The position numbers were made by a program, and so were the translations under genes. The notes beneath the pieces were generated by a model, which searched no databases, was not told the origin of the DNA, and was given only the letters and a program-made list of their open reading frames with translations. A DNA stretch of 64,000 nt, from assembly GCA_900314865.1 (NCBI GenBank), contig OMWW01000001.1, positions 65,457-129,456 on the forward strand, given 5' to 3'. Of this stretch, positions 1 through 64,000 are shown one piece after another. Every line of letters starts with the position of its first letter. Within the stretch, counting starts at the first letter, position 1. The DNA comes from an uncultured Erysipelotrichaceae bacterium (GTDB lineage Bacteria; Bacillota_I; Bacilli_A; RFN20; CAG-826).

Positions 1-799
1 TTTGCGGGATTTGATTGATGACAATGAGTTCGCTACTGACCCAATGCCAAACCTCTATTTCCAAAGAGATCCATTTGCATCGGTCGGTAACTCCATCTCC
101 CTTAATAGCATGTACTCCATCACACGAAGTAGAGAAACAATCTATGGAGAATATATCTTTAAGTATCATCCAATTTATAAAAATACACACCTCGTGTATA
201 CAAGAGATGATGTGAAGAGCATTGAAGGTGGAGATATCCTTATCTTAAATAAATCCACCATTCTTGTTGGTGCTAGCCAAAGAACTACCCCACTAGCGAT
301 TGAACAATTCGCAAAAAACGTATTAAATGAATCATTTAAAACTATCGTTGTTCTTTCAATTCCTAAAGCAAGAACATTCATGCATTTAGACACTGTGTTC
401 ACCCAAGTTGATGTTGATAAGTTTACAATCCATAAAGGTATTCTTAACGAATTAGAAATCGTTGAAATCAAAAAAGGCGAAAAAGATAAACTTAAAGTTA
501 CTCACATTAAAGAGAAACTTGTAGATGTCTTAGAAAGACACGTTGGTAAGAAGATAACTTTAATTCCTGTAGGTGGAGATGATGCAATATCCGCGGATAG
601 AGAACAATGGAGCGATGGAAGTAACACAATTGCTTTAGCCCCAGGAATAGTCATTGCCTATGAAAGAAACGATATAACAAATAACATATTAAAAGAAAAC
701 GGAGTCAAAGTATTTGAAATACCATCAAGTGAACTCTCTAGAGGTAGAGGGGGACCAAGATGTATGTGTATGCCACTAGAAAGAGAGGACATTGAATAA
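1..799 (+). CDS. arcA: Arginine deiminase, 5' end cut off by the window
   Basis: Hydrolyses L-arginine to citrulline and ammonia, the first step of the arginine deiminase energy pathway in the cytoplasm. The reading frame is open from base 2 and enters from outside the window; 265 residues are visible of a family that usually has about 405, so roughly the N-terminal third is missing. Visible motifs are [10 protein letters not shown] (substrate-contacting Asp/Arg region), [10 protein letters not shown] (catalytic His region) and the C-terminal GPRCMCMPL holding the nucleophilic Cys. The TTG at base 2 is an internal codon, not a start. The stop is 1 base before the arcB ATG, so the two are co-transcribed. 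Identification is firm; the true start cannot be seen. Confidence 0.95.
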
Positions 800-800
800 T

Positions 801-1796
801 ATGATCAAACAAAAACACTTACTTACTTTACTCGATTACTCACCAGAAGAAATCTTGGAATTAATCGATTTAGCAAAACAGTTAAAAGAGGAAAAGAAAA
901 AAGGTATTCCTCATCGTCACTTTGAAGGAAAGAACATAGTTCTTCTCTTTGAAAAAGATTCTACAAGAACAAGATGTTCGTTTGAAGTAGCCGCTAGTGA
1001 TTTAGGAATGAACGCTGTATATATCGGTAGTAGCGGTTCCCAAATGGGAAAGAAAGAATCCATCAAAGACACTGCTAGAGTGTTAGGAAGAATGTTTGAT
1101 GGCATTGAATACCGTGGATTTGAACAAAAGACAGTGGAATGTTTAGCACAATATTCTAATGTCCCTGTTTGGAATGGTTTAACAAATGAATACCATCCAA
1201 CCCAAATGCTTGCTGACTTCTTAACCATATTAGAGCATAAAGGTCATTTAAAAGGCATCAAGATGGCGTATTTCGGTGATGGAAGATATAACATGGGTAA
1301 TTCCTACTTAATCACTTCCGCTAAACTTGGTTTAGATTACCGTATGGTGGGACCAAAAGAATTATGGCCAAATGAAGAACTTAGAAATAAGTGCTTAGAA
1401 ATCGCTAAAAAGACAGGCGCTAAATTAACATTCACCGAAGATGTTAAAGAAGGTGCCAAAGATTGCGATGTCATCACCACTGACGTTTGGGTGTCTATGG
1501 GTGAACCAGATGAAGTTTGGGCTGAAAGAATCAAACTCTTAAAACCATATCAAGTTAATAAAGCCATTATGGATATGGCGGACCCAAAAGCGATCTTCAT
1601 CCACTGCTTACCAAGCTTCCATAACTTAGAAACAAAGATTGGTATGGAAGTATATAAGAAATTTGGACTTAATGGTCTTGAAGTTACTGAAGAAGTATTT
1701 GAAGGCCCACAATCAGTAGTCTTTGATGAAGCCGAAAATCGCATGCACACAATTAAAGCAGTGATGCTTGCGACAATGCGAAATTGGTATAAATAA
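801..1796 (+). CDS. arcB: Ornithine carbamoyltransferase (catabolic, ADI pathway)
   Basis: Converts citrulline and phosphate to ornithine and carbamoyl phosphate, the second arginine deiminase step. Family signatures are STRTR (carbamoyl-phosphate binding), HPTQ and HCLP (catalytic Cys loop). The 331 residues match the usual length. I chose ATG 801 because AGAGAGGAC lies about 11 bases upstream; an in-frame TTG at 792 would overlap arcA but has no better ribosome site. It follows arcA by 1 base and ends at a terminator. Carbamate kinase (arcC), which would complete ATP formation, is not in the window and may lie upstream of arcA. Confidence 0.96.
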
Positions 1797-1804
1797 GTAA
1801 TATA

Positions 1805-1841
1805 AAAAAGATGCCCCTTCTTTCAAAAAGAGGGGCTTTCT
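1805..1841. terminator. Bidirectional terminator between arcB and the minus-strand operon
   Basis: GCCCCT pairs with AGGGGC, with additional CTTT/AAAG pairing inside (one bulge), flanked by A-runs on the left and T-rich sequence on the right. It can end arcB on the plus strand and the 2991-1849 gene on the minus strand. Confidence 0.85.
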
Positions 1842-1848
1842 TTATACG

Positions 1849-2991
1849 TTATTCGTAAAGTTGATAGTTATCTAACTCAACCCATTTAGGGTGAATTGCT
1901 TTTACTTTTTCTAACGCTCGATTGAAGAGCACTAGTTCAGTGTGTTTTAAGTTGTTAGGTACTGATTTATACGCTTTAACAACTTTCTTACACGCTAAGA
2001 TGCATTCACTTAATGAGCCATCAAGGATACCTGCCATTAAGATATAAGTTCTAATAACTGGTAAGGAGTTATCGTTTGACAATTCTCTTCTTAACGCGAA
2101 TGGAACTTTCTCTTCATAAAACGATAAGACTTCTTGTTTTTCTTTAGAACATATAAATGCATAGATATATTGTGCTTTCGCGCTTAAGGTTGCTTTAGAT
2201 GTTAATTCTTCGCTATGTTCATCAATTTCTTCTAATAACTTAAACGCTTCATCATATTCTTCATTTTCTAAACAGACAGAAACTTTGTTTAATGCGAATT
2301 CAGGAATGAATTTTGGAGCAGCGTTTTCATTTCCATTTTCACTTACTTCAACTTCACCAATATTATTAGCCTCAAGAACTTTGTTGAAGTTTTCAACATT
2401 CTTAGCTTTGAGTAAGCGATATCCATCGGTCATTGAATCCATCTTAACAGGGACGATGTTATAAATAAGCATCATGAAGACGATGATTGACATGGTTAAG
2501 AACAAATAAGCAATATCGGATTTCCAACCATTGAAGTTTTTATAAGAGAAGAACATATACATTCCTACAGCGATAAAGGCTGCATTAAAGATGGAACCAT
2601 AAAGAATATATGGATATGGGTTTGGTTTAGCTTTCTTTTTATAGTTAGGAACGATTTTGGTTTCTCCAGTAAGCCCATCATATCCACCAAATTTGAATTT
2701 CCATTTTCCGTTATCCTTATAAAAGGTGAAATAGAATAAACAAATAGAGATAATTTTATATCCACCTGTCTTAGCGCCTAAGACATGGCCAAATCCTTCT
2801 AAGATTCCACCAGCAAGGATTCCACCTAAAACAGAACCAATGATGTATAAACCATAAAACACTACTGCAGGATCTTTAGTTCTGAAATAGGAATATTGAA
2901 AGTGGTTTTGAAGAACAGTAAAACCATAGAGTATCGCTATTCCAAAGATTGCAAGATAGAATAATAAGCCAATAACGTTTTCTTTTTTCAT
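1849..2991 (-). CDS. Membrane protein resembling an M50 peptidase with a broken metal motif
   Basis: 380 residues. The first half has about five hydrophobic segments; the second half (from about residue 210) is soluble, helical and looks TPR-like, with no recognised motif. Two places resemble zinc site-2 (M50) proteases: EGFGHVLGA where HExxH would be expected, and NIVPVKMDSMTDGYRLL, which resembles the second M50 motif that ends in a DG. The first His and the catalytic Glu of HExxH are replaced, so it is probably not an active protease. ATG 2991 is preferred over an in-frame TTG at 3018, which would overlap the upstream gene; neither has a clear Shine-Dalgarno. Last gene of the psuG-TetR-ADH operon. 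Function unknown; the M50 link is a by-eye guess. Confidence 0.6.
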   Translation of the reverse strand: MKKENVIGLLFYLAIFGIAILYGFTVLQNHFQYSYFRTKDPAVVFYGLYIIGSVLGGILAGGILEGFGHVLGAKTGGYKIISICLFYFTFYKDNGKWKFKFGGYDGLTGETKIVPNYKKKAKPNPYPYILYGSIFNAAFIAVGMYMFFSYKNFNGWKSDIAYLFLTMSIIVFMMLIYNIVPVKMDSMTDGYRLLKAKNVENFNKVLEANNIGEVEVSENGNENAAPKFIPEFALNKVSVCLENEEYDEAFKLLEEIDEHSEELTSKATLSAKAQYIYAFICSKEKQEVLSFYEEKVPFALRRELSNDNSLPVIRTYILMAGILDGSLSECILACKKVVKAYKSVPNNLKHTELVLFNRALEKVKAIHPKWVELDNYQLYE

Positions 2992-3008
2992 AATTAGTTG
3001 AATATATA

Positions 3009-4181
3009 TTATAAACAAGAAATATAAATTTCTCTTACAACTTTTTCATCCATGTCCTTTTTATGATGTTTAATTACTCTAGTTCCATTTCTAGAAACAG
3101 AATTAATAAGAACTTCAACATCATCTTTATTAAATCCAATTTCACTTAATCTAGAAGGCATATCAAGTTTATGGAAATAATCTTCAATTCTTTTAATAGT
3201 TTCTATCGCCGTTACTTCTTTGTTATCTAAAGATAAATTGAAACAACGATTACCAAGAAGAGCGAATTTATCTAAATCATATTTGTAATAATATTTAGCC
3301 CAGCTTGGAAATAAAATTGCTAAGCCACATCCATGTGCGACATGGACAAAATGTCCGCTTAAAGGATGCTCAAGTTGATGAACAGGCATAGAATATCCTT
3401 TTCCTACACTTGTAATTCCATTATGAGATAAAGAACTAGCAAGCATTAATCTAGCGCGATATTCATAATTCATAGGATCGTTATAACAAAGTAATCCCAC
3501 TTCAAAAACATTCTTTAATAGACCTAACGCGAATTCATCAGCGAGTTCATGTTCCTCACTATAAGAGAAATATCTTTCTAAAGTATGCATTAAGATATCA
3601 ACAATTCCATACGCAGTTTGTTCTTTATTAACAGTAATAGTGAGTTCAGGGTTTTCAATCGCGAACACTGGTCTAACTAAATCAGAATTAAATCCCATTT
3701 TCATTCCAGTCTCATCATCTTGGATAACACAGCTATTAGATAATTCACTTCCCGCTGCAGAAATAGTAAGAATAACTCCTATTGGTAAAGCATGATCTAC
3801 TTCTCTTCTATGGAAATTAAAATCTTTAATATCACCATCGTTATCATAGTTCACTGCGATACATTTTGCAGTGTCAATAACAGAGCCTCCACCTATAGCC
3901 AAAATGAAGTTAATTTTATGTTGTCTAACAAGGTCAATTCCAACCTGAACAAGATCAAAAGTTGGGTTCGCTCTAACACCTTCTAAAATGTGATATTTGA
4001 CTCCCTTTTCTTTAAGGGAAAATTCTACTCGATTAAGTAGTCCATTTTGTCTTACTGAACCACGTCCAATAACCACTAAAACATTATCAATTTTTCTCTC
4101 GCTTAAAATAGCACCAACAGAGTTCTCAGTGCCTCTTCCAAAATATATCTTAGTTGGGGAATAAAATGTGAAATTATTCAT
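3009..4181 (-). CDS. Iron-containing alcohol dehydrogenase (NAD(P)H-dependent, butanol dehydrogenase type)
   Basis: Cytoplasmic oxidoreductase interconverting aldehydes and alcohols. 390 residues, normal for the family. GGGSVIDTAK is the dinucleotide-binding motif; DILMHTLE and the PVHQLEHPLSG...VAHGCGLA block supply the metal-binding Asp and three His of type III alcohol dehydrogenases. The ATG overlaps the end of the TetR gene by 8 bases, implying translational coupling, so the TetR protein is the probable local regulator. The substrate cannot be told from sequence. Confidence 0.92.
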   Translation of the reverse strand: MNNFTFYSPTKIYFGRGTENSVGAILSERKIDNVLVVIGRGSVRQNGLLNRVEFSLKEKGVKYHILEGVRANPTFDLVQVGIDLVRQHKINFILAIGGGSVIDTAKCIAVNYDNDGDIKDFNFHRREVDHALPIGVILTISAAGSELSNSCVIQDDETGMKMGFNSDLVRPVFAIENPELTITVNKEQTAYGIVDILMHTLERYFSYSEEHELADEFALGLLKNVFEVGLLCYNDPMNYEYRARLMLASSLSHNGITSVGKGYSMPVHQLEHPLSGHFVHVAHGCGLAILFPSWAKYYYKYDLDKFALLGNRCFNLSLDNKEVTAIETIKRIEDYFHKLDMPSRLSEIGFNKDDVEVLINSVSRNGTRVIKHHKKDMDEKVVREIYISCL

Positions 4182-4731
4182 GATTTTCCGCTAATTTTAT
4201 GGCTTTTTGCACATTTTTTTCAAAATTTTTGCTGTCAATGAAGCTAAAGCTATTAGTCAAACCTTGGATGGTTTTATGACGATAATTTTCAAAGTAATAA
4301 ACAGTGCTATTACCATATCCATAAGCATAGAATCTACTGATCGATTTTTTTGTGCCTAATGATAAGATTTTACCTGTATCAATTTTGTTAATAAATCTAA
4401 GTCCCGCAATATAGAAATTGTTATAAATGAATTCATAAAAAAGTTCTTTACCGGCACTATTGATTGAGGCATTCACAAAGGCCTCGTTATCCTTATAATA
4501 TTTGAACACTAATTGGACCATTGAAAGGTAATCTTCAGCGTTTACCACTCCTGGTATTTTTTCTTCCAAAAAAACTTGAGCCAATAAGTCATAAATATCG
4601 TGATAATGGTAATAAAATGTTTTTCTACTAATACCGCATTTCTTGGACAACTTCAAAACACTGATGGAGTCAATTGGTTGAGTAGCCATCATCTCTTTTA
4701 AAGCAAGGGCAAGCGCGTGTTCAGTTTTCAT
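4174..4731 (-). CDS. TetR/AcrR-family transcriptional regulator
   Basis: 185 residues. The N-terminal 60 residues form a TetR-type HTH (KLSKKCGISRKTFYYHYHDI is the recognition-helix region). The remaining C-terminal part is a helical ligand and dimer domain with no recognisable ligand motif. The ATG is 2 bases after the psuG stop with no separate Shine-Dalgarno, and its stop overlaps the alcohol dehydrogenase start by 8 bases, so it is translated as part of one operon. Likely controls that operon or its promoter between 5637 and 5761. The effector is unknown. Confidence 0.9.
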   Translation of the reverse strand: MKTEHALALALKEMMATQPIDSISVLKLSKKCGISRKTFYYHYHDIYDLLAQVFLEEKIPGVVNAEDYLSMVQLVFKYYKDNEAFVNASINSAGKELFYEFIYNNFYIAGLRFINKIDTGKILSLGTKKSISRFYAYGYGNSTVYYFENYRHKTIQGLTNSFSFIDSKNFEKNVQKAIKLAENHE

Positions 4732-4733
4732 AC

Positions 4734-5636
4734 TTATTTAAGATTACAGTATTCCTTAGCGACTTCACTACCAACGGCAGCGTTGTTTAATACCAATTTG
4801 ATGTTGCTCTCTAAGGAATCTCCTCCAGTGAGTTCAACAATAGTCTTAAGTAAAAATGGGGTGCATTCTTTTCCTTTAACACCTTCTTCATCCATTTTCT
4901 TTAATGCGGTAGCGATCGCATTATCAATAACTTCTTTTTTCATTTCATATTGTTCTGGGATTGGATTGGTTAAAAGAATTCCACCCACTAAAGAGTTATC
5001 TCTTTTAGCTTTGATGATTTTCGCCATTTCTTTGGCGTCTTCAACTTTGTAATCAACTTTTAATCCAGAGTGAGAATTATAGAAAGCTGGAAGTTCTTCA
5101 GTTTTAAATCCAAGAACTGGAACACCCATGGTTTCTAAATATTCTAATGTTAATGGTAAGTCTAAGATGGCTTTTGCTCCAGCGCACACCACTGTAACAT
5201 TGGTCTTTGCTAATTCTTGTAAGTCCGCAGAGATATCAAATGTTTCTTGAGCTCCTCTATGAACTCCACCAATACCACCAGTAACAAATACTTCAATACC
5301 AGCTTGGTTAGCTAAGATCATTGTGGTAGCAACTGTAGTTGCTCCCCATAATTTCTTTGCGTATACAACAGGAAGGTCTCTTCTAGAAACTTTAAGAACA
5401 CCTTTTCTTTTACCAAATTGTTCAATTTCTTCTGGAGTCATACCAATGATTGGTTCACCATCAATGATTCCAATTGTGGCAGGTACCGCTCCATGACTTC
5501 TAATAACTTCTTCAACCTTTAAAGCTGTTTCTACATTTTTAGGATAAGGCATGCCATGTGAAATAATCGTACTTTCTAACGCTACGACTGGTCTATTTTC
5601 CTTAAGAGCCTTACTAACTTCTGGATTAATTTTCAT
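4734..5636 (-). CDS. psuG: Pseudouridine-5'-phosphate glycosidase
   Basis: Splits pseudouridine 5'-phosphate into uracil and ribose 5-phosphate (reversible), a salvage reaction for modified RNA nucleosides. 300 residues, the usual length. Family-specific blocks are VALESTIISHGMPYP near the N-terminus, VTGGIGGVHRGA in the middle and LLTNPIPEQYEM near the C-terminus. ATG 5636 is chosen because GGAG lies 10 bases upstream; the frame stays open to 5702 but that start has no ribosome site. The kinase psuK normally paired with it is not adjacent. First gene of the operon running to 1849, with a plausible TTGTAT-17-TATTAG promoter upstream. Confidence 0.93.
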   Translation of the reverse strand: MKINPEVSKALKENRPVVALESTIISHGMPYPKNVETALKVEEVIRSHGAVPATIGIIDGEPIIGMTPEEIEQFGKRKGVLKVSRRDLPVVYAKKLWGATTVATTMILANQAGIEVFVTGGIGGVHRGAQETFDISADLQELAKTNVTVVCAGAKAILDLPLTLEYLETMGVPVLGFKTEELPAFYNSHSGLKVDYKVEDAKEMAKIIKAKRDNSLVGGILLTNPIPEQYEMKKEVIDNAIATALKKMDEEGVKGKECTPFLLKTIVELTGGDSLESNIKLVLNNAAVGSEVAKEYCNLK

Positions 5637-5722
5637 TCTATATATTCTCCTAATTTTTGAGTTCCATATTATTCTAATATACTTTGAGGTTTTGAGATAC
5701 AAATATTCATCTAATTATATTT

Positions 5723-5761
5723 TTGTCTCTTTTTTAAATAAAAAAGTATAAGATATTTACT
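5723..5761 (+). promoter_or_regulatory. Promoter of the P-type ATPase, with almost no leader
   Basis: TTGTCT (5723-5728), an 18-base spacer and TATAAG (5747-5752). The ATG begins only 10 bases after the -10 and no Shine-Dalgarno lies between, so the transcript is leaderless or nearly so. Confidence 0.55.
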
Positions 5762-8419
5762 ATGAAACATCATTCACATCAAGAAAGTGAAGGAAAAATA
5801 GAAAGATATTCACCTGAGTTTTCTTTTGGTTTATCAACTGAACAAGTTAATAAAAGAAAAGAAGAAGGAAGAGTGAATGTCGCTAAAAGTCCCACTAATA
5901 AAAGCTACACTCAAATCATTTTAGGTAACGTCTTTACCTTTATTAATATGCTCATGATCGCAATGGCGGTCATCATGGTGATCTTTGTTGGACCATCAGT
6001 TATTTTAAATTTGTTGTTCCTTGTCATTCTTTTCTTCAATACCTTGATAGGGACAATTCAAGAAATCAAATCCAAACGCACAGTTGATAAACTCAAACTC
6101 CTCAATGCTTCTAAAATCAAAGTTAGAAGAAATGGAGAGATTGAAGAAATCAATCCAATCGATATCGTCCTTGATGATGTGATTATCCTTAATCCAGGAG
6201 ATCAAATCCCAGTTGATGGATATCTTTTAGAAGAAGACAAAGTACAAATCAATGAATCTCTTCTTACTGGTGAATCTTTCCCAGTTAAAAAGAGCCTAGG
6301 AGATAAAGTTTATGGGGGTTCTTTCGTCGTAAGCGGCACAAATTCCTTTAGAGCGGACAAGATCGCTAACGATACATATATCCAATCAATTGAATCAAAA
6401 GCTAGACTCGCTAAACAACCAAAATCCAAACTCATGGTGGCGATTAAAAAGATTATCCGCACTATGGCGTATATCGCTATCCCTCTTGCAGTCGTCGTTT
6501 TCTTCAATGAATTCTTACATGGTATTAGAGATCCTCAAGGATTACCAATGACCTCATCATTCTGGGGAGAAAAATCCTTAATGAGTAATGCGATATTATA
6601 TAGCAGCACCACGATTACATATATGATTCCTGCTGGTATGGCGTTATTAGCCTCTATTGCTATGGCGACCGGTGTTGTTAAACTTGGAGAAAATAACGTC
6701 CTTGCTCAAAACTTATATTCTGTTGAATTACTTTCTAGAGTAAACACTCTTTGTTTAGATAAAACAGGTACTCTTACCGATGGCACGATGACTTGTGAAT
6801 CATTTGAACTATATGATGACAAGGTCAAAGAAGAAGAGTTAGAAAAACTCATCTCTTCATATTTAAGTGCCTTTAAGGCAGATAATGGAACTTCACAAGC
6901 TCTTATCTCTCGCTTTGGAAATAAAAGACATTTTGAAATTGAACAAACCATCCAATTCAATAGCAGCCGTAAATTCTCCGCTGTTAAATTTAAGGGTTTA
7001 GGCTGGTATTCTTTAGGCGCTCCTGATTACTTAACTGGAGATGAAAGTGTTTTAAAACACGTTAACGAATTAGCGAGTAATGGTCTTCGTATCGTTTTAC
7101 TTGCAAAGATTGATGAAGAATTTACTAACGAAGATATCCTTCCAGGAAAACGTCATAATATCGCTCTATTTGTTAATAGAGACACCATTAGACCAGAAGT
7201 CTATGACACCATGAAATGGTTTAAAGAAAATGATGTAGATATCAAAGTTATCTCTGGAGATAACATCCACACTGTTAGCTATATTGCTAAACAAAGTGGT
7301 ATTGATAATTGGGATAAGACTGTCGACTTCTCTAAACTCACAAAAGATGACAATTTAGAAGAAATCGTTATGAATAACGCGATCTTTGGTCGAGTTAATC
7401 CTGATCAAAAAGCAGAAATCATTTCTATTCTTAAGAAGAATGGAAGAATTACCGGTGTTACGGGTGATGGAATTAACGACTTATTAGCCTTCAAACAGGC
7501 AGATTGCTCTATCGCTTTAGCAAGTGGCACACCTGCTACTAAAAACGTCGCTAATCTCATTCTTTTAGATTCTAACTTCGCAAATATGAAAGAAGCTGTC
7601 TTCCAAGGAAGAAGAGTGGTTAATAACATTCAAAGATCTTCCACTCTCTTTGTTATGAAAGACTTCTTATGGTTATTTATTACCTTATTACCAATCTTCT
7701 TAGGTATTACCCACGTTATCGAGCCAACTGTCATGACTATTGTCAATGTCTTCATTACTGGTATAGCAAGTCTCTTCTTAGCGTTAGAACCAGACAGAAC
7801 CAGATTTAAAGGTGACTTCTATAAGAACGTTATCAAAACTGCACTTACAAGTGGATTCTATATGTTTGTGCCAGTTATGCTTGTTATCGCTACATATTTG
7901 ATTAGTCAAATAAGTGTGAATGGTAATTTTGTTATCGGATATGAAGGACCGTTAATCAATGGGGTTGCCAATATGAAGACATCATTCTTAGGAAGTGAAG
8001 TCACTAACCTTGGTTGGGTTTCAGTTGTCGCAATATGTGTCACTATCAGTGGCTTCATCATCTTCTTTAACAACTGTCGTCCATTCACCAAATTTAGAAT
8101 GGTGTTATTCGTTTCCACTTTAGCGTTCGTCTTGCTCATCCTATATATGATTCCAGATTTCTTTATCATTAGTGGCACTGATTTATTGAACGCGATTGAT
8201 ATCAAGGCAAATGGAATTAAATCTATCTTCTTCTACGCTTATAATCACTTAGGTGAAAACGCTAGATTTGGCTTATATGGAAAGATGACTCTTACACAAG
8301 GGTTATTCGTACTATTATATTGTTTATCGGCATATCCACTATTCCTGTTGAATCAAAAGTTCTCAGGAAAAGTTGTTGATAGACTTCTCTTCTCAAAGAG
8401 AGACTTCTCTGATGAATAA
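5762..8419 (+). CDS. HAD-type P-type cation ATPase, CtpE-like
   Basis: ATP-driven membrane cation transporter, 885 residues. In order: cytosolic N-terminus; first membrane pair around residues 55-95; actuator domain with TGES; second membrane pair around 235-315 with a TYMIPAGMALLA helix; phosphorylation motif DKTGTLTDG; hinge GVTGDGINDLLAFKQAD; then a C-terminal block of about six helices. The ASGTPATKNVANLILLDSNF stretch after the hinge is typical of the CtpE branch, linked to calcium uptake in mycobacteria; the ion here is inference. It lacks the CPC motif of copper or zinc exporters. Transcribed alone from the 5723 promoter and closed by the hairpin at 8422. Confidence 0.92.
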   Translation: MKHHSHQESEGKIERYSPEFSFGLSTEQVNKRKEEGRVNVAKSPTNKSYTQIILGNVFTFINMLMIAMAVIMVIFVGPSVILNLLFLVILFFNTLIGTIQEIKSKRTVDKLKLLNASKIKVRRNGEIEEINPIDIVLDDVIILNPGDQIPVDGYLLEEDKVQINESLLTGESFPVKKSLGDKVYGGSFVVSGTNSFRADKIANDTYIQSIESKARLAKQPKSKLMVAIKKIIRTMAYIAIPLAVVVFFNEFLHGIRDPQGLPMTSSFWGEKSLMSNAILYSSTTITYMIPAGMALLASIAMATGVVKLGENNVLAQNLYSVELLSRVNTLCLDKTGTLTDGTMTCESFELYDDKVKEEELEKLISSYLSAFKADNGTSQALISRFGNKRHFEIEQTIQFNSSRKFSAVKFKGLGWYSLGAPDYLTGDESVLKHVNELASNGLRIVLLAKIDEEFTNEDILPGKRHNIALFVNRDTIRPEVYDTMKWFKENDVDIKVISGDNIHTVSYIAKQSGIDNWDKTVDFSKLTKDDNLEEIVMNNAIFGRVNPDQKAEIISILKKNGRITGVTGDGINDLLAFKQADCSIALASGTPATKNVANLILLDSNFANMKEAVFQGRRVVNNIQRSSTLFVMKDFLWLFITLLPIFLGITHVIEPTVMTIVNVFITGIASLFLALEPDRTRFKGDFYKNVIKTALTSGFYMFVPVMLVIATYLISQISVNGNFVIGYEGPLINGVANMKTSFLGSEVTNLGWVSVVAICVTISGFIIFFNNCRPFTKFRMVLFVSTLAFVLLILYMIPDFFIISGTDLLNAIDIKANGIKSIFFYAYNHLGENARFGLYGKMTLTQGLFVLLYCLSAYPLFLLNQKFSGKVVDRLLFSKRDFSDE

Positions 8420-8420
8420 T

Positions 8421-8447
8421 AAAAAACGTCCTCACTGAGGGCGTTTT
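8421..8447. terminator. Bidirectional terminator after the P-type ATPase
   Basis: AAAACGTCCTC pairs with GAGGGCGTTTT through 11 pairs (one G-T) around the loop ACT. Read on the minus strand it is followed by TTTTTTATTATT, so it also ends the RNA candidate at 8542-8421. Confidence 0.9.
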
Positions 8448-8542
8448 CATTTGCCAACTAGGGCAGTTATCATCCTAGATCGCTGCATCCATTTCCGAAG
8501 AAATGCGTCGTGGTCGTACACTGGTTCTCCACCTTTGGCAAC
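8421..8542 (-). ncRNA. Candidate standalone structured RNA, unidentified
   Basis: About 120 bases with no ORF. On the minus strand: closing helix TTGCCAA (8541-8535) with TTGGCAA (8457-8451); hairpin CATTTC-TTCG-GAAATG (8505-8490), a classic UUCG tetraloop seen only in this orientation; hairpin CTAGG/CCTAG (8478-8458); possible GGTGG/CCAC pairing near the 5' side. It is preceded by an extended -10 (TGaTATAAT) and followed by a strong terminator. It does not resemble SRP RNA, tmRNA, RNase P RNA, 6S RNA or any riboswitch I can name. No minus-strand gene lies downstream, so a trans-acting RNA is more likely than a leader. Confidence 0.55.
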
Positions 8543-8545
8543 ATT

Positions 8546-8569
8546 ATTATATCAAACATTTCGTGTTTG
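8546..8569 (-). promoter_or_regulatory. Extended -10 promoter with a dyad in the spacer, for the RNA candidate
   Basis: TATAAT (8551-8546) is preceded by TGA, giving a perfect TGnTATAAT extended -10. No good -35 is visible. Just upstream is the dyad CAAACA-N5-TGTTTG (8553-8569), placed where a repressor could block polymerase; it could instead be a weak hairpin at the end of the neighbouring pseudogene. Confidence 0.5.
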
Positions 8570-8576
8570 GATATAG

Positions 8577-9012
8577 TTATTTAACGTTATATGTAATGTA
8601 TATGGTCTTAATCCAAGCTTTTTTTGAATCATTACCATCGATTTGAATAGATACTTTAATAAATCCTCTATCTTTTCCTCCACGCCTTAAGTAGTAATTA
8701 AATGTATCTTTATAAATAGGATCTTTTCGATAGTCGAAATAATTTTTTATTCCATTAGGAACCAAACGAAGATCTCTGACTTTTAAATCGTGACCATATT
8801 CAACAATGTGATCAATCCTTGATTCGTTGCTTCTCGCTCTATCATCAGTTAAATATAGATCATAACCATGATTTCTTTATCTCTTCAATCAAATGTTCTG
8901 GGTTGTAGTATCTCGGCTTTCTTCTTGTCATATTGTAGTTCAATAATAAAGCCATTTTTAAAGCATGTTCAAGACTTATTTTTTGACCTACAAAATTATC
9001 ACTATATTTATA
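8577..9012 (-). pseudogene. Frameshifted remnant of an unrecognised gene
   Basis: Two reading frames join into one protein-like sequence. The first part (9012 to about 8872) includes SLEHALKMALLLNYNMTRR and YYNPEHLIEEIKK; one base too many near 8871 then breaks the frame, and the second part continues HGYDLYLTDDRARSNESRID...YNVK to the stop at 8577. In the unshifted frame translation ends three codons after the break. A stop lies just upstream of the first part with no start signal, so the 5' end is also lost. About 145 residues remain; I do not recognise the family. The longest intact piece is the last 62 residues. Confidence 0.6.
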
Positions 9013-9136
9013 TTAATTTAGTACAAAGTATTAAGTTAATAGAAATATACTAATATAAATATGGTGATAAAAATTTGCATATTTTTTTCTTGTTGATATT
9101 TGTGTAATAAGCGATAACATAAAAGTGGGATAACTT

Positions 9137-9286
9137 ATGAAGAACAAGAGAAAAGCAAAGAACACAAAAGCAATAAATAAGAATAAAGAATCATCTATTC
9201 AAAAAGAGACTTTGTTACAGATGGATAAATCAATGAAGAACATCAATAAAGGCGAAGTATACGGCCCAATTGATTTGAAACAATAA
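9137..9286 (+). CDS. Small basic protein, 49 residues, RelB-like C-terminus
   Basis: ATG 9137 to TAA 9286. The N-terminal half is very rich in Lys and Asn; the last 13 residues, NKGEVYGPIDLKQ, resemble the end of RelB/DinJ-type antitoxins (pattern G-x-VYGP-D). TTGATA-16-TAACAT upstream could be its promoter; GGGA 7 bases before the ATG is a weak ribosome site. A terminator follows at 9307. No toxin partner is adjacent. It may be a real small protein or an antitoxin remnant; coding status is uncertain. Confidence 0.4.
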   Translation: MKNKRKAKNTKAINKNKESSIQKETLLQMDKSMKNINKGEVYGPIDLKQ

Positions 9287-9299
9287 AATATCCATATAA

Positions 9300-9331
9300 G
9301 AAAATACAAGGCCTCAGTCGCCTTGTTTTTT
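9300..9331. terminator. Terminator overlapping the 3' end of tadA
   Basis: CAAGGC (9307-9312) pairs with GCCTTG (9320-9325), followed on the plus strand by TTTTTT. The loop holds the stop codon of tadA on the other strand, so the hairpin serves the plus-strand small ORF and is part of the tadA coding end. Confidence 0.8.
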
Positions 9332-9787
9332 CAATTCCCTTTTATGTTTGAAATACTCTTTTAATAATGAAGAACATTCTTCACTTAATATTCCGCCTTC
9401 TATATGTGGGTAATGATTTAAGTTCATAATATCTAAGAAGTTAATAGAGGAAGATACCGCTCCACCTTTTGGGTCACTTGCACCATAATAGACATTTCTA
9501 ATATGAGATTGATATATTGCTCCCATACACATAAGACATGGTTCAGTTGTTATATAAATATCACAATCCACTAGCCGCCAACTATTAAGCTTCTTGTTTG
9601 CTTTTCTAATCGCTTCTATTTCTGCGTGAGAAGTAACATCGTTCTTACTTTCTCGATGATTAAAACCACGAGCGATAATCTTGTCGTCTTTAACGATTAC
9701 TGCTCCTATTGGTACTTCGTCCATTTTAGCGGCTTTCTTAGCCTCTAAAATAGCCTTTTTCATATAGAGCTCTTTTTTATCTTCCAT
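9314..9787 (-). CDS. tadA: tRNA-specific adenosine deaminase
   Basis: Deaminates the wobble adenosine of tRNA-Arg(ACG) to inosine; zinc enzyme of the cytidine-deaminase fold. 157 residues. SHAEIEAI provides the zinc-binding His and the catalytic Glu, EPCLMC the two zinc-binding Cys; DPKGGAVSS is typical of the family. ATG 9787 (MEDKKELYMKKAI) matches the length of Firmicute TadA N-termini; it has no Shine-Dalgarno and sits immediately after the T-run that ends the SRP RNA. Expression therefore probably depends on read-through from the SRP RNA promoter. An internal ATG at 9763 is the alternative start. Confidence 0.95.
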   Translation of the reverse strand: MEDKKELYMKKAILEAKKAAKMDEVPIGAVIVKDDKIIARGFNHRESKNDVTSHAEIEAIRKANKKLNSWRLVDCDIYITTEPCLMCMGAIYQSHIRNVYYGASDPKGGAVSSSINFLDIMNLNHYPHIEGGILSEECSSLLKEYFKHKRELKKQGD

Positions 9788-9792
9788 AAAAA

Positions 9793-9880
9793 ACAAAACC
9801 GTCACACATGACTAAGATACTTAAGGCTGCTACATTCCTGTCCTGACCTGGTTCATAGTTAACCATCGTAACGGCAAAGT
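9793..9880 (-). ncRNA. ffs: Signal recognition particle RNA (small bacterial type)
   Basis: The minus strand carries the Ffh-binding domain ACCAGGTCAGGACAGGAA then GCAGCC, diagnostic of SRP RNA. The arms CCGTTAC (9874-9868) and GTGACGG (9805-9799) close the molecule, with GATG/CATG-type pairing continuing inward. The T-rich tract after GACGG (9798-9788) makes the closing helix look like an intrinsic terminator as well. It has the short single-hairpin form without an Alu domain. Exact ends are estimated. TATTAT just upstream (about 9882-9887) is a plausible -10. Confidence 0.93.
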
Positions 9881-9933
9881 TATAATATCATATATTTAAA
9901 AATATTGTATAGAACTAATATATTAGTTTGTTA

Positions 9934-9962
9934 TTGATAGAAACTAAATAAATGTATATAAT
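9934..9962 (+). promoter_or_regulatory. Promoter of the tRNA-Ala / tRNA-Met operon
   Basis: TTGATA (9934-9939), a 17-base spacer and a perfect TATAAT (9957-9962), 35 bases before tRNA-Ala. Upstream sits a 14-base palindrome ACTAATATATTAGT (9915-9928), midway between this and the divergent SRP RNA promoter. Confidence 0.85.
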
Positions 9963-9997
9963 CATTCTTGCGAGTTTCAAAAGAAGCACGCATTAAT

Positions 9998-10073
9998 GGG
10001 TCTATAGCTCAGTTGGGAGAGCACCTGATTTGCATTCAGGGGGTCGAGAGTTCGAGTCTCTTTAGATCCACCA
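9998..10073 (+). tRNA. tRNA-Ala (anticodon TGC)
   Basis: Full cloverleaf: acceptor GGGTCTA/TAGATCC, D arm GCTC/GAGC, anticodon arm CCTGA-TTTGCAT-TCAGG with anticodon TGC, T arm GAGAG-TTCGAGT-CTCTT, and an encoded CCA end. Confidence 0.97.
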
Positions 10074-10077
10074 TTAT

Positions 10078-10154
10078 GGCTGAGTAGCTCAGTTGGCTAG
10101 AGCAGGAAGTTCATACCTTCAAGGTCGGCGGTTCAAATCCGTCCTCAGCTACCA
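10078..10154 (+). tRNA. tRNA-Met (anticodon CAT), elongator type
   Basis: Acceptor GGCTGAG/CTCAGCT, D arm GCTC/GAGC, anticodon loop TTCATAC with anticodon CAT, T arm GGCGG-TTCAAAT-CCGTC, encoded CCA. The body closely resembles Bacillus elongator tRNA-Met (TTCATACC then AGGTCGG). The first anticodon-stem pair is a G-A mismatch. It lacks the unpaired acceptor end of initiator tRNA. It follows tRNA-Ala by 4 bases, in the same transcript. Confidence 0.93.
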
Positions 10155-10168
10155 AATAAAAAAGTATG

Positions 10169-10200
10169 TCGGAGTTATACATAGATTCCGATTTTTATTT
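10169..10200 (+). terminator. Terminator of the tRNA operon
   Basis: TCGGA (10169-10173) pairs with TCCGA (10187-10191), followed by TTTTTATTTT. Confidence 0.75.
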
Positions 10201-10227
10201 TATAAAACGTTTCATGAAGTAATATTG

Positions 10228-10262
10228 TTGACACTCAATAATATTGAACTACAATAATGAGC
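10228..10262 (+). promoter_or_regulatory. Strong promoter placing the start site at the cotH ATG
   Basis: Perfect TTGACA (10228-10233), a 16-base spacer and TACAAT (10250-10255). Seven bases separate the -10 from ATG 10263, where transcription would be expected to begin, and there is no Shine-Dalgarno. This points to a leaderless mRNA. Confidence 0.75.
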
Positions 10263-11792
10263 ATGAAAAAGATACAAGCTTTCACTCTATTAATAATATC
10301 GTTACCACTATCGATTACTTGTTGTGGACAAAATGAGTCACCAACAAATAATGATCCAGTAGAAAAGACATACACTGTTACTTGGATTAATGATAATGGT
10401 GATGTTTTAGAAATAGATGAAAATATGAAAAAGGGCGAACTCCCTACCTATGATAGTGGTATCCCAACTAAAGAAGATGATGAAACATATACCTATACTT
10501 TTAATGGTTGGACACCAGAAATCAAAGAAGTAGAAGATGAAGATCAAATATACACTGCGACATATACATCAAAAGAAATACCACCTGAAAGTGGAATTGA
10601 AGAATATGAACTCCCAGTCTTTTCTATTTGGACAAAAGATAACACTCCTATCACTTCCAAAGAAGTATATGTAAACGCGACAATGCATATCACTAACGCT
10701 CAAGAATATAACGAAAAAGGTTTAACCCTTGGTATAAGAGGAAGAGGCAACTATTCCTGGAGTGGTACTGAAAAGAAATCATACCGTATTAAATTTGATA
10801 ACAAATATCAGCCATTAGGGCAAGGTAATGGACCTTGTAAATCTTGGACATTACTAGCAGTCCACTGCGATAAATCACTTTTAAGAAATGACGCTGCCTT
10901 CTATTTTGGTAGACACCTCTCTAACCTTGGTTTCATCTCATCCTCCTCTTTTGTGGAACTGATGTTAAATGGAGAATATCAAGGTGTATATGAGTTATGT
11001 GATCAAATGCAAGTTAATAAATATCGCGTTGCGGTAGATGATTCTGGAGAAGATGAGGATATAGGATATCTTGTGGAATTAGATAAGAATGCTTCTGAAG
11101 ATGTTGTTACCCTCACAAGTGGTCTCACCTTTGAAATCAAATCCGACTATATGAATGAATCACAAGTAGAGTTCATCACCGATTACTTAAATCAATGTGA
11201 AACCGCGATTAAAGGTGGAGATCAAACCACAATCGAATCTTTGATTGATATTGACTCTGCAGTGGATGCATATCTTGTTGAAGAACTCTTTAAAAACCTT
11301 GATGTTGGTTGGGGATCTTTCTACTACACCAAACCAAAAGGAGGAAAACTTTCTTTTGGACCAGTATGGGATTTTGATTTAAGCGCTGGAAATGCTGATA
11401 GTGATTATAACGAATCATCCTTTAGATCATATAAATATACATATGTAGGAAATAAGAAATATAGCAAATACATGCAACAACATACTTGGTATCTTTCTTT
11501 AAGAAAACAAGAATGGTTCAATAACCTCATCAAAGAAAGATGGTTTGAAATCGTAGATATCGCTAGTGATACAGTCACTCATATCAATGAAATGAAAGAA
11601 TCATATATCAATTCCTTCAATCGTAACTTTGAAAGATGGAATATCTTCAATCAAAAAATCAACCGCGAACCAACTTCAGTAATGAATATCAAAACATTTG
11701 TTGGACAGGTTGATTATTTGACTAATTGGTTAAGTAATAGAATTGATTGGTTAACCAAGTTCTATAATGGTGAAGTAAACGATATCAAATAA
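10263..11792 (+). CDS. CotH-kinase family lipoprotein with an InlB-type B repeat
   Basis: 509 residues. A lipoprotein-type signal peptide ends at SITCC (Cys20/21). Next comes an InlB B-repeat-like domain, about residues 36-98 (YTVTWINDNGDVLE ... FNGWTPEI ... YTATYT), then a CotH protein-kinase-like domain from about 110 to the end. Visible CotH blocks are GIRGRGNYSW, KKSYRIKFD, LLAVHCDKSLLRND, GVYELCDQM and the metal-binding PVWDFDLSAGN. CotH proteins phosphorylate proteins or are structural; here it would act on the outer cell surface. Start 10263 is chosen from the promoter position; ATG 10257 is in frame but would lie upstream of the predicted transcript. It stands alone. Confidence 0.9.
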   Translation: MKKIQAFTLLIISLPLSITCCGQNESPTNNDPVEKTYTVTWINDNGDVLEIDENMKKGELPTYDSGIPTKEDDETYTYTFNGWTPEIKEVEDEDQIYTATYTSKEIPPESGIEEYELPVFSIWTKDNTPITSKEVYVNATMHITNAQEYNEKGLTLGIRGRGNYSWSGTEKKSYRIKFDNKYQPLGQGNGPCKSWTLLAVHCDKSLLRNDAAFYFGRHLSNLGFISSSSFVELMLNGEYQGVYELCDQMQVNKYRVAVDDSGEDEDIGYLVELDKNASEDVVTLTSGLTFEIKSDYMNESQVEFITDYLNQCETAIKGGDQTTIESLIDIDSAVDAYLVEELFKNLDVGWGSFYYTKPKGGKLSFGPVWDFDLSAGNADSDYNESSFRSYKYTYVGNKKYSKYMQQHTWYLSLRKQEWFNNLIKERWFEIVDIASDTVTHINEMKESYINSFNRNFERWNIFNQKINREPTSVMNIKTFVGQVDYLTNWLSNRIDWLTKFYNGEVNDIK

Positions 11793-11816
11793 ATAGATTA
11801 CGCTATAAGAAAGCCC

Positions 11817-12185
11817 TTATTTTGCGTATAATCCATGAAGATTGCAGTATTCCAAAACACGTAATACTTTTTCTTCTGGAAGTAATGCAAATTTAGCTTC
11901 TGGTTTATCTCCTGGGTGTAATCTTTTTCTTTGGTTGCCCATATTGGTTTCAATCATAATCCATTCAATATAATGAGCGTCCATCATTGGATGTTCAACT
12001 TCCCCAACTTTGACAGTGACGATGTTGTCTTTGATCTCATATACAGGGATATGTTTTTCATGAGCCCCTTCACTTGTGTTAACAGGAATCTCTTCCATTA
12101 TTTCACCACAACAAAAGGTTGGGATATGTTTGTCGTTAACAATCGCAATAATCTTACCGCAGTGTTTACATTTATAGAATGTCAT
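11817..12185 (-). CDS. dfx: Desulfoferrodoxin / superoxide reductase
   Basis: Reduces superoxide to peroxide without releasing oxygen, an anaerobe's defence. 122 residues. The N-terminal desulforedoxin-type iron site has CKHC and FCCG (four Cys); the C-terminal catalytic iron site has EKHIPV, EHPMMDAHYIEW and CNLHG, giving the His4-Cys ligand set. Both sites are present, so it is the two-iron class. ATG 12185 has AGAGGTAT upstream; the frame extends to 12248 but without a ribosome site. A TTGACC with an AT-rich -10 lies upstream. Suggests a strictly or mainly anaerobic host. Confidence 0.95.
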   Translation of the reverse strand: MTFYKCKHCGKIIAIVNDKHIPTFCCGEIMEEIPVNTSEGAHEKHIPVYEIKDNIVTVKVGEVEHPMMDAHYIEWIMIETNMGNQRKRLHPGDKPEAKFALLPEEKVLRVLEYCNLHGLYAK

Positions 12186-12340
12186 ATGTCTATATACCTC
12201 TATATTTAATATAAAACAAAAGTACCAGTGTTGGTCAACAAAATACATTTGTCAAAAAGTTACTAATACCTAAATTAATGATTTTTGTAATAACAACTCG
12301 TCAATAAATAGATTTTGAAGATATGTACTAAGTAATATCT

Positions 12341-12375
12341 TTTACTCATAAAATAATAAATGGTAAAATAAAAAA
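12341..12375 (+). promoter_or_regulatory. Promoter placing the start site at ATG 12376
   Basis: TTTACT (12341-12346), a 17-base spacer, TAAAAT (12364-12369), then 6 A residues to the ATG. There is no Shine-Dalgarno; a leaderless transcript is predicted. Confidence 0.65.
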
Positions 12376-13539
12376 ATGATTAAATTTTTTAATAGTAAGA
12401 ACGATGTACAAGAATTTAAAGAGGAACTAATAAAATTAGAGCATGTCTCCTCTCCAATAAAAGATATTTTAGAGAAATCTAATTGTGTTTCTTATTCTTT
12501 TACTGTTAACAACAGCGAAGAAAAAATATCTTTTAAAGATTCTTTTGTTCTTCTTGTCAACATCAAAGATTCTTCTAGCGTTTACTTTGTTTTTGATTCT
12601 AAATCATTCAAAAAAGATGAGGCGCTAGAAAAAATATCATATCTAAAAAGTATTGAAATCCTTGATATCAGCAGTTGCAAAAACAAAACATATCAATTGT
12701 TCAAAATAGCAAAACAATACAATCCATATTTTATTGTCTATAAATCTAAAAACGGATATCCTTTGTTCCCTCAAGAAGTGTTAGATATTAAATATGCATC
12801 AGAAATGTTTGACTCTCCTTTGTTTTATATCGACCGAGAACTTAGAATAGAAAACCACAATGTGGCAATCAATAATGAAAAACAAATAACCACCGCTATT
12901 TATTTGAATCAAAAAATAAAGAATTTATTTAAGAAAAACAAAAAAATAGAAGAAACAGCAGAAAACGCTTCAGTTGATTCAATAAAGTCAAAAAGCGAAA
13001 ACAATTCCGAATATTTAACTTACGAACAAGACCTCGAAGATACAATTCAAATTGAAAAAAAGAAAAATAAAATAAGTTTTAAAGAGATATATAAAAACTA
13101 TATTGCATTAGATATCAATAACATCAAAAAGAACAGATACCATTACTTATTTTTAAGTATATCGTCATTCTTGTTTGGGTTTGCATCCGCAGTTGGGTTT
13201 GCTAATGTCTTAATTCAAAAAACGATTGCGATATTATTGTTTTTTGGGGCATTTATAGGATTATTCTTGATGACTTTTATATATATTGATTATTTAAAGA
13301 TTAAGAAACTAAAAGATAAAATGTTTATCTATAGCATTCTTTTTAATATAATCGGGATTGCTTTTGCAATAGCGGTGACAATGTTGTTTTATCAACTAGA
13401 TCAAAGCGGGATAAAAGACATCATAGGTACTGGCAAATTAATTTGTTTTGTTATCGGAACTGGCTTTTTGGCAATAATAATAGCTGTCACCTTAGCATAT
13501 CTAATATATTCAGCTAAAAAGAAAAATAAGAATGATTAA
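12376..13539 (+). CDS. Unrecognised protein with four C-terminal membrane helices
   Basis: 387 residues. About 250 N-terminal residues are cytosolic-looking and rich in Lys, Asn and Ser, including an acidic/Lys linker around 190-235. Four hydrophobic segments follow at about 255-278, 282-305, 315-340 and 355-380. No known domain seen. Base composition is more A-rich than the flanking housekeeping genes, suggesting a fast-evolving or acquired gene. It has its own promoter directly against the ATG and ends 3 bases before a dyad repeat at 13543. Confidence 0.75.
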   Translation: MIKFFNSKNDVQEFKEELIKLEHVSSPIKDILEKSNCVSYSFTVNNSEEKISFKDSFVLLVNIKDSSSVYFVFDSKSFKKDEALEKISYLKSIEILDISSCKNKTYQLFKIAKQYNPYFIVYKSKNGYPLFPQEVLDIKYASEMFDSPLFYIDRELRIENHNVAINNEKQITTAIYLNQKIKNLFKKNKKIEETAENASVDSIKSKSENNSEYLTYEQDLEDTIQIEKKKNKISFKEIYKNYIALDINNIKKNRYHYLFLSISSFLFGFASAVGFANVLIQKTIAILLFFGAFIGLFLMTFIYIDYLKIKKLKDKMFIYSILFNIIGIAFAIAVTMLFYQLDQSGIKDIIGTGKLICFVIGTGFLAIIIAVTLAYLIYSAKKKNKND

Positions 13540-13542
13540 ATT

Positions 13543-13680
13543 TACACACATGATGTGTATGTTTAATTATTGCAGTGATTGCATTTAAAGACCACAAACA
13601 ATAAAGAACTGTTTTGTAAATAAGCAATTCGTTGTTTTTTATTAATATATTTATATGTTATCTACACACGTGATGTGTAT
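13543..13680. repeat. Two near-identical 18-base dyads, 120 bases apart
   Basis: TACACACATGATGTGTAT at 13543-13560 and TACACACGTGATGTGTAT at 13663-13680 differ at one base. Each is itself an inverted repeat, TACACA-N5-TGTGTA. They flank 102 bases of AT-rich sequence between two convergent genes, each dyad lying 2 to 3 bases beyond a stop codon. They may be matched 3'-end hairpins or paired protein-binding sites; no proper T-run follows either. Confidence 0.7.
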
Positions 13681-13682
13681 AT

Positions 13683-14894
13683 CTAACAAGATTCAATCTT
13701 TATTGCTAGCAGCAATATTTTCATCGCTTCTTTCAGTTCATCCATTTCCATATATGAAGGCGCGAGTCTAATATGACTGTTACTTGGATCATTATGATAT
13801 GGATAAGCACATCCAGCATCAGTGAGTTTTAATCCTGCTTCTTTACATCTACTAATGACTTCTTTGGCCTTATTAGGAACATATAAAGAAATGAAATATC
13901 CTCCATGAGGTTTAGTAAAGCTACATAAGTCTTTTACTTCTTCCAAAGAAGATAAGATATATTCAAACTTAGGTCTTAAGATATCCGCATGTTTTTTCAT
14001 CTGTGATTTAATACCATCTAAATCTTTGAAATATCTTACATGTCTAAGTTGATTGACTTTGTCATAACCAATAGTCTTAATCTCTAAATGCTTTTTGATA
14101 TCTTTAAGGTTATTAGAGGATGCGGCTAAAGCGGCGATACCACTACCAGGGAAAGAGATCTTACTTGTAGAAATGAATTTATAAACAATATCTTCGTTAT
14201 TATATTTCTTCGCTAAAGAAAGAATTTCAGGAATATGGTCTTGTTTATCTTCATAGAGATGATGAACAGAATAAGCGTTATCCCAATAGATTCTAAAATC
14301 TTTCGCCTCTGGTTTAAGCTTCGCGAAACGTTCCACTACTTCGTTTGAATATGTTGTTCCAGTTGGATTTGAATATTTAGGAACACACCAAATACCTTTG
14401 ACACATGGATCTTTGATATATTCTTCAATCATATCCATATCTGGCCCATCTTCATTAAGAGGAATGTTAATCATTTCAATTCCTAAATGTTCACAAATAG
14501 CGAAGTGTCTATCATATCCAGGAACTGGACATAGCCATTTAATCTTTTCTAATTTACTCCAAGGAGTGGAGCCACATATTCCATATAAAAATGCATCAGA
14601 TATACATTCATACATCACATTTAAAGATGAATTACCAAAGATGATGATGTCTTCTTTATTTACTTCACTTAGTTCTGCAAGTAATTCTTTACATTCTTCT
14701 AGTCCAGTAAGACCACCATAGTTACGAGAATCAACTCCATAGGTGTCACTTAAAGAAGAATGGGAGTTTAATACATCCATCATATCCATGCTTAAATCTA
14801 ATTGTGCTTTAGATGGTTTGCCTCTAGACATATCTAAAGAAAGATTACGTGATTTAAGTTCTTTAAATTGTTTCAATAATTGCTCTTTACTCAT
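13683..14894 (-). CDS. Aspartate aminotransferase-like PLP enzyme (class I/II, subgroup Ic type)
   Basis: PLP-dependent transamination, probably aspartate with 2-oxoglutarate to oxaloacetate and glutamate. 403 residues. DMSRGKPS at the N-terminus and VPKYSNPTG in the middle are typical of this branch; the Schiff-base Lys lies in [13 protein letters not shown]. The ATG overlaps the pckA stop as ATGA (14891-14894), so translation is coupled. Pairing with PEP carboxykinase makes oxaloacetate/aspartate interconversion with PEP the obvious joint function. Substrate specificity is inferred. Confidence 0.88.
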
Positions 14895-16498
14895 AATTTA
14901 GGACCATGTTCTTTAAGTAACAAACCTCTTGGGTTGTTTTCATATTTTTTAAAGTTAGAAATGAATTTATAGGCGAGTTCTTTCGCTTTATTCTCATATT
15001 CAACTTTATTTTGATAAGTGTCTTTTGGATCTAATATCTTTGGATCAACACCTGGTAAAGATGTTGGTACCTTGAAATTAAAGATTGGGATATTTTTAGT
15101 TTCTGCTTTTTTAACATTTCCATTTAATATCGCATCGATAATTCCACGTGTATCTTTAATAGAAATACGCTTACCACTTCCATTATATCCAGTGTTAACT
15201 AGATACGTTTTCGCATTAGTGATTTTCATGTGTCTCACTAATTCTTGGGCGTATTTAGTTGGATGAAGTTCTAAGAAAGGTTGACCAAAGCACGCACTGA
15301 AGGTTGGAACCGGTTCAGTAATACCTCTTTCTGTACCCGCAACTTTAGATGTATATCCACTTAAGAAATAATACTCAGTTTGTTCTGGGCTAAGTATAGA
15401 TACAGGAGGTAACACTCCATAGGCATCACAGCTAAGGAAGATAACATTATTCGCATGTGGGCCTTTAGATATTGGTTTAACAATATTTTTAATGTGGTCA
15501 ATTGGATAACTCACTCTTGTATTTTCTGTTAATTCTTTGGAGGAGAAATCAATATGACCTTCTTTATCTACTTTGACATTCTCTAATAATGCATTTCTTT
15601 TAATCGCATTATAAATATCTGGTTCACTTTCTTTATCTAGGTTAATTACTTTCGCGTAACAGCCACCTTCTAGATTAAACACTCCTTCATCATCCCAACC
15701 ATGTTCATCATCACCAATGAGTAATCTTTTTGGATCTGTGGATAATGTGGTCTTTCCTGTTCCAGATAAACCAAAGAAGATTGCAGTGTTCTCTCCATTC
15801 ATATCAGTATTACTAGAGCAATGCATACTCGCAATCCCTTTAAGTGGTAAGAAATAGTTCATCATTGAGAACATTCCTTTTTTCATTTCTCCACCATACC
15901 AGGTATTTAAGATGATTTGTTCTTTACTTGTTAGATTAAAGATAATCGCGGTTTCACTATTTAAGCCTAGTTCTTTATAATTAGTTACTTTTGCTTTAGA
16001 AGCACAGTAGACAGTGAAGTCTGGTTTAAAGGTTTTAAGTTCTTCTTCACTTGGTTTAATAAACATGTTTCTCACAAAGTGAGCTTGCCAAGCGACTTCC
16101 ATAATGAAACGGACCGCCATACGGGTATTTTTATTTGCGCCACAATAAGCATCAACAACAAATAGTTCTTTGTTTGATAATTGCGCTATTGCGATTCTTT
16201 TACATTCGTTCCACGCTTCTAAGGTCGCTGGATGATTATCATTAGGATATTCTTTAGTGTTCCACCAGATCGTGTCTTTAGACACATCATCCATAACAAT
16301 GAATTTGTCTTTTGGAGATCTTCCAGTGTATACACCTGTAAGTACATTAACCGCATCTAATTCAGTTAACTGACCTTTATCATATCCTTTAAGAGATTTA
16401 TCAGTTTCACATTCAAAAAGATATTCATAGTCAGGATTATAATGAATCTCTTTAACGTTAAGGATGTTATGTTCTTTTAAGAACTCTTCGATATTCAT
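14891..16498 (-). CDS. pckA: Phosphoenolpyruvate carboxykinase (ATP)
   Basis: Interconverts oxaloacetate plus ATP and PEP plus CO2 plus ADP. 535 residues from ATG 16498. [11 protein letters not shown] is the ATP-binding P-loop (kinase-1 motif), [20 protein letters not shown] holds the metal-binding Asp, and [10 protein letters not shown] carries the active-site Lys. In an anaerobe the carboxylating direction, making oxaloacetate for aspartate or succinate and gaining ATP, is common. ATG 16498 is chosen over 16504 and a TTG at 16516 because the promoter places the transcript start at about 16498. First gene of a two-gene operon with the aminotransferase. Confidence 0.97.
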
Positions 16499-16505
16499 AA
16501 ACATG

Positions 16506-16534
16506 AGTGTAAACAAAAAAGAGTGATTTGTAAA
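16506..16534 (-). promoter_or_regulatory. pckA promoter embedded in the upstream terminator
   Basis: TTTACA (16534-16529), an exact 17-base spacer and TACACT (16511-16506), then 7 bases to ATG 16498. The -35 lies in the loop of the fnlB terminator hairpin and the -10 directly follows its T-run. Confidence 0.7.
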
Positions 16535-16542
16535 CCACTCTT
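16513..16542 (-). terminator. Terminator of the fnlA-fnlC-fnlB operon
   Basis: On the minus strand AAGAGTG (16542-16536) pairs with CACTCTT (16525-16519) around a 10-base loop, followed by TTTTTTGTTT. It lies 5 bases past the fnlB stop. Confidence 0.85.
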
Positions 16543-16547
16543 ATTTG

Positions 16548-17648
16548 CTATTTCTCAACATCCTCACGATATGTATCATGAGTGTCTGGGTTATAAATCT
16601 CACTTATCCACATGATGGTGTGAGTGTTAATCTTACCAATATTTTTGATTTGATGAGTGTATCCCACTCTGATATCTACTGGATGAGGATGATCTCCATC
16701 AACAACATCCGTAATCATTTCATTAGTTTTAACATTTCTTTGTTTGATTTCTGATTCACCAATCACTGTGTAGAAGATTTCTTTTTTATAGGTATGATAA
16801 TGTCCACCTTTAGTAATTCCTGGATAAGCAACATTATCACTTATTTGTCCCCACTTCTTAGATTTGTATAATTCTTCAAAGCTACCTCTCGCGTCTTCCG
16901 CAAAGTTATAGGTATAACCTGGTTCACTTAAATAATCACAGAATGTTTTGAATAACTTGAGTTCAAATTCATCATGGAGAAGTGGAAGGTGTCTATCACT
17001 TTCAATTTCCTTTTTGAAGTAATAGAGAAGATCCGCAAGTTTACCTAATGAACAATCATAAGTTGGTTGGACATATTGGATTTCTTTTTCACCTTTATGT
17101 TCCTTGAGTTCCACCACTCTTAGAAATTCATTGACGATGTCTTCAACGTAATTATAGTGGACGACATACTCTCTATCTCTGATTTGAATTTCTAAATCAT
17201 GAGCAATGTTATAGCAGAATGTCGCGGCTGCAGAATTATAGTTTGGACGACACCATTTTCCAAAGACATTTGCGAGTCGATAAACATAAACTGGGAAGTT
17301 AGAATTGAGCAAGAAATCTTCACCCATTTTTTTGCTCTTACCATAGTCATTATCAAGAGCAGCTTGGATGCTACTAGACATGATAATTGGCGTAAATTTT
17401 CCGCTTTTTTTAAGCAAATCGACTAGTTTTGCAGTAAAATTCGCGTTTCCGTCATAAAATTCTTGTGGTGTGAGTGGACGGTTAATTCCTGCTAGATGAA
17501 CGATGAATTCGGCGGAGTTTATATACTCATTTAGTTGCTCTTCTGTTGAGTCTAAATCATACTCAAAAACTTCATGTCCCTTCCTCTTAAGAAGGAGAGT
17601 CATATGTTTTCCGATAAACCCTTTTGCGCCTGTAACTAATACTTTCAT
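16548..17648 (-). CDS. fnlB: UDP-L-FucNAc pathway reductase with cupin domain (CapF/FnlB type)
   Basis: Third gene for making UDP-N-acetyl-L-fucosamine; reduces the 4-keto sugar made by FnlA. 366 residues. The N-terminal Rossmann domain starts VTGAKGFIGKHM and has the SSSIQAA / YGKSKKMGE catalytic region; the C-terminal cupin, about residues 245-360, contains GGHYHTYKKEIFY and GYTHQIKN, the metal site of CapF. ATG 17648 has AAGAG upstream and follows the epimerase stop by 1 base. The L-FucNAc product goes into capsule, wall or teichoic-type polymers; no glycosyltransferase is in this window. Confidence 0.92.
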   Translation of the reverse strand: MKVLVTGAKGFIGKHMTLLLKRKGHEVFEYDLDSTEEQLNEYINSAEFIVHLAGINRPLTPQEFYDGNANFTAKLVDLLKKSGKFTPIIMSSSIQAALDNDYGKSKKMGEDFLLNSNFPVYVYRLANVFGKWCRPNYNSAAATFCYNIAHDLEIQIRDREYVVHYNYVEDIVNEFLRVVELKEHKGEKEIQYVQPTYDCSLGKLADLLYYFKKEIESDRHLPLLHDEFELKLFKTFCDYLSEPGYTYNFAEDARGSFEELYKSKKWGQISDNVAYPGITKGGHYHTYKKEIFYTVIGESEIKQRNVKTNEMITDVVDGDHPHPVDIRVGYTHQIKNIGKINTHTIMWISEIYNPDTHDTYREDVEK

Positions 17649-17649
17649 A

Positions 17650-18798
17650 TTACTCTTTTCGCCACACCATTTTGTTAACGACACCGACATAAGATTGAAT
17701 GATTTTTACAACCTTATCTGAGACGTTCGTGTCAACATAATCATCAACTGGTTTACATCCTTTTTTATTGAGGACCGCAACCTCCACTGCTTGAAGTAAG
17801 TTCTTGGTGTCGATACCTGCTAAAACGAAGCAAGCACTATCAAGAGCTTCTGGTCTTTCAGTAGATGTTCTAATGCAGACTGCAGCAATTGGTTTTCCTA
17901 TTGAAGCGTAGAAACTGCTTTCTTCTGGAAGAGTGCCGCTATCGCTAACAACCGCATAAGCATTCATTTGTAAGTTGTTATAGTCATGGAAACCTAATGG
18001 TTCATGCATAACCACTCTTTTGTCTAATTTAAATCCTGTAGCTTCAAGTTTCTTTTTACTACGTGGATGGCAGCTATATAAGATAGGCATATCATATATT
18101 TCTGCTAACTTATTAATCGCAGTGAATAAGGAGAAGAAGTTCTTATCAGTATCGATATTTTCTTCTCTATGAGCGCTTAATAAGATGTATTTACCTTTTT
18201 GGAGATTGAGTCTTTTTAAAATATCACTATTTTCAATTTCCTTAAGGTTATTGGTGAGAACTTCCGCCATTGGGGAACCAGTGACATAAGTTCTTTCTTT
18301 TGGTAAACCACAATCAGCTAAATATCTTCTAGCGTGTTCACTATAAGCAAGGTTCACATCAGAGATGATATCAACGATTCTTCTATTGGTTTCTTCTGGT
18401 AAACATTCGTCTTTACATCTATTACCAGCTTCCATATGGAAGATAGGTAAGTGTAAACGTTTCGCGCCAATAACACTTAAGCAGCTATTGGTGTCACCTA
18501 AAACTAAGACTGCGTCAGGTTGATTGATAACCATCGCTTCATAACTCTTAGCAATGATATTACCCATTGTTTCACCTAAGTCTTTACCAACCGCATTAAG
18601 ATAGATGTCTGGATCTTTGATTCCTAAGTCTTTGAAGAACACTCCATTAAGGGTGTAATCATAATTTTGTCCAGTGTGAACAAGAAGTGTGTCAAAGTAT
18701 TCACGGCATTTATTGATAACTGCAGCGAGTCTAATGATTTCTGGTCTAGTGCCAACGATAATCATTAATTTGATTTTTCCATTATCTTTGAAAGGCAT
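17650..18798 (-). CDS. fnlC: UDP-N-acetylglucosamine 2-epimerase family (CapG/FnlC type)
   Basis: Performs the C-2 epimerisation that completes UDP-L-FucNAc. 382 residues. VLGDTNSCL, FHMEAGNRCKDECLPEETNR, LLSAHREENID and DSGTLPEES are the characteristic blocks of the WecB/CapG family; NRCKDECLPEE places it nearer CapG/FnlC than WecB. Strong GGAGG 8 bases before ATG 18798. Middle gene of the fnlA-fnlC-fnlB operon. A plain ManNAc-type WecB function is less likely given both neighbours. Confidence 0.93.
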   Translation of the reverse strand: MPFKDNGKIKLMIIVGTRPEIIRLAAVINKCREYFDTLLVHTGQNYDYTLNGVFFKDLGIKDPDIYLNAVGKDLGETMGNIIAKSYEAMVINQPDAVLVLGDTNSCLSVIGAKRLHLPIFHMEAGNRCKDECLPEETNRRIVDIISDVNLAYSEHARRYLADCGLPKERTYVTGSPMAEVLTNNLKEIENSDILKRLNLQKGKYILLSAHREENIDTDKNFFSLFTAINKLAEIYDMPILYSCHPRSKKKLEATGFKLDKRVVMHEPLGFHDYNNLQMNAYAVVSDSGTLPEESSFYASIGKPIAAVCIRTSTERPEALDSACFVLAGIDTKNLLQAVEVAVLNKKGCKPVDDYVDTNVSDKVVKIIQSYVGVVNKMVWRKE

Positions 18799-18826
18799 TG
18801 TTTTGTCCTCCTAGTATATGTGGTAA

Positions 18827-20020
18827 TTATTCGTGTTGTTTAACTGGACCACCGAAGAGTTCAAGTTTCTTAAGTAACTCTTCCATTCCTTTAACATCTA
18901 ATCTACCAGTGTTATGTGATGTATAACTTTCACCAAGGTTGAGTTTCTTATTACCTTTGGAGAAATATTTATCATAGTTAAGGTCTCTATTATCTGCTTT
19001 AACACAGAAGAAGTTGCCTAAATCGATAGCCTTGAGCATTTCTTCTTGAGTGACTAAGGTTTCAAATAATTTTTCACCGTGTCTAGTTCCAATATAGGAA
19101 ATACCAGTCTTGCTACCAGTTAAATTGATAACTGCTTTCGCTAAAGTTTCAATAGTGGCCGCTGGAGCTTTTTGGACGAATAAGTCACCTTGTTCACCGT
19201 GTTCAAAAGCGTATAACACTAAGTCAACCGCATCATCTAAGGTCATCATGAATCTAGTCATTTCTGGATTAGTAATGGTGATTGGCTTACCTTCATGAAT
19301 TTGATTTAAGAATAGAGGAATAACACTTCCACGGCTTGCCATAACGTTACCGTATCTAGTTAAGCAAAGCACTGTATCGCCTGGAAGAAGTTGTCTACTT
19401 CTAGCGATAACATTCTTTTCCATCAAAGCTTTGGAGATACCCATCGCGTTGATTGGGTAAGCAGCTTTATCTGTAGAAAGGAAGATGGCCTTTTTAACTC
19501 CATTACGGACACAGGCAGTAATAACGTTATCAGAACCAATTACGTTAGTTCTAACAGCTTCCATTGGATAGAATTCACAAGATGGAACTTGTTTTAACGC
19601 AGCAGCGGAGAAGACATAGTCAACACCTTTGAAAGCGTCAATGATAGAATCAAGGTTTCTCACATCACCAATGTAGAATTTGAGTTTCTCATTGTTATAA
19701 GCCTTTCTCATATCATCTTGTTTCTTTTCGTCACGAGATAAGATTCTAATTTCTTTAATTTCAGTATTTAAGAAACGATCCACGACTGCGTGGCCAAAGC
19801 TACCAGTACCACCGGTAATGAGTAAGACTTTATCTTTTAAGATGGATGTATCTTTAGCAATATACTCCATTAATCTATCTTTAATAGCTTGGAGTTTTAA
19901 TTGATCTGCTTTCTTTTCGTTGCTTTCATATTGAACATAAGTTCTAAGTGGCATCTTCACAACATTAGATGCTTCTTTTTGAGTTAGTTTGCAATTATTG
20001 CGTAATTCTTTAAGTGTCAT
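18827..20020 (-). CDS. fnlA: HTH domain fused to UDP-GlcNAc 4,6-dehydratase/5-epimerase (CapE/FnlA)
   Basis: First enzyme of UDP-L-FucNAc synthesis, acting on UDP-GlcNAc. 397 residues. Residues 1-55 are an XRE-like helix-turn-helix (TLKELRNNCKLTQKEASNVV, then PLRTYVQYES). Residues about 63-397 are the enzyme: GGTGSFGHAV (NAD binding), STDKAAYPINAMGISKALM (active-site region), and the C-terminal TRHGEKLFETL block typical of CapE/FnlA. The enzymes normally begin at about residue 60 here, so the HTH is an added domain. ATG 20020 has AGAGGTG upstream. The 11-base palindrome GCAATTATTGC occurs inside the HTH codons (19991) and upstream (20080), suggesting self-regulation. The HTH assignment is by eye but clear. 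Confidence 0.92.
   Translation of the reverse strand: MTLKELRNNCKLTQKEASNVVKMPLRTYVQYESNEKKADQLKLQAIKDRLMEYIAKDTSILKDKVLLITGGTGSFGHAVVDRFLNTEIKEIRILSRDEKKQDDMRKAYNNEKLKFYIGDVRNLDSIIDAFKGVDYVFSAAALKQVPSCEFYPMEAVRTNVIGSDNVITACVRNGVKKAIFLSTDKAAYPINAMGISKALMEKNVIARSRQLLPGDTVLCLTRYGNVMASRGSVIPLFLNQIHEGKPITITNPEMTRFMMTLDDAVDLVLYAFEHGEQGDLFVQKAPAATIETLAKAVINLTGSKTGISYIGTRHGEKLFETLVTQEEMLKAIDLGNFFCVKADNRDLNYDKYFSKGNKKLNLGESYTSHNTGRLDVKGMEELLKKLELFGGPVKQHE
19991..20001. promoter_or_regulatory. Palindrome copy 1, inside the fnlA HTH codons
   Basis: Perfect GCAATTATTGC palindrome, encoding part of Arg7-Asn8-Asn9-Cys10 of the HTH-FnlA fusion. Identical to the copy at 20080. Candidate operator for the fusion protein. 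Confidence 0.45.
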
Positions 20021-20079
20021 TTTTGCACCTCTTTCGCATATATAATATATATAAATTGATATATGTGTAAAGAAGAAAA

Positions 20080-20090
20080 GCAATTATTGC
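20080..20090. promoter_or_regulatory. Palindrome copy 2, upstream of fnlA
   Basis: Perfect GCAATTATTGC, 60 bases upstream of the fnlA ATG and 89 bases from copy 1. It sits just upstream of the TTTACA and AT-rich -10 region that probably starts the operon. Candidate operator. Confidence 0.5.
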
Positions 20091-20100
20091 ATATTTATGT

Positions 20101-20130
20101 AAAGAAAAAGCGGACCACTAGAATCCGCTA
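20101..20130 (-). terminator. serS terminator
   Basis: On the minus strand AGCGGA (20129-20124) pairs with TCCGCT (20114-20109), followed by TTTTCTTT. It separates serS from the fnl operon. Confidence 0.85.
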
Positions 20131-20148
20131 ATAAATGAATGATTTATC

Positions 20149-21432
20149 CTATTTTTTGACTGGTTTAAGAACCTTGATACCACCCATGAATGGTTGAAGT
20201 ACTTCAGGAACTAAAACACTACCATCTTCTTGTTGATATTGTTCTAAGATGGCTGGGAAGACACGGCTAGTGGCTAAGCCAGAAGCATTAAGTGTGTGAA
20301 CAAATCTGGTCTTACCAGTTTTAGAATCTCTATATCTACATTTACCTCTACGAGCTTGATAATCGCGTGCGTTACTTGCAGATGATACTTCTTTATAAAT
20401 ACCAATAGAAGGAATATAAACTTCAATGTCATATGTTCTTGCCATGGAGTGAGAAATATCACCAGCGGCTAATTTAGAGATTTGGAAGTGTAATCCAAGT
20501 TTTTCAACTAAGGAAGCAGCCTTACCCACTAATTCTTCGAAAGCTTTATCGCTATCTTCAGGTTTGGTGTATTGAACCATTTCAACTTTATCGAATTGAT
20601 AACCACGGATCATGCCTCTTTCTTCGGTACGATAACTACCGGCTTCTCTACGATAGCAAGGAGTGTAAGCGAAGTACTTTTTAGGAAGTTCATCTTCACT
20701 TAAAATCTCATCTCTATGTAAGTTCACTAAAGCAGTTTCAGCAGTAGGAAGGAGGAATCTTTGTGGTTCAAGTCCACTAAGCCAGAAAACGTCTTCTCTG
20801 AATTTAGGGAATTGGCCAGCAACGAATCCGCTTTGTTCGTTTAATAAGTGTGGTGGTAGGATAAATTCATATCCATCCTTTAAATGTTCTGACATGAAGA
20901 AGTTAAGTAAAGCCCATTCAAGTCTAGCGCCTAAATTTGTATAGATCCAACTACCTCTACCGGCAATCTTAGCACCACGATCATAATCCACCAAACCTAA
21001 GGATGTAGCAAGTTCAACATGGTCCTTCATTTTGAAGCTAAATTCTGGTTTCTTTCCGACGACTTTAATGACCTTGTTATTCTCTTTACCACCACCAACT
21101 AAATCATCATCTGGTAAATTTGGTAAAGCGGCGACAAAATCAGTAATTTTCCCATCTAATTCCGCTAATTTCTCTTCAAATTCTTTATTTTTTGCGGCTA
21201 TTTCTTTTACTTTTTCAAATACTGGTTTTACATCTTGACCAGCTTTTTTAAGTTGTGGAACAGAGGCTGAAAGTTTATTCATCTCAGCCTTGTTATTTTC
21301 TACAACTTGCATTAATTCTCTTTTTTCTTTATCCCAAGAAAGGAGTTCTGTAAAATCAGCGTCCCAAAGTTTTTTGGCCAAAGCTTCTTTTACATATTCT
21401 GGCTTTTCTCTAATTAAATTAATATCGATCAT
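20149..21432 (-). CDS. serS: Seryl-tRNA synthetase
   Basis: Charges tRNA-Ser in the cytoplasm. 427 residues, the bacterial norm. The N-terminal coiled-coil arm is at residues 30-100; class II motif 2 is FAYTPCYRREAGSYRTEERGMIRGYQF (quoted only in part: YRREAGSYRTEERGMIR), motif 3 is LNASGLATSRVFPAILEQYQ. It has its own TATAAT (21464-21469 on the plus strand) just after gyrA; the leader contains a short CGAATT/AATTCG dyad rather than a T-box. GGAA about 10 bases before the ATG is a weak ribosome site. Confidence 0.97.
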   Translation of the reverse strand: MIDINLIREKPEYVKEALAKKLWDADFTELLSWDKEKRELMQVVENNKAEMNKLSASVPQLKKAGQDVKPVFEKVKEIAAKNKEFEEKLAELDGKITDFVAALPNLPDDDLVGGGKENNKVIKVVGKKPEFSFKMKDHVELATSLGLVDYDRGAKIAGRGSWIYTNLGARLEWALLNFFMSEHLKDGYEFILPPHLLNEQSGFVAGQFPKFREDVFWLSGLEPQRFLLPTAETALVNLHRDEILSEDELPKKYFAYTPCYRREAGSYRTEERGMIRGYQFDKVEMVQYTKPEDSDKAFEELVGKAASLVEKLGLHFQISKLAAGDISHSMARTYDIEVYIPSIGIYKEVSSASNARDYQARRGKCRYRDSKTGKTRFVHTLNASGLATSRVFPAILEQYQQEDGSVLVPEVLQPFMGGIKVLKPVKK

Positions 21433-21450
21433 AATTATGTTTCCAATCTT

Positions 21451-21469
21451 CGAATTTAATTCGATTATA
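21451..21469 (-). promoter_or_regulatory. serS -10 and adjacent dyad
   Basis: TATAAT (21469-21464) followed on the transcript by CGAATT-A-AATTCG (21463-21451). The dyad begins at about +1, so it may be a 5' hairpin stabilising the mRNA or an operator. Confidence 0.5.
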
Positions 21470-21477
21470 TAGGTTAA

Positions 21478-24105
21478 TTATTCTTCGCCTTCATTACTTG
21501 GTAAAGCGGTATCATTTTCTGCACTTGGTGCTTCAGAAACGACTTCTTCTTCACCTTCCATAGGTGCGTTTTCATCGATTTCTTCATGTGGCACGATTGC
21601 GATAGAAACAATCTTTTGACGGCCTTCTAAGTTCATGACTTTAACGCCGGAAGTATTACGTCCACAGATTCTAATTTGATTGAGTGGAGTTCTAATAACA
21701 ATACCAGCGTTAGTGATACACATTAAGTCATCTTCTAGAGACACTGCTCTAACAGCGATTAAGTCACCAACTTTATCAGTGGCTTTTAAGGTTGTAACAC
21801 CTTTAGCGCCACGTTTGGTAATACGATATGTGAGTCCACCATCTTCATCGATAAATGGAGTGAGTTTACCAAATCCTTTAGAAGTCATAGCTAAGATATG
21901 TTCACCTTCTAATGAAGTAGTAACACCAACAACATATTCGTCATCAGCTAAATCAATACCTTTAACACCGCTTGCGGTTCTACCCATTGGTCTAACTTCG
22001 TCACATTTGAAGTTAACCATTTTGCTATTACTTGCAGCAATGCCGATAACAGTGTCTTCTTCGACTTCTTTAACAGCGAATAAGGTATCACCTTCTCTTA
22101 ATGAGATAGCGATTTTACCGTTTTGACGGATGGATTCATACTCACTAATTAAGGTCTTCTTAACAACACCTTCTTTGGTGAAGAACATTAAGTAGTGATC
22201 TTCAGCGTATTCATCGCAAGCAATAATTGCTTTAACGTTTTCGCCTTTTTCGATGTTGATTAAGTTAATGATTGGGACACCTTTACTGGCTTTAGAGAAT
22301 TCTGGAATCATATAACCACGAATTCTATAGACTTTACCGAAATCGGTAAAGAAGAGTAAGTCAGTATGTGTTTTGGTGTAGACCATACTTTCAACGATAT
22401 CGTTTTCGTTAGTGGACATACCTCTAACGCCTCTTCCACCTCTATTTTGGGCTCTGAAGGAATCAGAAGTTAATCTCTTAACGTAGCCACCTCTTGTAAT
22501 AGCGACGACGATATTTTCTTGTGGAATAAGATCTTCATCATCAATACTTGCCGCATCATTAGTGATTTCAGTTCTACGCTCATCCGCGTATTTCTCTTTA
22601 ATTTCTAATAATTCTTTAACGACGACTTCGATTTCGTTTTCGCGGCTAGAAAGAATACGATTATATTCCGCAATATTTGCTTCAAGTAATGCTTTTTCAG
22701 CTTCGAGTTTATCTTCTTCGATACCAGTTAATCTTCTTAAGGTCATACCTAAGATTGCAGTAACTTGAGCTTCGGAGAAGCTATATTTTTCCATTAAGGC
22801 GACAGTCGCGTCTTCTGGAGTCTTACTTTCTTTGATGATATCAACGATTTCATCAATGTTGTCATGACATTTAATTAAGCCCACAACGATATGATGTCTA
22901 TCTTCATCTTTTCTAAGTAAGAACTTTGTTCTTCTTTCAATGACTTCCACTTGGAAATCAAGGTATTTTTGTAAAAGAACATTGAGTGGTGCAATTTTTG
23001 GTGCACCATCAATTAAGCAAAGCATAATAATGCCATAGCTTGTTTGAAGTGAGGTATTCTTGAATAATTGGTTGAGTAAAACTTCAGGAATGATGTCTCT
23101 TCTAACTTCGATAACAATACGAGTTCCTTTTTTGTTGGTTTCATCTCTAACTTCAGTGATACCATCAACAATCTTGTCTCTTGCTAATTGAGCAATGTTT
23201 TCCACTAAAGTGGATTTGTTTAAACCATATGGGATTTCATCGATAACGATTCTCTTTAAACCGTGTTCGCCTCTTTCTTCGATGTGGCTCTTAGCTCTAA
23301 TAGCGATACTACCGGTACCAGTTTCATAAGCATCTCTAATGCCGCTTCTACCTAAAATGAGAGCGCCAGTAGGGAAATCTGGACCTTTAACATATTGCAT
23401 TAATTCGACATTTGATATTTCTGGGTTATGAGCAATAGCGATAACACCATCAATAACTTCACCTAAATTGTGTGGTGGAATATTAGTGGCCATACCAACA
23501 GCGATACCACTAGAACCATTAACTAATAAGTTAGGGAATCTAGAAGGTAAAACACTTGGTTCTTGTTCACTACCATCATAGTTATCGACAAAGTCGACAG
23601 TGTCACAGTCAATGTCTCTAACCATTTCTAGAGCAATTCTACTCATTCTGGCTTCGGTATAACGCATAGCCGCTGGTTCATCACCATCGATGCTACCAAA
23701 GTTACCGTGGCCATCAACAAGACAATGTCTCATATTCCATTCTTGAGCAAATCTTGCTAAAGAAAGATAAATTGCAGAGTCACCATGTGGGTGATATTTA
23801 CCCATAACGTCACCGACAATTCTTGCGGATTTGACGTGTGGTTTATCAGGAGTAATTCCAGATTCATCCATGCCATAGATAATTCTTCTATGAACTGGTT
23901 TTAAACCATCTCTTGCGTCTGGAATAGCACGAGAGACGATAACACTCATCGCGTAATCTAAGAAGGATTCTTTAACAATATCAACAGTGCTAACATCTTT
24001 TAAACCGGCAGAAATACCAGCTTCAATTTCATTAGCTTGTTCTTCGTTAACTTCGTCGTTAGATTCTTCGACTTCGTTTTCTAATTTTTCTTCTTCGAAC
24101 AACAT
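21478..24105 (-). CDS. gyrA: DNA gyrase subunit A
   Basis: Breakage-reunion subunit of gyrase, working with GyrB to introduce negative supercoils. 875 residues. An acidic N-terminal extension of about 40 residues precedes the usual start (LKDVSTVDIVKESFLDYAMS). ARDGLKPVHRRI, YHPHGDSAIY and AMRYTEARMS with the catalytic Tyr are present; QNRGGRGVRGM is the GyrA box that distinguishes it from ParC. The C-terminal beta-pinwheel is followed by an acidic tail of about 30 residues. AAGGAG upstream of ATG 24105. It follows gyrB by 18 bases in one operon. Confidence 0.98.
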   Translation of the reverse strand: MLFEEEKLENEVEESNDEVNEEQANEIEAGISAGLKDVSTVDIVKESFLDYAMSVIVSRAIPDARDGLKPVHRRIIYGMDESGITPDKPHVKSARIVGDVMGKYHPHGDSAIYLSLARFAQEWNMRHCLVDGHGNFGSIDGDEPAAMRYTEARMSRIALEMVRDIDCDTVDFVDNYDGSEQEPSVLPSRFPNLLVNGSSGIAVGMATNIPPHNLGEVIDGVIAIAHNPEISNVELMQYVKGPDFPTGALILGRSGIRDAYETGTGSIAIRAKSHIEERGEHGLKRIVIDEIPYGLNKSTLVENIAQLARDKIVDGITEVRDETNKKGTRIVIEVRRDIIPEVLLNQLFKNTSLQTSYGIIMLCLIDGAPKIAPLNVLLQKYLDFQVEVIERRTKFLLRKDEDRHHIVVGLIKCHDNIDEIVDIIKESKTPEDATVALMEKYSFSEAQVTAILGMTLRRLTGIEEDKLEAEKALLEANIAEYNRILSSRENEIEVVVKELLEIKEKYADERRTEITNDAASIDDEDLIPQENIVVAITRGGYVKRLTSDSFRAQNRGGRGVRGMSTNENDIVESMVYTKTHTDLLFFTDFGKVYRIRGYMIPEFSKASKGVPIINLINIEKGENVKAIIACDEYAEDHYLMFFTKEGVVKKTLISEYESIRQNGKIAISLREGDTLFAVKEVEEDTVIGIAASNSKMVNFKCDEVRPMGRTASGVKGIDLADDEYVVGVTTSLEGEHILAMTSKGFGKLTPFIDEDGGLTYRITKRGAKGVTTLKATDKVGDLIAVRAVSLEDDLMCITNAGIVIRTPLNQIRICGRNTSGVKVMNLEGRQKIVSIAIVPHEEIDENAPMEGEEEVVSEAPSAENDTALPSNEGEE

Positions 24106-24123
24106 TGTTACTTTCTCCTTTCA

Positions 24124-26211
<2,088 letters not shown>

Positions 26212-27255
26212 TTACAATTTGATATGGGTTGCCCCATCTATTTCCAGTTTGGTGTCAGTAATGAATACTTGCTCAAACTTTTTTAGAAACGCGATGAGTA
26301 GTTCTCTATGTTTTTTGTCGAGTTCTGACATTACATCATCGAGAACCACTACTGGTTTTTTCTCCTTCTCCTTGATGAGGAAATAAGGAGCTAATTTTAA
26401 GGCTAATGCAGTCATTCTGTTTTCACCTTGGGAGCCAAATGTACTGATATCCTTGCCATTTAGGCTAACAGAGATATCTTCACGATGAACCCCGATAGAA
26501 GTTGCCTTATGCCTCAAATCACTTTCTAATGAGCTATTAAACGCTTCTAAGGCGACATTTTGATAATCACTGGTCATCTGAACGAATGGACGGTAAGTAA
26601 TTTCAATCTTGCTACTTATGCCCGTGAGCGCGCGCGTTATTTTAATAAGGATATCATTGATATCCTTGACAAACATGGCCCGATAATTGATGATTGGACC
26701 CGCATATTTCACGAGTAATTCGGTAGTGGTATCAAGTAATTTTTTGTCAATATTTCCATTCTTGAGAATCTCATTTCTTTGTTTAAGAGCTTTCTCATAT
26801 CTCGATATATATTCAAGATAGATTGGAAATTGTTTTGAGAGATTGATATCCAGGAAATTTCTTCTCTCTTTTGGTGATCCTTTGAATAGCATCACGTCTT
26901 TTGGCTCAAATAGGAGCACATTCACGCATTTAGCGAGATCGCTTAACTTTGATACCTTTTTGCCATTAACAAGAACAGAACGTCCTCTTTTAGTGATTAG
27001 AATACGAATACGTCGTTTGAGTTCGCCTTCATACACCACAGAATCAATTTGTGAGTATTCTTTGTGATAGGAGATGAGATCTTCATCTTCCACCCCACGA
27101 AAGCTCCTTGCTAACGAGAGATAATATATCGCTTCAACGATATTAGTTTTTCCACTCGCATTAGCCCCAGTAATGACGTTAATGCCATCACCGAATTGCA
27201 ATGATAAGTGAGAATGGTTACGGAAGTCTTTAAGACTAAGAGATTCAACAATCAT
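26212..27255 (-). CDS. recF: DNA replication and repair protein RecF
   Basis: SMC-like ATPase loading RecA at gapped DNA with RecO and RecR (recR is at 62689). 347 residues. Walker A is GANASGKTN, the signature region is TFGSQGENRMTALALKL, and Walker B is VVLDDVMSELD. The ATG lies 1 base after the yaaA stop, so the S4 protein and RecF are translated together. Confidence 0.97.
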   Translation of the reverse strand: MIVESLSLKDFRNHSHLSLQFGDGINVITGANASGKTNIVEAIYYLSLARSFRGVEDEDLISYHKEYSQIDSVVYEGELKRRIRILITKRGRSVLVNGKKVSKLSDLAKCVNVLLFEPKDVMLFKGSPKERRNFLDINLSKQFPIYLEYISRYEKALKQRNEILKNGNIDKKLLDTTTELLVKYAGPIINYRAMFVKDINDILIKITRALTGISSKIEITYRPFVQMTSDYQNVALEAFNSSLESDLRHKATSIGVHREDISVSLNGKDISTFGSQGENRMTALALKLAPYFLIKEKEKKPVVVLDDVMSELDKKHRELLIAFLKKFEQVFITDTKLEIDGATHIKL

Positions 27256-27256
27256 C

Positions 27257-27475
27257 TTATTTAATCAAGAATTCCGCTTTATTTGCCTTAACAATATCGC
27301 CTCGATATAATTTTCGACCTCGACGGTTTTCTTTCTCTCCGTTGACGTATACATCGTTTTCCGCTAAAAAGATTTTCGCCATTCCTCCAGTAGGAATGAG
27401 ATCGGTAATTTTGAGAAGAACATTCAAGGTAATGTATTCTTCATCATCACGGATTTTTACTTCTTTTTTAGCCAT
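27257..27475 (-). CDS. yaaA: S4-domain RNA-binding protein YaaA (RlbA)
   Basis: 72 residues, almost entirely one S4 RNA-binding domain: ITLNVLLKITDLIPTGGMAK, then YVNGEKENRRGRKLYRGD. Its place between dnaN and recF is standard for Firmicutes; ribosome assembly has been proposed for the family. A TATAAT within a 13-base palindrome lies about 20 bases upstream of the ATG, with AGAG as a modest ribosome site, so yaaA-recF probably has its own promoter. Confidence 0.93.
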   Translation of the reverse strand: MAKKEVKIRDDEEYITLNVLLKITDLIPTGGMAKIFLAENDVYVNGEKENRRGRKLYRGDIVKANKAEFLIK

Positions 27476-27490
27476 GGAATCGTACTCTAT

Positions 27491-27551
27491 GTGTATTATA
27501 CACGATATAGCCTATAAATGAAATAAATATATTTCATATTTTCTTATAGGC
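27491..27551 (-). promoter_or_regulatory. yaaA promoter palindrome and long upstream hairpin
   Basis: GTGTATTATACAC (27491-27503) is a perfect palindrome containing the probable -10. Beyond it GCCTATAA (27510-27517) pairs with TTATAGGC (27544-27551) and, inside, ATGAAAT (27518-27524) pairs with ATTTCAT (27531-27537), a possible 42-base cruciform or hairpin. It lies between the dnaN terminator and yaaA. The role is not evident. Confidence 0.5.
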
Positions 27552-27612
27552 ACCAAATACATGATTTAATGGGCAAAAAACACCTCTAGAAGTTTGATAA
27601 ATCAAAAAGATG

Positions 27613-27645
27613 ATAAAAAGAAAAGGCGTCATCATAACGCCTCTT
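27613..27645 (-). terminator. dnaN terminator
   Basis: On the minus strand AGGCGT (27642-27637) pairs with ACGCCT (27629-27624), followed by TTTCTTTTT. It splits dnaA-dnaN from yaaA-recF. Confidence 0.88.
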
Positions 27646-27662
27646 AAACTGTCTATTTTGAA

Positions 27663-28787
27663 TTAATAAGTTCTTACTGGTGTAACGATTTGAATAATTG
27701 ATTCATCGTTAGGATTTTTGATCACAAATGGTTTCATTTCACCAACAAATAAGAATGTTACATCTTCGCTTCCAAGAGCCCTGATAGCAGAGGAAACAAA
27801 CTCACTATTGAAAGAGATTTGTAGGTTATTTCCTTCGAACTTGAATGTTTCAATTCTTTCACTAGCAGAACCAACTTGAGTGGACTTCGCGCTGATTTCC
27901 ACATGATCTTCATCTAAGTTGAGATCAACAACGTTCTCTCTATCAATAGATAGAATGTTAACACGGTCGATGGCTTTCAAGAAATCTGAGGCATTAACTT
28001 CTAAAGAGTAGTTTGTAATGCGTGGAACGATGTTCTTAGTGTTAGGATATTCACCTGCAATTAAACGTGTCGCTACGACGGTGTTTTCGAATGTAAATAA
28101 GGCTTTCTTATCGCTAAGAGCAACCTTAAGAGATTCTGCACCTTCTAAAAGGTGGTCAATTTCAATCATCATCTTCGCAGGAACATTAGCGGAGAATTGT
28201 AAATCAGTAGAAATAGAGATTTGTTTTCTAGCTAAACGAGCGCTGTCAGTAGTGGTTGCAGTTAAAACACCATTACTAGCTTCTAAGTTAACAGCAGTTA
28301 AAATTGGACGTTGTTCTTTTAAAGAAGCTGCAAAGGCAGTTTGTGAAACTAAAGCAGAGAATTCTAATTTGGTTAAAGAGATTTGAATACCGGTTGGTTC
28401 TAAATCAACATCTGGATATTCATTTGCTTTAATACAGTTTAAGTTATACTTAATCTTACCTGCTGTAATAACGGCGATAGTAGAATCAATAACTTCAAAG
28501 CTAATTTCTTCAGCATCAATCTTTCTTGCCATGTCTGTAATGATCTTGGCGTTAACTAATGTTGTTCCTTCTTGAATGTTTCTAATGATTTCTTTGTCAT
28601 CAATAGCAAAAGGAATGGTGGTTTTAATTGTTAATTCATAGTTGCTACCTGTGATAGATAAACCTCTATCATCTAATTCAAGTTTCAAATTAGCTAAAAC
28701 AGGAACAGCACTATTTTTGGAATTTACTGCTCTACCAGCGATGAGTAATGATTTTAAGAATTCGTCTCGTTTAATTATAAATCTCAT
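27663..28787 (-). CDS. dnaN: DNA polymerase III beta sliding clamp
   Basis: Ring-shaped processivity clamp. 374 residues, with the three-domain clamp pattern: start MRFIIKRDEFLKSLLIAGRA, the NLKLELDDRGLSITGSNYEL repeat strand and the C-terminal IIQIVTPVRTY. AAGGT lies about 9 bases upstream of the ATG. Downstream of dnaA on the same strand with an origin half between them. Its other partners in this window are dnaX and the partial holB. Confidence 0.98.
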   Translation of the reverse strand: MRFIIKRDEFLKSLLIAGRAVNSKNSAVPVLANLKLELDDRGLSITGSNYELTIKTTIPFAIDDKEIIRNIQEGTTLVNAKIITDMARKIDAEEISFEVIDSTIAVITAGKIKYNLNCIKANEYPDVDLEPTGIQISLTKLEFSALVSQTAFAASLKEQRPILTAVNLEASNGVLTATTTDSARLARKQISISTDLQFSANVPAKMMIEIDHLLEGAESLKVALSDKKALFTFENTVVATRLIAGEYPNTKNIVPRITNYSLEVNASDFLKAIDRVNILSIDRENVVDLNLDEDHVEISAKSTQVGSASERIETFKFEGNNLQISFNSEFVSSAIRALGSEDVTFLFVGEMKPFVIKNPNDESIIQIVTPVRTY

Positions 28788-28841
28788 TTAGAATTACCTT
28801 CTTTTTGTTTATATATTAATTATATTAATAATAATAAGTCC

Positions 28842-28858
28842 TGTGGATATGTGGATAA
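28842..28858. other. oriC2: oriC, second part: DnaA boxes between dnaA and dnaN
   Basis: Two abutting boxes, TGTGGATAT (28842-28850) and TGTGGATAA (28850-28858), beside an AT-only stretch (28808-28837) that could unwind. With the cluster upstream of dnaA this gives the bipartite origin known in Bacillus. Confidence 0.75.
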
Positions 28859-28928
28859 CTCGGACTTTCAAGCCTTAAATTTATTCTAACATAGCGGCTT
28901 GATTTCTAACATTTATTTTTTAAATAAA

Positions 28929-30305
28929 TTATTCGACAATTTTTCTTTCCAAGTCTGCGATTGCGTCTTGAAGTTGTTTGTTAGTTTTCAACTCTTTATC
29001 CACCTTGGTTAATGCATTCATTACAGTTGTGTGATCTTTACCGCCAAACATTTCGCCAATTTTCTTTAGTGGAACATCAAGGTGTTTTCTAATCAAATAC
29101 ATAGCGATGTGACGAGCCAAAACGATTTGCCCAATTCTATCCTTCCCTGTGATTTGTGAAGGTGTCAAATTGTAGTAGTCTGCAACGACATTTACGATCT
29201 TTTGTTCGCTTAATTGAGTAGCGATTTGATTGCCGCCTCTAATTGAACTCACAGCCTTAATTGCAACGTCCATTGTAATCTTTTCTTCATCTAATAAATT
29301 GAGGCACGAGAATGTCAAAGCGTTGAGTGCTCCTTCAAGTTCTCTGACGTTGCGAGAAAATTTTTCTGCGAGAAAATATAGGACATTTGCGTCAAATTTT
29401 TCAACTTTTAGGCCAGAATCGCTAATTTTTTGTTTGAGAATTTCGACACATGTATCGATATCTGGGTCACCAATTTTGACGGTTAATCCTTGAGTGAATC
29501 TTGTGACTAGTCTATCCTCTAAACCCTTGAGCTCGTTTGGTTGTCTATCTGAGGTAATGATAACTCTCTTTCCTCTATTGATGAGGTCTTGATAGATATA
29601 GAAAAACATCTCTTCAGTTTTAACCTTCTCTGCTAAAAATTGAACATCATCAAAAAGTAATATATCGACATCCTTAAAAACATTTTTGAGAGCCCTCGAA
29701 TCCTTTTCAGCTTTCATTATTTTGATGAACTCTTCAACAAAGTCGTAGGCATTGATATAAATGATTTTGGCGTCTGGTAATCTATTCTCTTTAATGTCAT
29801 TTCCAATCGCGTGGAGAAGGTGAGTTTTACCTAAACCGGAATTTGAATAGATAAAAAGTGGATTAAATAAGGTTCCACCATTTTTAGCAACGTATAATGC
29901 TGCTTTATGAGCGTCTTTATTAAATTCACCAACAACAAAGTTAGAGAATTTGAGCTCTGGATTAATAGAAGAGTTTTCAAAATAGTCACTTTTCTTTTTC
30001 TCGGTGACCACTTTTGGACTATCTTCTTTTCTTTTTTGTTCTAAATCACTTTCAGTGATAAATTCAAGCTCATAATCATCATCCTGAATGTCATTTAAGC
30101 ATCCAATGATTAAATCGTAATATTTGGAAGGGACAACAACTTTACTAACTTGGTCATGGACAACAACAATTAATTTATTTCCTTGGCGATCATAAATATA
30201 TGAATTCGCAAAGAATGTATCGTATGAATGGGCGTCAGTTCTTTCTTTGATTAATTTTAAGACGTTAGCCCATAATTTTGTCATTTCTGTAACAGTTGTC
30301 ACCAT
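28929..30305 (-). CDS. dnaA: Chromosomal replication initiator DnaA
   Basis: AAA+ protein that binds DnaA boxes and opens the origin. 458 residues. Domain I is at 1-85, a charged linker at 90-120, and the AAA+ domain has Walker A NSGLGKTHLLHAIG, Walker B LLFDDVQFL and the sensor region VITSDRQPNELKGLEDRL. Domain IV ends with the DNA-binding signature GGKDHTTVMNAL. GGAGGGGG upstream of ATG 30305. Lies between the two origin halves. Confidence 0.99.
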   Translation of the reverse strand: MVTTVTEMTKLWANVLKLIKERTDAHSYDTFFANSYIYDRQGNKLIVVVHDQVSKVVVPSKYYDLIIGCLNDIQDDDYELEFITESDLEQKRKEDSPKVVTEKKKSDYFENSSINPELKFSNFVVGEFNKDAHKAALYVAKNGGTLFNPLFIYSNSGLGKTHLLHAIGNDIKENRLPDAKIIYINAYDFVEEFIKIMKAEKDSRALKNVFKDVDILLFDDVQFLAEKVKTEEMFFYIYQDLINRGKRVIITSDRQPNELKGLEDRLVTRFTQGLTVKIGDPDIDTCVEILKQKISDSGLKVEKFDANVLYFLAEKFSRNVRELEGALNALTFSCLNLLDEEKITMDVAIKAVSSIRGGNQIATQLSEQKIVNVVADYYNLTPSQITGKDRIGQIVLARHIAMYLIRKHLDVPLKKIGEMFGGKDHTTVMNALTKVDKELKTNKQLQDAIADLERKIVE

Positions 30306-30384
30306 AACATTTCCCCCTCCACAGTGTGAGAAAATTATACTTTAACCACGCGCGTTTTTTAATAACAAAATAGAACAAAATTAG

Positions 30385-30650
30385 TTTTCCACATATTCTT
30401 TATGGGAATATTTTTATATATATACTAGAAGCTGAGTTTTCCACAATTTTTGAATGTGGATAAAATGTGGAAATTATGTGGAAAATGTGAAAAAAAGTGG
30501 ATAACTAAAAATGTAGTTTAACGTAAATTATAAGAATGAGCTTTGCTCATTCATATTATCCTACTTTTTGTTTTTTGATAACCATTATTTCTTGTGGATA
30601 ACTATTTTTAGGTCAATGTGGATAATTTTTAACTTTTCCAGTTATGCACA
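30385..30650. other. oriC1: oriC, main DnaA-box cluster
   Basis: The 463 bases between dnaA and rpmH hold no gene but many DnaA boxes. Exact TGTGGATAA is at 30455, 30593 and 30617. Near matches are TTTTCCACA at 30385 and 30437, TGTGGAAAT at 30466, TGTGGAAAA at 30477, AGTGGATAA at 30496, and TTATGCACA at 30642. An AT-only tract, 30409-30424, is the likeliest unwinding element on this side. Genes on both sides are read away from this point, fitting bidirectional replication. Confidence 0.93.
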
Positions 30651-30705
30651 TTCCTGATGTGCGTTTATTTTAATATCACGAACGAGGGTGTGCGCACATA
30701 TTTCT

Positions 30706-30735
30706 TTGACAACCATTTATAAATACATTTATAAT
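30706..30735 (+). promoter_or_regulatory. rpmH promoter
   Basis: Perfect TTGACA (30706-30711) and TATAAT (30730-30735) with an 18-base spacer, 33 bases before rpmH. Confidence 0.88.
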
Positions 30736-30768
30736 CTTTATTGCGTAAAAATTGGAGGAATACGTATC

Positions 30769-30903
30769 ATGAAAAGAACATATCAACCAAGTAAAGTGAA
30801 ACACGCTCACAAGGCTGGCTTCAGAGCCAGAATGAAATCTGCTAACGGAAGAAACGTTTTAGCAAGAAGAAGAGCAAAAGGCCGTAAACATTTAACTGCC
30901 TAA
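30769..30903 (+). CDS. rpmH: Ribosomal protein bL34
   Basis: 44-residue protein of the large ribosomal subunit: [20 protein letters not shown], then [17 protein letters not shown] 30769 has GGAGG 9 bases upstream; the open frame extends to 30688 but that region is the promoter. First gene of the rpmH-rnpA-yidC-jag operon. Confidence 0.99.
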
Positions 30904-30945
30904 TTATTTTTTAATTACTCACTTTATCTATTTGAGGGTTTTTGA

Positions 30946-31281
30946 ATGAAAGTTATTAATCGTATTAAAAGAAACGAAGAGTTTGCAAACACGGTTAAAA
31001 AAGGTAGAGCCCTCAAAGAGACCCCCTATATAGTTCATTTCCTACCTAATGAACTCTCTGTTTGCCGAGTAGGGTTAAGTGTCTCAAAACGAATTGGTAA
31101 CGCTGTTATGCGTAACTGCATCAAAAGACAAACACGAGCTATGTGTGACTCGTTAATCGATTATTCATCTCACACAATCGATGTTGTGATCGTTATCAAG
31201 GAAGAATTTTTGAATTCTGATTTCGAAAGCAACAAAAAAGTACTTAACAAATTGTTAAGTAAGATAGGAATTACTAAATGA
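30946..31281 (+). CDS. rnpA: Ribonuclease P protein component
   Basis: Protein subunit of RNase P, which matures the 5' ends of tRNAs. 111 residues. The family motif is RVGLSVSKRIGNAVMRNCIKR. Its stop overlaps the yidC start as ATGA. The RNase P RNA gene itself is not seen in the window. Confidence 0.97.
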   Translation: MKVINRIKRNEEFANTVKKGRALKETPYIVHFLPNELSVCRVGLSVSKRIGNAVMRNCIKRQTRAMCDSLIDYSSHTIDVVIVIKEEFLNSDFESNKKVLNKLLSKIGITK

Positions 31282-32840
31282 AAAAAGGAACAAAAATTGG
31301 TCTAGGTGCTACGCTCCTATTAGGTGTAGTTGCTTTAACCAGCTGTACTCAATCTTTCTGTTCTCCTGTCGACACTGCCCGCATTATGTATGCGTTTGCT
31401 CCTGGTATTACATACTATGAAGCAGACACAACTGCCGCAGACATCACCTTTACTCGTGGTGAATACACTGTCACCGTTAAGAGTTGTAAACCTGTTGTTG
31501 CTCAATGGAATACTGACACCAGATGTTATCACTTTTTAGATGAATCTAAAGGTCAATATAACCGTTTAGCAGTTTTAAATGATGTCATCTCATCAACTAG
31601 AGATGCTGGAAAATCATCAGTTGATGGCAATTCTTATGAATACTTCAGTAAACTTGACAATTATTTGTTAGAAGAAATCCTCTTCTATCACGCTCAAACT
31701 ATTGATAACAAGAATTACACAATTGATATTGCTGATGACGCCAATGGTGAAAAGAGTGAAGCTCATGCTCAATTCGATAGAATTGTTGAAAAATATAGCT
31801 TCTTAAAATACATCTCTGGTGAAAACGGATCAATGTGGGACAATTTTGATAAGCTTGATGCCAAAGTTAGAAAAGAAGTTGAATCTGAAAAATGTCCAAA
31901 ATATGATTTCATCGCTAACTACACTGCCACAGTTTATTCAAAAGCAAGTGTCTACCGTACATGTTTAACAACCAAAGAAGACAAATATGGTTCTTATGGT
32001 TACAGCACAGAAGGCGTTTATATTAACGCTAAGAGTTGGGGATATGCATGGTCCAAAGGTTTCTTTGAAGGCTTACTTGTCTGGCCAATGGGCTGGTTAA
32101 TCGATTGCATCGTTAACGGCTTTAGAGGTGTTGCCTCTTCTGGATGGAGTGCTTTCTGGGGAATCGTTTTCGTCACCCTCATCGTTCGTTCATTAATGCT
32201 TTTAGCAACATTCAAACAAACTAAGAGCAGTGCGAAGATGACAGAACTTCAACCTGAAATTCAAAAGATTCAGAACAAATATCCGAACGCAAATAGTTCG
32301 ATGGTCGAAAAACAACGTATGGCGGAAGAGATGAACCGCTTATACAAGAAGAACAAAGTTAATCCATTTATGGCGTTAATCATAATGGTTGTCCAGTTCC
32401 CTGTCTTTATTTGTGTTTGGGGCGCTTTAAGTGGTGCTAGTGCTATTACTAACGGAACACTTTTAGGCATGAGACTTGATTTGGGTATCAAAGATATTCT
32501 CTTTGTTGGTTCCAATTGGAACGCTGCTGGAGGATATGCTGCGGTTACTGCTTTCATTCTCTTTATTTTGATGGCAGGATCACAAACCATCGCTATGCTA
32601 TTACCTCAATGGATTCAAAAATCCAAAGCTAAGAAAGTTGCTAAACTTGGAAAGAATCCAGCTCAATCATCTCAAAATAAAACTATGAAGATCTTCACAT
32701 ATGTGATGCTTGCCTTAATTATCTTCATGGGCTTTTCACTCGTAAGTGCTATGGGTATTTACTGGTTTGTTGGAGCGGTTTTCTCAATCGCACAAACACT
32801 TATTACTCAACTCGTTATGAAGAAAAGTACTAAGAAATAA
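31278..32840 (+). CDS. yidC: Membrane protein insertase YidC (Oxa1 family, lipoprotein form)
   Basis: Inserts and folds inner-membrane proteins, alone or with Sec. 520 residues. The signal peptide ends with the lipobox LTSC (Cys23). A long extracellular region runs to about residue 255, longer than in Bacillus SpoIIIJ. The Oxa1 core has helices at about 275-312, 360-385, 418-440 and 475-512, including FWGIVFVTLIVRSLML, NPFMALIIMVVQFPVF and the C-terminal WFVGAVFSIAQTLI. ATG overlaps rnpA by 4 bases. Positive C-terminal tail KKSTKK. Confidence 0.95.
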   Translation: MKKGTKIGLGATLLLGVVALTSCTQSFCSPVDTARIMYAFAPGITYYEADTTAADITFTRGEYTVTVKSCKPVVAQWNTDTRCYHFLDESKGQYNRLAVLNDVISSTRDAGKSSVDGNSYEYFSKLDNYLLEEILFYHAQTIDNKNYTIDIADDANGEKSEAHAQFDRIVEKYSFLKYISGENGSMWDNFDKLDAKVRKEVESEKCPKYDFIANYTATVYSKASVYRTCLTTKEDKYGSYGYSTEGVYINAKSWGYAWSKGFFEGLLVWPMGWLIDCIVNGFRGVASSGWSAFWGIVFVTLIVRSLMLLATFKQTKSSAKMTELQPEIQKIQNKYPNANSSMVEKQRMAEEMNRLYKKNKVNPFMALIIMVVQFPVFICVWGALSGASAITNGTLLGMRLDLGIKDILFVGSNWNAAGGYAAVTAFILFILMAGSQTIAMLLPQWIQKSKAKKVAKLGKNPAQSSQNKTMKIFTYVMLALIIFMGFSLVSAMGIYWFVGAVFSIAQTLITQLVMKKSTKK

Positions 32841-32854
32841 GGAGTTTATATTTT

Positions 32855-33478
32855 ATGGAAATATACACAGGAAAAAATGTTGAAGAAGCTCTTGAAAAAG
32901 CTTCCAAAGATACCGGTGTTGCTGTTGATGATTTAATTTATCTTGATACCGGTAAAACTGTTGGCTTATTTTCCAAAAAAGTTCAAATCGAAGTATATGA
33001 TTTATCTGATATTATCAGATACGCTGAAGATTATCTTCTCAATGCGACTGATGCATTAGGTATTGAAAGCTCAGTTAAATCCAAACTCGATGACGATATT
33101 ATTCGTATCACTTTAGATAGCACTCATAATCCAATTTTAATTGGAAAGAATGGTGTTACTCTACAAGCGTTAAATGAACTTGTGAAATTAGCCACAAATA
33201 ATCACTTCCACAGAAGATTTAGAATCTTACTTGATATCAATGGTTATAAGGATAACAAGTATTCTAAACTTGAAAGACTTGCTAGAAAGACTGCTAAAGA
33301 TGTTCAAAGAAGTAAAACAACTTACACCTTTGATCCAATGCCAGCGGATGAAAGAAGAGCTATCCATAATGCATTAAATGGATGGAGAAATATTAAGACC
33401 GAATCCACCGGAGAAGGAAGTCATAGACAAGTCCAAATTATCTACGTTGAAACAAAAGATAATAAAGTAGAAGAATAA
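32855..33478 (+). CDS. jag: RNA-binding protein Jag/KhpB
   Basis: 207 residues in three parts: Jag N-terminal domain (1-50, containing GKTVGLFSKKVQIE), KH domain (about 75-145, with IGKNGVTLQALNELV) and R3H domain (145-207, with RRAIHNAL and GEGSHRQVQI). Binds RNA and affects cell division and envelope genes in Gram-positives. AAGGAG lies upstream of ATG 32855. It follows yidC as in most Firmicutes and is closed by a terminator. Confidence 0.95.
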   Translation: MEIYTGKNVEEALEKASKDTGVAVDDLIYLDTGKTVGLFSKKVQIEVYDLSDIIRYAEDYLLNATDALGIESSVKSKLDDDIIRITLDSTHNPILIGKNGVTLQALNELVKLATNNHFHRRFRILLDINGYKDNKYSKLERLARKTAKDVQRSKTTYTFDPMPADERRAIHNALNGWRNIKTESTGEGSHRQVQIIYVETKDNKVEE

Positions 33479-33484
33479 CTAAAT

Positions 33485-33504
33485 GCACCCTTTGGGTGCT
33501 TTTT
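33485..33504 (+). terminator. Terminator between jag and mnmE
   Basis: GCACCC (33485-33490), loop TTT, GGGTGC (33494-33499), then TTTTT, placed directly before the AGGAGA ribosome site of mnmE. It may act as a partial terminator, since no clear promoter for mnmE lies between. Confidence 0.85.
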
Positions 33505-33518
33505 AGGAGAAACATTAA

Positions 33519-34847
33519 ATGTTAGAAACAATTGTCGCTCTTGCAACTGCCCCACTTAAAAGCGCTCTCCATATCATTCGTGTATCTGGAGAGGATGCTT
33601 TTGATATTGTTTCTAAATGTTTTTCAAAAGATATTAGGAAAATTGATAAACGCACTCTCTTAGTGGGAAAAATAGTAAATAATGAACAAGTTATTGATGA
33701 AGTAGTGCTCGCTATTTATAAAGGACCAAAATCTTTTACAGGAGAAGATCTTGTTGAGATTATTTGTCACGGATCATTACTCATCACTAATGAAATCATT
33801 GAACTATTACTTTCTAAAGGGGCTAGACTCGCCACTAATGGAGAATATTCCTCTCGAGCGTTTTTAAATAATCGCATTGATTTAATTCAAGCTGAAGCAA
33901 TTAATGATGTTATTAATGCGACCACTAAAGAAGCAAAAGAATTATCGATGTTATCTTTAAAAGGCGACACATCTAAGTTAATTGTTCCTATTAGAGAAAG
34001 AATCGCTGATGTTCTATCTTTGATAGAAGTAAATATTGATTATCCAGAATATGAAGATATTGAAGTCGCTAATAAAGAGCATGTTATCTCCTTAGTGGAT
34101 GAACTTATTCCTACTATTGATAAACTCGTTAACGAAGGTGAAAAGGGCCTTATTATCAAAGAAGGAATTAAAGTTGCTTTAGTGGGTAAACCAAATGTTG
34201 GTAAATCATCTTTACTAAACGCTTTGATTGGGGAAAATAAAGCGATTGTTACCGATATAGCGGGTACTACTAGAGATATTGTTGAAGGTGAAATCAACCT
34301 TAATGGAGTGGTGTTACACCTTTTAGACACTGCTGGTATTAGAGATGTTGATGATAAAGTTGAATCCATAGGTGTTAATAAATCAAAAGATGCGATTAAA
34401 GACGCTGATCTAGTAATCGTACTTTTAGATGCTTCAAACGAATTAGATGAACAAGATAAAGAAATCTTGGATTTAGTGAAGGATGTTCCTCATATCATTG
34501 TTTATAACAAAACCGATAAAGGAAATAAGCATTCTTCCCAAGGAATATGTATCTCAGCACTTAATAATGACATAAAGCCATTAAAAGATGCGATATATGA
34601 AAGATTGGGTTTAAAAGAAGATACCTATAAAACCCCATCCTTAAATAATGTCAGACAATTAGGTTTACTTAAAAACGTGAAAGAAAGCCTCTTAAAAGCG
34701 AAAGAAGACGCTTATAATGACTTACCAATTGATCTTGTAAGTGTATCTCTTCATGATGCTTATAACGCTGTACTTGAGATTTTAGGGGAATACAATCAAC
34801 GTGACATTTCAAAAGAAATCTTCTCACGTTTCTGCGTTGGAAAATAA
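33519..34847 (+). CDS. mnmE: tRNA modification GTPase MnmE
   Basis: With MnmG installs the carboxymethylaminomethyl group on wobble U34. 442 residues. G motifs are GKPNVGKSSLLNAL (G1), GTTRD (G2), DTAGIRD (G3) and NKTD (G4); the C-terminal FCVGK carries the catalytic C-x-G-K. MnmG, often adjacent in this gene order, is absent here. AGGAG upstream of ATG. tatD follows 2 bases after the stop. Confidence 0.98.
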   Translation: MLETIVALATAPLKSALHIIRVSGEDAFDIVSKCFSKDIRKIDKRTLLVGKIVNNEQVIDEVVLAIYKGPKSFTGEDLVEIICHGSLLITNEIIELLLSKGARLATNGEYSSRAFLNNRIDLIQAEAINDVINATTKEAKELSMLSLKGDTSKLIVPIRERIADVLSLIEVNIDYPEYEDIEVANKEHVISLVDELIPTIDKLVNEGEKGLIIKEGIKVALVGKPNVGKSSLLNALIGENKAIVTDIAGTTRDIVEGEINLNGVVLHLLDTAGIRDVDDKVESIGVNKSKDAIKDADLVIVLLDASNELDEQDKEILDLVKDVPHIIVYNKTDKGNKHSSQGICISALNNDIKPLKDAIYERLGLKEDTYKTPSLNNVRQLGLLKNVKESLLKAKEDAYNDLPIDLVSVSLHDAYNAVLEILGEYNQRDISKEIFSRFCVGK

Positions 34848-34849
34848 AA

Positions 34850-35623
34850 ATGATATTTGACACTCATTGCCATTTAAATGATGAGAATCTTTATCCACGC
34901 ATCGATGAAGTAATTGAAGATGCGAAAAAAACTGGGGTAAAGAAATTTTTGGTTGTCGGATACGATGGCCCAAGTTCAGAACTTGCAGTAAAAATCGCTA
35001 ATAAGTATGAAGAGTGTTACGCTGCTATTGGTTATCATCCAACTGAAATATACAAAGTAAGTGATGAAGAATATCAAAAAACAATGTCCTTAATATCTAA
35101 TAAAAAAGTAGTGGCTATTGGTGAAATAGGTCTCGATTATCATTGGATTAAAGACGTAGAACAAAGAGAAGAACAAAAAAGATGGTTTATCAAACAAATT
35201 GAATTCGCTAACGAACATCATCTTCCTATATCTATACATAATAGAGAGAGCACAGAAGACTGCGTTGCTATTTTAAAAGAACACAAACCTTTATATGGTG
35301 GAATAATGCACTGTTATTCTGGAAGTGTTGAAACCATGAAAGAAGTAATTAAGCTTGGCCTACACATTGCTTTAGGTGGAACAGTCACTTTTACAAATGC
35401 AAAGACCCCTAAAGAAGTAGCGGAAGAAGTACCACTAGAAAGTTTAGTGATTGAAACTGATTCACCATATTTAACTCCTCATCCACACAGAGGAGAAAAG
35501 AACGAACCAAAATATATTTGCCTTGTTTTAGATGAAATTGCTCGTTTAAAAGACATGTCGAAAAAGCATCTTGAAGATGTAATTTATAAGAATTCTTGTA
35601 AGGTGTTTAACATCGATGAATAA
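34850..35623 (+). CDS. tatD: TatD family metal-dependent DNase
   Basis: TIM-barrel hydrolase, 257 residues. Metal ligands are in DTHCHLND, GEIGLDYHW, SIHNRES, MHCYSG and ETDSPYL, all intact. Proposed to act in DNA repair or degradation. Overlaps rnmV by 8 bases, so tatD-rnmV-rsmA are translationally linked, a standard Firmicute arrangement. Confidence 0.95.
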   Translation: MIFDTHCHLNDENLYPRIDEVIEDAKKTGVKKFLVVGYDGPSSELAVKIANKYEECYAAIGYHPTEIYKVSDEEYQKTMSLISNKKVVAIGEIGLDYHWIKDVEQREEQKRWFIKQIEFANEHHLPISIHNRESTEDCVAILKEHKPLYGGIMHCYSGSVETMKEVIKLGLHIALGGTVTFTNAKTPKEVAEEVPLESLVIETDSPYLTPHPHRGEKNEPKYICLVLDEIARLKDMSKKHLEDVIYKNSCKVFNIDE

Positions 35624-36146
35624 AATTAAAATTGATGGCGTTCTCATTGTTGAAGGCAAAGCAGATGTAAGTTATTTATCTAGCTTTATTGATTCATATT
35701 TTTTTACCACTAATGGATATGATTTAGATAAACAAAAAATCACTTTCTTAAAGGAAGCGAGCAAAGTAAATAAGCTTATAATTTTCACAGATTCAGACGA
35801 TGCTGGAGAAGTGATTAGAAATAGACTAAAAAAAGAAATTAAACCTATTTTTGAGGCAAAAAGTAGTGGAAAATCACGAAAAAATTACAAAAAAACTGGT
35901 GTAGCTGAGCAGACAAAAGAGTCAGTGTTAGAAGCATTAAAAGATTATGTTTCTAATAACGATATACTGAGGTATGATTATCATCTTATTGACCTAGTGT
36001 CGTTAAGCGATGATCCTACAAACAAAAAAGAGAAATTGATTAAAAAATATAGGTTAATAGATGGTAACATCAAGTCTCTTGAAAGCCAATTGAACATTTT
36101 AAAGATTTTACCTAAAGAAATAGAGGAGTTATTAAGTGGAAATTAA
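35616..36146 (+). CDS. rnmV: Ribonuclease M5
   Basis: TOPRIM nuclease trimming the 5S rRNA precursor. 176 residues, close to Bacillus RnmV. The TOPRIM Glu is in LIVEGKADV and the acidic pair in FTDSDDAGEVIRNRLK. The more usual TDPDFPG form is replaced by TDSDDAG, which keeps both Asp. Overlaps tatD upstream and rsmA downstream. Confidence 0.93.
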   Translation: MNKIKIDGVLIVEGKADVSYLSSFIDSYFFTTNGYDLDKQKITFLKEASKVNKLIIFTDSDDAGEVIRNRLKKEIKPIFEAKSSGKSRKNYKKTGVAEQTKESVLEALKDYVSNNDILRYDYHLIDLVSLSDDPTNKKEKLIKKYRLIDGNIKSLESQLNILKILPKEIEELLSGN

Positions 36147-36942
36147 TCGCTCAAATATAAATGAGTTAGTAAACAAGTGTAATGTCCGACCAGACAAAGA
36201 TTATGGTCAGAATTTTCTTGTGGAGCCTCTCATTTCAGAACGCATTGTTAATCTTCTTGATCTCCAAAACGAAGATAAAGTACTTGAGATTGGTCCAGGC
36301 TTAGGTTCTTTAACTCATTTCTTGGTGGGCAAGTGTAATTTAGATGTCTGTGATATTGATAGTAGAATGATCGATTTCCTCAAAATCTTCTATAAAGATG
36401 ACATTAACTACATTCTTGATGATGTAAGAAAGATTGATGTATCAGATTACGATAAAGTAATTGGTAATCTTCCTTATAACATCACAACCGAGTTAGTGAC
36501 ATTTCTACTTATCAACGCGACAAAGGCAAAACGTTTAGTGCTCATGTGTCAAAGTGAAGCGTTTAATAGATTTTTTGATACTGAAGGTGAGAACTATGGA
36601 CCACTAAGTGTGTTGTTGCATTTGCTTGGTAATAGTAAGAAGATTTTGACCGTTAAACCTGGTAGCTTCTATCCTGCTCCTATGTGTAATTCGTGTGTAT
36701 TTGTTTTTGATTATGCACCGATTGTCGATAGAAAGACCGCGTTATGTGTGTACAGGATGTGTAAATCGTTGTTCTTAAATAGAAGAAAAACGATTTATAA
36801 TAACCTAAAAAACACTTATAGCGATGTAAATTTGATCAATAAAGTCCTTGATGAATTAAAAATTGGCGCTAATAAAAGACCAGAAAATATCAGTCCAAAA
36901 GAATATTTGGAAATGTATCAATTATTTAATGAAAATAAATAA
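36136..36942 (+). CDS. rsmA: 16S rRNA dimethyladenosine transferase RsmA (KsgA)
   Basis: Dimethylates two adjacent adenines in helix 45 of 16S rRNA. 268 residues. DYGQNFLVEP, the SAM loop VLEIGPGLGSLT, and the catalytic NLPYNI are present. The start is GTG 36136, supported by GAGGAG 8 bases upstream and overlapping rnmV by 11 bases. The C-terminal small domain ends SPKEYLEMYQ. Confidence 0.97.
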   Translation: MEINRSNINELVNKCNVRPDKDYGQNFLVEPLISERIVNLLDLQNEDKVLEIGPGLGSLTHFLVGKCNLDVCDIDSRMIDFLKIFYKDDINYILDDVRKIDVSDYDKVIGNLPYNITTELVTFLLINATKAKRLVLMCQSEAFNRFFDTEGENYGPLSVLLHLLGNSKKILTVKPGSFYPAPMCNSCVFVFDYAPIVDRKTALCVYRMCKSLFLNRRKTIYNNLKNTYSDVNLINKVLDELKIGANKRPENISPKEYLEMYQLFNENK

Positions 36943-36964
36943 TATATAATGTAGGTGAGTAATT

Positions 36965-37819
36965 ATGGCAAGATCAGTTAAAAGCTTTGCGAAAATCAAC
37001 ATTTCTCTTGATGTAGTTTCAAAAAGAAACGATGGATATCATGAACTAGATTCCATCATGCTTCCTATTGAATTACACGATTCAATTATTATTGAGCAAC
37101 TTAAAAAAAGCAGTGATAACTTTGTTACTGTTGATGATTTTTCAAATGGTTTAGTCCACTATAACCTTGCTACAAGTGCTATTGAAGCTTTATCAAAGAA
37201 ATATGGCTTTAATACTAAGTTTAGAGTCTTTATTCATAAGAACATCCCAATGCAAGCCGGTTTAGGCGGAGGTAGTAGTAACGCTGCGTTCACTATGAAG
37301 GCAGTTAATGAAATGCTTAAATTAGGCGCTAGCGAAGAAGAATTGATCGAGCTAGCTACTCCTTTAGGAGCAGATATTCCATTTTTCATCCACTGTGCTC
37401 CTTCTAGATGCAATGGTATTGGAGAAAAACTCCATCCAATCGAAGTTAAGAACACATATTATGTGCTTTTAGTTAAGCCAAATGTTGGCTGTTCCACTAA
37501 AGAAGTATTCGCTATCGCGGATTCACTCCCATACAAACACGTTGATACAGAAAATGTCTTAAAAGCGCTAAGAGAAGGCGATGATGAATTACTTGCTAAC
37601 TCAATTGGCAATTCACTTGAAGAAGCTGCAACAAAGTTGGTTCCTGAAATAGCGCAAATCAAACAAACATTAAAAGATAGAGGATTCAAAATCGTATTGA
37701 TGTCTGGTTCTGGATCCACTGTATTCGCTCTTTCCACTGATTCTTCTTTAATGAAGAAAGTCGCAAGAGAATTAGAAGACCATTATTTTGTCTGTATGAC
37801 AAAAATCATAAATAAGTAA
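36965..37819 (+). CDS. ispE: 4-diphosphocytidyl-2-C-methyl-D-erythritol kinase
   Basis: GHMP kinase of the non-mevalonate (MEP) isoprenoid pathway. 284 residues. SFAKINISLDV at the N-terminus, the ATP loop PMQAGLGGGSSNAAF and the C-terminal MSGSGSTVFAL are the family motifs. Implies the host makes isoprenoids through MEP. GGTGAG lies upstream of the ATG. Confidence 0.96.
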   Translation: MARSVKSFAKINISLDVVSKRNDGYHELDSIMLPIELHDSIIIEQLKKSSDNFVTVDDFSNGLVHYNLATSAIEALSKKYGFNTKFRVFIHKNIPMQAGLGGGSSNAAFTMKAVNEMLKLGASEEELIELATPLGADIPFFIHCAPSRCNGIGEKLHPIEVKNTYYVLLVKPNVGCSTKEVFAIADSLPYKHVDTENVLKALREGDDELLANSIGNSLEEAATKLVPEIAQIKQTLKDRGFKIVLMSGSGSTVFALSTDSSLMKKVARELEDHYFVCMTKIINK

Positions 37820-37831
37820 GGAGAAAAGAAA

Positions 37832-38857
37832 ATGAAAGATAAATATGCCGTTATATTAGGTGCTGGACGTGGTTCCAGAATGGAAAGCCGTGATCCAAAC
37901 CATTCCAAAGTTGCATATCCTATTTTAGGAAAGCCATTAATTAACTATGTTATCGACGCTGTTAAGACTTTAGATGTTAAAGAAGTCTACACAGTTGTTG
38001 GTTATGGTGGAGAAGCAACCAAAGAATGTGTAAAAGACTTTTCTAAAGTTGTGTGGCAAAGAGAAATCCTTGGTACTGGGCATGCCTTAATGCAAGTCAA
38101 GGAACTTGCTGATAAAGACGGAGATATTATCGTTGTCGGTGGAGATACACCTCTTCTTACTCCTGACACTTTAAGAAAGGTTTATCATAAACACGAAAAG
38201 AACGATAATGCTTTAACCATTTGTACTTCTGTTTTTGAAAACCCAACTGGTTACGGCCGTATTATTAGAGAAAAAGGTAGCTATCGATTATTAGATATCC
38301 GTGAAGATAAAGACTGTAATGATGAAGAAAGAGAAATTAGTGAAGTTAACGCTGGTATATACATCATTAATAACAAGTTATTACAAGAATATCTTCCAAA
38401 ACTATCAAATAACAACGCTAAGAAAGAATATTACCTCTCTGAATTAGTTAAACTCTTTAATAAAGATGGCTATAAGGTTGATTCTTATGTCTTAGAAGAC
38501 GCTCAAGATATCTTCTGCGTTAGCGATCGTTTCCAACTCAGCTACGCTGCTAAAGTCATTAGAAAAAGAGTAAATCGTAAATTAATGCTTTCCGGTGTTT
38601 CAATCGAAGACCCAGAAACTGCTTATATCTCTCCAGATGTCGTTATTGGTAGAGACACTGTCATTAAACCTCATACCACAATTACCGGTAATTGCCATAT
38701 TGGTGAGGCAAACTTCATTGGACCAAATACAACATTATTAAATGTTACTATGGGAAACGATAATAACATTCAAAACTCAACCTTAGAGAACGTTAAAATC
38801 TCTGATGGCAAAGAAATTGGACCATACGCATTCTTAAAGAATGAGGAAATATGTTAA
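37832..38857 (+). CDS. GlmU-like UDP-GlcNAc pyrophosphorylase lacking most of the acetyltransferase
   Basis: 341 residues against about 455 for bifunctional GlmU. The N-terminal uridylyltransferase is complete: LGAGRGSRM (G-x-G-x-R-M loop), SKVAYPILGKPL with the Lys, LGTGHALMQ, GGDTPLL and NAGIYIINN. A short left-handed beta-helix follows (about 249-335) and stops at GPYAFLKNEE, before the His, Lys, Tyr and Asn residues of the acetyltransferase site. So it should make UDP-GlcNAc from GlcNAc-1-P but not acetylate GlcN-1-P. UDP-GlcNAc would feed the fnl genes. The ATG of the next gene overlaps its stop. Confidence 0.88.
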   Translation: MKDKYAVILGAGRGSRMESRDPNHSKVAYPILGKPLINYVIDAVKTLDVKEVYTVVGYGGEATKECVKDFSKVVWQREILGTGHALMQVKELADKDGDIIVVGGDTPLLTPDTLRKVYHKHEKNDNALTICTSVFENPTGYGRIIREKGSYRLLDIREDKDCNDEEREISEVNAGIYIINNKLLQEYLPKLSNNNAKKEYYLSELVKLFNKDGYKVDSYVLEDAQDIFCVSDRFQLSYAAKVIRKRVNRKLMLSGVSIEDPETAYISPDVVIGRDTVIKPHTTITGNCHIGEANFIGPNTTLLNVTMGNDNNIQNSTLENVKISDGKEIGPYAFLKNEEIC

Positions 38858-39099
38858 TTATTGATTCATTTGGTAGAAACATCTATATCGATGAAAAACT
38901 TGTTGGGTATATAGGAGAAAATGTCTTATATATCAACGGCAAGAAATTCGCTGAAATAACTGATGAAGGAGAAATATATTTTCCTCCAAAGAAAATTGGT
39001 TACGTAGATGATGATGGATCAATCATCGTAAATGGAAAAGAAGTTGGGTATATCGATGGTGATAACAACTTCGTCTTCTATAAATCCTTGGCGGTATAA
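38851..39099 (+). CDS. Small beta-repeat protein, 82 residues
   Basis: Short repeats of the form [KE]-[VI]-G-Y-[IV]-x-(D)-x-(G): LVGYIGENVLYING, KIGYVDDDGSIIVNG, EVGYIDGDNNFVFY. No signal peptide or membrane segment. It overlaps the GlmU-like gene by 7 bases, so is made with it. Function unknown; a role as a partner of the shortened beta-helix is only a thought. Confidence 0.75.
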   Translation: MLIIDSFGRNIYIDEKLVGYIGENVLYINGKKFAEITDEGEIYFPPKKIGYVDDDGSIIVNGKEVGYIDGDNNFVFYKSLAV

Positions 39100-39128
39100 A
39101 AAAGAGATGGTGATCCATCTCTTTTATT
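39098..39128. terminator. Bidirectional terminator between convergent genes
   Basis: AAAAGAGATGG (39100-39110), loop TGAT, CCATCTCTTTT (39115-39125): 11 perfect pairs, usable from both sides. Confidence 0.9.
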
Positions 39129-39672
39129 ATCTAACTTGAACACTGTAGCAGATACTTATTCCAAATACATAAGTATCACCAGTACCTCTATATGTAAATC
39201 CTATATTATTTTCATTGCCCATATATGTCATGTATGCGGAAGGTGCTTTAACTTTATAGGTGATATTTTCATCACACAAATAGATTTTGAAGTATTCGAC
39301 ATTATTAACGAGAATGCCTTCATGATTTAGGTTAACTGTGAGATTAAAAGTTGGAGCGGAATCGATTGATAACAAGTAGGGAGTCGCTTCGTTTCCTGTT
39401 AAACCAAGAGTGCCATAATCTGTATTAATGGTTAATATTTGGTTTTCAGTTGGCTTATAAACAAAAGTATTTGCCATTACCTTTGAGGTCTCATCTAATT
39501 GTTGGTAATACAAATCAACATAGCGGTATTCATATCTAGGAAAACTTCTAGAGTAGACAATGATAGGCGCGGCAATGGTACCACCGAACAACAAGACCAA
39601 AGAAATAATTAAAAACAAGAGTGATCCTCTATGTCCGTTTCTATATGCTTGGTTTGGCTGTTTTCTAGACAT
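39127..39672 (-). CDS. Membrane-anchored extracellular protein, unrecognised
   Basis: 181 residues. A short basic N-terminus, one membrane helix (about residues 17-40, LLFLIISLVLLFGGTIAAP), then about 140 residues outside the cell, rich in beta-type and Tyr/Asn/Thr sequence. Two ATGs abut (39675, 39672); the second is 7 bases after an extended -10 (TGC-TATTAT) and has no Shine-Dalgarno, so a leaderless transcript is likely. No family recognised. Confidence 0.75.
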   Translation of the reverse strand: MSRKQPNQAYRNGHRGSLLFLIISLVLLFGGTIAAPIIVYSRSFPRYEYRYVDLYYQQLDETSKVMANTFVYKPTENQILTINTDYGTLGLTGNEATPYLLSIDSAPTFNLTVNLNHEGILVNNVEYFKIYLCDENITYKVKAPSAYMTYMGNENNIGFTYRGTGDTYVFGISICYSVQVR

Positions 39673-39821
39673 CATTAATATAATAGCAACTTTAGATATT
39701 AAAAGTGATAGTTATTATTTGTTTTTACTTTGTAAATAGCTATGTTATCATAATTATAACGCGTGAAATTATCTTGATAGTTACAATGTAAATTTCATTA
39801 TAATAGCAAGGAGAACTGAAT

Positions 39822-41507
39822 ATGGAAAAGAAACCTCTATTCATTCATAACAAGATCTATTACTTCATAACTGAGGCCCTCGTTGGTTTATGTTTGATGG
39901 GCATTGAAATGAGTGCATCTAGACTTATTTCTGTCTACTTTTCATCAAGCCAAGTTGTTTGGACTTTAATTATTGGTGTCATCATGATCGCAATGGCGAT
40001 TGGAAACTATTGGGGAGGAAAACAAGCAGACAAGAAGCCTTCTTATCTAAGGCTATATCTCGAACTTAGTTTTGCTGGCGTTTATATTGTTTTGATTCCT
40101 TTCCTTGGTAAATACGTTATAGTTGGGATGAGCGTTTTCTTTGCGTTATTTATTACTCATAACTTAGTTATTTGGGCTGCGTTATTCTCTTGTATCATTC
40201 TTTTCGTCCCTCCTCTACTCTTCTTAGGTAAAGTTACTCCTAGTTTGATTAAATATGCGATGGGTGAAAAAGCTAGCGGCAAAGTGATCGGTTTATTAGA
40301 GGCTTTAAACACAGTTGGTTCAATATTAGGAACCTTCCTACCTACTTTCTTAACTATTCCATTTATTGGAACAAGTAATTCATTTGTTCTTTTTGGAGGC
40401 TTGATAGCCCTTATTGGATTACTTTACGTCGTCACTTCATATATTGAGATATTTAAAAATCGTCCAAAGAAAGAAGTGGTGGAACAAGATTTAGACAAGA
40501 ATCAGAAGAAGGAAAAGCGACGCTTTATACGTTCAATTGTTCTTACTTGTGTATATTCCTCTTTATTCATCGTTGGAATGGTGTTTTCAATTAACGCTCC
40601 ATTCTCACTATGGACAGAAAAAGGAACTATTAAAGAAACAGAATCCACTTATAATTTCTTAAAAGTGTATCGTGAAAATAACGCTACATATTTAAGTACA
40701 AATATCTTATTCGGTGTTCAATCAATGATTAGAGACGACGATTCTCTAACTGGAATGTATTATGACTACCTTTTAAGTAGCAAATATCTTGTAAAAGAGA
40801 ATCCTGACATATTGATATTAGGAAATGGTACTGGAACATATGCAACAATGATGAAGAATTATATGCATTCACAATGTAAAATCACTGCGGTTGAAATTGA
40901 TCAAAAGATCATTGATCTCTCATATGAATATTTCCATATGAATTCAACTGTTGATGTTGTTTGTGATGATGGAAGAAACTACTTAGCTAGAACGAATTCT
41001 ATGTATGACATCATCTTAGTGGATGCCTATTCATCTATCAGTGCTCCATTCCATATGACCACTGTTGAGTTCTTCTCGCTTGTCAAAAACCATCTGAATC
41101 CAGACGGATTAATGATGATGAATATTAATATGCATAGCGACACTCCTGGAAGTATGTCTCACACCCTATGTGACACTGCTATTTCTGTATTTGGTAACCT
41201 TTATACCGTTCCAATTGGAACTGGAGTGGAAGTATTTTCATATAATGGAAACAAAAAAATAATTGAAACCTTAGAAACGGTTGTTCCTGAAAGAAGTGAC
41301 TATCAACAAGTCTTAGATTCGTTATTAGATACCGAAAAAGGATTAAAAAGATATGAAGATACTGGATATCGTCTTTATGACGATAACGCTGATATTGAGA
41401 TGCGATCAATGAACGCTTTAGATGAATTAATCATGAATTTATTGGGCGATTATATTCGTATTTTAAAGGAACAAGGAATAAGTGGTTTGATAAACGCACT
41501 TATGTAA
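39822..41507 (+). CDS. Fused membrane-spermidine synthase-like protein
   Basis: 561 residues. The N-terminal half is a membrane domain with about seven helices (LVGLCLMGIEMSASRLIS at the start), the C-terminal half a spermidine synthase-type Rossmann fold: ILGNGTGTYATMM, AVEIDQKII, VCDDGRNYL, DIILVDAYSS. Such fusions are widespread, and their substrate is mostly unknown; SAM decarboxylase and other polyamine genes are not in the window. AAGGAGAA lies before the ATG and TATAAT about 20 bases further up. Confidence 0.85.
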   Translation: MEKKPLFIHNKIYYFITEALVGLCLMGIEMSASRLISVYFSSSQVVWTLIIGVIMIAMAIGNYWGGKQADKKPSYLRLYLELSFAGVYIVLIPFLGKYVIVGMSVFFALFITHNLVIWAALFSCIILFVPPLLFLGKVTPSLIKYAMGEKASGKVIGLLEALNTVGSILGTFLPTFLTIPFIGTSNSFVLFGGLIALIGLLYVVTSYIEIFKNRPKKEVVEQDLDKNQKKEKRRFIRSIVLTCVYSSLFIVGMVFSINAPFSLWTEKGTIKETESTYNFLKVYRENNATYLSTNILFGVQSMIRDDDSLTGMYYDYLLSSKYLVKENPDILILGNGTGTYATMMKNYMHSQCKITAVEIDQKIIDLSYEYFHMNSTVDVVCDDGRNYLARTNSMYDIILVDAYSSISAPFHMTTVEFFSLVKNHLNPDGLMMMNINMHSDTPGSMSHTLCDTAISVFGNLYTVPIGTGVEVFSYNGNKKIIETLETVVPERSDYQQVLDSLLDTEKGLKRYEDTGYRLYDDNADIEMRSMNALDELIMNLLGDYIRILKEQGISGLINALM

Positions 41508-41523
41508 ACGAAGCATAAATTTG

Positions 41524-41557
41524 TTGAATAATTAATAAATTGCTTTACAATTACAGC
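41524..41557 (+). promoter_or_regulatory. Promoter placing the start site at ATG 41558
   Basis: TTGAAT (41524-41529), a 16-base spacer and TACAAT (41546-41551), then 6 bases to the ATG. No Shine-Dalgarno is present. Confidence 0.6.
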
Positions 41558-43198
41558 ATGAAAAACGGAAGAAAATACTTACTTGCATTGTTGTTCTGTT
41601 CCACACTTAGTCTCGCTGGGTGCGGTTTTCAAGATGTAGTTGGTACACCTGACGCAAACCCACCAAAAGATCCTGAAGTTGAACCAATTCCAGATCCAGA
41701 ACCAGAACCTGAAGTGGAAATGAACGTTGATGTTTATGATCATGCATATGATGATTTAGAAGTATCAAGTTTTAATGGAAGAAAAGCCTCCGTTACTTAC
41801 ATGGATTATTCTAAATATAGCTATTACGGCACTAGTAGTTGTCCTTCTATTGGAACTCCTAAGATTTTGATCGTTCCTGTTTGGTTTAGTGATTCATACA
41901 ATTACATCACCAATAAAGACAACGTCAGAAACGATATTGAAAGCGCATATTTAGGAACAAGTGAAGAAACTGGTTGGCATTCAGTTAGTAGCTTTTATAA
42001 TACTGAATCATTTGGTCAACTCACTTTAACCGGCACTGTTAGTCCATGGTATGAATGTGGAAAAGCAAGTACTTATTACTATGATGATAGTGAAGGATAC
42101 ACAAGTAAGACTGTTAACTTAGTTAAAAGTGCAGTTACTTGGTATAAAGCCAATCACGAAACTGATTTAAGTTCGTTTGACTCTAATGAAGACGGATTTA
42201 TTGATGGAGTCATTCTTATTTATGGTGCTCCAGATTATATTGCGATGGGCAATTATAGCGCTAGCAATTTGTGGGCTTACACATATTGGACCGCCGCTAG
42301 TAAATCAAATAATGGTCCAGTAGCGAACGCTTTCTTCTGGTCAAGTTATGATTTCTTATATTCTAGTGGCAGTACTGCTTTATCTAGAACTGGCTTAACC
42401 TCATATGGAAGTGGCGATACCACTAACTGTATCATAGATTCCCACACCTTTATTCATGAAATGGGCCATGTTCTTGGTTTACCAGATTATTATGATTATG
42501 GTGGATCAGGTTCTCCAGCGTTAGGCAGCACCATGCAAGACCTCAATATTGGAGGTCATGATCCATATAGCCGTTTTGCCTTAGGCTGGGCAAGCGCATA
42601 TCATCCTAAAGAAACTCAAAAGATTGAACTCAAACCATTTGAAGAAAGTGGTCAACTTATCGCACTTTCTACAAGTTCTTCAACTTTTGGAACCCCATTC
42701 TATAATTACATTTTGATTGAACTTTATACTCCAACAGGTGTTAATGAATTCGATTCCGAATATCGTTACACAAACCGTAGAAGATGCTTAACTAATTACG
42801 GCATTAGAATTTGGCATGTTGATTCTAGACTCTATTCTGTTAGTAAAAATAAAGTTACTGGACTCCCTTCCACAGGACAAGTAGTAGAAGGAACAAGCAA
42901 TTCTAGTGGGGATAGGGCTAACAATTTAGCGGGCTCTAGTTCTTATAAGCAATTAACCATGCTTCGTAGAAACTATAAGTTCACTGATGTTAATGGAAAA
43001 GTTTACACTGATGACCGTAATACTACATATATGACAAATGAGGACTTATTTGTCACTGGTGATTACTTCACAATGAACACTTATAAGCAACAATTCCCAA
43101 GAAGAGGTAAACTCAACACTGGTAATAAACTTGGTTGGTCAGTTTACTTCGACAGTGTTACTGAAAGTGGTGCGACCATTACATTAATCAAAGATTAA
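41558..43198 (+). CDS. Secreted lipoprotein zinc metalloprotease, M6-like
   Basis: 546 residues. The lipobox SLAGC gives Cys22. A Pro/Glu-rich linker (PDPEPEPEVE) precedes the peptidase. HEMGHVLGLPD at about residues 300-310 is a complete HExxHxxGxxD zinc motif; FDSNEDGFIDG resembles a calcium-binding loop, and MGNYSASNLWAYT fits M6 (immune inhibitor A) relatives. It would be attached to the outer face of the membrane and degrade proteins outside. ATG 41558 is chosen by lipoprotein signal and promoter; the frame is open to 41540. Confidence 0.9.
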   Translation: MKNGRKYLLALLFCSTLSLAGCGFQDVVGTPDANPPKDPEVEPIPDPEPEPEVEMNVDVYDHAYDDLEVSSFNGRKASVTYMDYSKYSYYGTSSCPSIGTPKILIVPVWFSDSYNYITNKDNVRNDIESAYLGTSEETGWHSVSSFYNTESFGQLTLTGTVSPWYECGKASTYYYDDSEGYTSKTVNLVKSAVTWYKANHETDLSSFDSNEDGFIDGVILIYGAPDYIAMGNYSASNLWAYTYWTAASKSNNGPVANAFFWSSYDFLYSSGSTALSRTGLTSYGSGDTTNCIIDSHTFIHEMGHVLGLPDYYDYGGSGSPALGSTMQDLNIGGHDPYSRFALGWASAYHPKETQKIELKPFEESGQLIALSTSSSTFGTPFYNYILIELYTPTGVNEFDSEYRYTNRRRCLTNYGIRIWHVDSRLYSVSKNKVTGLPSTGQVVEGTSNSSGDRANNLAGSSSYKQLTMLRRNYKFTDVNGKVYTDDRNTTYMTNEDLFVTGDYFTMNTYKQQFPRRGKLNTGNKLGWSVYFDSVTESGATITLIKD

Positions 43199-43202
43199 AA
43201 AG

Positions 43203-43230
43203 AAAAGGACTCATTGAAGTGAGTCCTTTT
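43203..43230. terminator. Bidirectional terminator after the metalloprotease
   Basis: AAAAGGACTCA (43203-43213) pairs perfectly with TGAGTCCTTTT (43220-43230); also serves secG from the other strand. Confidence 0.92.
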
Positions 43231-43244
43231 TAGTTGAATTGTTA

Positions 43245-43478
43245 TTATCCGTTAAGGATCTTAATCAATATCGCGAGAATGAAGAAGATCGCGGTAACGA
43301 CAAGTGTGAGGATGGAAATGACTTTCTCAATTCCTCTTTCTTTTGTTTTCACGAAAACGTTAAGACCACCACCAGTAATCGCACCAGAAGCACCTTCTGA
43401 TTTACCACCTTGTAACAAGCACAAGACGATAATGATTACGCTAACAGATAGTAATACCCAATCGTACCAAGCTAACAT
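43245..43478 (-). CDS. secG: Protein translocase subunit SecG
   Basis: 77 residues, two membrane helices (about 6-22 and 54-75) joined by the typical loop LLQGGKSEGASGAITGGG. Part of the SecYEG channel driven by SecA (52007). AAGGAG 8 bases before the ATG. Confidence 0.93.
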   Translation of the reverse strand: MLAWYDWVLLSVSVIIIVLCLLQGGKSEGASGAITGGGLNVFVKTKERGIEKVISILTLVVTAIFFILAILIKILNG

Positions 43479-43536
43479 AGATCTTTCTCCTTTCGCTGTG
43501 AACTATTCTAATTAATTTCAAAAATTAATTCAACGA

Positions 43537-45978
43537 TTATTTAATAGTAGCAGTGCCATTGACACTATAAACAGTCACGTAATTACTATAGGTGTAGCTA
43601 TTTGTGTAACTAATTATTTCATCAGAATTAGCAAACGTTATAGTGTGGTTACCTTTACTTCCACCAGTAGTAGATGTAGTAGTGGTGACACCAGATCCAA
43701 CAGAGATAGTGCCTCCTCCTTGACCACCTGGACCTCCTGGGTTCCATCCGCCTGGAGCACGAGTATTAGACCAATGTCCACCGCCACCAGAAGATGACAT
43801 ATTTCTACCTATAACAACAACAGTACCACCGTTAATAGTAATGGTTCCGTCTGCATCTAATGGTGACATATTCATGTTGTTTGGACCTCTAGTAATAACG
43901 GTTCCACCTGTGACAGTGATTGTGCCATTACTATCGATACCATCAGTGTCACCATTTGGGCTAACAGTAACGTCTAAATATCCACCAGAGACATTGATAC
44001 TACTAGTTGCGTTAATTCCATCATTTGTAGCATAGACTGTGGCGTTGCCACCGGTAACGCTAATAATATTACCCTCTAATCCTTCATAAGAATTACTTAC
44101 AGTGATTTCACCACCGCTTATATCTAATGTACCATCCGCGTGAACACCGTCATCACTAACGTAAGTTGTAACGCTTCCGCCACTAATTGAGACGTCCCCT
44201 GTGGCTTTTCCGCCATTATCAAAGGCGATTTGAGTATTGCCAGAAGTCTTGTTTCCGTGGATTCCATCATCGTACGCTTTGATATATGTTGTACCACCAG
44301 AAATAGATACTAAGTTAGGAGCCTTGATACCTTTAGCGGAATCAGCGGCCTTGTTATTATTTCCTCTTGTAAGCACAGTTCTTTCAGTTATACCTTCACT
44401 TAAATTAGCTGAGTTATAAGAAGAATAGATATTTGTGTAAATATCAATAACTGGAGAGGTTGCTACATTTTCTCCGCTATCGTCTTCAATAACTCCATCG
44501 GTGATTTCAACGTTATACGCAGCATCAATTCCATCAGCGTAAGAATTGATTTTGATATTACCGCCGGTAATAGCGACTATTCCTCTTTGATTTCCTTTAC
44601 TAGATAAATCTGTGTTGCTGGTTTTGATTCCATCATTTCCACAAACGATATCAATATTTGGATATTCTTCGATGGTGACACTATCATTACCTTTAATACC
44701 ATTATTTAATGCTTTAATAATTAAGGTTGCGTTTTTAATAGTGACGTCATCTTTACCGTGTATTCCATTATTTGCTAATGAAGTAACAACTAATGTGCCT
44801 TTACCTTTGATTTTAAGATCGCCATCTTCAGCAAAAATTGCCGCACCTGTGACGTCTTCATCATTTGTAGAAACTTGTCTCATATCATAGACATAGTTGT
44901 TTGTATTTTTCTTAGCAGAGATTTCAACTTTATCACATGTTTTGATATAAATTGGTGAATCACTGCTATTAGAAACTGATACGCCTTCTAAAGAAATTTC
45001 TACTTCAGCTTCTTCAGCATCAACTACAATTTGTCCTTCACTTAATTTGCCTTTAGCAACATATTTGCCTGCTGCAGTGATTGTGTAGACATTGCCTTCT
45101 ACAGTTGGTTCAGCACCATTAGAGGTTGTAAGAGAGAAAGCTTTAGAAATTGTGTCTTCATCTTCATCAATATCATCAATGTTACCTTCTGCTTGTTTAA
45201 CTTCGATTTCGTAAGTTACGGAAGCACCTTTATATTCGACAGTAACAGTGTAAGTGCCGGAATTACTTAAATCATAACAACTGATAGATGCCTTATCAGA
45301 AACATCTTCAGTAGATTCATCGTCATAAGTAGCGGTAACTACTGGTCTAACAAAATCATCACCTTGTTTGTATTCAGTTTTTGTTTCTCCAAGAGATAAA
45401 CTGGAAACCACTTTTTCACTTTTTGCAGTTACTGTGATTTCATATGAGACAGTAAGCATGTCATATCTAACTGTAACGGTTGTTGTACCTTCTTTAGACA
45501 TGTTATATCCGAAAAAAGTTGAGGACTCTGTCACATTATAGACAGTTCCATCATCATAAATTGCGTTAACAATACCACCAAATTCAAACTCATCACCGAG
45601 TTCAAAAGATGTGCGTTGTCCACTGATGGATAATTCTTTAATTAGATTAATGACATTCACTTGATACGACAATGTGAAACTATCATAAGTAATAACTACT
45701 GTTTGTTCTCCGGTTTTTCTAGAATTAAATCCTTCAACAAGAACATAATCAGTGATGTCTGCCTTAGAGCCATCACTTAAATTGGCGACAACGCTTGGTC
45801 TAATAAAAGGATCGTTGACGTGATATGTTTTAATAATCCCTTCTTCATTACTAAATTCAATTGAAGTAACGGTTACTTCTGGAGTTACAGTATTAGAGTC
45901 AGTTGAAGCATTATTTGCCCCACATCCAGCAAGTAAGAAAGAGATTGCTAAATAGCCTAATAATTTTCTCTTTTTCAT
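43537..45978 (-). CDS. Large lipoprotein with Ig-like domains and a Cthe_2159-like beta-helix
   Basis: 813 residues. The lipobox LLAGC gives Cys19. Three bacterial Ig-like repeats (about 35-110, 115-185, 190-265) each begin like ISGQRTSFELGDEF and end with a YEITV-type strand. From about 285 to 770 there is a repetitive right-handed beta-helix: runs of I-x-GG-x-[IV] and DDGIHG / DDGVHADG / NDGINA, as in Cthe_2159 (DUF4353) calcium- and polysaccharide-binding proteins. A Gly/Trp-rich patch follows (residues ~735-760). Anchored outside the cell. AAGGAGGG before the ATG. Immediately downstream of the two-component genes on the same strand. Confidence 0.85.
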   Translation of the reverse strand: MKKRKLLGYLAISFLLAGCGANNASTDSNTVTPEVTVTSIEFSNEEGIIKTYHVNDPFIRPSVVANLSDGSKADITDYVLVEGFNSRKTGEQTVVITYDSFTLSYQVNVINLIKELSISGQRTSFELGDEFEFGGIVNAIYDDGTVYNVTESSTFFGYNMSKEGTTTVTVRYDMLTVSYEITVTAKSEKVVSSLSLGETKTEYKQGDDFVRPVVTATYDDESTEDVSDKASISCYDLSNSGTYTVTVEYKGASVTYEIEVKQAEGNIDDIDEDEDTISKAFSLTTSNGAEPTVEGNVYTITAAGKYVAKGKLSEGQIVVDAEEAEVEISLEGVSVSNSSDSPIYIKTCDKVEISAKKNTNNYVYDMRQVSTNDEDVTGAAIFAEDGDLKIKGKGTLVVTSLANNGIHGKDDVTIKNATLIIKALNNGIKGNDSVTIEEYPNIDIVCGNDGIKTSNTDLSSKGNQRGIVAITGGNIKINSYADGIDAAYNVEITDGVIEDDSGENVATSPVIDIYTNIYSSYNSANLSEGITERTVLTRGNNNKAADSAKGIKAPNLVSISGGTTYIKAYDDGIHGNKTSGNTQIAFDNGGKATGDVSISGGSVTTYVSDDGVHADGTLDISGGEITVSNSYEGLEGNIISVTGGNATVYATNDGINATSSINVSGGYLDVTVSPNGDTDGIDSNGTITVTGGTVITRGPNNMNMSPLDADGTITINGGTVVVIGRNMSSSGGGGHWSNTRAPGGWNPGGPGGQGGGTISVGSGVTTTTSTTGGSKGNHTITFANSDEIISYTNSYTYSNYVTVYSVNGTATIK

Positions 45979-46031
45979 AGTTAAACCCTCCTTATGTGGG
46001 TGGTATTTTACATACTTAAACTAAAATGTAA

Positions 46032-47228
46032 TTAAAACAACATTGTGAAAGTAATTTTATTTCCTTCAACAGTTGCGTTAATCTTTCCTTTATGTAGTTG
46101 AGTGATTTCTTGAGCGATACTTAATCCAATACCAGAACCTGGTTTTGTGGAATTAGACGAACGGTAAAATCTTTCAAACATCAACTTAGTGTTTAATTCT
46201 TCTAATCCTTCGGCTTCATTAGAGAACTTGAAGGATAATTTATCTTTTGTTTTTTCAATTTTAAATTCAATTGTAGTTTCCGCTTTCGCATATTTGAGCG
46301 CGTTATCTAAGAAGATATATATCATCTCATTGATGAGGAACCTGTTGCCTTTCATAGTGAGATTTTGTGCTATTCTGCTCTTTAATTTGAAACCTGCTCT
46401 TTCATATGATGGTTTGAATGCATCTATACACTCATGAGCCAGTGAGGTTAAATCAAATTCTGAGAACTCATAATTGTGGGTGTCAGTTTCATCTAATCTA
46501 GAAAGAGTCACCAATTGATTGGTCATGTTTGTCAATCGATTGATTTGATCTCTAATTGATTCGGTCCATTCGTTTTTGCCATAGTCCATTTCAATGATTT
46601 CTAAATCAGTAGAAATAATTGTTAGTGGTGTTTTTAATTCATGAGAAGCATTAGTAATGAATGTTTTCTGTTTCTTAAATGAGTCTTCACTTGTGATAAA
46701 CGCAATTTTAGACGCTAAAAGGATGAGACCAAAAATAAGTACATAACAACCAGCGGAAACCGAGGTTGATATGGTGAGGAAGTTTTTAAAATATTCAATA
46801 TGATCTTTTAAATCGACAAAGGCAATGTAAGTTTTACCGTCTTTAACTCCTCTTCCCCATCTTAAATCATCTATTTTGCCATTTTGTTTTCCTTCTGCAT
46901 AAATGTTAGTGGCTAGTAATGTCCCATATTCTTCTGTAATTGTAAAAATATGGATGAAGTCTTTATCATAGACTGTTCCATCATCATTAAAACCGACAAT
47001 AAAATAATGTTGTTCCATCAAATCTTGTGGTGGTGGAGGAACACTTGGATCGTAATTATTTTTGTTATCCATCGTTCCACGAGATAACACTAAAGAAATC
47101 GTTTCTTTTGCCTGTTTTTCGATATTGTGTTTATTAATTATATTAATAACCGCAATGGTTGTGGCCAGCACAAAAAAGATGGAAATCATTGAGATTAAAA
47201 TAAATTTTATCTTAAGTTTTTTAATCAT
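46032..47228 (-). CDS. Sensor histidine kinase
   Basis: 398 residues. Membrane helix 1 is at about 10-30, an extracytoplasmic sensor of about 115 residues follows, helix 2 is at about 150-172, then HisKA with the phosphorylated His in NASHELKTPLTII and an HATPase domain with NEMIYIFLDNALKYA, SGIGLSIAQEI. No HAMP domain is obvious. The ATG overlaps the response regulator end by 8 bases. The ligand is unknown. Confidence 0.95.
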   Translation of the reverse strand: MIKKLKIKFILISMISIFFVLATTIAVINIINKHNIEKQAKETISLVLSRGTMDNKNNYDPSVPPPPQDLMEQHYFIVGFNDDGTVYDKDFIHIFTITEEYGTLLATNIYAEGKQNGKIDDLRWGRGVKDGKTYIAFVDLKDHIEYFKNFLTISTSVSAGCYVLIFGLILLASKIAFITSEDSFKKQKTFITNASHELKTPLTIISTDLEIIEMDYGKNEWTESIRDQINRLTNMTNQLVTLSRLDETDTHNYEFSEFDLTSLAHECIDAFKPSYERAGFKLKSRIAQNLTMKGNRFLINEMIYIFLDNALKYAKAETTIEFKIEKTKDKLSFKFSNEAEGLEELNTKLMFERFYRSSNSTKPGSGIGLSIAQEITQLHKGKINATVEGNKITFTMLF

Positions 47229-47901
47229 TTTTGTATTCTAAATAATAACCTTGATATCTGATGGATTTAATCTTTACTTTTGATTTAATGGTTTCTAGTT
47301 TCTTTCTTAAATAAGAAATAAAGACCCACACATTTTCACTTGTGGAGTAAGCATCAATATCCCACGCATTTTTCGCTATTGTGTCTAATGAAACAATATT
47401 GGATCCACTTTTAATGAGCATAGTCATGATTTGTAATTCCTTATTCATTAAAGCGACTTTGTTTTCCCCACAATATAAAGTAGATTCATTAAGGTTTAAC
47501 ACTAAATCGCCAAATTCAGCGTTGTTTTCTTCTTTATATGTATGATTACGTCTAAGAAGCGCGCGAATTCTCGCTAAAAGTTCTTCTACCACGAATGGTT
47601 TAGAGACATAATCATCCGCTCCCATATTTAAGCCATTGATTTTATCAATAGTGGTGGTTTTAGCTGTGAGCATGATAATAGGTGTTTGAATTCCATATTC
47701 TCTCGCCCACTTTAAAACGTCTAAACCATTTCTTTTTGGAAGCATGATATCTAAGATGACACAGTCATATGTATATTCTTTTAAATAATCGACTGCTTCG
47801 TCACCATCAAAACAAGTATCTACGACGTAATTGTTACGCTTTAAGACAGTAGATAACGCCTTATTCAATTGAATTGAATCTTCTACAAGTAATAATTTCA
47901 T
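47221..47901 (-). CDS. OmpR-family response regulator
   Basis: 226 residues. The receiver domain has VEDS near residue 6-9, the phosphorylated Asp in CVILDIMLPKRNGLD, the LTAK motif and the conserved Lys in DYVSKPF. The C-terminal winged helix has SENVWVFISYLRKKLE and RYQGYYLE. TATAAA lies upstream, with no good Shine-Dalgarno. Forms an operon with the kinase and perhaps the lipoprotein at 45978. Confidence 0.95.
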   Translation of the reverse strand: MKLLLVEDSIQLNKALSTVLKRNNYVVDTCFDGDEAVDYLKEYTYDCVILDIMLPKRNGLDVLKWAREYGIQTPIIMLTAKTTTIDKINGLNMGADDYVSKPFVVEELLARIRALLRRNHTYKEENNAEFGDLVLNLNESTLYCGENKVALMNKELQIMTMLIKSGSNIVSLDTIAKNAWDIDAYSTSENVWVFISYLRKKLETIKSKVKIKSIRYQGYYLEYKND

Positions 47902-47940
47902 TGCTTTATTTAACCAAAACTAACTTTTATAAAACTTAAA

Positions 47941-49932
47941 TTAATTAAGTTCTGCTTTCATCTCTAGAATTATATCACGAAGTTCCGCTGCTTTTTCAAA
48001 GTCAAATTCTTTTGCAGCCTGTCTCATTTGTTTTTCTAATTCTTTAATCTTTGCGGTTAATTGTGACCTTGTTCCGTGTTTAGTTAGTTTAACCATCTCA
48101 CTAATTTCATCATCTGCATTATGAATAGGAGGTCTGATTTCTTTAATAATTGTTTTTGGAACAATGCCGTTTTCATCGTTATAAGCTTGTTGAATTGCGC
48201 GTCTACGGTTAGTTTCATTAATTGCGTTATTCATAGAGTCAGTCATCGTATCTGCATACATAATAACTTTACCTTCTGCGTTACGACTCGCTCTACCAAT
48301 AACCTGAATTAAACTTCTTGTAGAACGTAAGAAGCCTTCTTTATCAGCGTCAAGAATACTCACCAAAGACACTTCAGGAATATCTAAACCTTCACGAAGT
48401 AAGTTGATACCTACAAGTACATCGTATTTTCCTTTACGTAATTGATAAATAATTTCACTTCTCTCAAGAGTCTTGGTTTCGTGATGGAGATATACAACTT
48501 TTATCCCGCGTTCTTTTAAATATAATGTGAGATCTTCTGCCATCTTGACGGTTAAAGTAACAATCATCACTCTTTCATTCTTTTTAACTCTTTCTTTTAT
48601 CTCATAAAGAATGTCATCAATTTGTCCTCTTGTTGGTCTAACTTCTACACTTGGATCTATTAAACCAGTAGGTCTAATGATTTGCTCTGCAATTTTAGCA
48701 TCAGTGTGATTTAGTTCATAATCACCTGGAGTAGCGGAAGTGCAGATTGTTTGAGGCATGATTTTTTCAAACTCTTCAAAATTTAGTGGTCTATTATCTA
48801 ACGCACTTGGAAGACGGAATCCATATTCCACTAATGTTTCTTTTCTGCTTCTATCTCCGTTATACATCCCTCTTATTTGTGGAAGAGAAACATGCGACTC
48901 ATCAATAAACATCATGAAATCATCTGGGAAATAGTCAATTAAACAGAATGGCCTTTGGCCAGGTTTTCTTTTATCGATATGTCGTGAATAATTTTCAATA
49001 CCAGGACACATGCCAAATTCTTCCATGTTTTCCACATCTTGATTAGTTCTCATCTCTAATCTTTCAGCTTCTAAAAGCTTTCCTTCTTTACGGAAATAGT
49101 TTAAGCGTTCTTCGAGTTCAGCTTTTATAGTGATACAAGCTTCTTTGATTCTTTCTCTAGTTGAAGCATGATCATAAGCTGGGAAAATTGGGTATGTGTG
49201 GTATGAATGTTTGATTTCGCCTGTCAATAAATCAACTTCGTATATCTTTTCAATCTCGTCACCAAAAGTATCTAACCTTATAACCGTGTTATCAGTCATG
49301 TTAGCAGGGACAATTTCAATGATATCTCCTCTCACTCTAAAACTTCCTGGAGGAGTATCTAAGTTATTTCTTTTATATTGAGCGTCCACAAGTGCTTTGT
49401 AGAATTCTTGACGGTTGATCTCTTCACCAACACGGATTTCAAATACTAAGTTTCGATATTCATCTGGATCGGTTAAACCATAAATAGAGGCAACTGAAGC
49501 AACAACAATCGTATCTCTTCTTTCTAAAACAGAATTAATCGCACTTGTTCTTAACATTTCAATTTCATCATTCATCAAAGCGGTCTTATCAATGTAAGTA
49601 TCGCTTTTTGGGATGTAGGCTTCTGGTTGGTAGAAGTCGAAGTTTGAAACAAAATATTCCACTCGGTTATTTGGGAAAAGTTCTTTGAATTCGGAGTAGA
49701 GTTGACCCGCTAAAGTTTTATTATGAACAAGGACTAAAGTTGGTCTTTGGACACGTTCAATTATGTTAGCCATCGTAAAGGTTTTTCCGGTACCAGTCGC
49801 ACCTAAAAGAACTTGTAGTTTTTTGCCATTATTTAGGCCATCAACTAAGTCGCTAATCGCCTTAGGTTGGTCGCCTGTTGGCTTAAACTTTGAAACAATC
49901 TCAAATTTATGCGAATTATCAATGTTTTTCAT
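47941..49932 (-). CDS. uvrB: Excinuclease ABC subunit B
   Basis: Damage-verification helicase of nucleotide excision repair. 663 residues. Walker [16 protein letters not shown], the beta-hairpin YYQPEAYIP region, DESH box [29 protein letters not shown], and a C-terminal UVR domain (residues 625-660) with [11 protein letters not shown]. uvrA is not next to it. An AT-rich hairpin, AACTTAA/TTAAGTT, overlaps its stop and may end transcription. Confidence 0.98.
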
Positions 49933-49941
49933 GCAAAAAGC

Positions 49942-50910
49942 CTATTTTTTCTTAATTTTGATAGATTTTTTATTACTTTTGAAGCCTTCTCCATAGACGG
50001 CATTGGTCTGTGTAAATGTGACGAAAGCACGTGGATCAACGACCGCGATGTAGTCTCTTAATTTTTCGTATTGAGTCTTATTGAAAACCACTCGAAGGAT
50101 AATTCTTTCATCACCCTTATATCCGCCTTCAGCGTGGATAATAGTAGTTCCTCTATCAAGTTCTGTTTGAGCGAACTCATTAATCTCTTTCCACTTCTCG
50201 GAAATGATATCAACTTGATAGCTTGACTGGTTACGAATATAAACAACTTCTATTAAAATCGCACTAACGAAACATGATAGGATGCCACATAATGCAGGAA
50301 CCCACATTCTCATAGCGATCATACCAATGATAATGATAATTGCGTCAATGATAAAAGAAGATATGGATTCTTTAATTCTAAAATATTTGTTGAGTAAGAC
50401 TTGTAAGACATCTACACCTCCGGTAGAACCACCACCCAAGAACGTTAATGCTACTCCGCCTCCAACAAAAACACCACCAAAGATACCACAGAGCATGTAG
50501 TTACCAACTTGCGCGTCTGTGTACACCATTTGGAACTCTGTTCCATTGATTAAAACTTTATTGATAGATGAGATACCAGCAAATTGTTCTGCTAAAGAAT
50601 TGAATACTTCTATACGAGCAAATAAGAATGTTGCTCCAATATATACAAGGGAAGAAAGTAGTGTCTTAATAGCGAAATCTTTTCCGATTAATAACAAACC
50701 TAGCAACCAAAAGAAGATTGTTAACGCTGCGACGAGATAATCATAAATAGGGACAGAAACAAAGTGTTGAATGATAATTGCAATGCCTGAAATACCACCA
50801 GCGACTAATTCAGCTTTTGAAAAGAAGACGACTGCACCAAAGGCTAATAAAACTGTTCCTAATACCACTAATATGTAATTAATGATTTGTTTGTAAACTT
50901 TTTTAGGCAT
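49942..50910 (-). CDS. YitT-family membrane protein
   Basis: 322 residues. Five or six membrane helices in the first 190 residues, with [17 protein letters not shown] and [13 protein letters not shown], then a C-terminal DUF2179 domain (about 225-310). Function of the family is unsettled. ATG 50910 has GGAGG 9 bases upstream and overlaps the prfB end by 8 bases; the longer frame to 50964 has no ribosome site. Confidence 0.92.
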
Positions 50911-52007
50911 TGTTTTTGGCCTCCATTTGTAAATAAGCATATAAGAAGTTATCAATTCCACCATTCATAACCGCGTTGACATCAACTTCTTCATAGTTTG
51001 TTCTATTATCTTTAACTAATGTATATGGGCAGAATACATAAGAGCGGATTTGTGATCCCCATTCAATATTTTTCTTTTCTCCAACAATGGAGTTAAGTTC
51101 GTTATTTCTCTTCTCAACTTCTAACAAATAAAGTTTGCTTTTAAGCATTGTCATAGCGAGCTCTTTATTAGATAATTGGCTTCTTTCAACTTGGCAAGAA
51201 ACGACAATACCAGTAGGAAGGTGTGTAATTCTAACCGCGGTTTCAACTTTATTGACGTTTTGTCCGCCTGCGCCTCCGCTTCGATAGGTATCAACTTTTA
51301 AATCAGAATCGTTAATTTCAATATTAATTGAGTTATCAACAAATTCAGGAATAACGTTAACAGATGCAAAAGATGTATGTCTTCTTTTATTCGCATCAAA
51401 AGGAGAAATTCTTACTAAACGGTGAACTCCCTTTTCACTTTTAAGTAGTCCATAGGCATGTTTACCTGAGATTTTAATGGTAACAGATTTAATACCGGCT
51501 TCTTCACCAGGCTCAAAAGAGATGAGCTGCATCTTAAATTTATGTGCTTCTGCATATAAAACATACATACGATAAAGCATATCCGCCCAGTCTTGGGCTT
51601 CTGTTCCACCTGCGCCTGGATGGATTTCTAGGATGGCGTTTAAATTATCAAATTCACCATTAAAGAGTCTTTCAACTTCAAACTCATTAACAAGCGATTT
51701 CAATTCTTCGAAAGATTCATTTAGTGATTCTAATAAAGAATCATCACCCATTTCTAAAAGCTCTTCTAAATCTTTAAGATTGCTTTGAAGAGTGTTGTAT
51801 TTTTCAAACGCTCCACGCTTGGAGTTTAATGCATTAATTACTTCTAAAGCAGACTTTTGATCATTCCAAAAATCTTCTTTTTCACTTTTAGCTTGTAGTT
51901 CCTTAATCTCGTTTTCTAACTTAACGAGGTCAAAGAGAAGACCCGAGTTGACGGATTCTCTCGCCAACAGCACCCAGTTCTTGTCTTAAGTTAACAAGGT
52001 CTTTCAT
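50903..52007 (-). CDS. prfB: Peptide chain release factor 2, with programmed +1 frameshift
   Basis: Terminates translation at TGA and TAA. Translation starts at ATG 52007 (1 base overlap with the secA stop, TAATG; AAGAGA upstream) and reads 25 codons to CTT-TGA at 51935-51930; a +1 shift skips the T at 51932 and continues as GAC to the stop at 50903, giving 367 residues, the normal length. GGQ is in [18 protein letters not shown]; the tripeptide region reads [14 protein letters not shown] (SPF, RF2 type). secA-prfB-yitT-uvrB form one tight minus-strand run. RF2 confirms that TGA is a stop codon here. Confidence 0.97.
51929..51935 (-). promoter_or_regulatory. prfB frameshift site
   Basis: CTT TGA C on the minus strand, the conserved RF2 autoregulatory slip site. 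The upstream stimulator is CTCGGG, whose GGG ends 6 bases before CTT, farther than in E. coli, where AGGGGG ends 3 bases before. Confidence 0.93.
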
Positions 52008-54406
52008 TATTTTGTCTCTTCTTTCTTTGGCTCTGCTTGAGCGTCGACTACAGTTGTTTCTTTAGGAGCCTCTTCGACTGGTTTCTTTTCAATCTTTACA
52101 TTGAGTAAGTTTAAAACCGCATCAACACTAGCGACGTCTAAACACTCTCTAAACATTTTATAGCCTTCGTTAACATAGTCTTGAAGTGGGTTGATGTTTG
52201 CATAACTTCTGAGGTGAATACCTTCACGAAGTCTTGCCATTGCATCAATATGTTTGGTCCAGTTTTGGTCAATACAACGTAAGACAAAGTTTCTTTCTAC
52301 TTGTCCTTGTAATTCTTCTGGCCAATCTTTTCTTCTTTCCACATAGCGGTCATATAAAACTTCACCTAAATCTGGTCCAACATCATCAACATATGATTCA
52401 TCATATAAGGATGCTTTTAAGGAACCAGCAGGTAAAAATCTTGGTTCGACTTCTTTGACTAATAAGTCACCAGAAATAACCTTATCTGTATTTCCTTCAG
52501 GAACAGCTTTATTTGCAAGGAACATACCTGTTGTTCTAAAGATATCATCAACGATATCAGTAATATCTTTACCTTCGATGATTCTGTCACGTTTGTCATA
52601 GACAATTTGACGTTGTTTTGCTAAAACGTCATCGTAATCAAGTAAGGATTTACGGGTATCAAAGTTTTGTCCTTCAATTCTCTTTTGTGCACTAGTGATT
52701 ACATTAGTAACCATTTTTGCTTCAAGAGCTTCATCTCCAAAGTTCTTTTCAATGAACTTACGCATGTTGTCAGCAGCGAATCTCACTAAGAGTTCATCAT
52801 CAAAGGAAACATAGAATCTTGAGAATCCTGGGTCACCTTGACGACCAGAACGACCTCTTAATTGATTATCGATACGTCTAGATTCGTGTCTTTCAGTACC
52901 AAAAACACATAAGCCACCTAAAGCACGGACTTCATCATCAATTTTAATATCGGTACCACGGCCCGCCATATTTGTAGCAAGGGTAATTGCGCCTTTCTTA
53001 CCAGCGTCTTTAATGATTTCTGCTTCTCTAGCGTGGTTCTTCGCGTTTAACATTTCGTGAGGGAGTCCAGCTTCAGTCAATAACTTGCTAACTTCTTCGG
53101 AAGACTCAACAGAAACCGTGCCAATTAAGATTGGTTGACCCTTTTCGTGTCTTTCTTTTACTTCCTTAATTAAGGCTGCAAGTTTTGGTCCTTTATGTGC
53201 ATAGACATAATCAAGAGCGTCAATACGAATAACAGGTCTATTGGTTGGAACACAAACAACACGCATGTTGTAGATTTTTCTAAATTCTTCTTCTTCAGTT
53301 TTTGCAGTACCAGTCATACCTGCCATCTTCTTATATAGACGGAAGAAGTTTTGATAGGTAATGGTCGCCATGGTGATGGTTTCTTGTTTAATTTCCACAT
53401 TTTCTTTAGCTTGGACAGCTTGATGTAAACCATCAGACCATTCTCTTCCTGGTAAAACACGGCCAGTGAATTGGTCAATAATTTGAATTTGTCCTTCTTG
53501 ATCCACTAAATAGTCAACGTCTCTAGCCATAATATAGTTCGCTCTTAAAGCGTTATGGATTCTATGGACGAGATCAGCATATTGAGGATCATAAAGGTTT
53601 TTAATACCGAACATTTGATCCGCTTTCGCGTTACCAGAATCAGTTAGGTTAACTGTTTTATCTTTAACGTCGATTTCATAATCAACATTTTTTCTAAGTG
53701 CTTTAACAAATCTATCCGCAACAGTGTATTGGGAGGCACTCGCTCTAGCACCACCAGAAATAATAAGTGGTGTACGAGATTCATCAATTAAGATGGAGTC
53801 AGCTTCGTCAACGATACAGAACTCAAGTCCTCTTAAAACACGATTCGCCATTGAGTTAGCCATGTTATCTCTAAGATAATCGAAACCTAATTCAGAGTTA
53901 GTGGTGTAAGTAATATCGCATAAGTAAGCTTCTTTTTTCTCGCTTGTGGTCTTTGCTCTAAGGTTAACACCGACAGTTAAACCTAAGAATCTATAGATTT
54001 GGCCCATCCAGTTGGCGTCACGTTCACTTAAGTATTCGTTAACGGTAACGACGTGGACACCTTTACCTGCTAAGGCGTTAAGATAAACCGCCATAGTGGC
54101 TGTTAAGGTTTTACCTTCACCAGTTTTCATTTCGGCAACATCGCCAGCGTGTAACGCTAATGAACCGATAATTTGTACTTTATAAGGGAATTCACCGATG
54201 GTTCTACGAGCAGCTTCTCTTGCAACTGCAAAAGCTTCTACTTTAATGTCATCAAGTTTCTTTCCATTTCTTAATTGTTCTTTGAAATAATCGGTCTTCG
54301 CCCTTAATTCATCATCACTAAGAGATTTCATTGTTTCTTCAAGCGCGATGACTTTATCAGCGATACGAGCATATCTTTTAATTGCTATCTTATCGAATAA
54401 ACCCAT
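52007..54406 (-). CDS. secA: Preprotein translocase ATPase SecA
   Basis: Motor that pushes unfolded proteins through SecYEG. 799 residues. MKTGEGKTLTATM is Walker A, VDEADSILIDESRTPLIISG the DEAD region, TNMAGRGTDI and RRIDNQLRGRSGRQGDPG helicase motifs IV-VI. The C-terminus is short and charged and lacks the usual zinc-binding CxCxxxxxxxCH tail. GGAGG before the ATG. Upstream, a hairpin at 54477 overlaps the probable -35. Confidence 0.98.
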   Translation of the reverse strand: MGLFDKIAIKRYARIADKVIALEETMKSLSDDELRAKTDYFKEQLRNGKKLDDIKVEAFAVAREAARRTIGEFPYKVQIIGSLALHAGDVAEMKTGEGKTLTATMAVYLNALAGKGVHVVTVNEYLSERDANWMGQIYRFLGLTVGVNLRAKTTSEKKEAYLCDITYTTNSELGFDYLRDNMANSMANRVLRGLEFCIVDEADSILIDESRTPLIISGGARASASQYTVADRFVKALRKNVDYEIDVKDKTVNLTDSGNAKADQMFGIKNLYDPQYADLVHRIHNALRANYIMARDVDYLVDQEGQIQIIDQFTGRVLPGREWSDGLHQAVQAKENVEIKQETITMATITYQNFFRLYKKMAGMTGTAKTEEEEFRKIYNMRVVCVPTNRPVIRIDALDYVYAHKGPKLAALIKEVKERHEKGQPILIGTVSVESSEEVSKLLTEAGLPHEMLNAKNHAREAEIIKDAGKKGAITLATNMAGRGTDIKIDDEVRALGGLCVFGTERHESRRIDNQLRGRSGRQGDPGFSRFYVSFDDELLVRFAADNMRKFIEKNFGDEALEAKMVTNVITSAQKRIEGQNFDTRKSLLDYDDVLAKQRQIVYDKRDRIIEGKDITDIVDDIFRTTGMFLANKAVPEGNTDKVISGDLLVKEVEPRFLPAGSLKASLYDESYVDDVGPDLGEVLYDRYVERRKDWPEELQGQVERNFVLRCIDQNWTKHIDAMARLREGIHLRSYANINPLQDYVNEGYKMFRECLDVASVDAVLNLLNVKIEKKPVEEAPKETTVVDAQAEPKKEETK

Positions 54407-54476
54407 TTAATATACCTCCGTTCTTTTTCTTAACTAAAAAGAATGTAATTGCGTTCGATAATAAATATATCATTTC

Positions 54477-54498
54477 TGTATTAGTTAAGGCTAATACA
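54477..54498. promoter_or_regulatory. Hairpin between comFC and secA
   Basis: TGTATTAG (54477-54484), loop TTAAGG, CTAATACA (54491-54498): 8 perfect pairs. The T-run follows only on the plus strand, so for the minus-strand genes it is not a proper terminator; it overlaps TTAACT, a candidate -35 for secA. Confidence 0.5.
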
Positions 54499-54520
54499 TT
54501 TTGTTGAATATTAATCTTTT

Positions 54521-55168
54521 TCAATAGTTACTGCCTCTTTTATCTAAATCAATTGTTTTGGCAATCACTAAAACTTTGATCTTTTTTGGTTTTGCTGTTT
54601 TCACTAATTCGATTGCCTTAAACATCGTTGCTCCAGTGGTGTAAATATCGTCAACTAACAAGACTTTTTTGCCATAAAGAATTTCTTTGCTTTTAATTGT
54701 TAAATATTTTTCTATTTTTAACCTATCTTTACTTGTTTTGGATGATTGTTTTTCCCTTGTGTGTTTCTCTAACACATCTAACATTGGTAGTTTTAGTGTT
54801 GAGCATATCTCTTTAACATGATTAAACCCTCTTTTTTGGTCTTCAATCTTATTAGAAGGGATAGGAATGACATAGTAATTTCTATATAACGTTTGTAAAT
54901 ATAAAAGGTATCTATGAAGGAACACATTTTTTAATTCAATATCATAGCAGCCTTTATATGTATAGATGAGTTTTTTGATCGTTTCATCGTATTCATAAAG
55001 TGACAAAGCATCAATGTTTCCAATTTTAAATTTAATGAACTTTGCTTTAAGGGAATTTTGGCAGTTTTGACATAACAAAATCTTATTTGAAAAGAGATGA
55101 AAAAATGAGATGTCATTGATCTTTGAAAAGCATATCTTGCAGTACTCTATTGTTTCGTATAATTTCAT
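54521..55168 (-). CDS. comFC: Competence-type phosphoribosyltransferase ComFC
   Basis: 215 residues. N-terminal zinc ribbon with CKIC (residues 10-13) and CQNC (33-36), then a phosphoribosyltransferase-like domain with KGCYDIE, RGFNHVKEI and the PRPP loop VLLVDDIYTTGATM. Acts with ComFA in DNA uptake. Starting at ATG 55168 keeps the zinc ribbon and makes it overlap comFA by 56 bases. In Bacillus, hpf/raiA would lie between this and secA; it is absent here. Confidence 0.92.
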   Translation of the reverse strand: MKLYETIEYCKICFSKINDISFFHLFSNKILLCQNCQNSLKAKFIKFKIGNIDALSLYEYDETIKKLIYTYKGCYDIELKNVFLHRYLLYLQTLYRNYYVIPIPSNKIEDQKRGFNHVKEICSTLKLPMLDVLEKHTREKQSSKTSKDRLKIEKYLTIKSKEILYGKKVLLVDDIYTTGATMFKAIELVKTAKPKKIKVLVIAKTIDLDKRGSNY

Positions 55169-56288
55169 CTCTTGCCTCCTTCATGTCTTGTGTAATTTTA
55201 TTAGCTAAAAATATGACTTCTCCTTCAGGTGCAATTGCTTTTCTTCCAACCCTTCCTGATATTTGAATTAAGGTCCCAGAATCATATAAATTTTTATGAC
55301 TTTTGTAGATAATTACCTGCAAATTGGGCATTGTTATTCCTCTTTCTAAAACAGAGGTCGTTACTAAGTATAGATATATTTTCTTTCTAAATGCATCGAT
55401 AATTTCGTTTCTATTTTTCTTCTTTGAATGAACACAGTTTCCATCCTTAAAAAAGAGCTTTATCTTGCTAAACAAAGATTCACATTCTTCAATAGTGGGA
55501 GCAAATATAAATAGCTGTTTCATTTCACTTTTATATTTGCTTATCTTCTTTAATAAATATAAGAACAAATAAGGCGTCGGACCTTTGATAAACATAGGCA
55601 CTGGAAGTGGGTGTTTATGAAATCTGGTTTGTAGTTTTAATATATCTTTTCCTTCTTTTGAGAAATGATTAATTACATCTTTTGAAGGAGTAGCGCTCAT
55701 TAGAACATAATGTCCGTTTAGCGAATCAAAAAACATTGATTCTAGTATCTTGTTGCCTTTAAAGGGGAAAGCGTCTATCTCGTCTAAGATTATGAGATTG
55801 AAATAATGCTTATATCGATATAATTGATGTGTTGTAAGCATAATTATATCTCCAGTTTTTTCTTTTGTATGCCCTCCATATACAGAAATTACTTTATTTT
55901 TACTAAAAATATGTTTTAACCTATTTGATAATTCTATACATACGTCTTTTCTAGGCAAGGCAAATGCAACTTTTTCGCCACAATTCAATGCATATTGAAT
56001 GATTTGAAGAACAATCTCTGTTTTACCAGATCCACACACCGCAAAAACAAGACTATCAATTCCTTTCTTATAGTTTTCCACTAACTTTTTGGATAATTCC
56101 TTTTGTTCTGGCGATAGTTCATATTCAAGATGAATAGGTGCTTTTTTAGGATAAGACGGTTTATGTTCAACTTCCTCACCACGAAAAGAGATACATCTAC
56201 GGCAGTAAGGTTTGCCGTTCAGTATTCCAATTGAATGAATATCGGTGTTTCCACAAATTGGGCAAGTAAATGAATTACAATTTTCCAT
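55113..56288 (-). CDS. comFA: ComFA, DNA-uptake ATP-dependent helicase
   Basis: Cytoplasmic motor pulling transforming single-stranded DNA through ComEC. 391 residues. Zinc finger CPICGN / YCRRC (9-31), Walker A CGSGKTEIV, DEID box (LIILDEIDAFPF), MSATPS, and GRVGRK with the arginine finger. The ATG lies 14 bases inside the end of the 144-residue gene, and its 3' end overlaps comFC by 56 bases. A diverged copy of its first codons is at 57161-57093. Confidence 0.95.
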   Translation of the reverse strand: MENCNSFTCPICGNTDIHSIGILNGKPYCRRCISFRGEEVEHKPSYPKKAPIHLEYELSPEQKELSKKLVENYKKGIDSLVFAVCGSGKTEIVLQIIQYALNCGEKVAFALPRKDVCIELSNRLKHIFSKNKVISVYGGHTKEKTGDIIMLTTHQLYRYKHYFNLIILDEIDAFPFKGNKILESMFFDSLNGHYVLMSATPSKDVINHFSKEGKDILKLQTRFHKHPLPVPMFIKGPTPYLFLYLLKKISKYKSEMKQLFIFAPTIEECESLFSKIKLFFKDGNCVHSKKKNRNEIIDAFRKKIYLYLVTTSVLERGITMPNLQVIIYKSHKNLYDSGTLIQISGRVGRKAIAPEGEVIFLANKITQDMKEARDEIIRNNRVLQDMLFKDQ

Positions 56289-56709
56289 TTTTCTTGCCTT
56301 TCTTTTTTCTTTTTGGTTTAATTCTTTTAGATGATGAGTGACTCTTATGAGTTAAAGTCTTGGACTTTCCATCATCAATGCTGGTTGTTACATTATTCGT
56401 GCCAATAGGTTGCGATCCGCCAGCTTTTTTTATTAATAAATCATTGGCGTCGACTCCTGGTTTTAATTCAAGTTCAAACAGGCTAAAACGTCCTTTTTTG
56501 TCTTTTTCTTCTCTTTTAACAATATATGTAGCTTGGTCTCCTCCTTTAACTAAAGGGTTGTCAATTTTAATATTGTTTCTTCCTTCTGATGTTTTTGAGT
56601 GGGTGACTCTATGGAACACATACGCATTACCATCTTCGTCAACAATATATGCTGGATGTCCATTCTTGAAATATATTCTAAAGTGCTTTTTGAATTTCTT
56701 ATTCTTCAT
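56275..56709 (-). CDS. Conserved-looking basic protein, 144 residues, unrecognised
   Basis: Start FKKHFRIYFKNGHPAYIVDE, a middle RFSLFELELKPGVDAN, then a Gly/Ser/Thr-rich linker and a very basic tail (KRIKPKRKKKGKK). It could bind nucleic acid through the tail. A decayed homolog of its middle lies at 57450-57322, so the gene type is locally duplicated. It overlaps comFA by 14 bases, so translation is coupled. I know no family name for it. Confidence 0.7.
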   Translation of the reverse strand: MKNKKFKKHFRIYFKNGHPAYIVDEDGNAYVFHRVTHSKTSEGRNNIKIDNPLVKGGDQATYIVKREEKDKKGRFSLFELELKPGVDANDLLIKKAGGSQPIGTNNVTTSIDDGKSKTLTHKSHSSSKRIKPKRKKKGKKNGKL

Positions 56710-56740
56710 GTTTTTTCTTCTTTTCTATGTTGCGGATATC

Positions 56741-57064
56741 TTATCTTTGGGGAACCACATTATTACTCCAACTAATTTGTCTCGACAGTGCTGAGACAAT
56801 TACATTGTCTCTATATTCTTCATAAAACTGGACCATCCTATATAATCCTGCTCTGTTAAAACCTTTTAAATTTGGATACGCTTTCATAAGATTGTTTGAA
56901 ATCGATTCAATAGTTTTTGAACCCCATTTTTCTGCTTTAATCTTTGTGGATAAGTATTTACCAATCTCAAAATACATCCCTACCAACTCTTCATTAATTT
57001 TTCGATATGTCTTATCTCTATGCGACTGAATGATTGCTATGAGTTCATTTATTTCTTTTTCCAT
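56741..57064 (-). pseudogene. Truncated DUF1016-type (PDDEXK nuclease) N-terminal fragment
   Basis: 107 residues resembling the N-terminal domain of DUF1016/YhcG nucleases: EINELIAIIQSHRDKTYRKI, MYFEIGKYLS, WGSKTIESISNNL, NLKGFNRAGLYRMVQFYEEY, ending ALSRQISWSNN. Full-length proteins have about 330-380 residues; the nuclease domain is missing, and after VVPQR comes a stop. Such genes travel with restriction-type and mobile islands. Lies inside the duplicated comFA area. Confidence 0.8.
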
Positions 57065-57092
57065 AAATATTTTTTCCTTTCCGCTATGCTTT

Positions 57093-57161
57093 TCATGTAT
57101 TTAGGGATCCAATTGAGCGAACATCTGTATTGCCACAAATTGGACATTTATAAGATTCCAT
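57093..57161 (-). pseudogene. Diverged remnant of a second comFA 5' end
   Basis: ATG 57161 to TGA 57093 encodes 22 residues whose core CPICGNTDVRSIGSLN matches CPICGNTDIHSIGILN of intact ComFA, including the zinc-finger Cys pair, then stops. Third positions and several codons differ, so the copy is not recent. Confidence 0.8.
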
Positions 57162-57162
57162 A

Positions 57163-57191
57163 TTGTTTTATCTCCATTGGTTTGCTTTAAT
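57163..57191 (+). promoter_or_regulatory. Possible promoter of the 57198 RNA candidate
   Basis: TTGTTT (57163-57168), a 17-base spacer and TTTAAT (57186-57191) on the plus strand. Confidence 0.4.
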
Positions 57192-57197
57192 GTATGT

Positions 57198-57345
57198 AAT
57201 GATTCGCATGTTGGAAATCCTTTGTTGGTTCCTGTGAATCATCAAGTTGTCACGCAGGGCTGAATAGGCTCAGACAACCGCGCACCAATTGGCAGCTCGA
57301 TCTGCCCGATGCACTAAGTCCCTAGTGGGCTTTTTTATTTTGTCT
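57198..57345 (+). ncRNA. Candidate structured RNA next to the comFA remnant
   Basis: GC-richer than its surroundings and without an ORF on the plus strand. Helices: ATGATTC (57199-57205) with GAATCAT (57236-57242); GTTGTC (57246-57251) with GACAAC (57273-57278); GGCAG (57291-57295) with CTGCC (57302-57306). The end is AG(T)CCC/GGGCT followed by TTTTTTATTTT, a terminator. It resembles no RNA family I can name with confidence. The raiA-motif RNA, found near comFC/raiA loci in Firmicutes, is worth testing. Confidence 0.5.
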
Positions 57346-57450
57346 TTTTTCTTTTAAAACTTTTATTTCTGGGTAGAATATATCAACGCCATTTTTAAGT
57401 TCGATTTCGAAATAGCTAAATCGTGCTTTGAATCTTTTTCCTCCTTTGAG
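57322..57450 (-). pseudogene. Remnant of a second copy of the 144-residue gene
   Basis: Open from 57450 to TAG 57322, reading KARFSYFEIELKNGVDIFYP, clearly related to KGRFSLFELELKPGVDANDL of the gene at 56709-56275. A stop precedes it and most of both ends are gone. Its stop overlaps the terminator of the RNA candidate on the other strand. Confidence 0.7.
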
Positions 57451-57528
57451 TTAAAAACTCTATACAAATATAAGAGGGCGGAAATTGGTATTTTTTAGTA
57501 AAAAACTTTATTTTATTTATATGTTTAT

Positions 57529-57562
57529 GGGAAAAATAAAAAACCCTTTACAATGTAAAGGG
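57529..57562 (-). terminator. rpiB terminator
   Basis: On the minus strand CCCTTTA (57562-57556) pairs with TAAAGGG (57550-57544), followed by TTTTTTATTTTT. Confidence 0.88.
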
Positions 57563-57583
57563 CAGTTTTATCAATATTCTATA

Positions 57584-58024
57584 TTATTTTTCCAAATCTG
57601 ATATCATGTCGACACGAGTTTGATGTCTTCCACCTTCAAACTCTGTTGATAAGAAGATATCCACTCTTCTTAAGACATCCTCTAATTTCATGAAGGCTTG
57701 TCCAAATGAAATAACATTCGCGTTATTATGTTGCCTCATCAATCTTGCGACATCATCATTATAGGCAATACCGCATCTAACGCCTTTGATCTTGTTGGCC
57801 GCTATTGAGATACCTTCTCCAGAAGTACAGACAACAACACCAAAATCACATTCTTTGTTTGATACTTTCTTAGCGACTTCTGCACCATAAAGAGGGTAGT
57901 GACAGCTGTCTTTTGTATATGTGCCAACATCAATTACTTTGTGACCTTCTTTTTCTAAATGCTCTTTAATTGCGTTTTTATATTCTAATCCGCCGTGGTC
58001 ACTTCCAATTGCAATTTTTAACAT
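57584..58024 (-). CDS. rpiB: Ribose-5-phosphate isomerase B
   Basis: Interconverts ribose 5-phosphate and ribulose 5-phosphate; RpiB/LacAB fold. 146 residues. SDHGGLEYKN, the active-site Cys in VVVCTSGEGISIAANK, and QHNNANVISFGQ are the family blocks. GGAGG before the ATG. Last gene of the prfA-prmC-tsaC-rpiB operon. LacA/LacB galactose-6-phosphate isomerase is less likely given the single copy and context. Confidence 0.93.
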   Translation of the reverse strand: MLKIAIGSDHGGLEYKNAIKEHLEKEGHKVIDVGTYTKDSCHYPLYGAEVAKKVSNKECDFGVVVCTSGEGISIAANKIKGVRCGIAYNDDVARLMRQHNNANVISFGQAFMKLEDVLRRVDIFLSTEFEGGRHQTRVDMISDLEK

Positions 58025-58026
58025 AT

Positions 58027-58626
58027 TTATTCCTCCTTAATGGCTTTTTCTATGTCTTGAAGTTTAATATTGCCTTCTCTATAAATTTTAATATCTTTAA
58101 CAGTAAGGTCAACTAAAGTTGAAGGAATTCCTCCTTTAGCGAATCCTTCAAACACAAACGTAACTTCATCATTAAAGATGTGTTTCACCTCATCACTATT
58201 CATAGCAGGCTTTTCTCCGCTTTTATTCGCACTTGGCACTAATAAAGGTGTTTTGATATAGGAAAGGAATTTTAATAATTCTTTTAAATTAGGAACACGT
58301 ATACCTATAACGCCTGTATTGTGTGTGACATATGATGGCACTGTATCTTTTGATTTAAGTAAAACAGTAATCTCTCCTGGCATGAATCTTTCGATTACTT
58401 TTATAGATCTATCATCTAGAAAAGCGTATTTACTTATTTCTTCTTTAGATGAAAGCATCAAGGTATAAGGCTTTTCTTCTGGACGACATTTAATCTTGTT
58501 TAGTAAGTTATAAGCTTCAAAATCATTATAGTAGACACCTAAACCCATTACTGTTTCCGTTGGGAACGCAATAACTTGAGATTTATCTAAACATGATTTT
58601 GCAATTTCAAAATCCTTACGCGACAT
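58027..58626 (-). CDS. tsaC: L-threonylcarbamoyladenylate synthase (Sua5/YrdC/YwlC)
   Basis: Makes threonylcarbamoyl-AMP for the t6A37 modification of ANN-decoding tRNAs. 199 residues. IAFPTETVMGLG, the KRPEEKP-like KCRPEEKPYTLM and VPSANKSGEKPAM are the YrdC motifs. Short form without the C-terminal Sua5 domain. ATG 58626 has AAGGAA 9 bases upstream and overlaps prmC by 11 bases; an ATG at 58641 is in frame but lacks a ribosome site. Confidence 0.93.
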   Translation of the reverse strand: MSRKDFEIAKSCLDKSQVIAFPTETVMGLGVYYNDFEAYNLLNKIKCRPEEKPYTLMLSSKEEISKYAFLDDRSIKVIERFMPGEITVLLKSKDTVPSYVTHNTGVIGIRVPNLKELLKFLSYIKTPLLVPSANKSGEKPAMNSDEVKHIFNDEVTFVFEGFAKGGIPSTLVDLTVKDIKIYREGNIKLQDIEKAIKEE

Positions 58627-59476
58627 ATGTAATTCCTTCATCTTTTACAATATATAAGAATCTTGTTTTTCCATAAATATCTTTTTCAAACTTATACATA
58701 ATTCCCTTATAGTTAGTTTCAATAATGTGGGTTAGAGTTTCTTCCATATCTTCACCAATTTCAAACGCTAAAAGGAATTTATCTGAAAGGATATTAAGGT
58801 CAATAGCCTTCATAATTTCTACGTAATATTTTTCAAAAGGTTTAGCGAATAACGCAAGGTGTGGTTCGTATTTTAAAGTCTGTGGATCGACAGTGGATTC
58901 ATCCTTAATGTATGGTGGATTACTGATGATAACAGAAATATCTTTTTCATTTTTGATAGCTTCTAACATATCGCCCTGTTTTAGTTCAACTTTAACATGA
59001 TGCAATGATGCATTTTTTTCTGTAATTTTTAGGCATTTTTCGTTTATATCAGTGCAAATAACCCTTGATTTTGGAAAATATTCCTTTAAGTAGATTCCTA
59101 AGATTCCAGAGCCTGTTCCGATATCAACAATAGTGATTTCTGGATCTTTTCCAAACATCTTAACAATCATTTTTAAAGTAGCAACGGCGAGTTCTTCTGT
59201 CTCTTGCCTTGGAATTAAAACATCTGGAGTAACAACATAATTTGAATTAACAAAATAAGCATATCCAACTACGTATTGTAAAGGTTCTCCCATCCTTACA
59301 CGATGGATTTTCTCGTTTAATTTGTCTATGTCTTTAACTTCTTCGTCAAAATGCCTAAGAAGGTTAACAAAATCAACAAAATTTCCATCATCTTGAAGGA
59401 GGGTTTTGATTGCAGTGTTATTCAAATATTTATTGTTTTCTTTTTGTAATTTGAAATAGATCTCACGGTAAGTCAT
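58616..59476 (-). CDS. prmC: Release factor glutamine methyltransferase PrmC
   Basis: Methylates the Gln of the GGQ motif in RF1 and RF2, both encoded in this window. 286 residues. N-terminal helical domain (1-75), SAM loop DIGTGSGILGIYL and catalytic SNPPYI. The ATG overlaps the prfA stop as TAATG. Confidence 0.96.
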   Translation of the reverse strand: MTYREIYFKLQKENNKYLNNTAIKTLLQDDGNFVDFVNLLRHFDEEVKDIDKLNEKIHRVRMGEPLQYVVGYAYFVNSNYVVTPDVLIPRQETEELAVATLKMIVKMFGKDPEITIVDIGTGSGILGIYLKEYFPKSRVICTDINEKCLKITEKNASLHHVKVELKQGDMLEAIKNEKDISVIISNPPYIKDESTVDPQTLKYEPHLALFAKPFEKYYVEIMKAIDLNILSDKFLLAFEIGEDMEETLTHIIETNYKGIMYKFEKDIYGKTRFLYIVKDEGITYVA

Positions 59477-60552
59477 TAATTCTCACCTGCTATTTTTTGA
59501 GATTGGTCGTAGTGGACTAAAGCTTCAATAATTGAATCTAGTTCACCTTCCATAACTCTGTCTAATTGTTGAATTGTAAAACCAATGCGGTGATCAGTAA
59601 CTCTATTTTGTGGATAGTTATAAGTTCTAATTTTTTCACTTCTTTCACCAGTACCGATTTTGATTCTTCTTTCGTTACCGATTTCTTCTTGTTGCTTTTC
59701 AAGCATAGTTGCGTACATCTTTGCTCTTAACATTTGCATAGCAATTTCTCTATTTTGAATTTGAGATTTTTCGGTTTGGCACGCAACGACAATGCCAGTT
59801 GGGATATGTGTAATACGAACCGCAGATTCAGTCTTATTAACGTTTTGTCCACCCGCACCTTGTGAGTGATAGGTATCAACTTGTAAATCATTTGGATTAA
59901 TCTCTACATCGATTTCTTCAGCTTCTGGCATAACTAAAACAGTCGCAGTGGAGGTATGGATTCTTCCGCTAGCTTCAGTTTTAGGCACTCTTTGAACACG
60001 ATGCGCTCCACTTTCGAACTTCAGTTTGGAATATACCATTTTTCCTTTTATCATAAATGATACTTGTGAGAAACCACCGGCTTCTGAAGGATATTGGTCC
60101 ATCATTTGAATCTTCCAACCTTGGTTTTCCGCGTATCTTGTATACATTCTAAATAAGTCACCAGCAAAAATATTTGCTTCATCTCCACCTGCGGCCCCTC
60201 TAATTTCTACAATGATGTTTTTATCATCATTAGGGTCTTTTGGTAAAAGAAGTTCTCTAAGTTGTATTTCAAGATCTTCCATTTCTTTGGTTAGTCTTTT
60301 AACTTCTTCTTTTCCCATTTCGGATAGTTCTGGATCAGATTCGTTACTCATTTCCATAGCTTCTTTTAAATCAGATTCAGCTTTAAGGTAACGATTAAAA
60401 GCATCTACTTGTGGTTCAAGATTTGCTCTTTCTTTAGAAATCTCTCTGAAGTGTTTAATATCCTTCATAGTGTTTTCATCTAAAAGTTCTTCGTCAATTT
60501 CTTTTAATCGTTTGCTCGATACCTCGAGTCTTTGAAACATGCTTGATTCCAT
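59476..60552 (-). CDS. prfA: Peptide chain release factor 1
   Basis: Terminates at TAA and TAG. 358 residues. RVPKTEASGRIHTS contains the RF1 recognition loop (P-x-T), and [17 protein letters not shown] the GGQ motif. ATG 60552 has AGAGGTAG upstream; the frame extends to 60609 through the promoter. First gene of its operon, divergent from dnaX. Confidence 0.98.
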   Translation of the reverse strand: MESSMFQRLEVSSKRLKEIDEELLDENTMKDIKHFREISKERANLEPQVDAFNRYLKAESDLKEAMEMSNESDPELSEMGKEEVKRLTKEMEDLEIQLRELLLPKDPNDDKNIIVEIRGAAGGDEANIFAGDLFRMYTRYAENQGWKIQMMDQYPSEAGGFSQVSFMIKGKMVYSKLKFESGAHRVQRVPKTEASGRIHTSTATVLVMPEAEEIDVEINPNDLQVDTYHSQGAGGQNVNKTESAVRITHIPTGIVVACQTEKSQIQNREIAMQMLRAKMYATMLEKQQEEIGNERRIKIGTGERSEKIRTYNYPQNRVTDHRIGFTIQQLDRVMEGELDSIIEALVHYDQSQKIAGEN

Positions 60553-60573
60553 AACTACCTCTTTGCCGGGAAG

Positions 60574-60601
60574 ATTATAACATAATATTAAAATATTACA
60601 A
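60574..60601 (-). promoter_or_regulatory. prfA operon promoter
   Basis: TTGTAA (60601-60596), a 16-base spacer and TATAAT (60579-60574) on the minus strand, about 22 bases before the prfA ATG. A TATACT at 60662 on the other strand probably serves dnaX. Confidence 0.75.
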
Positions 60602-60684
60602 AGAGGCATAAAATAATCGTTAATATTAATATTAATTCTTCTAAGATTATTAACTCTAATGTATACTTATTTTCAGGTAGATTT

Positions 60685-62379
60685 ATGGCATACAAAGCAT
60701 TATATAGAACTTATCGTCCACAGACATTTGAAGAGGTTGCTGGACAAGAACATATCGTAAGAACTTTAAAGAACGCTTTAGCGACTGGAAAAATCGCTCA
60801 TGCGTACTTATTTGCAGGCCCTAGAGGTACAGGAAAAACCACGATGGCAAAATTATTTGCCAAAGCTTTGAACTGTGAAGAAGGTTTAGGACATCAATGT
60901 AACAAATGTAAAAACTGCGTTGCAATTACTGAGGGTAGTCATCCAGATGTATTAGAACTTGACGCGGCAAGTAATAATGGTGTTGATGAAATCCGTGAGC
61001 TCATTGACAAAGTCAAATATGGCACAATCTTAGGAAAATATAAGGTTTACATTATTGACGAAGTTCATATGCTCTCAACAGGAGCGTTTAACGCTCTTCT
61101 TAAAACATTAGAAGAACCACCAGAACACGTCATATTCATTTTAGCGACAACAGAACCTCATAAGATTCTTCCAACCATTTTAAGTAGATGTCAAAGATAT
61201 GACTTTAACAAAGTTAGTGAAGATGATATCAAAGGTAGACTTAAAGACATTCTTGTTAAAGAGAATGTTGAATATAACGAAGATGCGATTAATTTAATTG
61301 TTAATCTTGCTGATGGGGGAATGAGGGACGCGCTTTCCATATTAGAAAAAGTTCTCGCCTATTCTCAAAACACCCTTAACGTCAAAGACGTTTTAGAAAT
61401 CTTTGCTTTAGAAAGCAAAGAAGAAAAAATCAAACTCATTAACTCTATTGCTAAACATGATATGAGTGACGTTTTATCTCGTTTAAATAACTATGTTAAT
61501 AAAGGAACAGATATCAAACGCTTAACTGAAGACTTATTAATCATATATAAGGATTTAGTTATATATAACTCATCTTATAACGAACAATATCTTGAAGCAT
61601 TAAAAGAAGATGAAGCTAAAGAATTAGGAAAACTCATTTCAAACGATGACGCTTTAAAGATGATTGATATTCTTATGAACACGGTTAAAGACTATAAGAA
61701 CGTCACTTCTATCAATCCTATTTTTGAGATCACTTTAATCAAAATGACATCATTAGAAGAAGGTCATAAGAAGGTTATCGAGAAAGTAGTTGAAGAAACT
61801 CCAAAAGTGAGCAATTACGATATAAGAAAGCCTCTAAATGAAGTTAAAGAAACTCCAAAAGAAGAAGCTAAACCAGTCGTGGAAGAAGTTAAAAAAGAAG
61901 AACCAGTTGTTCAATTTGATTCAGATATCAAACTTGTAGATTCTGTTATCTATCCAAAAGACGCGGAAGGTGATGAATCATTTGAAATTGATGATAACAT
62001 GATGGTCAATGTCATGGTGCTTTCAAAAAAAGAAATCAAAGCTCAACTCATTGATGAATGGAAAAACATCAAAAGATTATCCACTCATCCTTTATTAGGC
62101 AAGGCCGCAACTCTATTACTCGATGGCCGTCCCCTTGTCGCCTCTAACAATATGGTGGTCCTAACTTATGAACTTCCAAAACTCGTTGAAAAAATAAACC
62201 TTAAGGACGCGCAGGTTGAACTACAAACTGTCATTGATCAGATTTTTAAGAAAAAGATGTTTGTTTACGGAGTGAGTAGAAAAAGATCAATCGATCTTCA
62301 ATCCTTATATATGAACCTTTTACAAATTGGCAAATTGCCAAAAGCGAAAGATGTGAATATTGAATTCATAGGAGAATAA
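60685..62379 (+). CDS. dnaX: DNA polymerase III subunits gamma/tau
   Basis: Clamp-loader ATPase. 564 residues. RTYRPQTFEEVAGQEHI, Walker A GPRGTGKTTMAK, a zinc finger formed by C-x8-C-x2-C-x2-C (around 64-79), Walker B IIDEVHMLS and LEEPPEHVIFILATTEPHK. A Pro/Glu/Lys-rich linker (about 370-415) leads to the tau-type C-terminal domain. I see no clear slippery A-run for a programmed short form. ybaB-recR follow as usual; the SRP RNA and tadA, often adjacent, are at 9.3-9.9 kb instead. Confidence 0.97.
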   Translation: MAYKALYRTYRPQTFEEVAGQEHIVRTLKNALATGKIAHAYLFAGPRGTGKTTMAKLFAKALNCEEGLGHQCNKCKNCVAITEGSHPDVLELDAASNNGVDEIRELIDKVKYGTILGKYKVYIIDEVHMLSTGAFNALLKTLEEPPEHVIFILATTEPHKILPTILSRCQRYDFNKVSEDDIKGRLKDILVKENVEYNEDAINLIVNLADGGMRDALSILEKVLAYSQNTLNVKDVLEIFALESKEEKIKLINSIAKHDMSDVLSRLNNYVNKGTDIKRLTEDLLIIYKDLVIYNSSYNEQYLEALKEDEAKELGKLISNDDALKMIDILMNTVKDYKNVTSINPIFEITLIKMTSLEEGHKKVIEKVVEETPKVSNYDIRKPLNEVKETPKEEAKPVVEEVKKEEPVVQFDSDIKLVDSVIYPKDAEGDESFEIDDNMMVNVMVLSKKEIKAQLIDEWKNIKRLSTHPLLGKAATLLLDGRPLVASNNMVVLTYELPKLVEKINLKDAQVELQTVIDQIFKKKMFVYGVSRKRSIDLQSLYMNLLQIGKLPKAKDVNIEFIGE

Positions 62380-62383
62380 AAAC

Positions 62384-62686
62384 ATGAACATGCAACAAAT
62401 GATGATTCAAGCCCAAAAAATGCAAAGAGAACTTCAAAAAGCAAGAGAGGCCTTGAACGCTAAAGAATTTAAAATCAGCAAAGCTGGTTTAGTGGAAATT
62501 GTTGTCTTTGGTAGCAAAGAAATCAAATCAATCAACATTGAGCCAGACGGATTTGAAGCTGACAACAAAGAAATGGTGGAAGAATTAATCGTTTCTGGTT
62601 TAAACGAACTCTTTGAACAAATCGATGAAGAAGCCGATGCGATTGAAGAAAAGATTACCGGTCGAGTTGGCGGTATTGGATTTTAA
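62384..62686 (+). CDS. ybaB: YbaB/EbfC family nucleoid-associated protein
   Basis: Small dimeric DNA-binding protein. 100 residues with the typical Met/Gln-rich start (MNMQQMMIQAQKMQREL), VVFGSKEIKSINIEP strand region and C-terminal GRVGGIGF. AGGAGA lies 10 bases before the ATG. Between dnaX and recR as in most bacteria. Confidence 0.95.
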   Translation: MNMQQMMIQAQKMQRELQKAREALNAKEFKISKAGLVEIVVFGSKEIKSINIEPDGFEADNKEMVEELIVSGLNELFEQIDEEADAIEEKITGRVGGIGF

Positions 62687-62688
62687 TC

Positions 62689-63285
62689 ATGGATAATCTT
62701 AAGTCTTTAGACAATCTAATTGAGAACCTCTATAAATTACCAGGTGTTGGTAAAAAGAGTGCAGAACGTATGGCGTTTTCTCTTTTAGAATTCCCTCAAG
62801 AAGACTTAGATGAAATTGCTAACGCTATAAGCGAACTCAAGAAGAAAATTCACTTCTGCCCAATATGCGGAATGATTACAGATATTGATGGCTGCTATAT
62901 CTGTGATGATAAAAATAGAGAAGAAGACACCATTATGGTGGTTTGTTTCCCTAAAGATGTTTTATCAATTGAAAGAAGTGGTGCCTTCCATGGACAATAT
63001 CATGTTTTAAATGGAGAAATCTCCTTATCCAAAGGTATGGATGTTTCTTCTTTAAACATCGATTCTCTTCTTGATAGAGTGGAAAAAGGTAATTTCAAAG
63101 AAATTATTCTAGCTACCAATCCAACTGTGGATGGTGAAACCACTGCAGCCTATTTAAATAAACTCTTAGAAAAATATAACGTCAATGTAACGCGACTTGC
63201 CTATGGCCTTCAAATTGGTGGTAATCTCGACTATGTCGATCCACTTACTTTATCTAAAGCTCTTGAAGGCAGACACAAGATTTAA
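62689..63285 (+). CDS. recR: Recombination protein RecR
   Basis: Gap-repair partner of RecO and RecF. 198 residues. HhH motif LPGVGKKSAERMAF, zinc finger CPICG/CYIC, TOPRIM region VVCFPKDVLSIE and the ATNPTVDGETTAAYL block, C-terminal IGGNLDYVDPLTLSKAL. It starts 3 bases after the ybaB stop. Confidence 0.97.
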   Translation: MDNLKSLDNLIENLYKLPGVGKKSAERMAFSLLEFPQEDLDEIANAISELKKKIHFCPICGMITDIDGCYICDDKNREEDTIMVVCFPKDVLSIERSGAFHGQYHVLNGEISLSKGMDVSSLNIDSLLDRVEKGNFKEIILATNPTVDGETTAAYLNKLLEKYNVNVTRLAYGLQIGGNLDYVDPLTLSKALEGRHKI

Positions 63286-63296
63286 GGAGATACTTT

Positions 63297-63917
63297 ATGT
63301 TTATTACACTTGAAGGACCAGAAGGATCAGGAAAAACTACTGCTGTTGAAGCTGCTGTTAAAGCATTACAAGACAAAGGTTATCAAATTGTTAGAACAAG
63401 AGAACCAGGTGGAACTCCTATCTCCGAAGAAATCCGCAACGTTATTCTTGATAAGAAAAATACTGCTATGGATCCAAGAACTGAAGCACTCCTTTACGCA
63501 GCTAGTAGACGTCAACACTTAGTGGAAAAAGTTTGGCCTGCTCTTAAGGAAGGCAAAATTGTTATTTGTGATCGTTATTTAGACTCCTCTTTGGCCTATC
63601 AAGGAGGTGCTAGAGGTTTAGGAGTGGATAATGTTTTAAACATTAACCTCTTTGCAACTGAAAATACTTGGCCAGATTTAACTCTTCTTTTTGATATCAA
63701 ACCAGAAGAAGGCTTAAAAAGAATTGCCAGTAACTCATCTAGAGAAGTAAATAGATTAGATTTAGAGAAAATCGAATTCCATAATAAAGTTAGAGAAACA
63801 TTTCTCATGTTAGCAAAGCGTTATCCAGATAGATTTGTGATTATCGACGCTTCTAAGAGTAGAGAAGAAGTCGCGAAAGCGACACTTGACGCAATATTAA
63901 ATAGACTATGCAAATAG
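63297..63917 (+). CDS. tmk: Thymidylate kinase
   Basis: Phosphorylates dTMP to dTDP. 206 residues. P-loop EGPEGSGKTTAVEA, DRY motif CDRYLDSSLAYQGGARGLG, and REPGGTPISEEIR. AAGGAG before the ATG. Its end overlaps holB by 10 bases. Confidence 0.97.
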   Translation: MFITLEGPEGSGKTTAVEAAVKALQDKGYQIVRTREPGGTPISEEIRNVILDKKNTAMDPRTEALLYAASRRQHLVEKVWPALKEGKIVICDRYLDSSLAYQGGARGLGVDNVLNINLFATENTWPDLTLLFDIKPEEGLKRIASNSSREVNRLDLEKIEFHNKVRETFLMLAKRYPDRFVIIDASKSREEVAKATLDAILNRLCK

Positions 63918-64000
63918 GGAAATACCTTAAAGAGAACCAACCAATTGTCTATCAGACCTTTTTAAATTCTTTACAGAGTCACACTCTTTCCCATGCCTAT
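63908..64000 (+). CDS. holB: DNA polymerase III delta' subunit, start only
   Basis: 31 codons are open to the window edge: MQIGKYLKENQPIVYQTFLN then SLQSHTLSHAY. The ending SHAY matches the HAYLF stretch before the P-loop region of delta' proteins, and the place after tmk is the standard one. Most of the gene lies outside the window. Confidence 0.82.
   Translation, partial: MQIGKYLKENQPIVYQTFLNSLQSHTLSHAY

Follow-up and report, generated by a model that had tools for sequence, protein, structure and literature searches.

What is the RNA that can be read on the minus strand between 8541 and 8421 of the window (the whole 64,000-nt stretch of DNA analysed here, from an uncultured Erysipelotrichaceae bacterium), and does it act alone? 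The sequence-only reading had described a standalone RNA with an extended -10, three helices and a terminator, and had proposed a trans-acting regulatory RNA or a new structured class, possibly under a repressor. Its elements are real, and all are read directly on that strand. The extended -10, TGATATAAT (TG-A-TATAAT), lies at 8554-8546, 4 nt before TTGCCAA, and is followed by a structured core of 92 nt (8450-8541) that is defined by homologs, covariation and an unbiased MI-APC analysis. The core is closed by the seven-pair helix P1 (TTGCCAA, 8541-8535, with TTGGCAA, 8457-8451), which covaries, and contains a helix GUGG/CCAC (8532-8529 with 8513-8510) that is almost invariant across copies. 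The six-pair hairpin CATTTC-TTCG-GAAATG at 8505-8490 (arms 8505-8500 and 8495-8490) is present at the apex, though its UUCG loop is not kept in all copies. The helix CUAGG/CCUAG (CTAGG/CCTAG in the DNA; 8478-8474 with 8462-8458) also exists, but it is no simple hairpin as had been supposed: CAGU (8523-8520) pairs with ACUG (8467-8464) in its loop, forming an H-type pseudoknot. An intrinsic terminator of 11 pairs (7+4 around one internal mismatch) with a T run folds at 8448-8421. The window RNA has a better folding energy than its shuffles (z = -2.3) and keeps 26 of 26 tested pairs. The earlier statement that the RNA holds no ORF was upheld; a short ORF inside it was considered and rejected, as the length of the core is free to vary (88-102 nt), the distances between anchors do not come in multiples of 3 and every frame contains stops.

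The RNA is a member of a previously undescribed family of folded RNAs, as one of the two earlier suggestions had it. Among 41 relatives, a search at the DNA level turned up 33 matching places, spread over 16 genomes, and a covariance model built from 25 copies then placed the RNA in 68 of the 279 genomes of the order, at 128 places in 13 of 56 genera, all within one bacterial family; a sample of 395 genomes from the class contained no copy outside that family. Rfam, searched at gathering and at relaxed thresholds, gave only chance matches, and neither the window RNA nor any of 12 loci of other RNA subtypes scored above the gathering threshold. The search of relatives and Rfam, which the sequence-only reading had named as a check, has thus returned a conserved, covarying family that matches no Rfam entry at any of several subtypes. 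A scan of genome contigs for an exact 18-mer pattern matched four unrelated genomes, which were judged to be chance hits. The RNA unit is 88-102 nt long, and longer with inserts; in some subtypes additional modules are inserted at two places. Such modules are seen at L025, L027, L106, L114, L118, L158 and L160, one subtype having GCTAATAGATGRCCTCTAACG... and another TGTACGTCC...GGTAACGTCAG, and L158 has both. Two adjacent full units occur at a few loci only.

The fold of the RNA, a pseudoknot that a long helix closes off, is written in the changes between copies. RNAalifold finds four helices, namely the closing one, GUGG/CCAC, that of the apical hairpin and CAGG/CCUG; 15 of 21 pairs show double changes that preserve pairing. 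When the pseudoknot is included, 97% of cells pair and double changes are found in 19 of 28 pairs, compared with 8.4 for shuffles and 1-5 after sliding the strands; all four CAGU/ACUG pairs covary. An MI-APC analysis of 65 distinct copies, which assumes no structure, gives nearly all of its top ranks to helix pairs, and its best 32 include the pseudoknot pairs 22-75, 19-78, 20-77 and 21-76. The compensatory changes that had been called for in the three helices first described were therefore found in the relatives' copies, and they extend to every helix except GUGG/CCAC and a short two-pair helix; GUGG/CCAC and the pairs 35-36/66-67 (alignment columns) hardly vary and so draw no support from covariation.

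The RNA does not normally stand by itself. Directly upstream of it, on the same strand, is a gene family encoding proteins of about 120 aa, and for 60 of the 66 protein matches in the order the RNA follows 21-176 nt downstream on the same strand, mostly at 33-49 nt. Of the six exceptions, two (L158, L160) do have the RNA when inspected by eye; the others are a match at the end of a contig, a fragment of 30 residues and two divergent homologs beside which no RNA can be seen. Counted by genome (n = 279), 48 have both, 3 the protein only, 20 the RNA only and 208 neither (Fisher P about 5e-34). The protein almost never occurs without the RNA, while the RNA often occurs without the protein: 54 of the 128 RNAs have no such gene within 1.5 kb, an asymmetry that suggests a toxin and its antidote. 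Protein and RNA distances are correlated (Mantel r = 0.70, 0 of 5000 permutations); the two sets of subtypes co-diversify, and joint inheritance may account for part of the correlation. Purifying selection acts on the protein (dN/dS about 0.04-0.16), and where its gene is broken, as in the window, G007, G145, G209, G149 and G088, the RNA is retained. No partner protein was found outside the bacterial family among 392 genomes drawn from the phylum, and phage and plasmid collections and viral contigs held no homolog of the three proteins tried. Many modules lie in one chromosomal hotspot by an acyl-carrier-protein-like gene (L011, L023, L083, L085, L087-L090, L096), the one at L083 right behind two tRNA genes.

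The protein is best regarded as a putative small, metal-independent RNase-like toxin of the BECR superfamily. An alignment of 33 members has invariant R41, H49, H55, D61 and R91 and a near-invariant K100; H49 sits in the helix 46-53, and the last strand of nearly all members carries S/T. PBECR domains, MuF-C among them, are described as RNases of BECR fold that have a helix histidine together with a C-terminal S/T (PMC5512222). Profile matches are weak, to MuF_C in 5 of the 33 members (best 1.7e-5) and to PBECR3 in 4 (best 2.4e-4), and most members match no Pfam model; the first member matches no curated family model. The AlphaFold model (pLDDT 84.6) has as its best PDB fold match the RNase toxin BrnT (probability 0.85, E 0.06), its matches among viral models include phage MuF-C proteins, and no Foldseek match has an E below 0.001; these fold matches too are weak, and they agree with those of the profiles. 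No match was found to the PDB by sequence, nor to ToxN/PemK in Pfam, PADLOC or PDB sequences. Other proteins take the upstream position in places. A second family with a MuF_C match (1.4e-6 at L083, above the cut-off) lies about 120 nt before RNA copies (L011, 914-1393; L083, 2298-2876; L087, 3226-3858) and may be an alternative partner; a profile comparison between it and the usual partner was not significant. At L019 a PBECR4 protein (E 7.3e-19; 1624-2130) replaces the usual partner directly upstream of the RNA.

In the gap behind the putative toxin gene, the RNA copies carry transcription signals of their own. Of 86 copies, 77 have their best -10 exactly 4 nt ahead of the core and 48 have a perfect TATAAT (3.5 expected in shuffles); a terminator-like hairpin with a T run follows in 75 (shuffles, 7), its sequence differing between copies. 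Transcription of the RNA from a promoter of its own is thereby strongly indicated. Where two units stand in tandem, as at L082, there is no room for a promoter of the second, so that the two would be co-transcribed. The earlier description of a standalone RNA is hence right as to promoter and terminator, but as a rule the RNA forms a module with a protein gene, in which it comes second. Likewise the dyad CAAACA-N5-TGTTTG does exist in the promoter of the window copy, but a repressor is not supported, because the enrichment of dyads with arms of at least 6 nt is no more than modest (29 of 86 copies have one, where mononucleotide shuffles lead one to expect about 11).

In the window the partner gene, encoding the putative BECR-type toxin, is broken. 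Searches with relatives' proteins (tblastn) and the sequence itself place it at 8577-8931 on the minus strand, with an N-terminal part at 8931-8872 and a C-terminal part at 8876-8577 in different frames (tblastn, frames 1 and 2), separated by a small frameshifting deletion; relatives hold intact copies. The region before it (8932-8972, minus strand) may contain its promoter and start, without a Shine-Dalgarno site, and the -35/-10 matches at 8972-8932 are weak and not above shuffle expectation. Across the family, 1 of 33 partner genes has a Shine-Dalgarno sequence before it, whereas among other genes 34 of 79 do. At L015, L020, L021, L022, L099, L016 and L118, dyads (for example ATAAGAC-N3-GTCTTAT) overlap the partner-gene promoter, and in the window a 25-nt inverted repeat (8996-9020/9046-9070) lies upstream of the gene; an operator and a leaderless mRNA are possible for these genes. 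The window module has a cation-ATPase-like gene on one side and a gene for a tadA-like deaminase on the other (names from reading the sequence). In one relative (G002) about 19 nt separate the same two genes and the module is absent, so it is most simply an insertion here, for which no convincing flanking repeats were found. Between module and tadA-like gene, the insertion also contains an ORF of 49 aa (9137-9286, plus strand) without a Pfam match. The genome of the window has three further RNAs, and at G000:C5 a partner gene that is intact and accompanied by its RNA.

We consider it probable that gene and RNA form a type III-like toxin-RNA antitoxin module of new components and in reversed gene order, toxicity, binding and transcription being putative. 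The upstream gene would encode the RNase-like toxin of about 120 aa, and the RNA, made from its own promoter and folded into the pseudoknot, would bind the toxin and block it directly. The toxin mRNA would be near-leaderless and weakly translated, so that the RNA would be in excess. In the window, the toxin gene would have been lost to the frameshifting deletion and the RNA left as an orphan antitoxin. A directly binding RNA antitoxin fits the asymmetry of occurrence, the survival of the RNA when the gene breaks, the co-diversification, the lack of antisense pairing and the near-absence of Shine-Dalgarno sequences. Thirty-one solitary RNAs (e.g. L004, L005, L006, L008) have 94% canonical pairs, compared with 95% in paired copies, so that selection seems to act on them. 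Such a share would not be kept by an antitoxin left over without a use, and the orphans may have another role or partners in trans. We speculate, while holding it unlikely, that the RNA is a general inhibitor of several BECR-type families (the 120-aa proteins, MuF_C and PBECR4), the solitary copies being selected as antidotes to nucleases made elsewhere, for example mobile-element toxins or MuF-C effectors injected by phages.

Alternatively, RNA and protein could together be a working ribonucleoprotein effector, in which the RNA guides or activates the nuclease, for example against phage RNA, and inhibits nothing. The tight coupling and co-diversification would suit such a particle, as would the subtypes with extra modules inserted at fixed places and the defence-type genes nearby in places: a GmrSD restriction gene adjoins the RNA copy at L094 (3226-4800), and an MqsRA-like toxin-antitoxin pair is found at L117 (2182-3001). 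However, the core is conserved and has no hypervariable guide segment, the RNA is often alone where the protein is not, and broken protein genes retain their RNA, all of which makes an effector decidedly less probable than an inhibited toxin. A still poorer account is that of an independent trans-acting RNA pairing with mRNAs, the place of which behind the protein gene is the chance inheritance of a mobile cassette. Such an RNA would be expected to have its own promoter and terminator and many solitary copies of intact structure, as this one does, but the linkage in 60 of 66 protein matches spans many genera, the conserved bases sit in a compact pseudoknot and there is no excess pairing with the partner mRNA. 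The earlier proposal of a trans-acting regulatory RNA, in the sense of base pairing, finds no excess complementarity to the partner mRNA behind it, and protein binding is the likelier mode of action. The same observations bear on a type I system, in which the RNA would repress the toxin mRNA by base pairing; a small toxin gene beside a small RNA recalls such systems, but this reading is scarcely credible, as the start region and the coding sequence give mean duplex-energy z values of +0.25 and +0.11, respectively, the RNA's own start region ranks at random among others, and the RNA lies on the same strand without overlapping the gene. A chance or repeat-derived DNA element without RNA function, to which several copies per genome might point, is contradicted by the covariation, pseudoknot included, and by fixed promoter spacing with differing terminators, and can be dismissed.

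To our knowledge, few kinds of toxin are held in check by a folded RNA, namely ToxN-like proteins and AbiF. With the type III systems ToxIN, CptIN and TenpIN the module described here shares a pseudoknot RNA by the gene of a small putative endoribonuclease, and at some loci tandem RNAs. Type III antitoxins are built of tandem short repeats (about 34-36 nt), lie upstream and are co-transcribed, in the order promoter, antitoxin, terminator, toxin (PMC5086642). Here, in contrast, the RNA is a single unit of about 92 nt, the putative toxin gene comes first and is followed by an RNA with its own -10 and terminator, and the protein has no match of ToxN/PemK type, its best fold match being BrnT. The RCd22 RNA of AbiF (RF03085) is also about 100-130 nt long, has a sigma-A promoter and a terminator, and neutralises the adjacent toxin, an Abi_2 protein, by direct binding; its motifs are stem-loops of 33-35 nt, and it lies upstream of the toxin gene in one transcription unit (PMC12373285). 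The likeness extends to an RNA of that size with promoter and terminator beside a toxin gene, here a putative one, whereas our RNA lies downstream with its own promoter; RF03085 has no match in the window or at the other loci, and Abi_2 none either. Type I systems differ in that the RNA here has no excess complementarity to the mRNA of the putative toxin. The protein resembles BECR nucleases (PBECR families, MuF_C, RelE, BrnT) in size, helix histidine, C-terminal S/T and weak profile and fold matches, and some RNA copies adjoin clear PBECR4 and MuF_C proteins, but most members of the 120-aa family match no model. For RelE-type toxins, the known antitoxins are proteins. An account of BECR nucleases (PMC11980606) mentions no RNA antitoxin, and a literature search, with subscription journals largely outside its reach, found no description of this RNA-protein module. 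As the defining order, repeats and toxin of type III and AbiF systems are absent, the module is not filed with either, though on the present reading it would work alike; in manner it is probably type III-like, with a new RNA and a new protein.

If this is true, RNA antitoxins would gain another fold and extend to a different superfamily of toxins, in reversed gene order and with separate promoters, which would suggest more than one origin of such antitoxins. The loci with intact pairs, broken toxins, orphan RNAs or tandem RNAs would then offer a natural series in which the decay of an antitoxin and anti-addiction can be followed.
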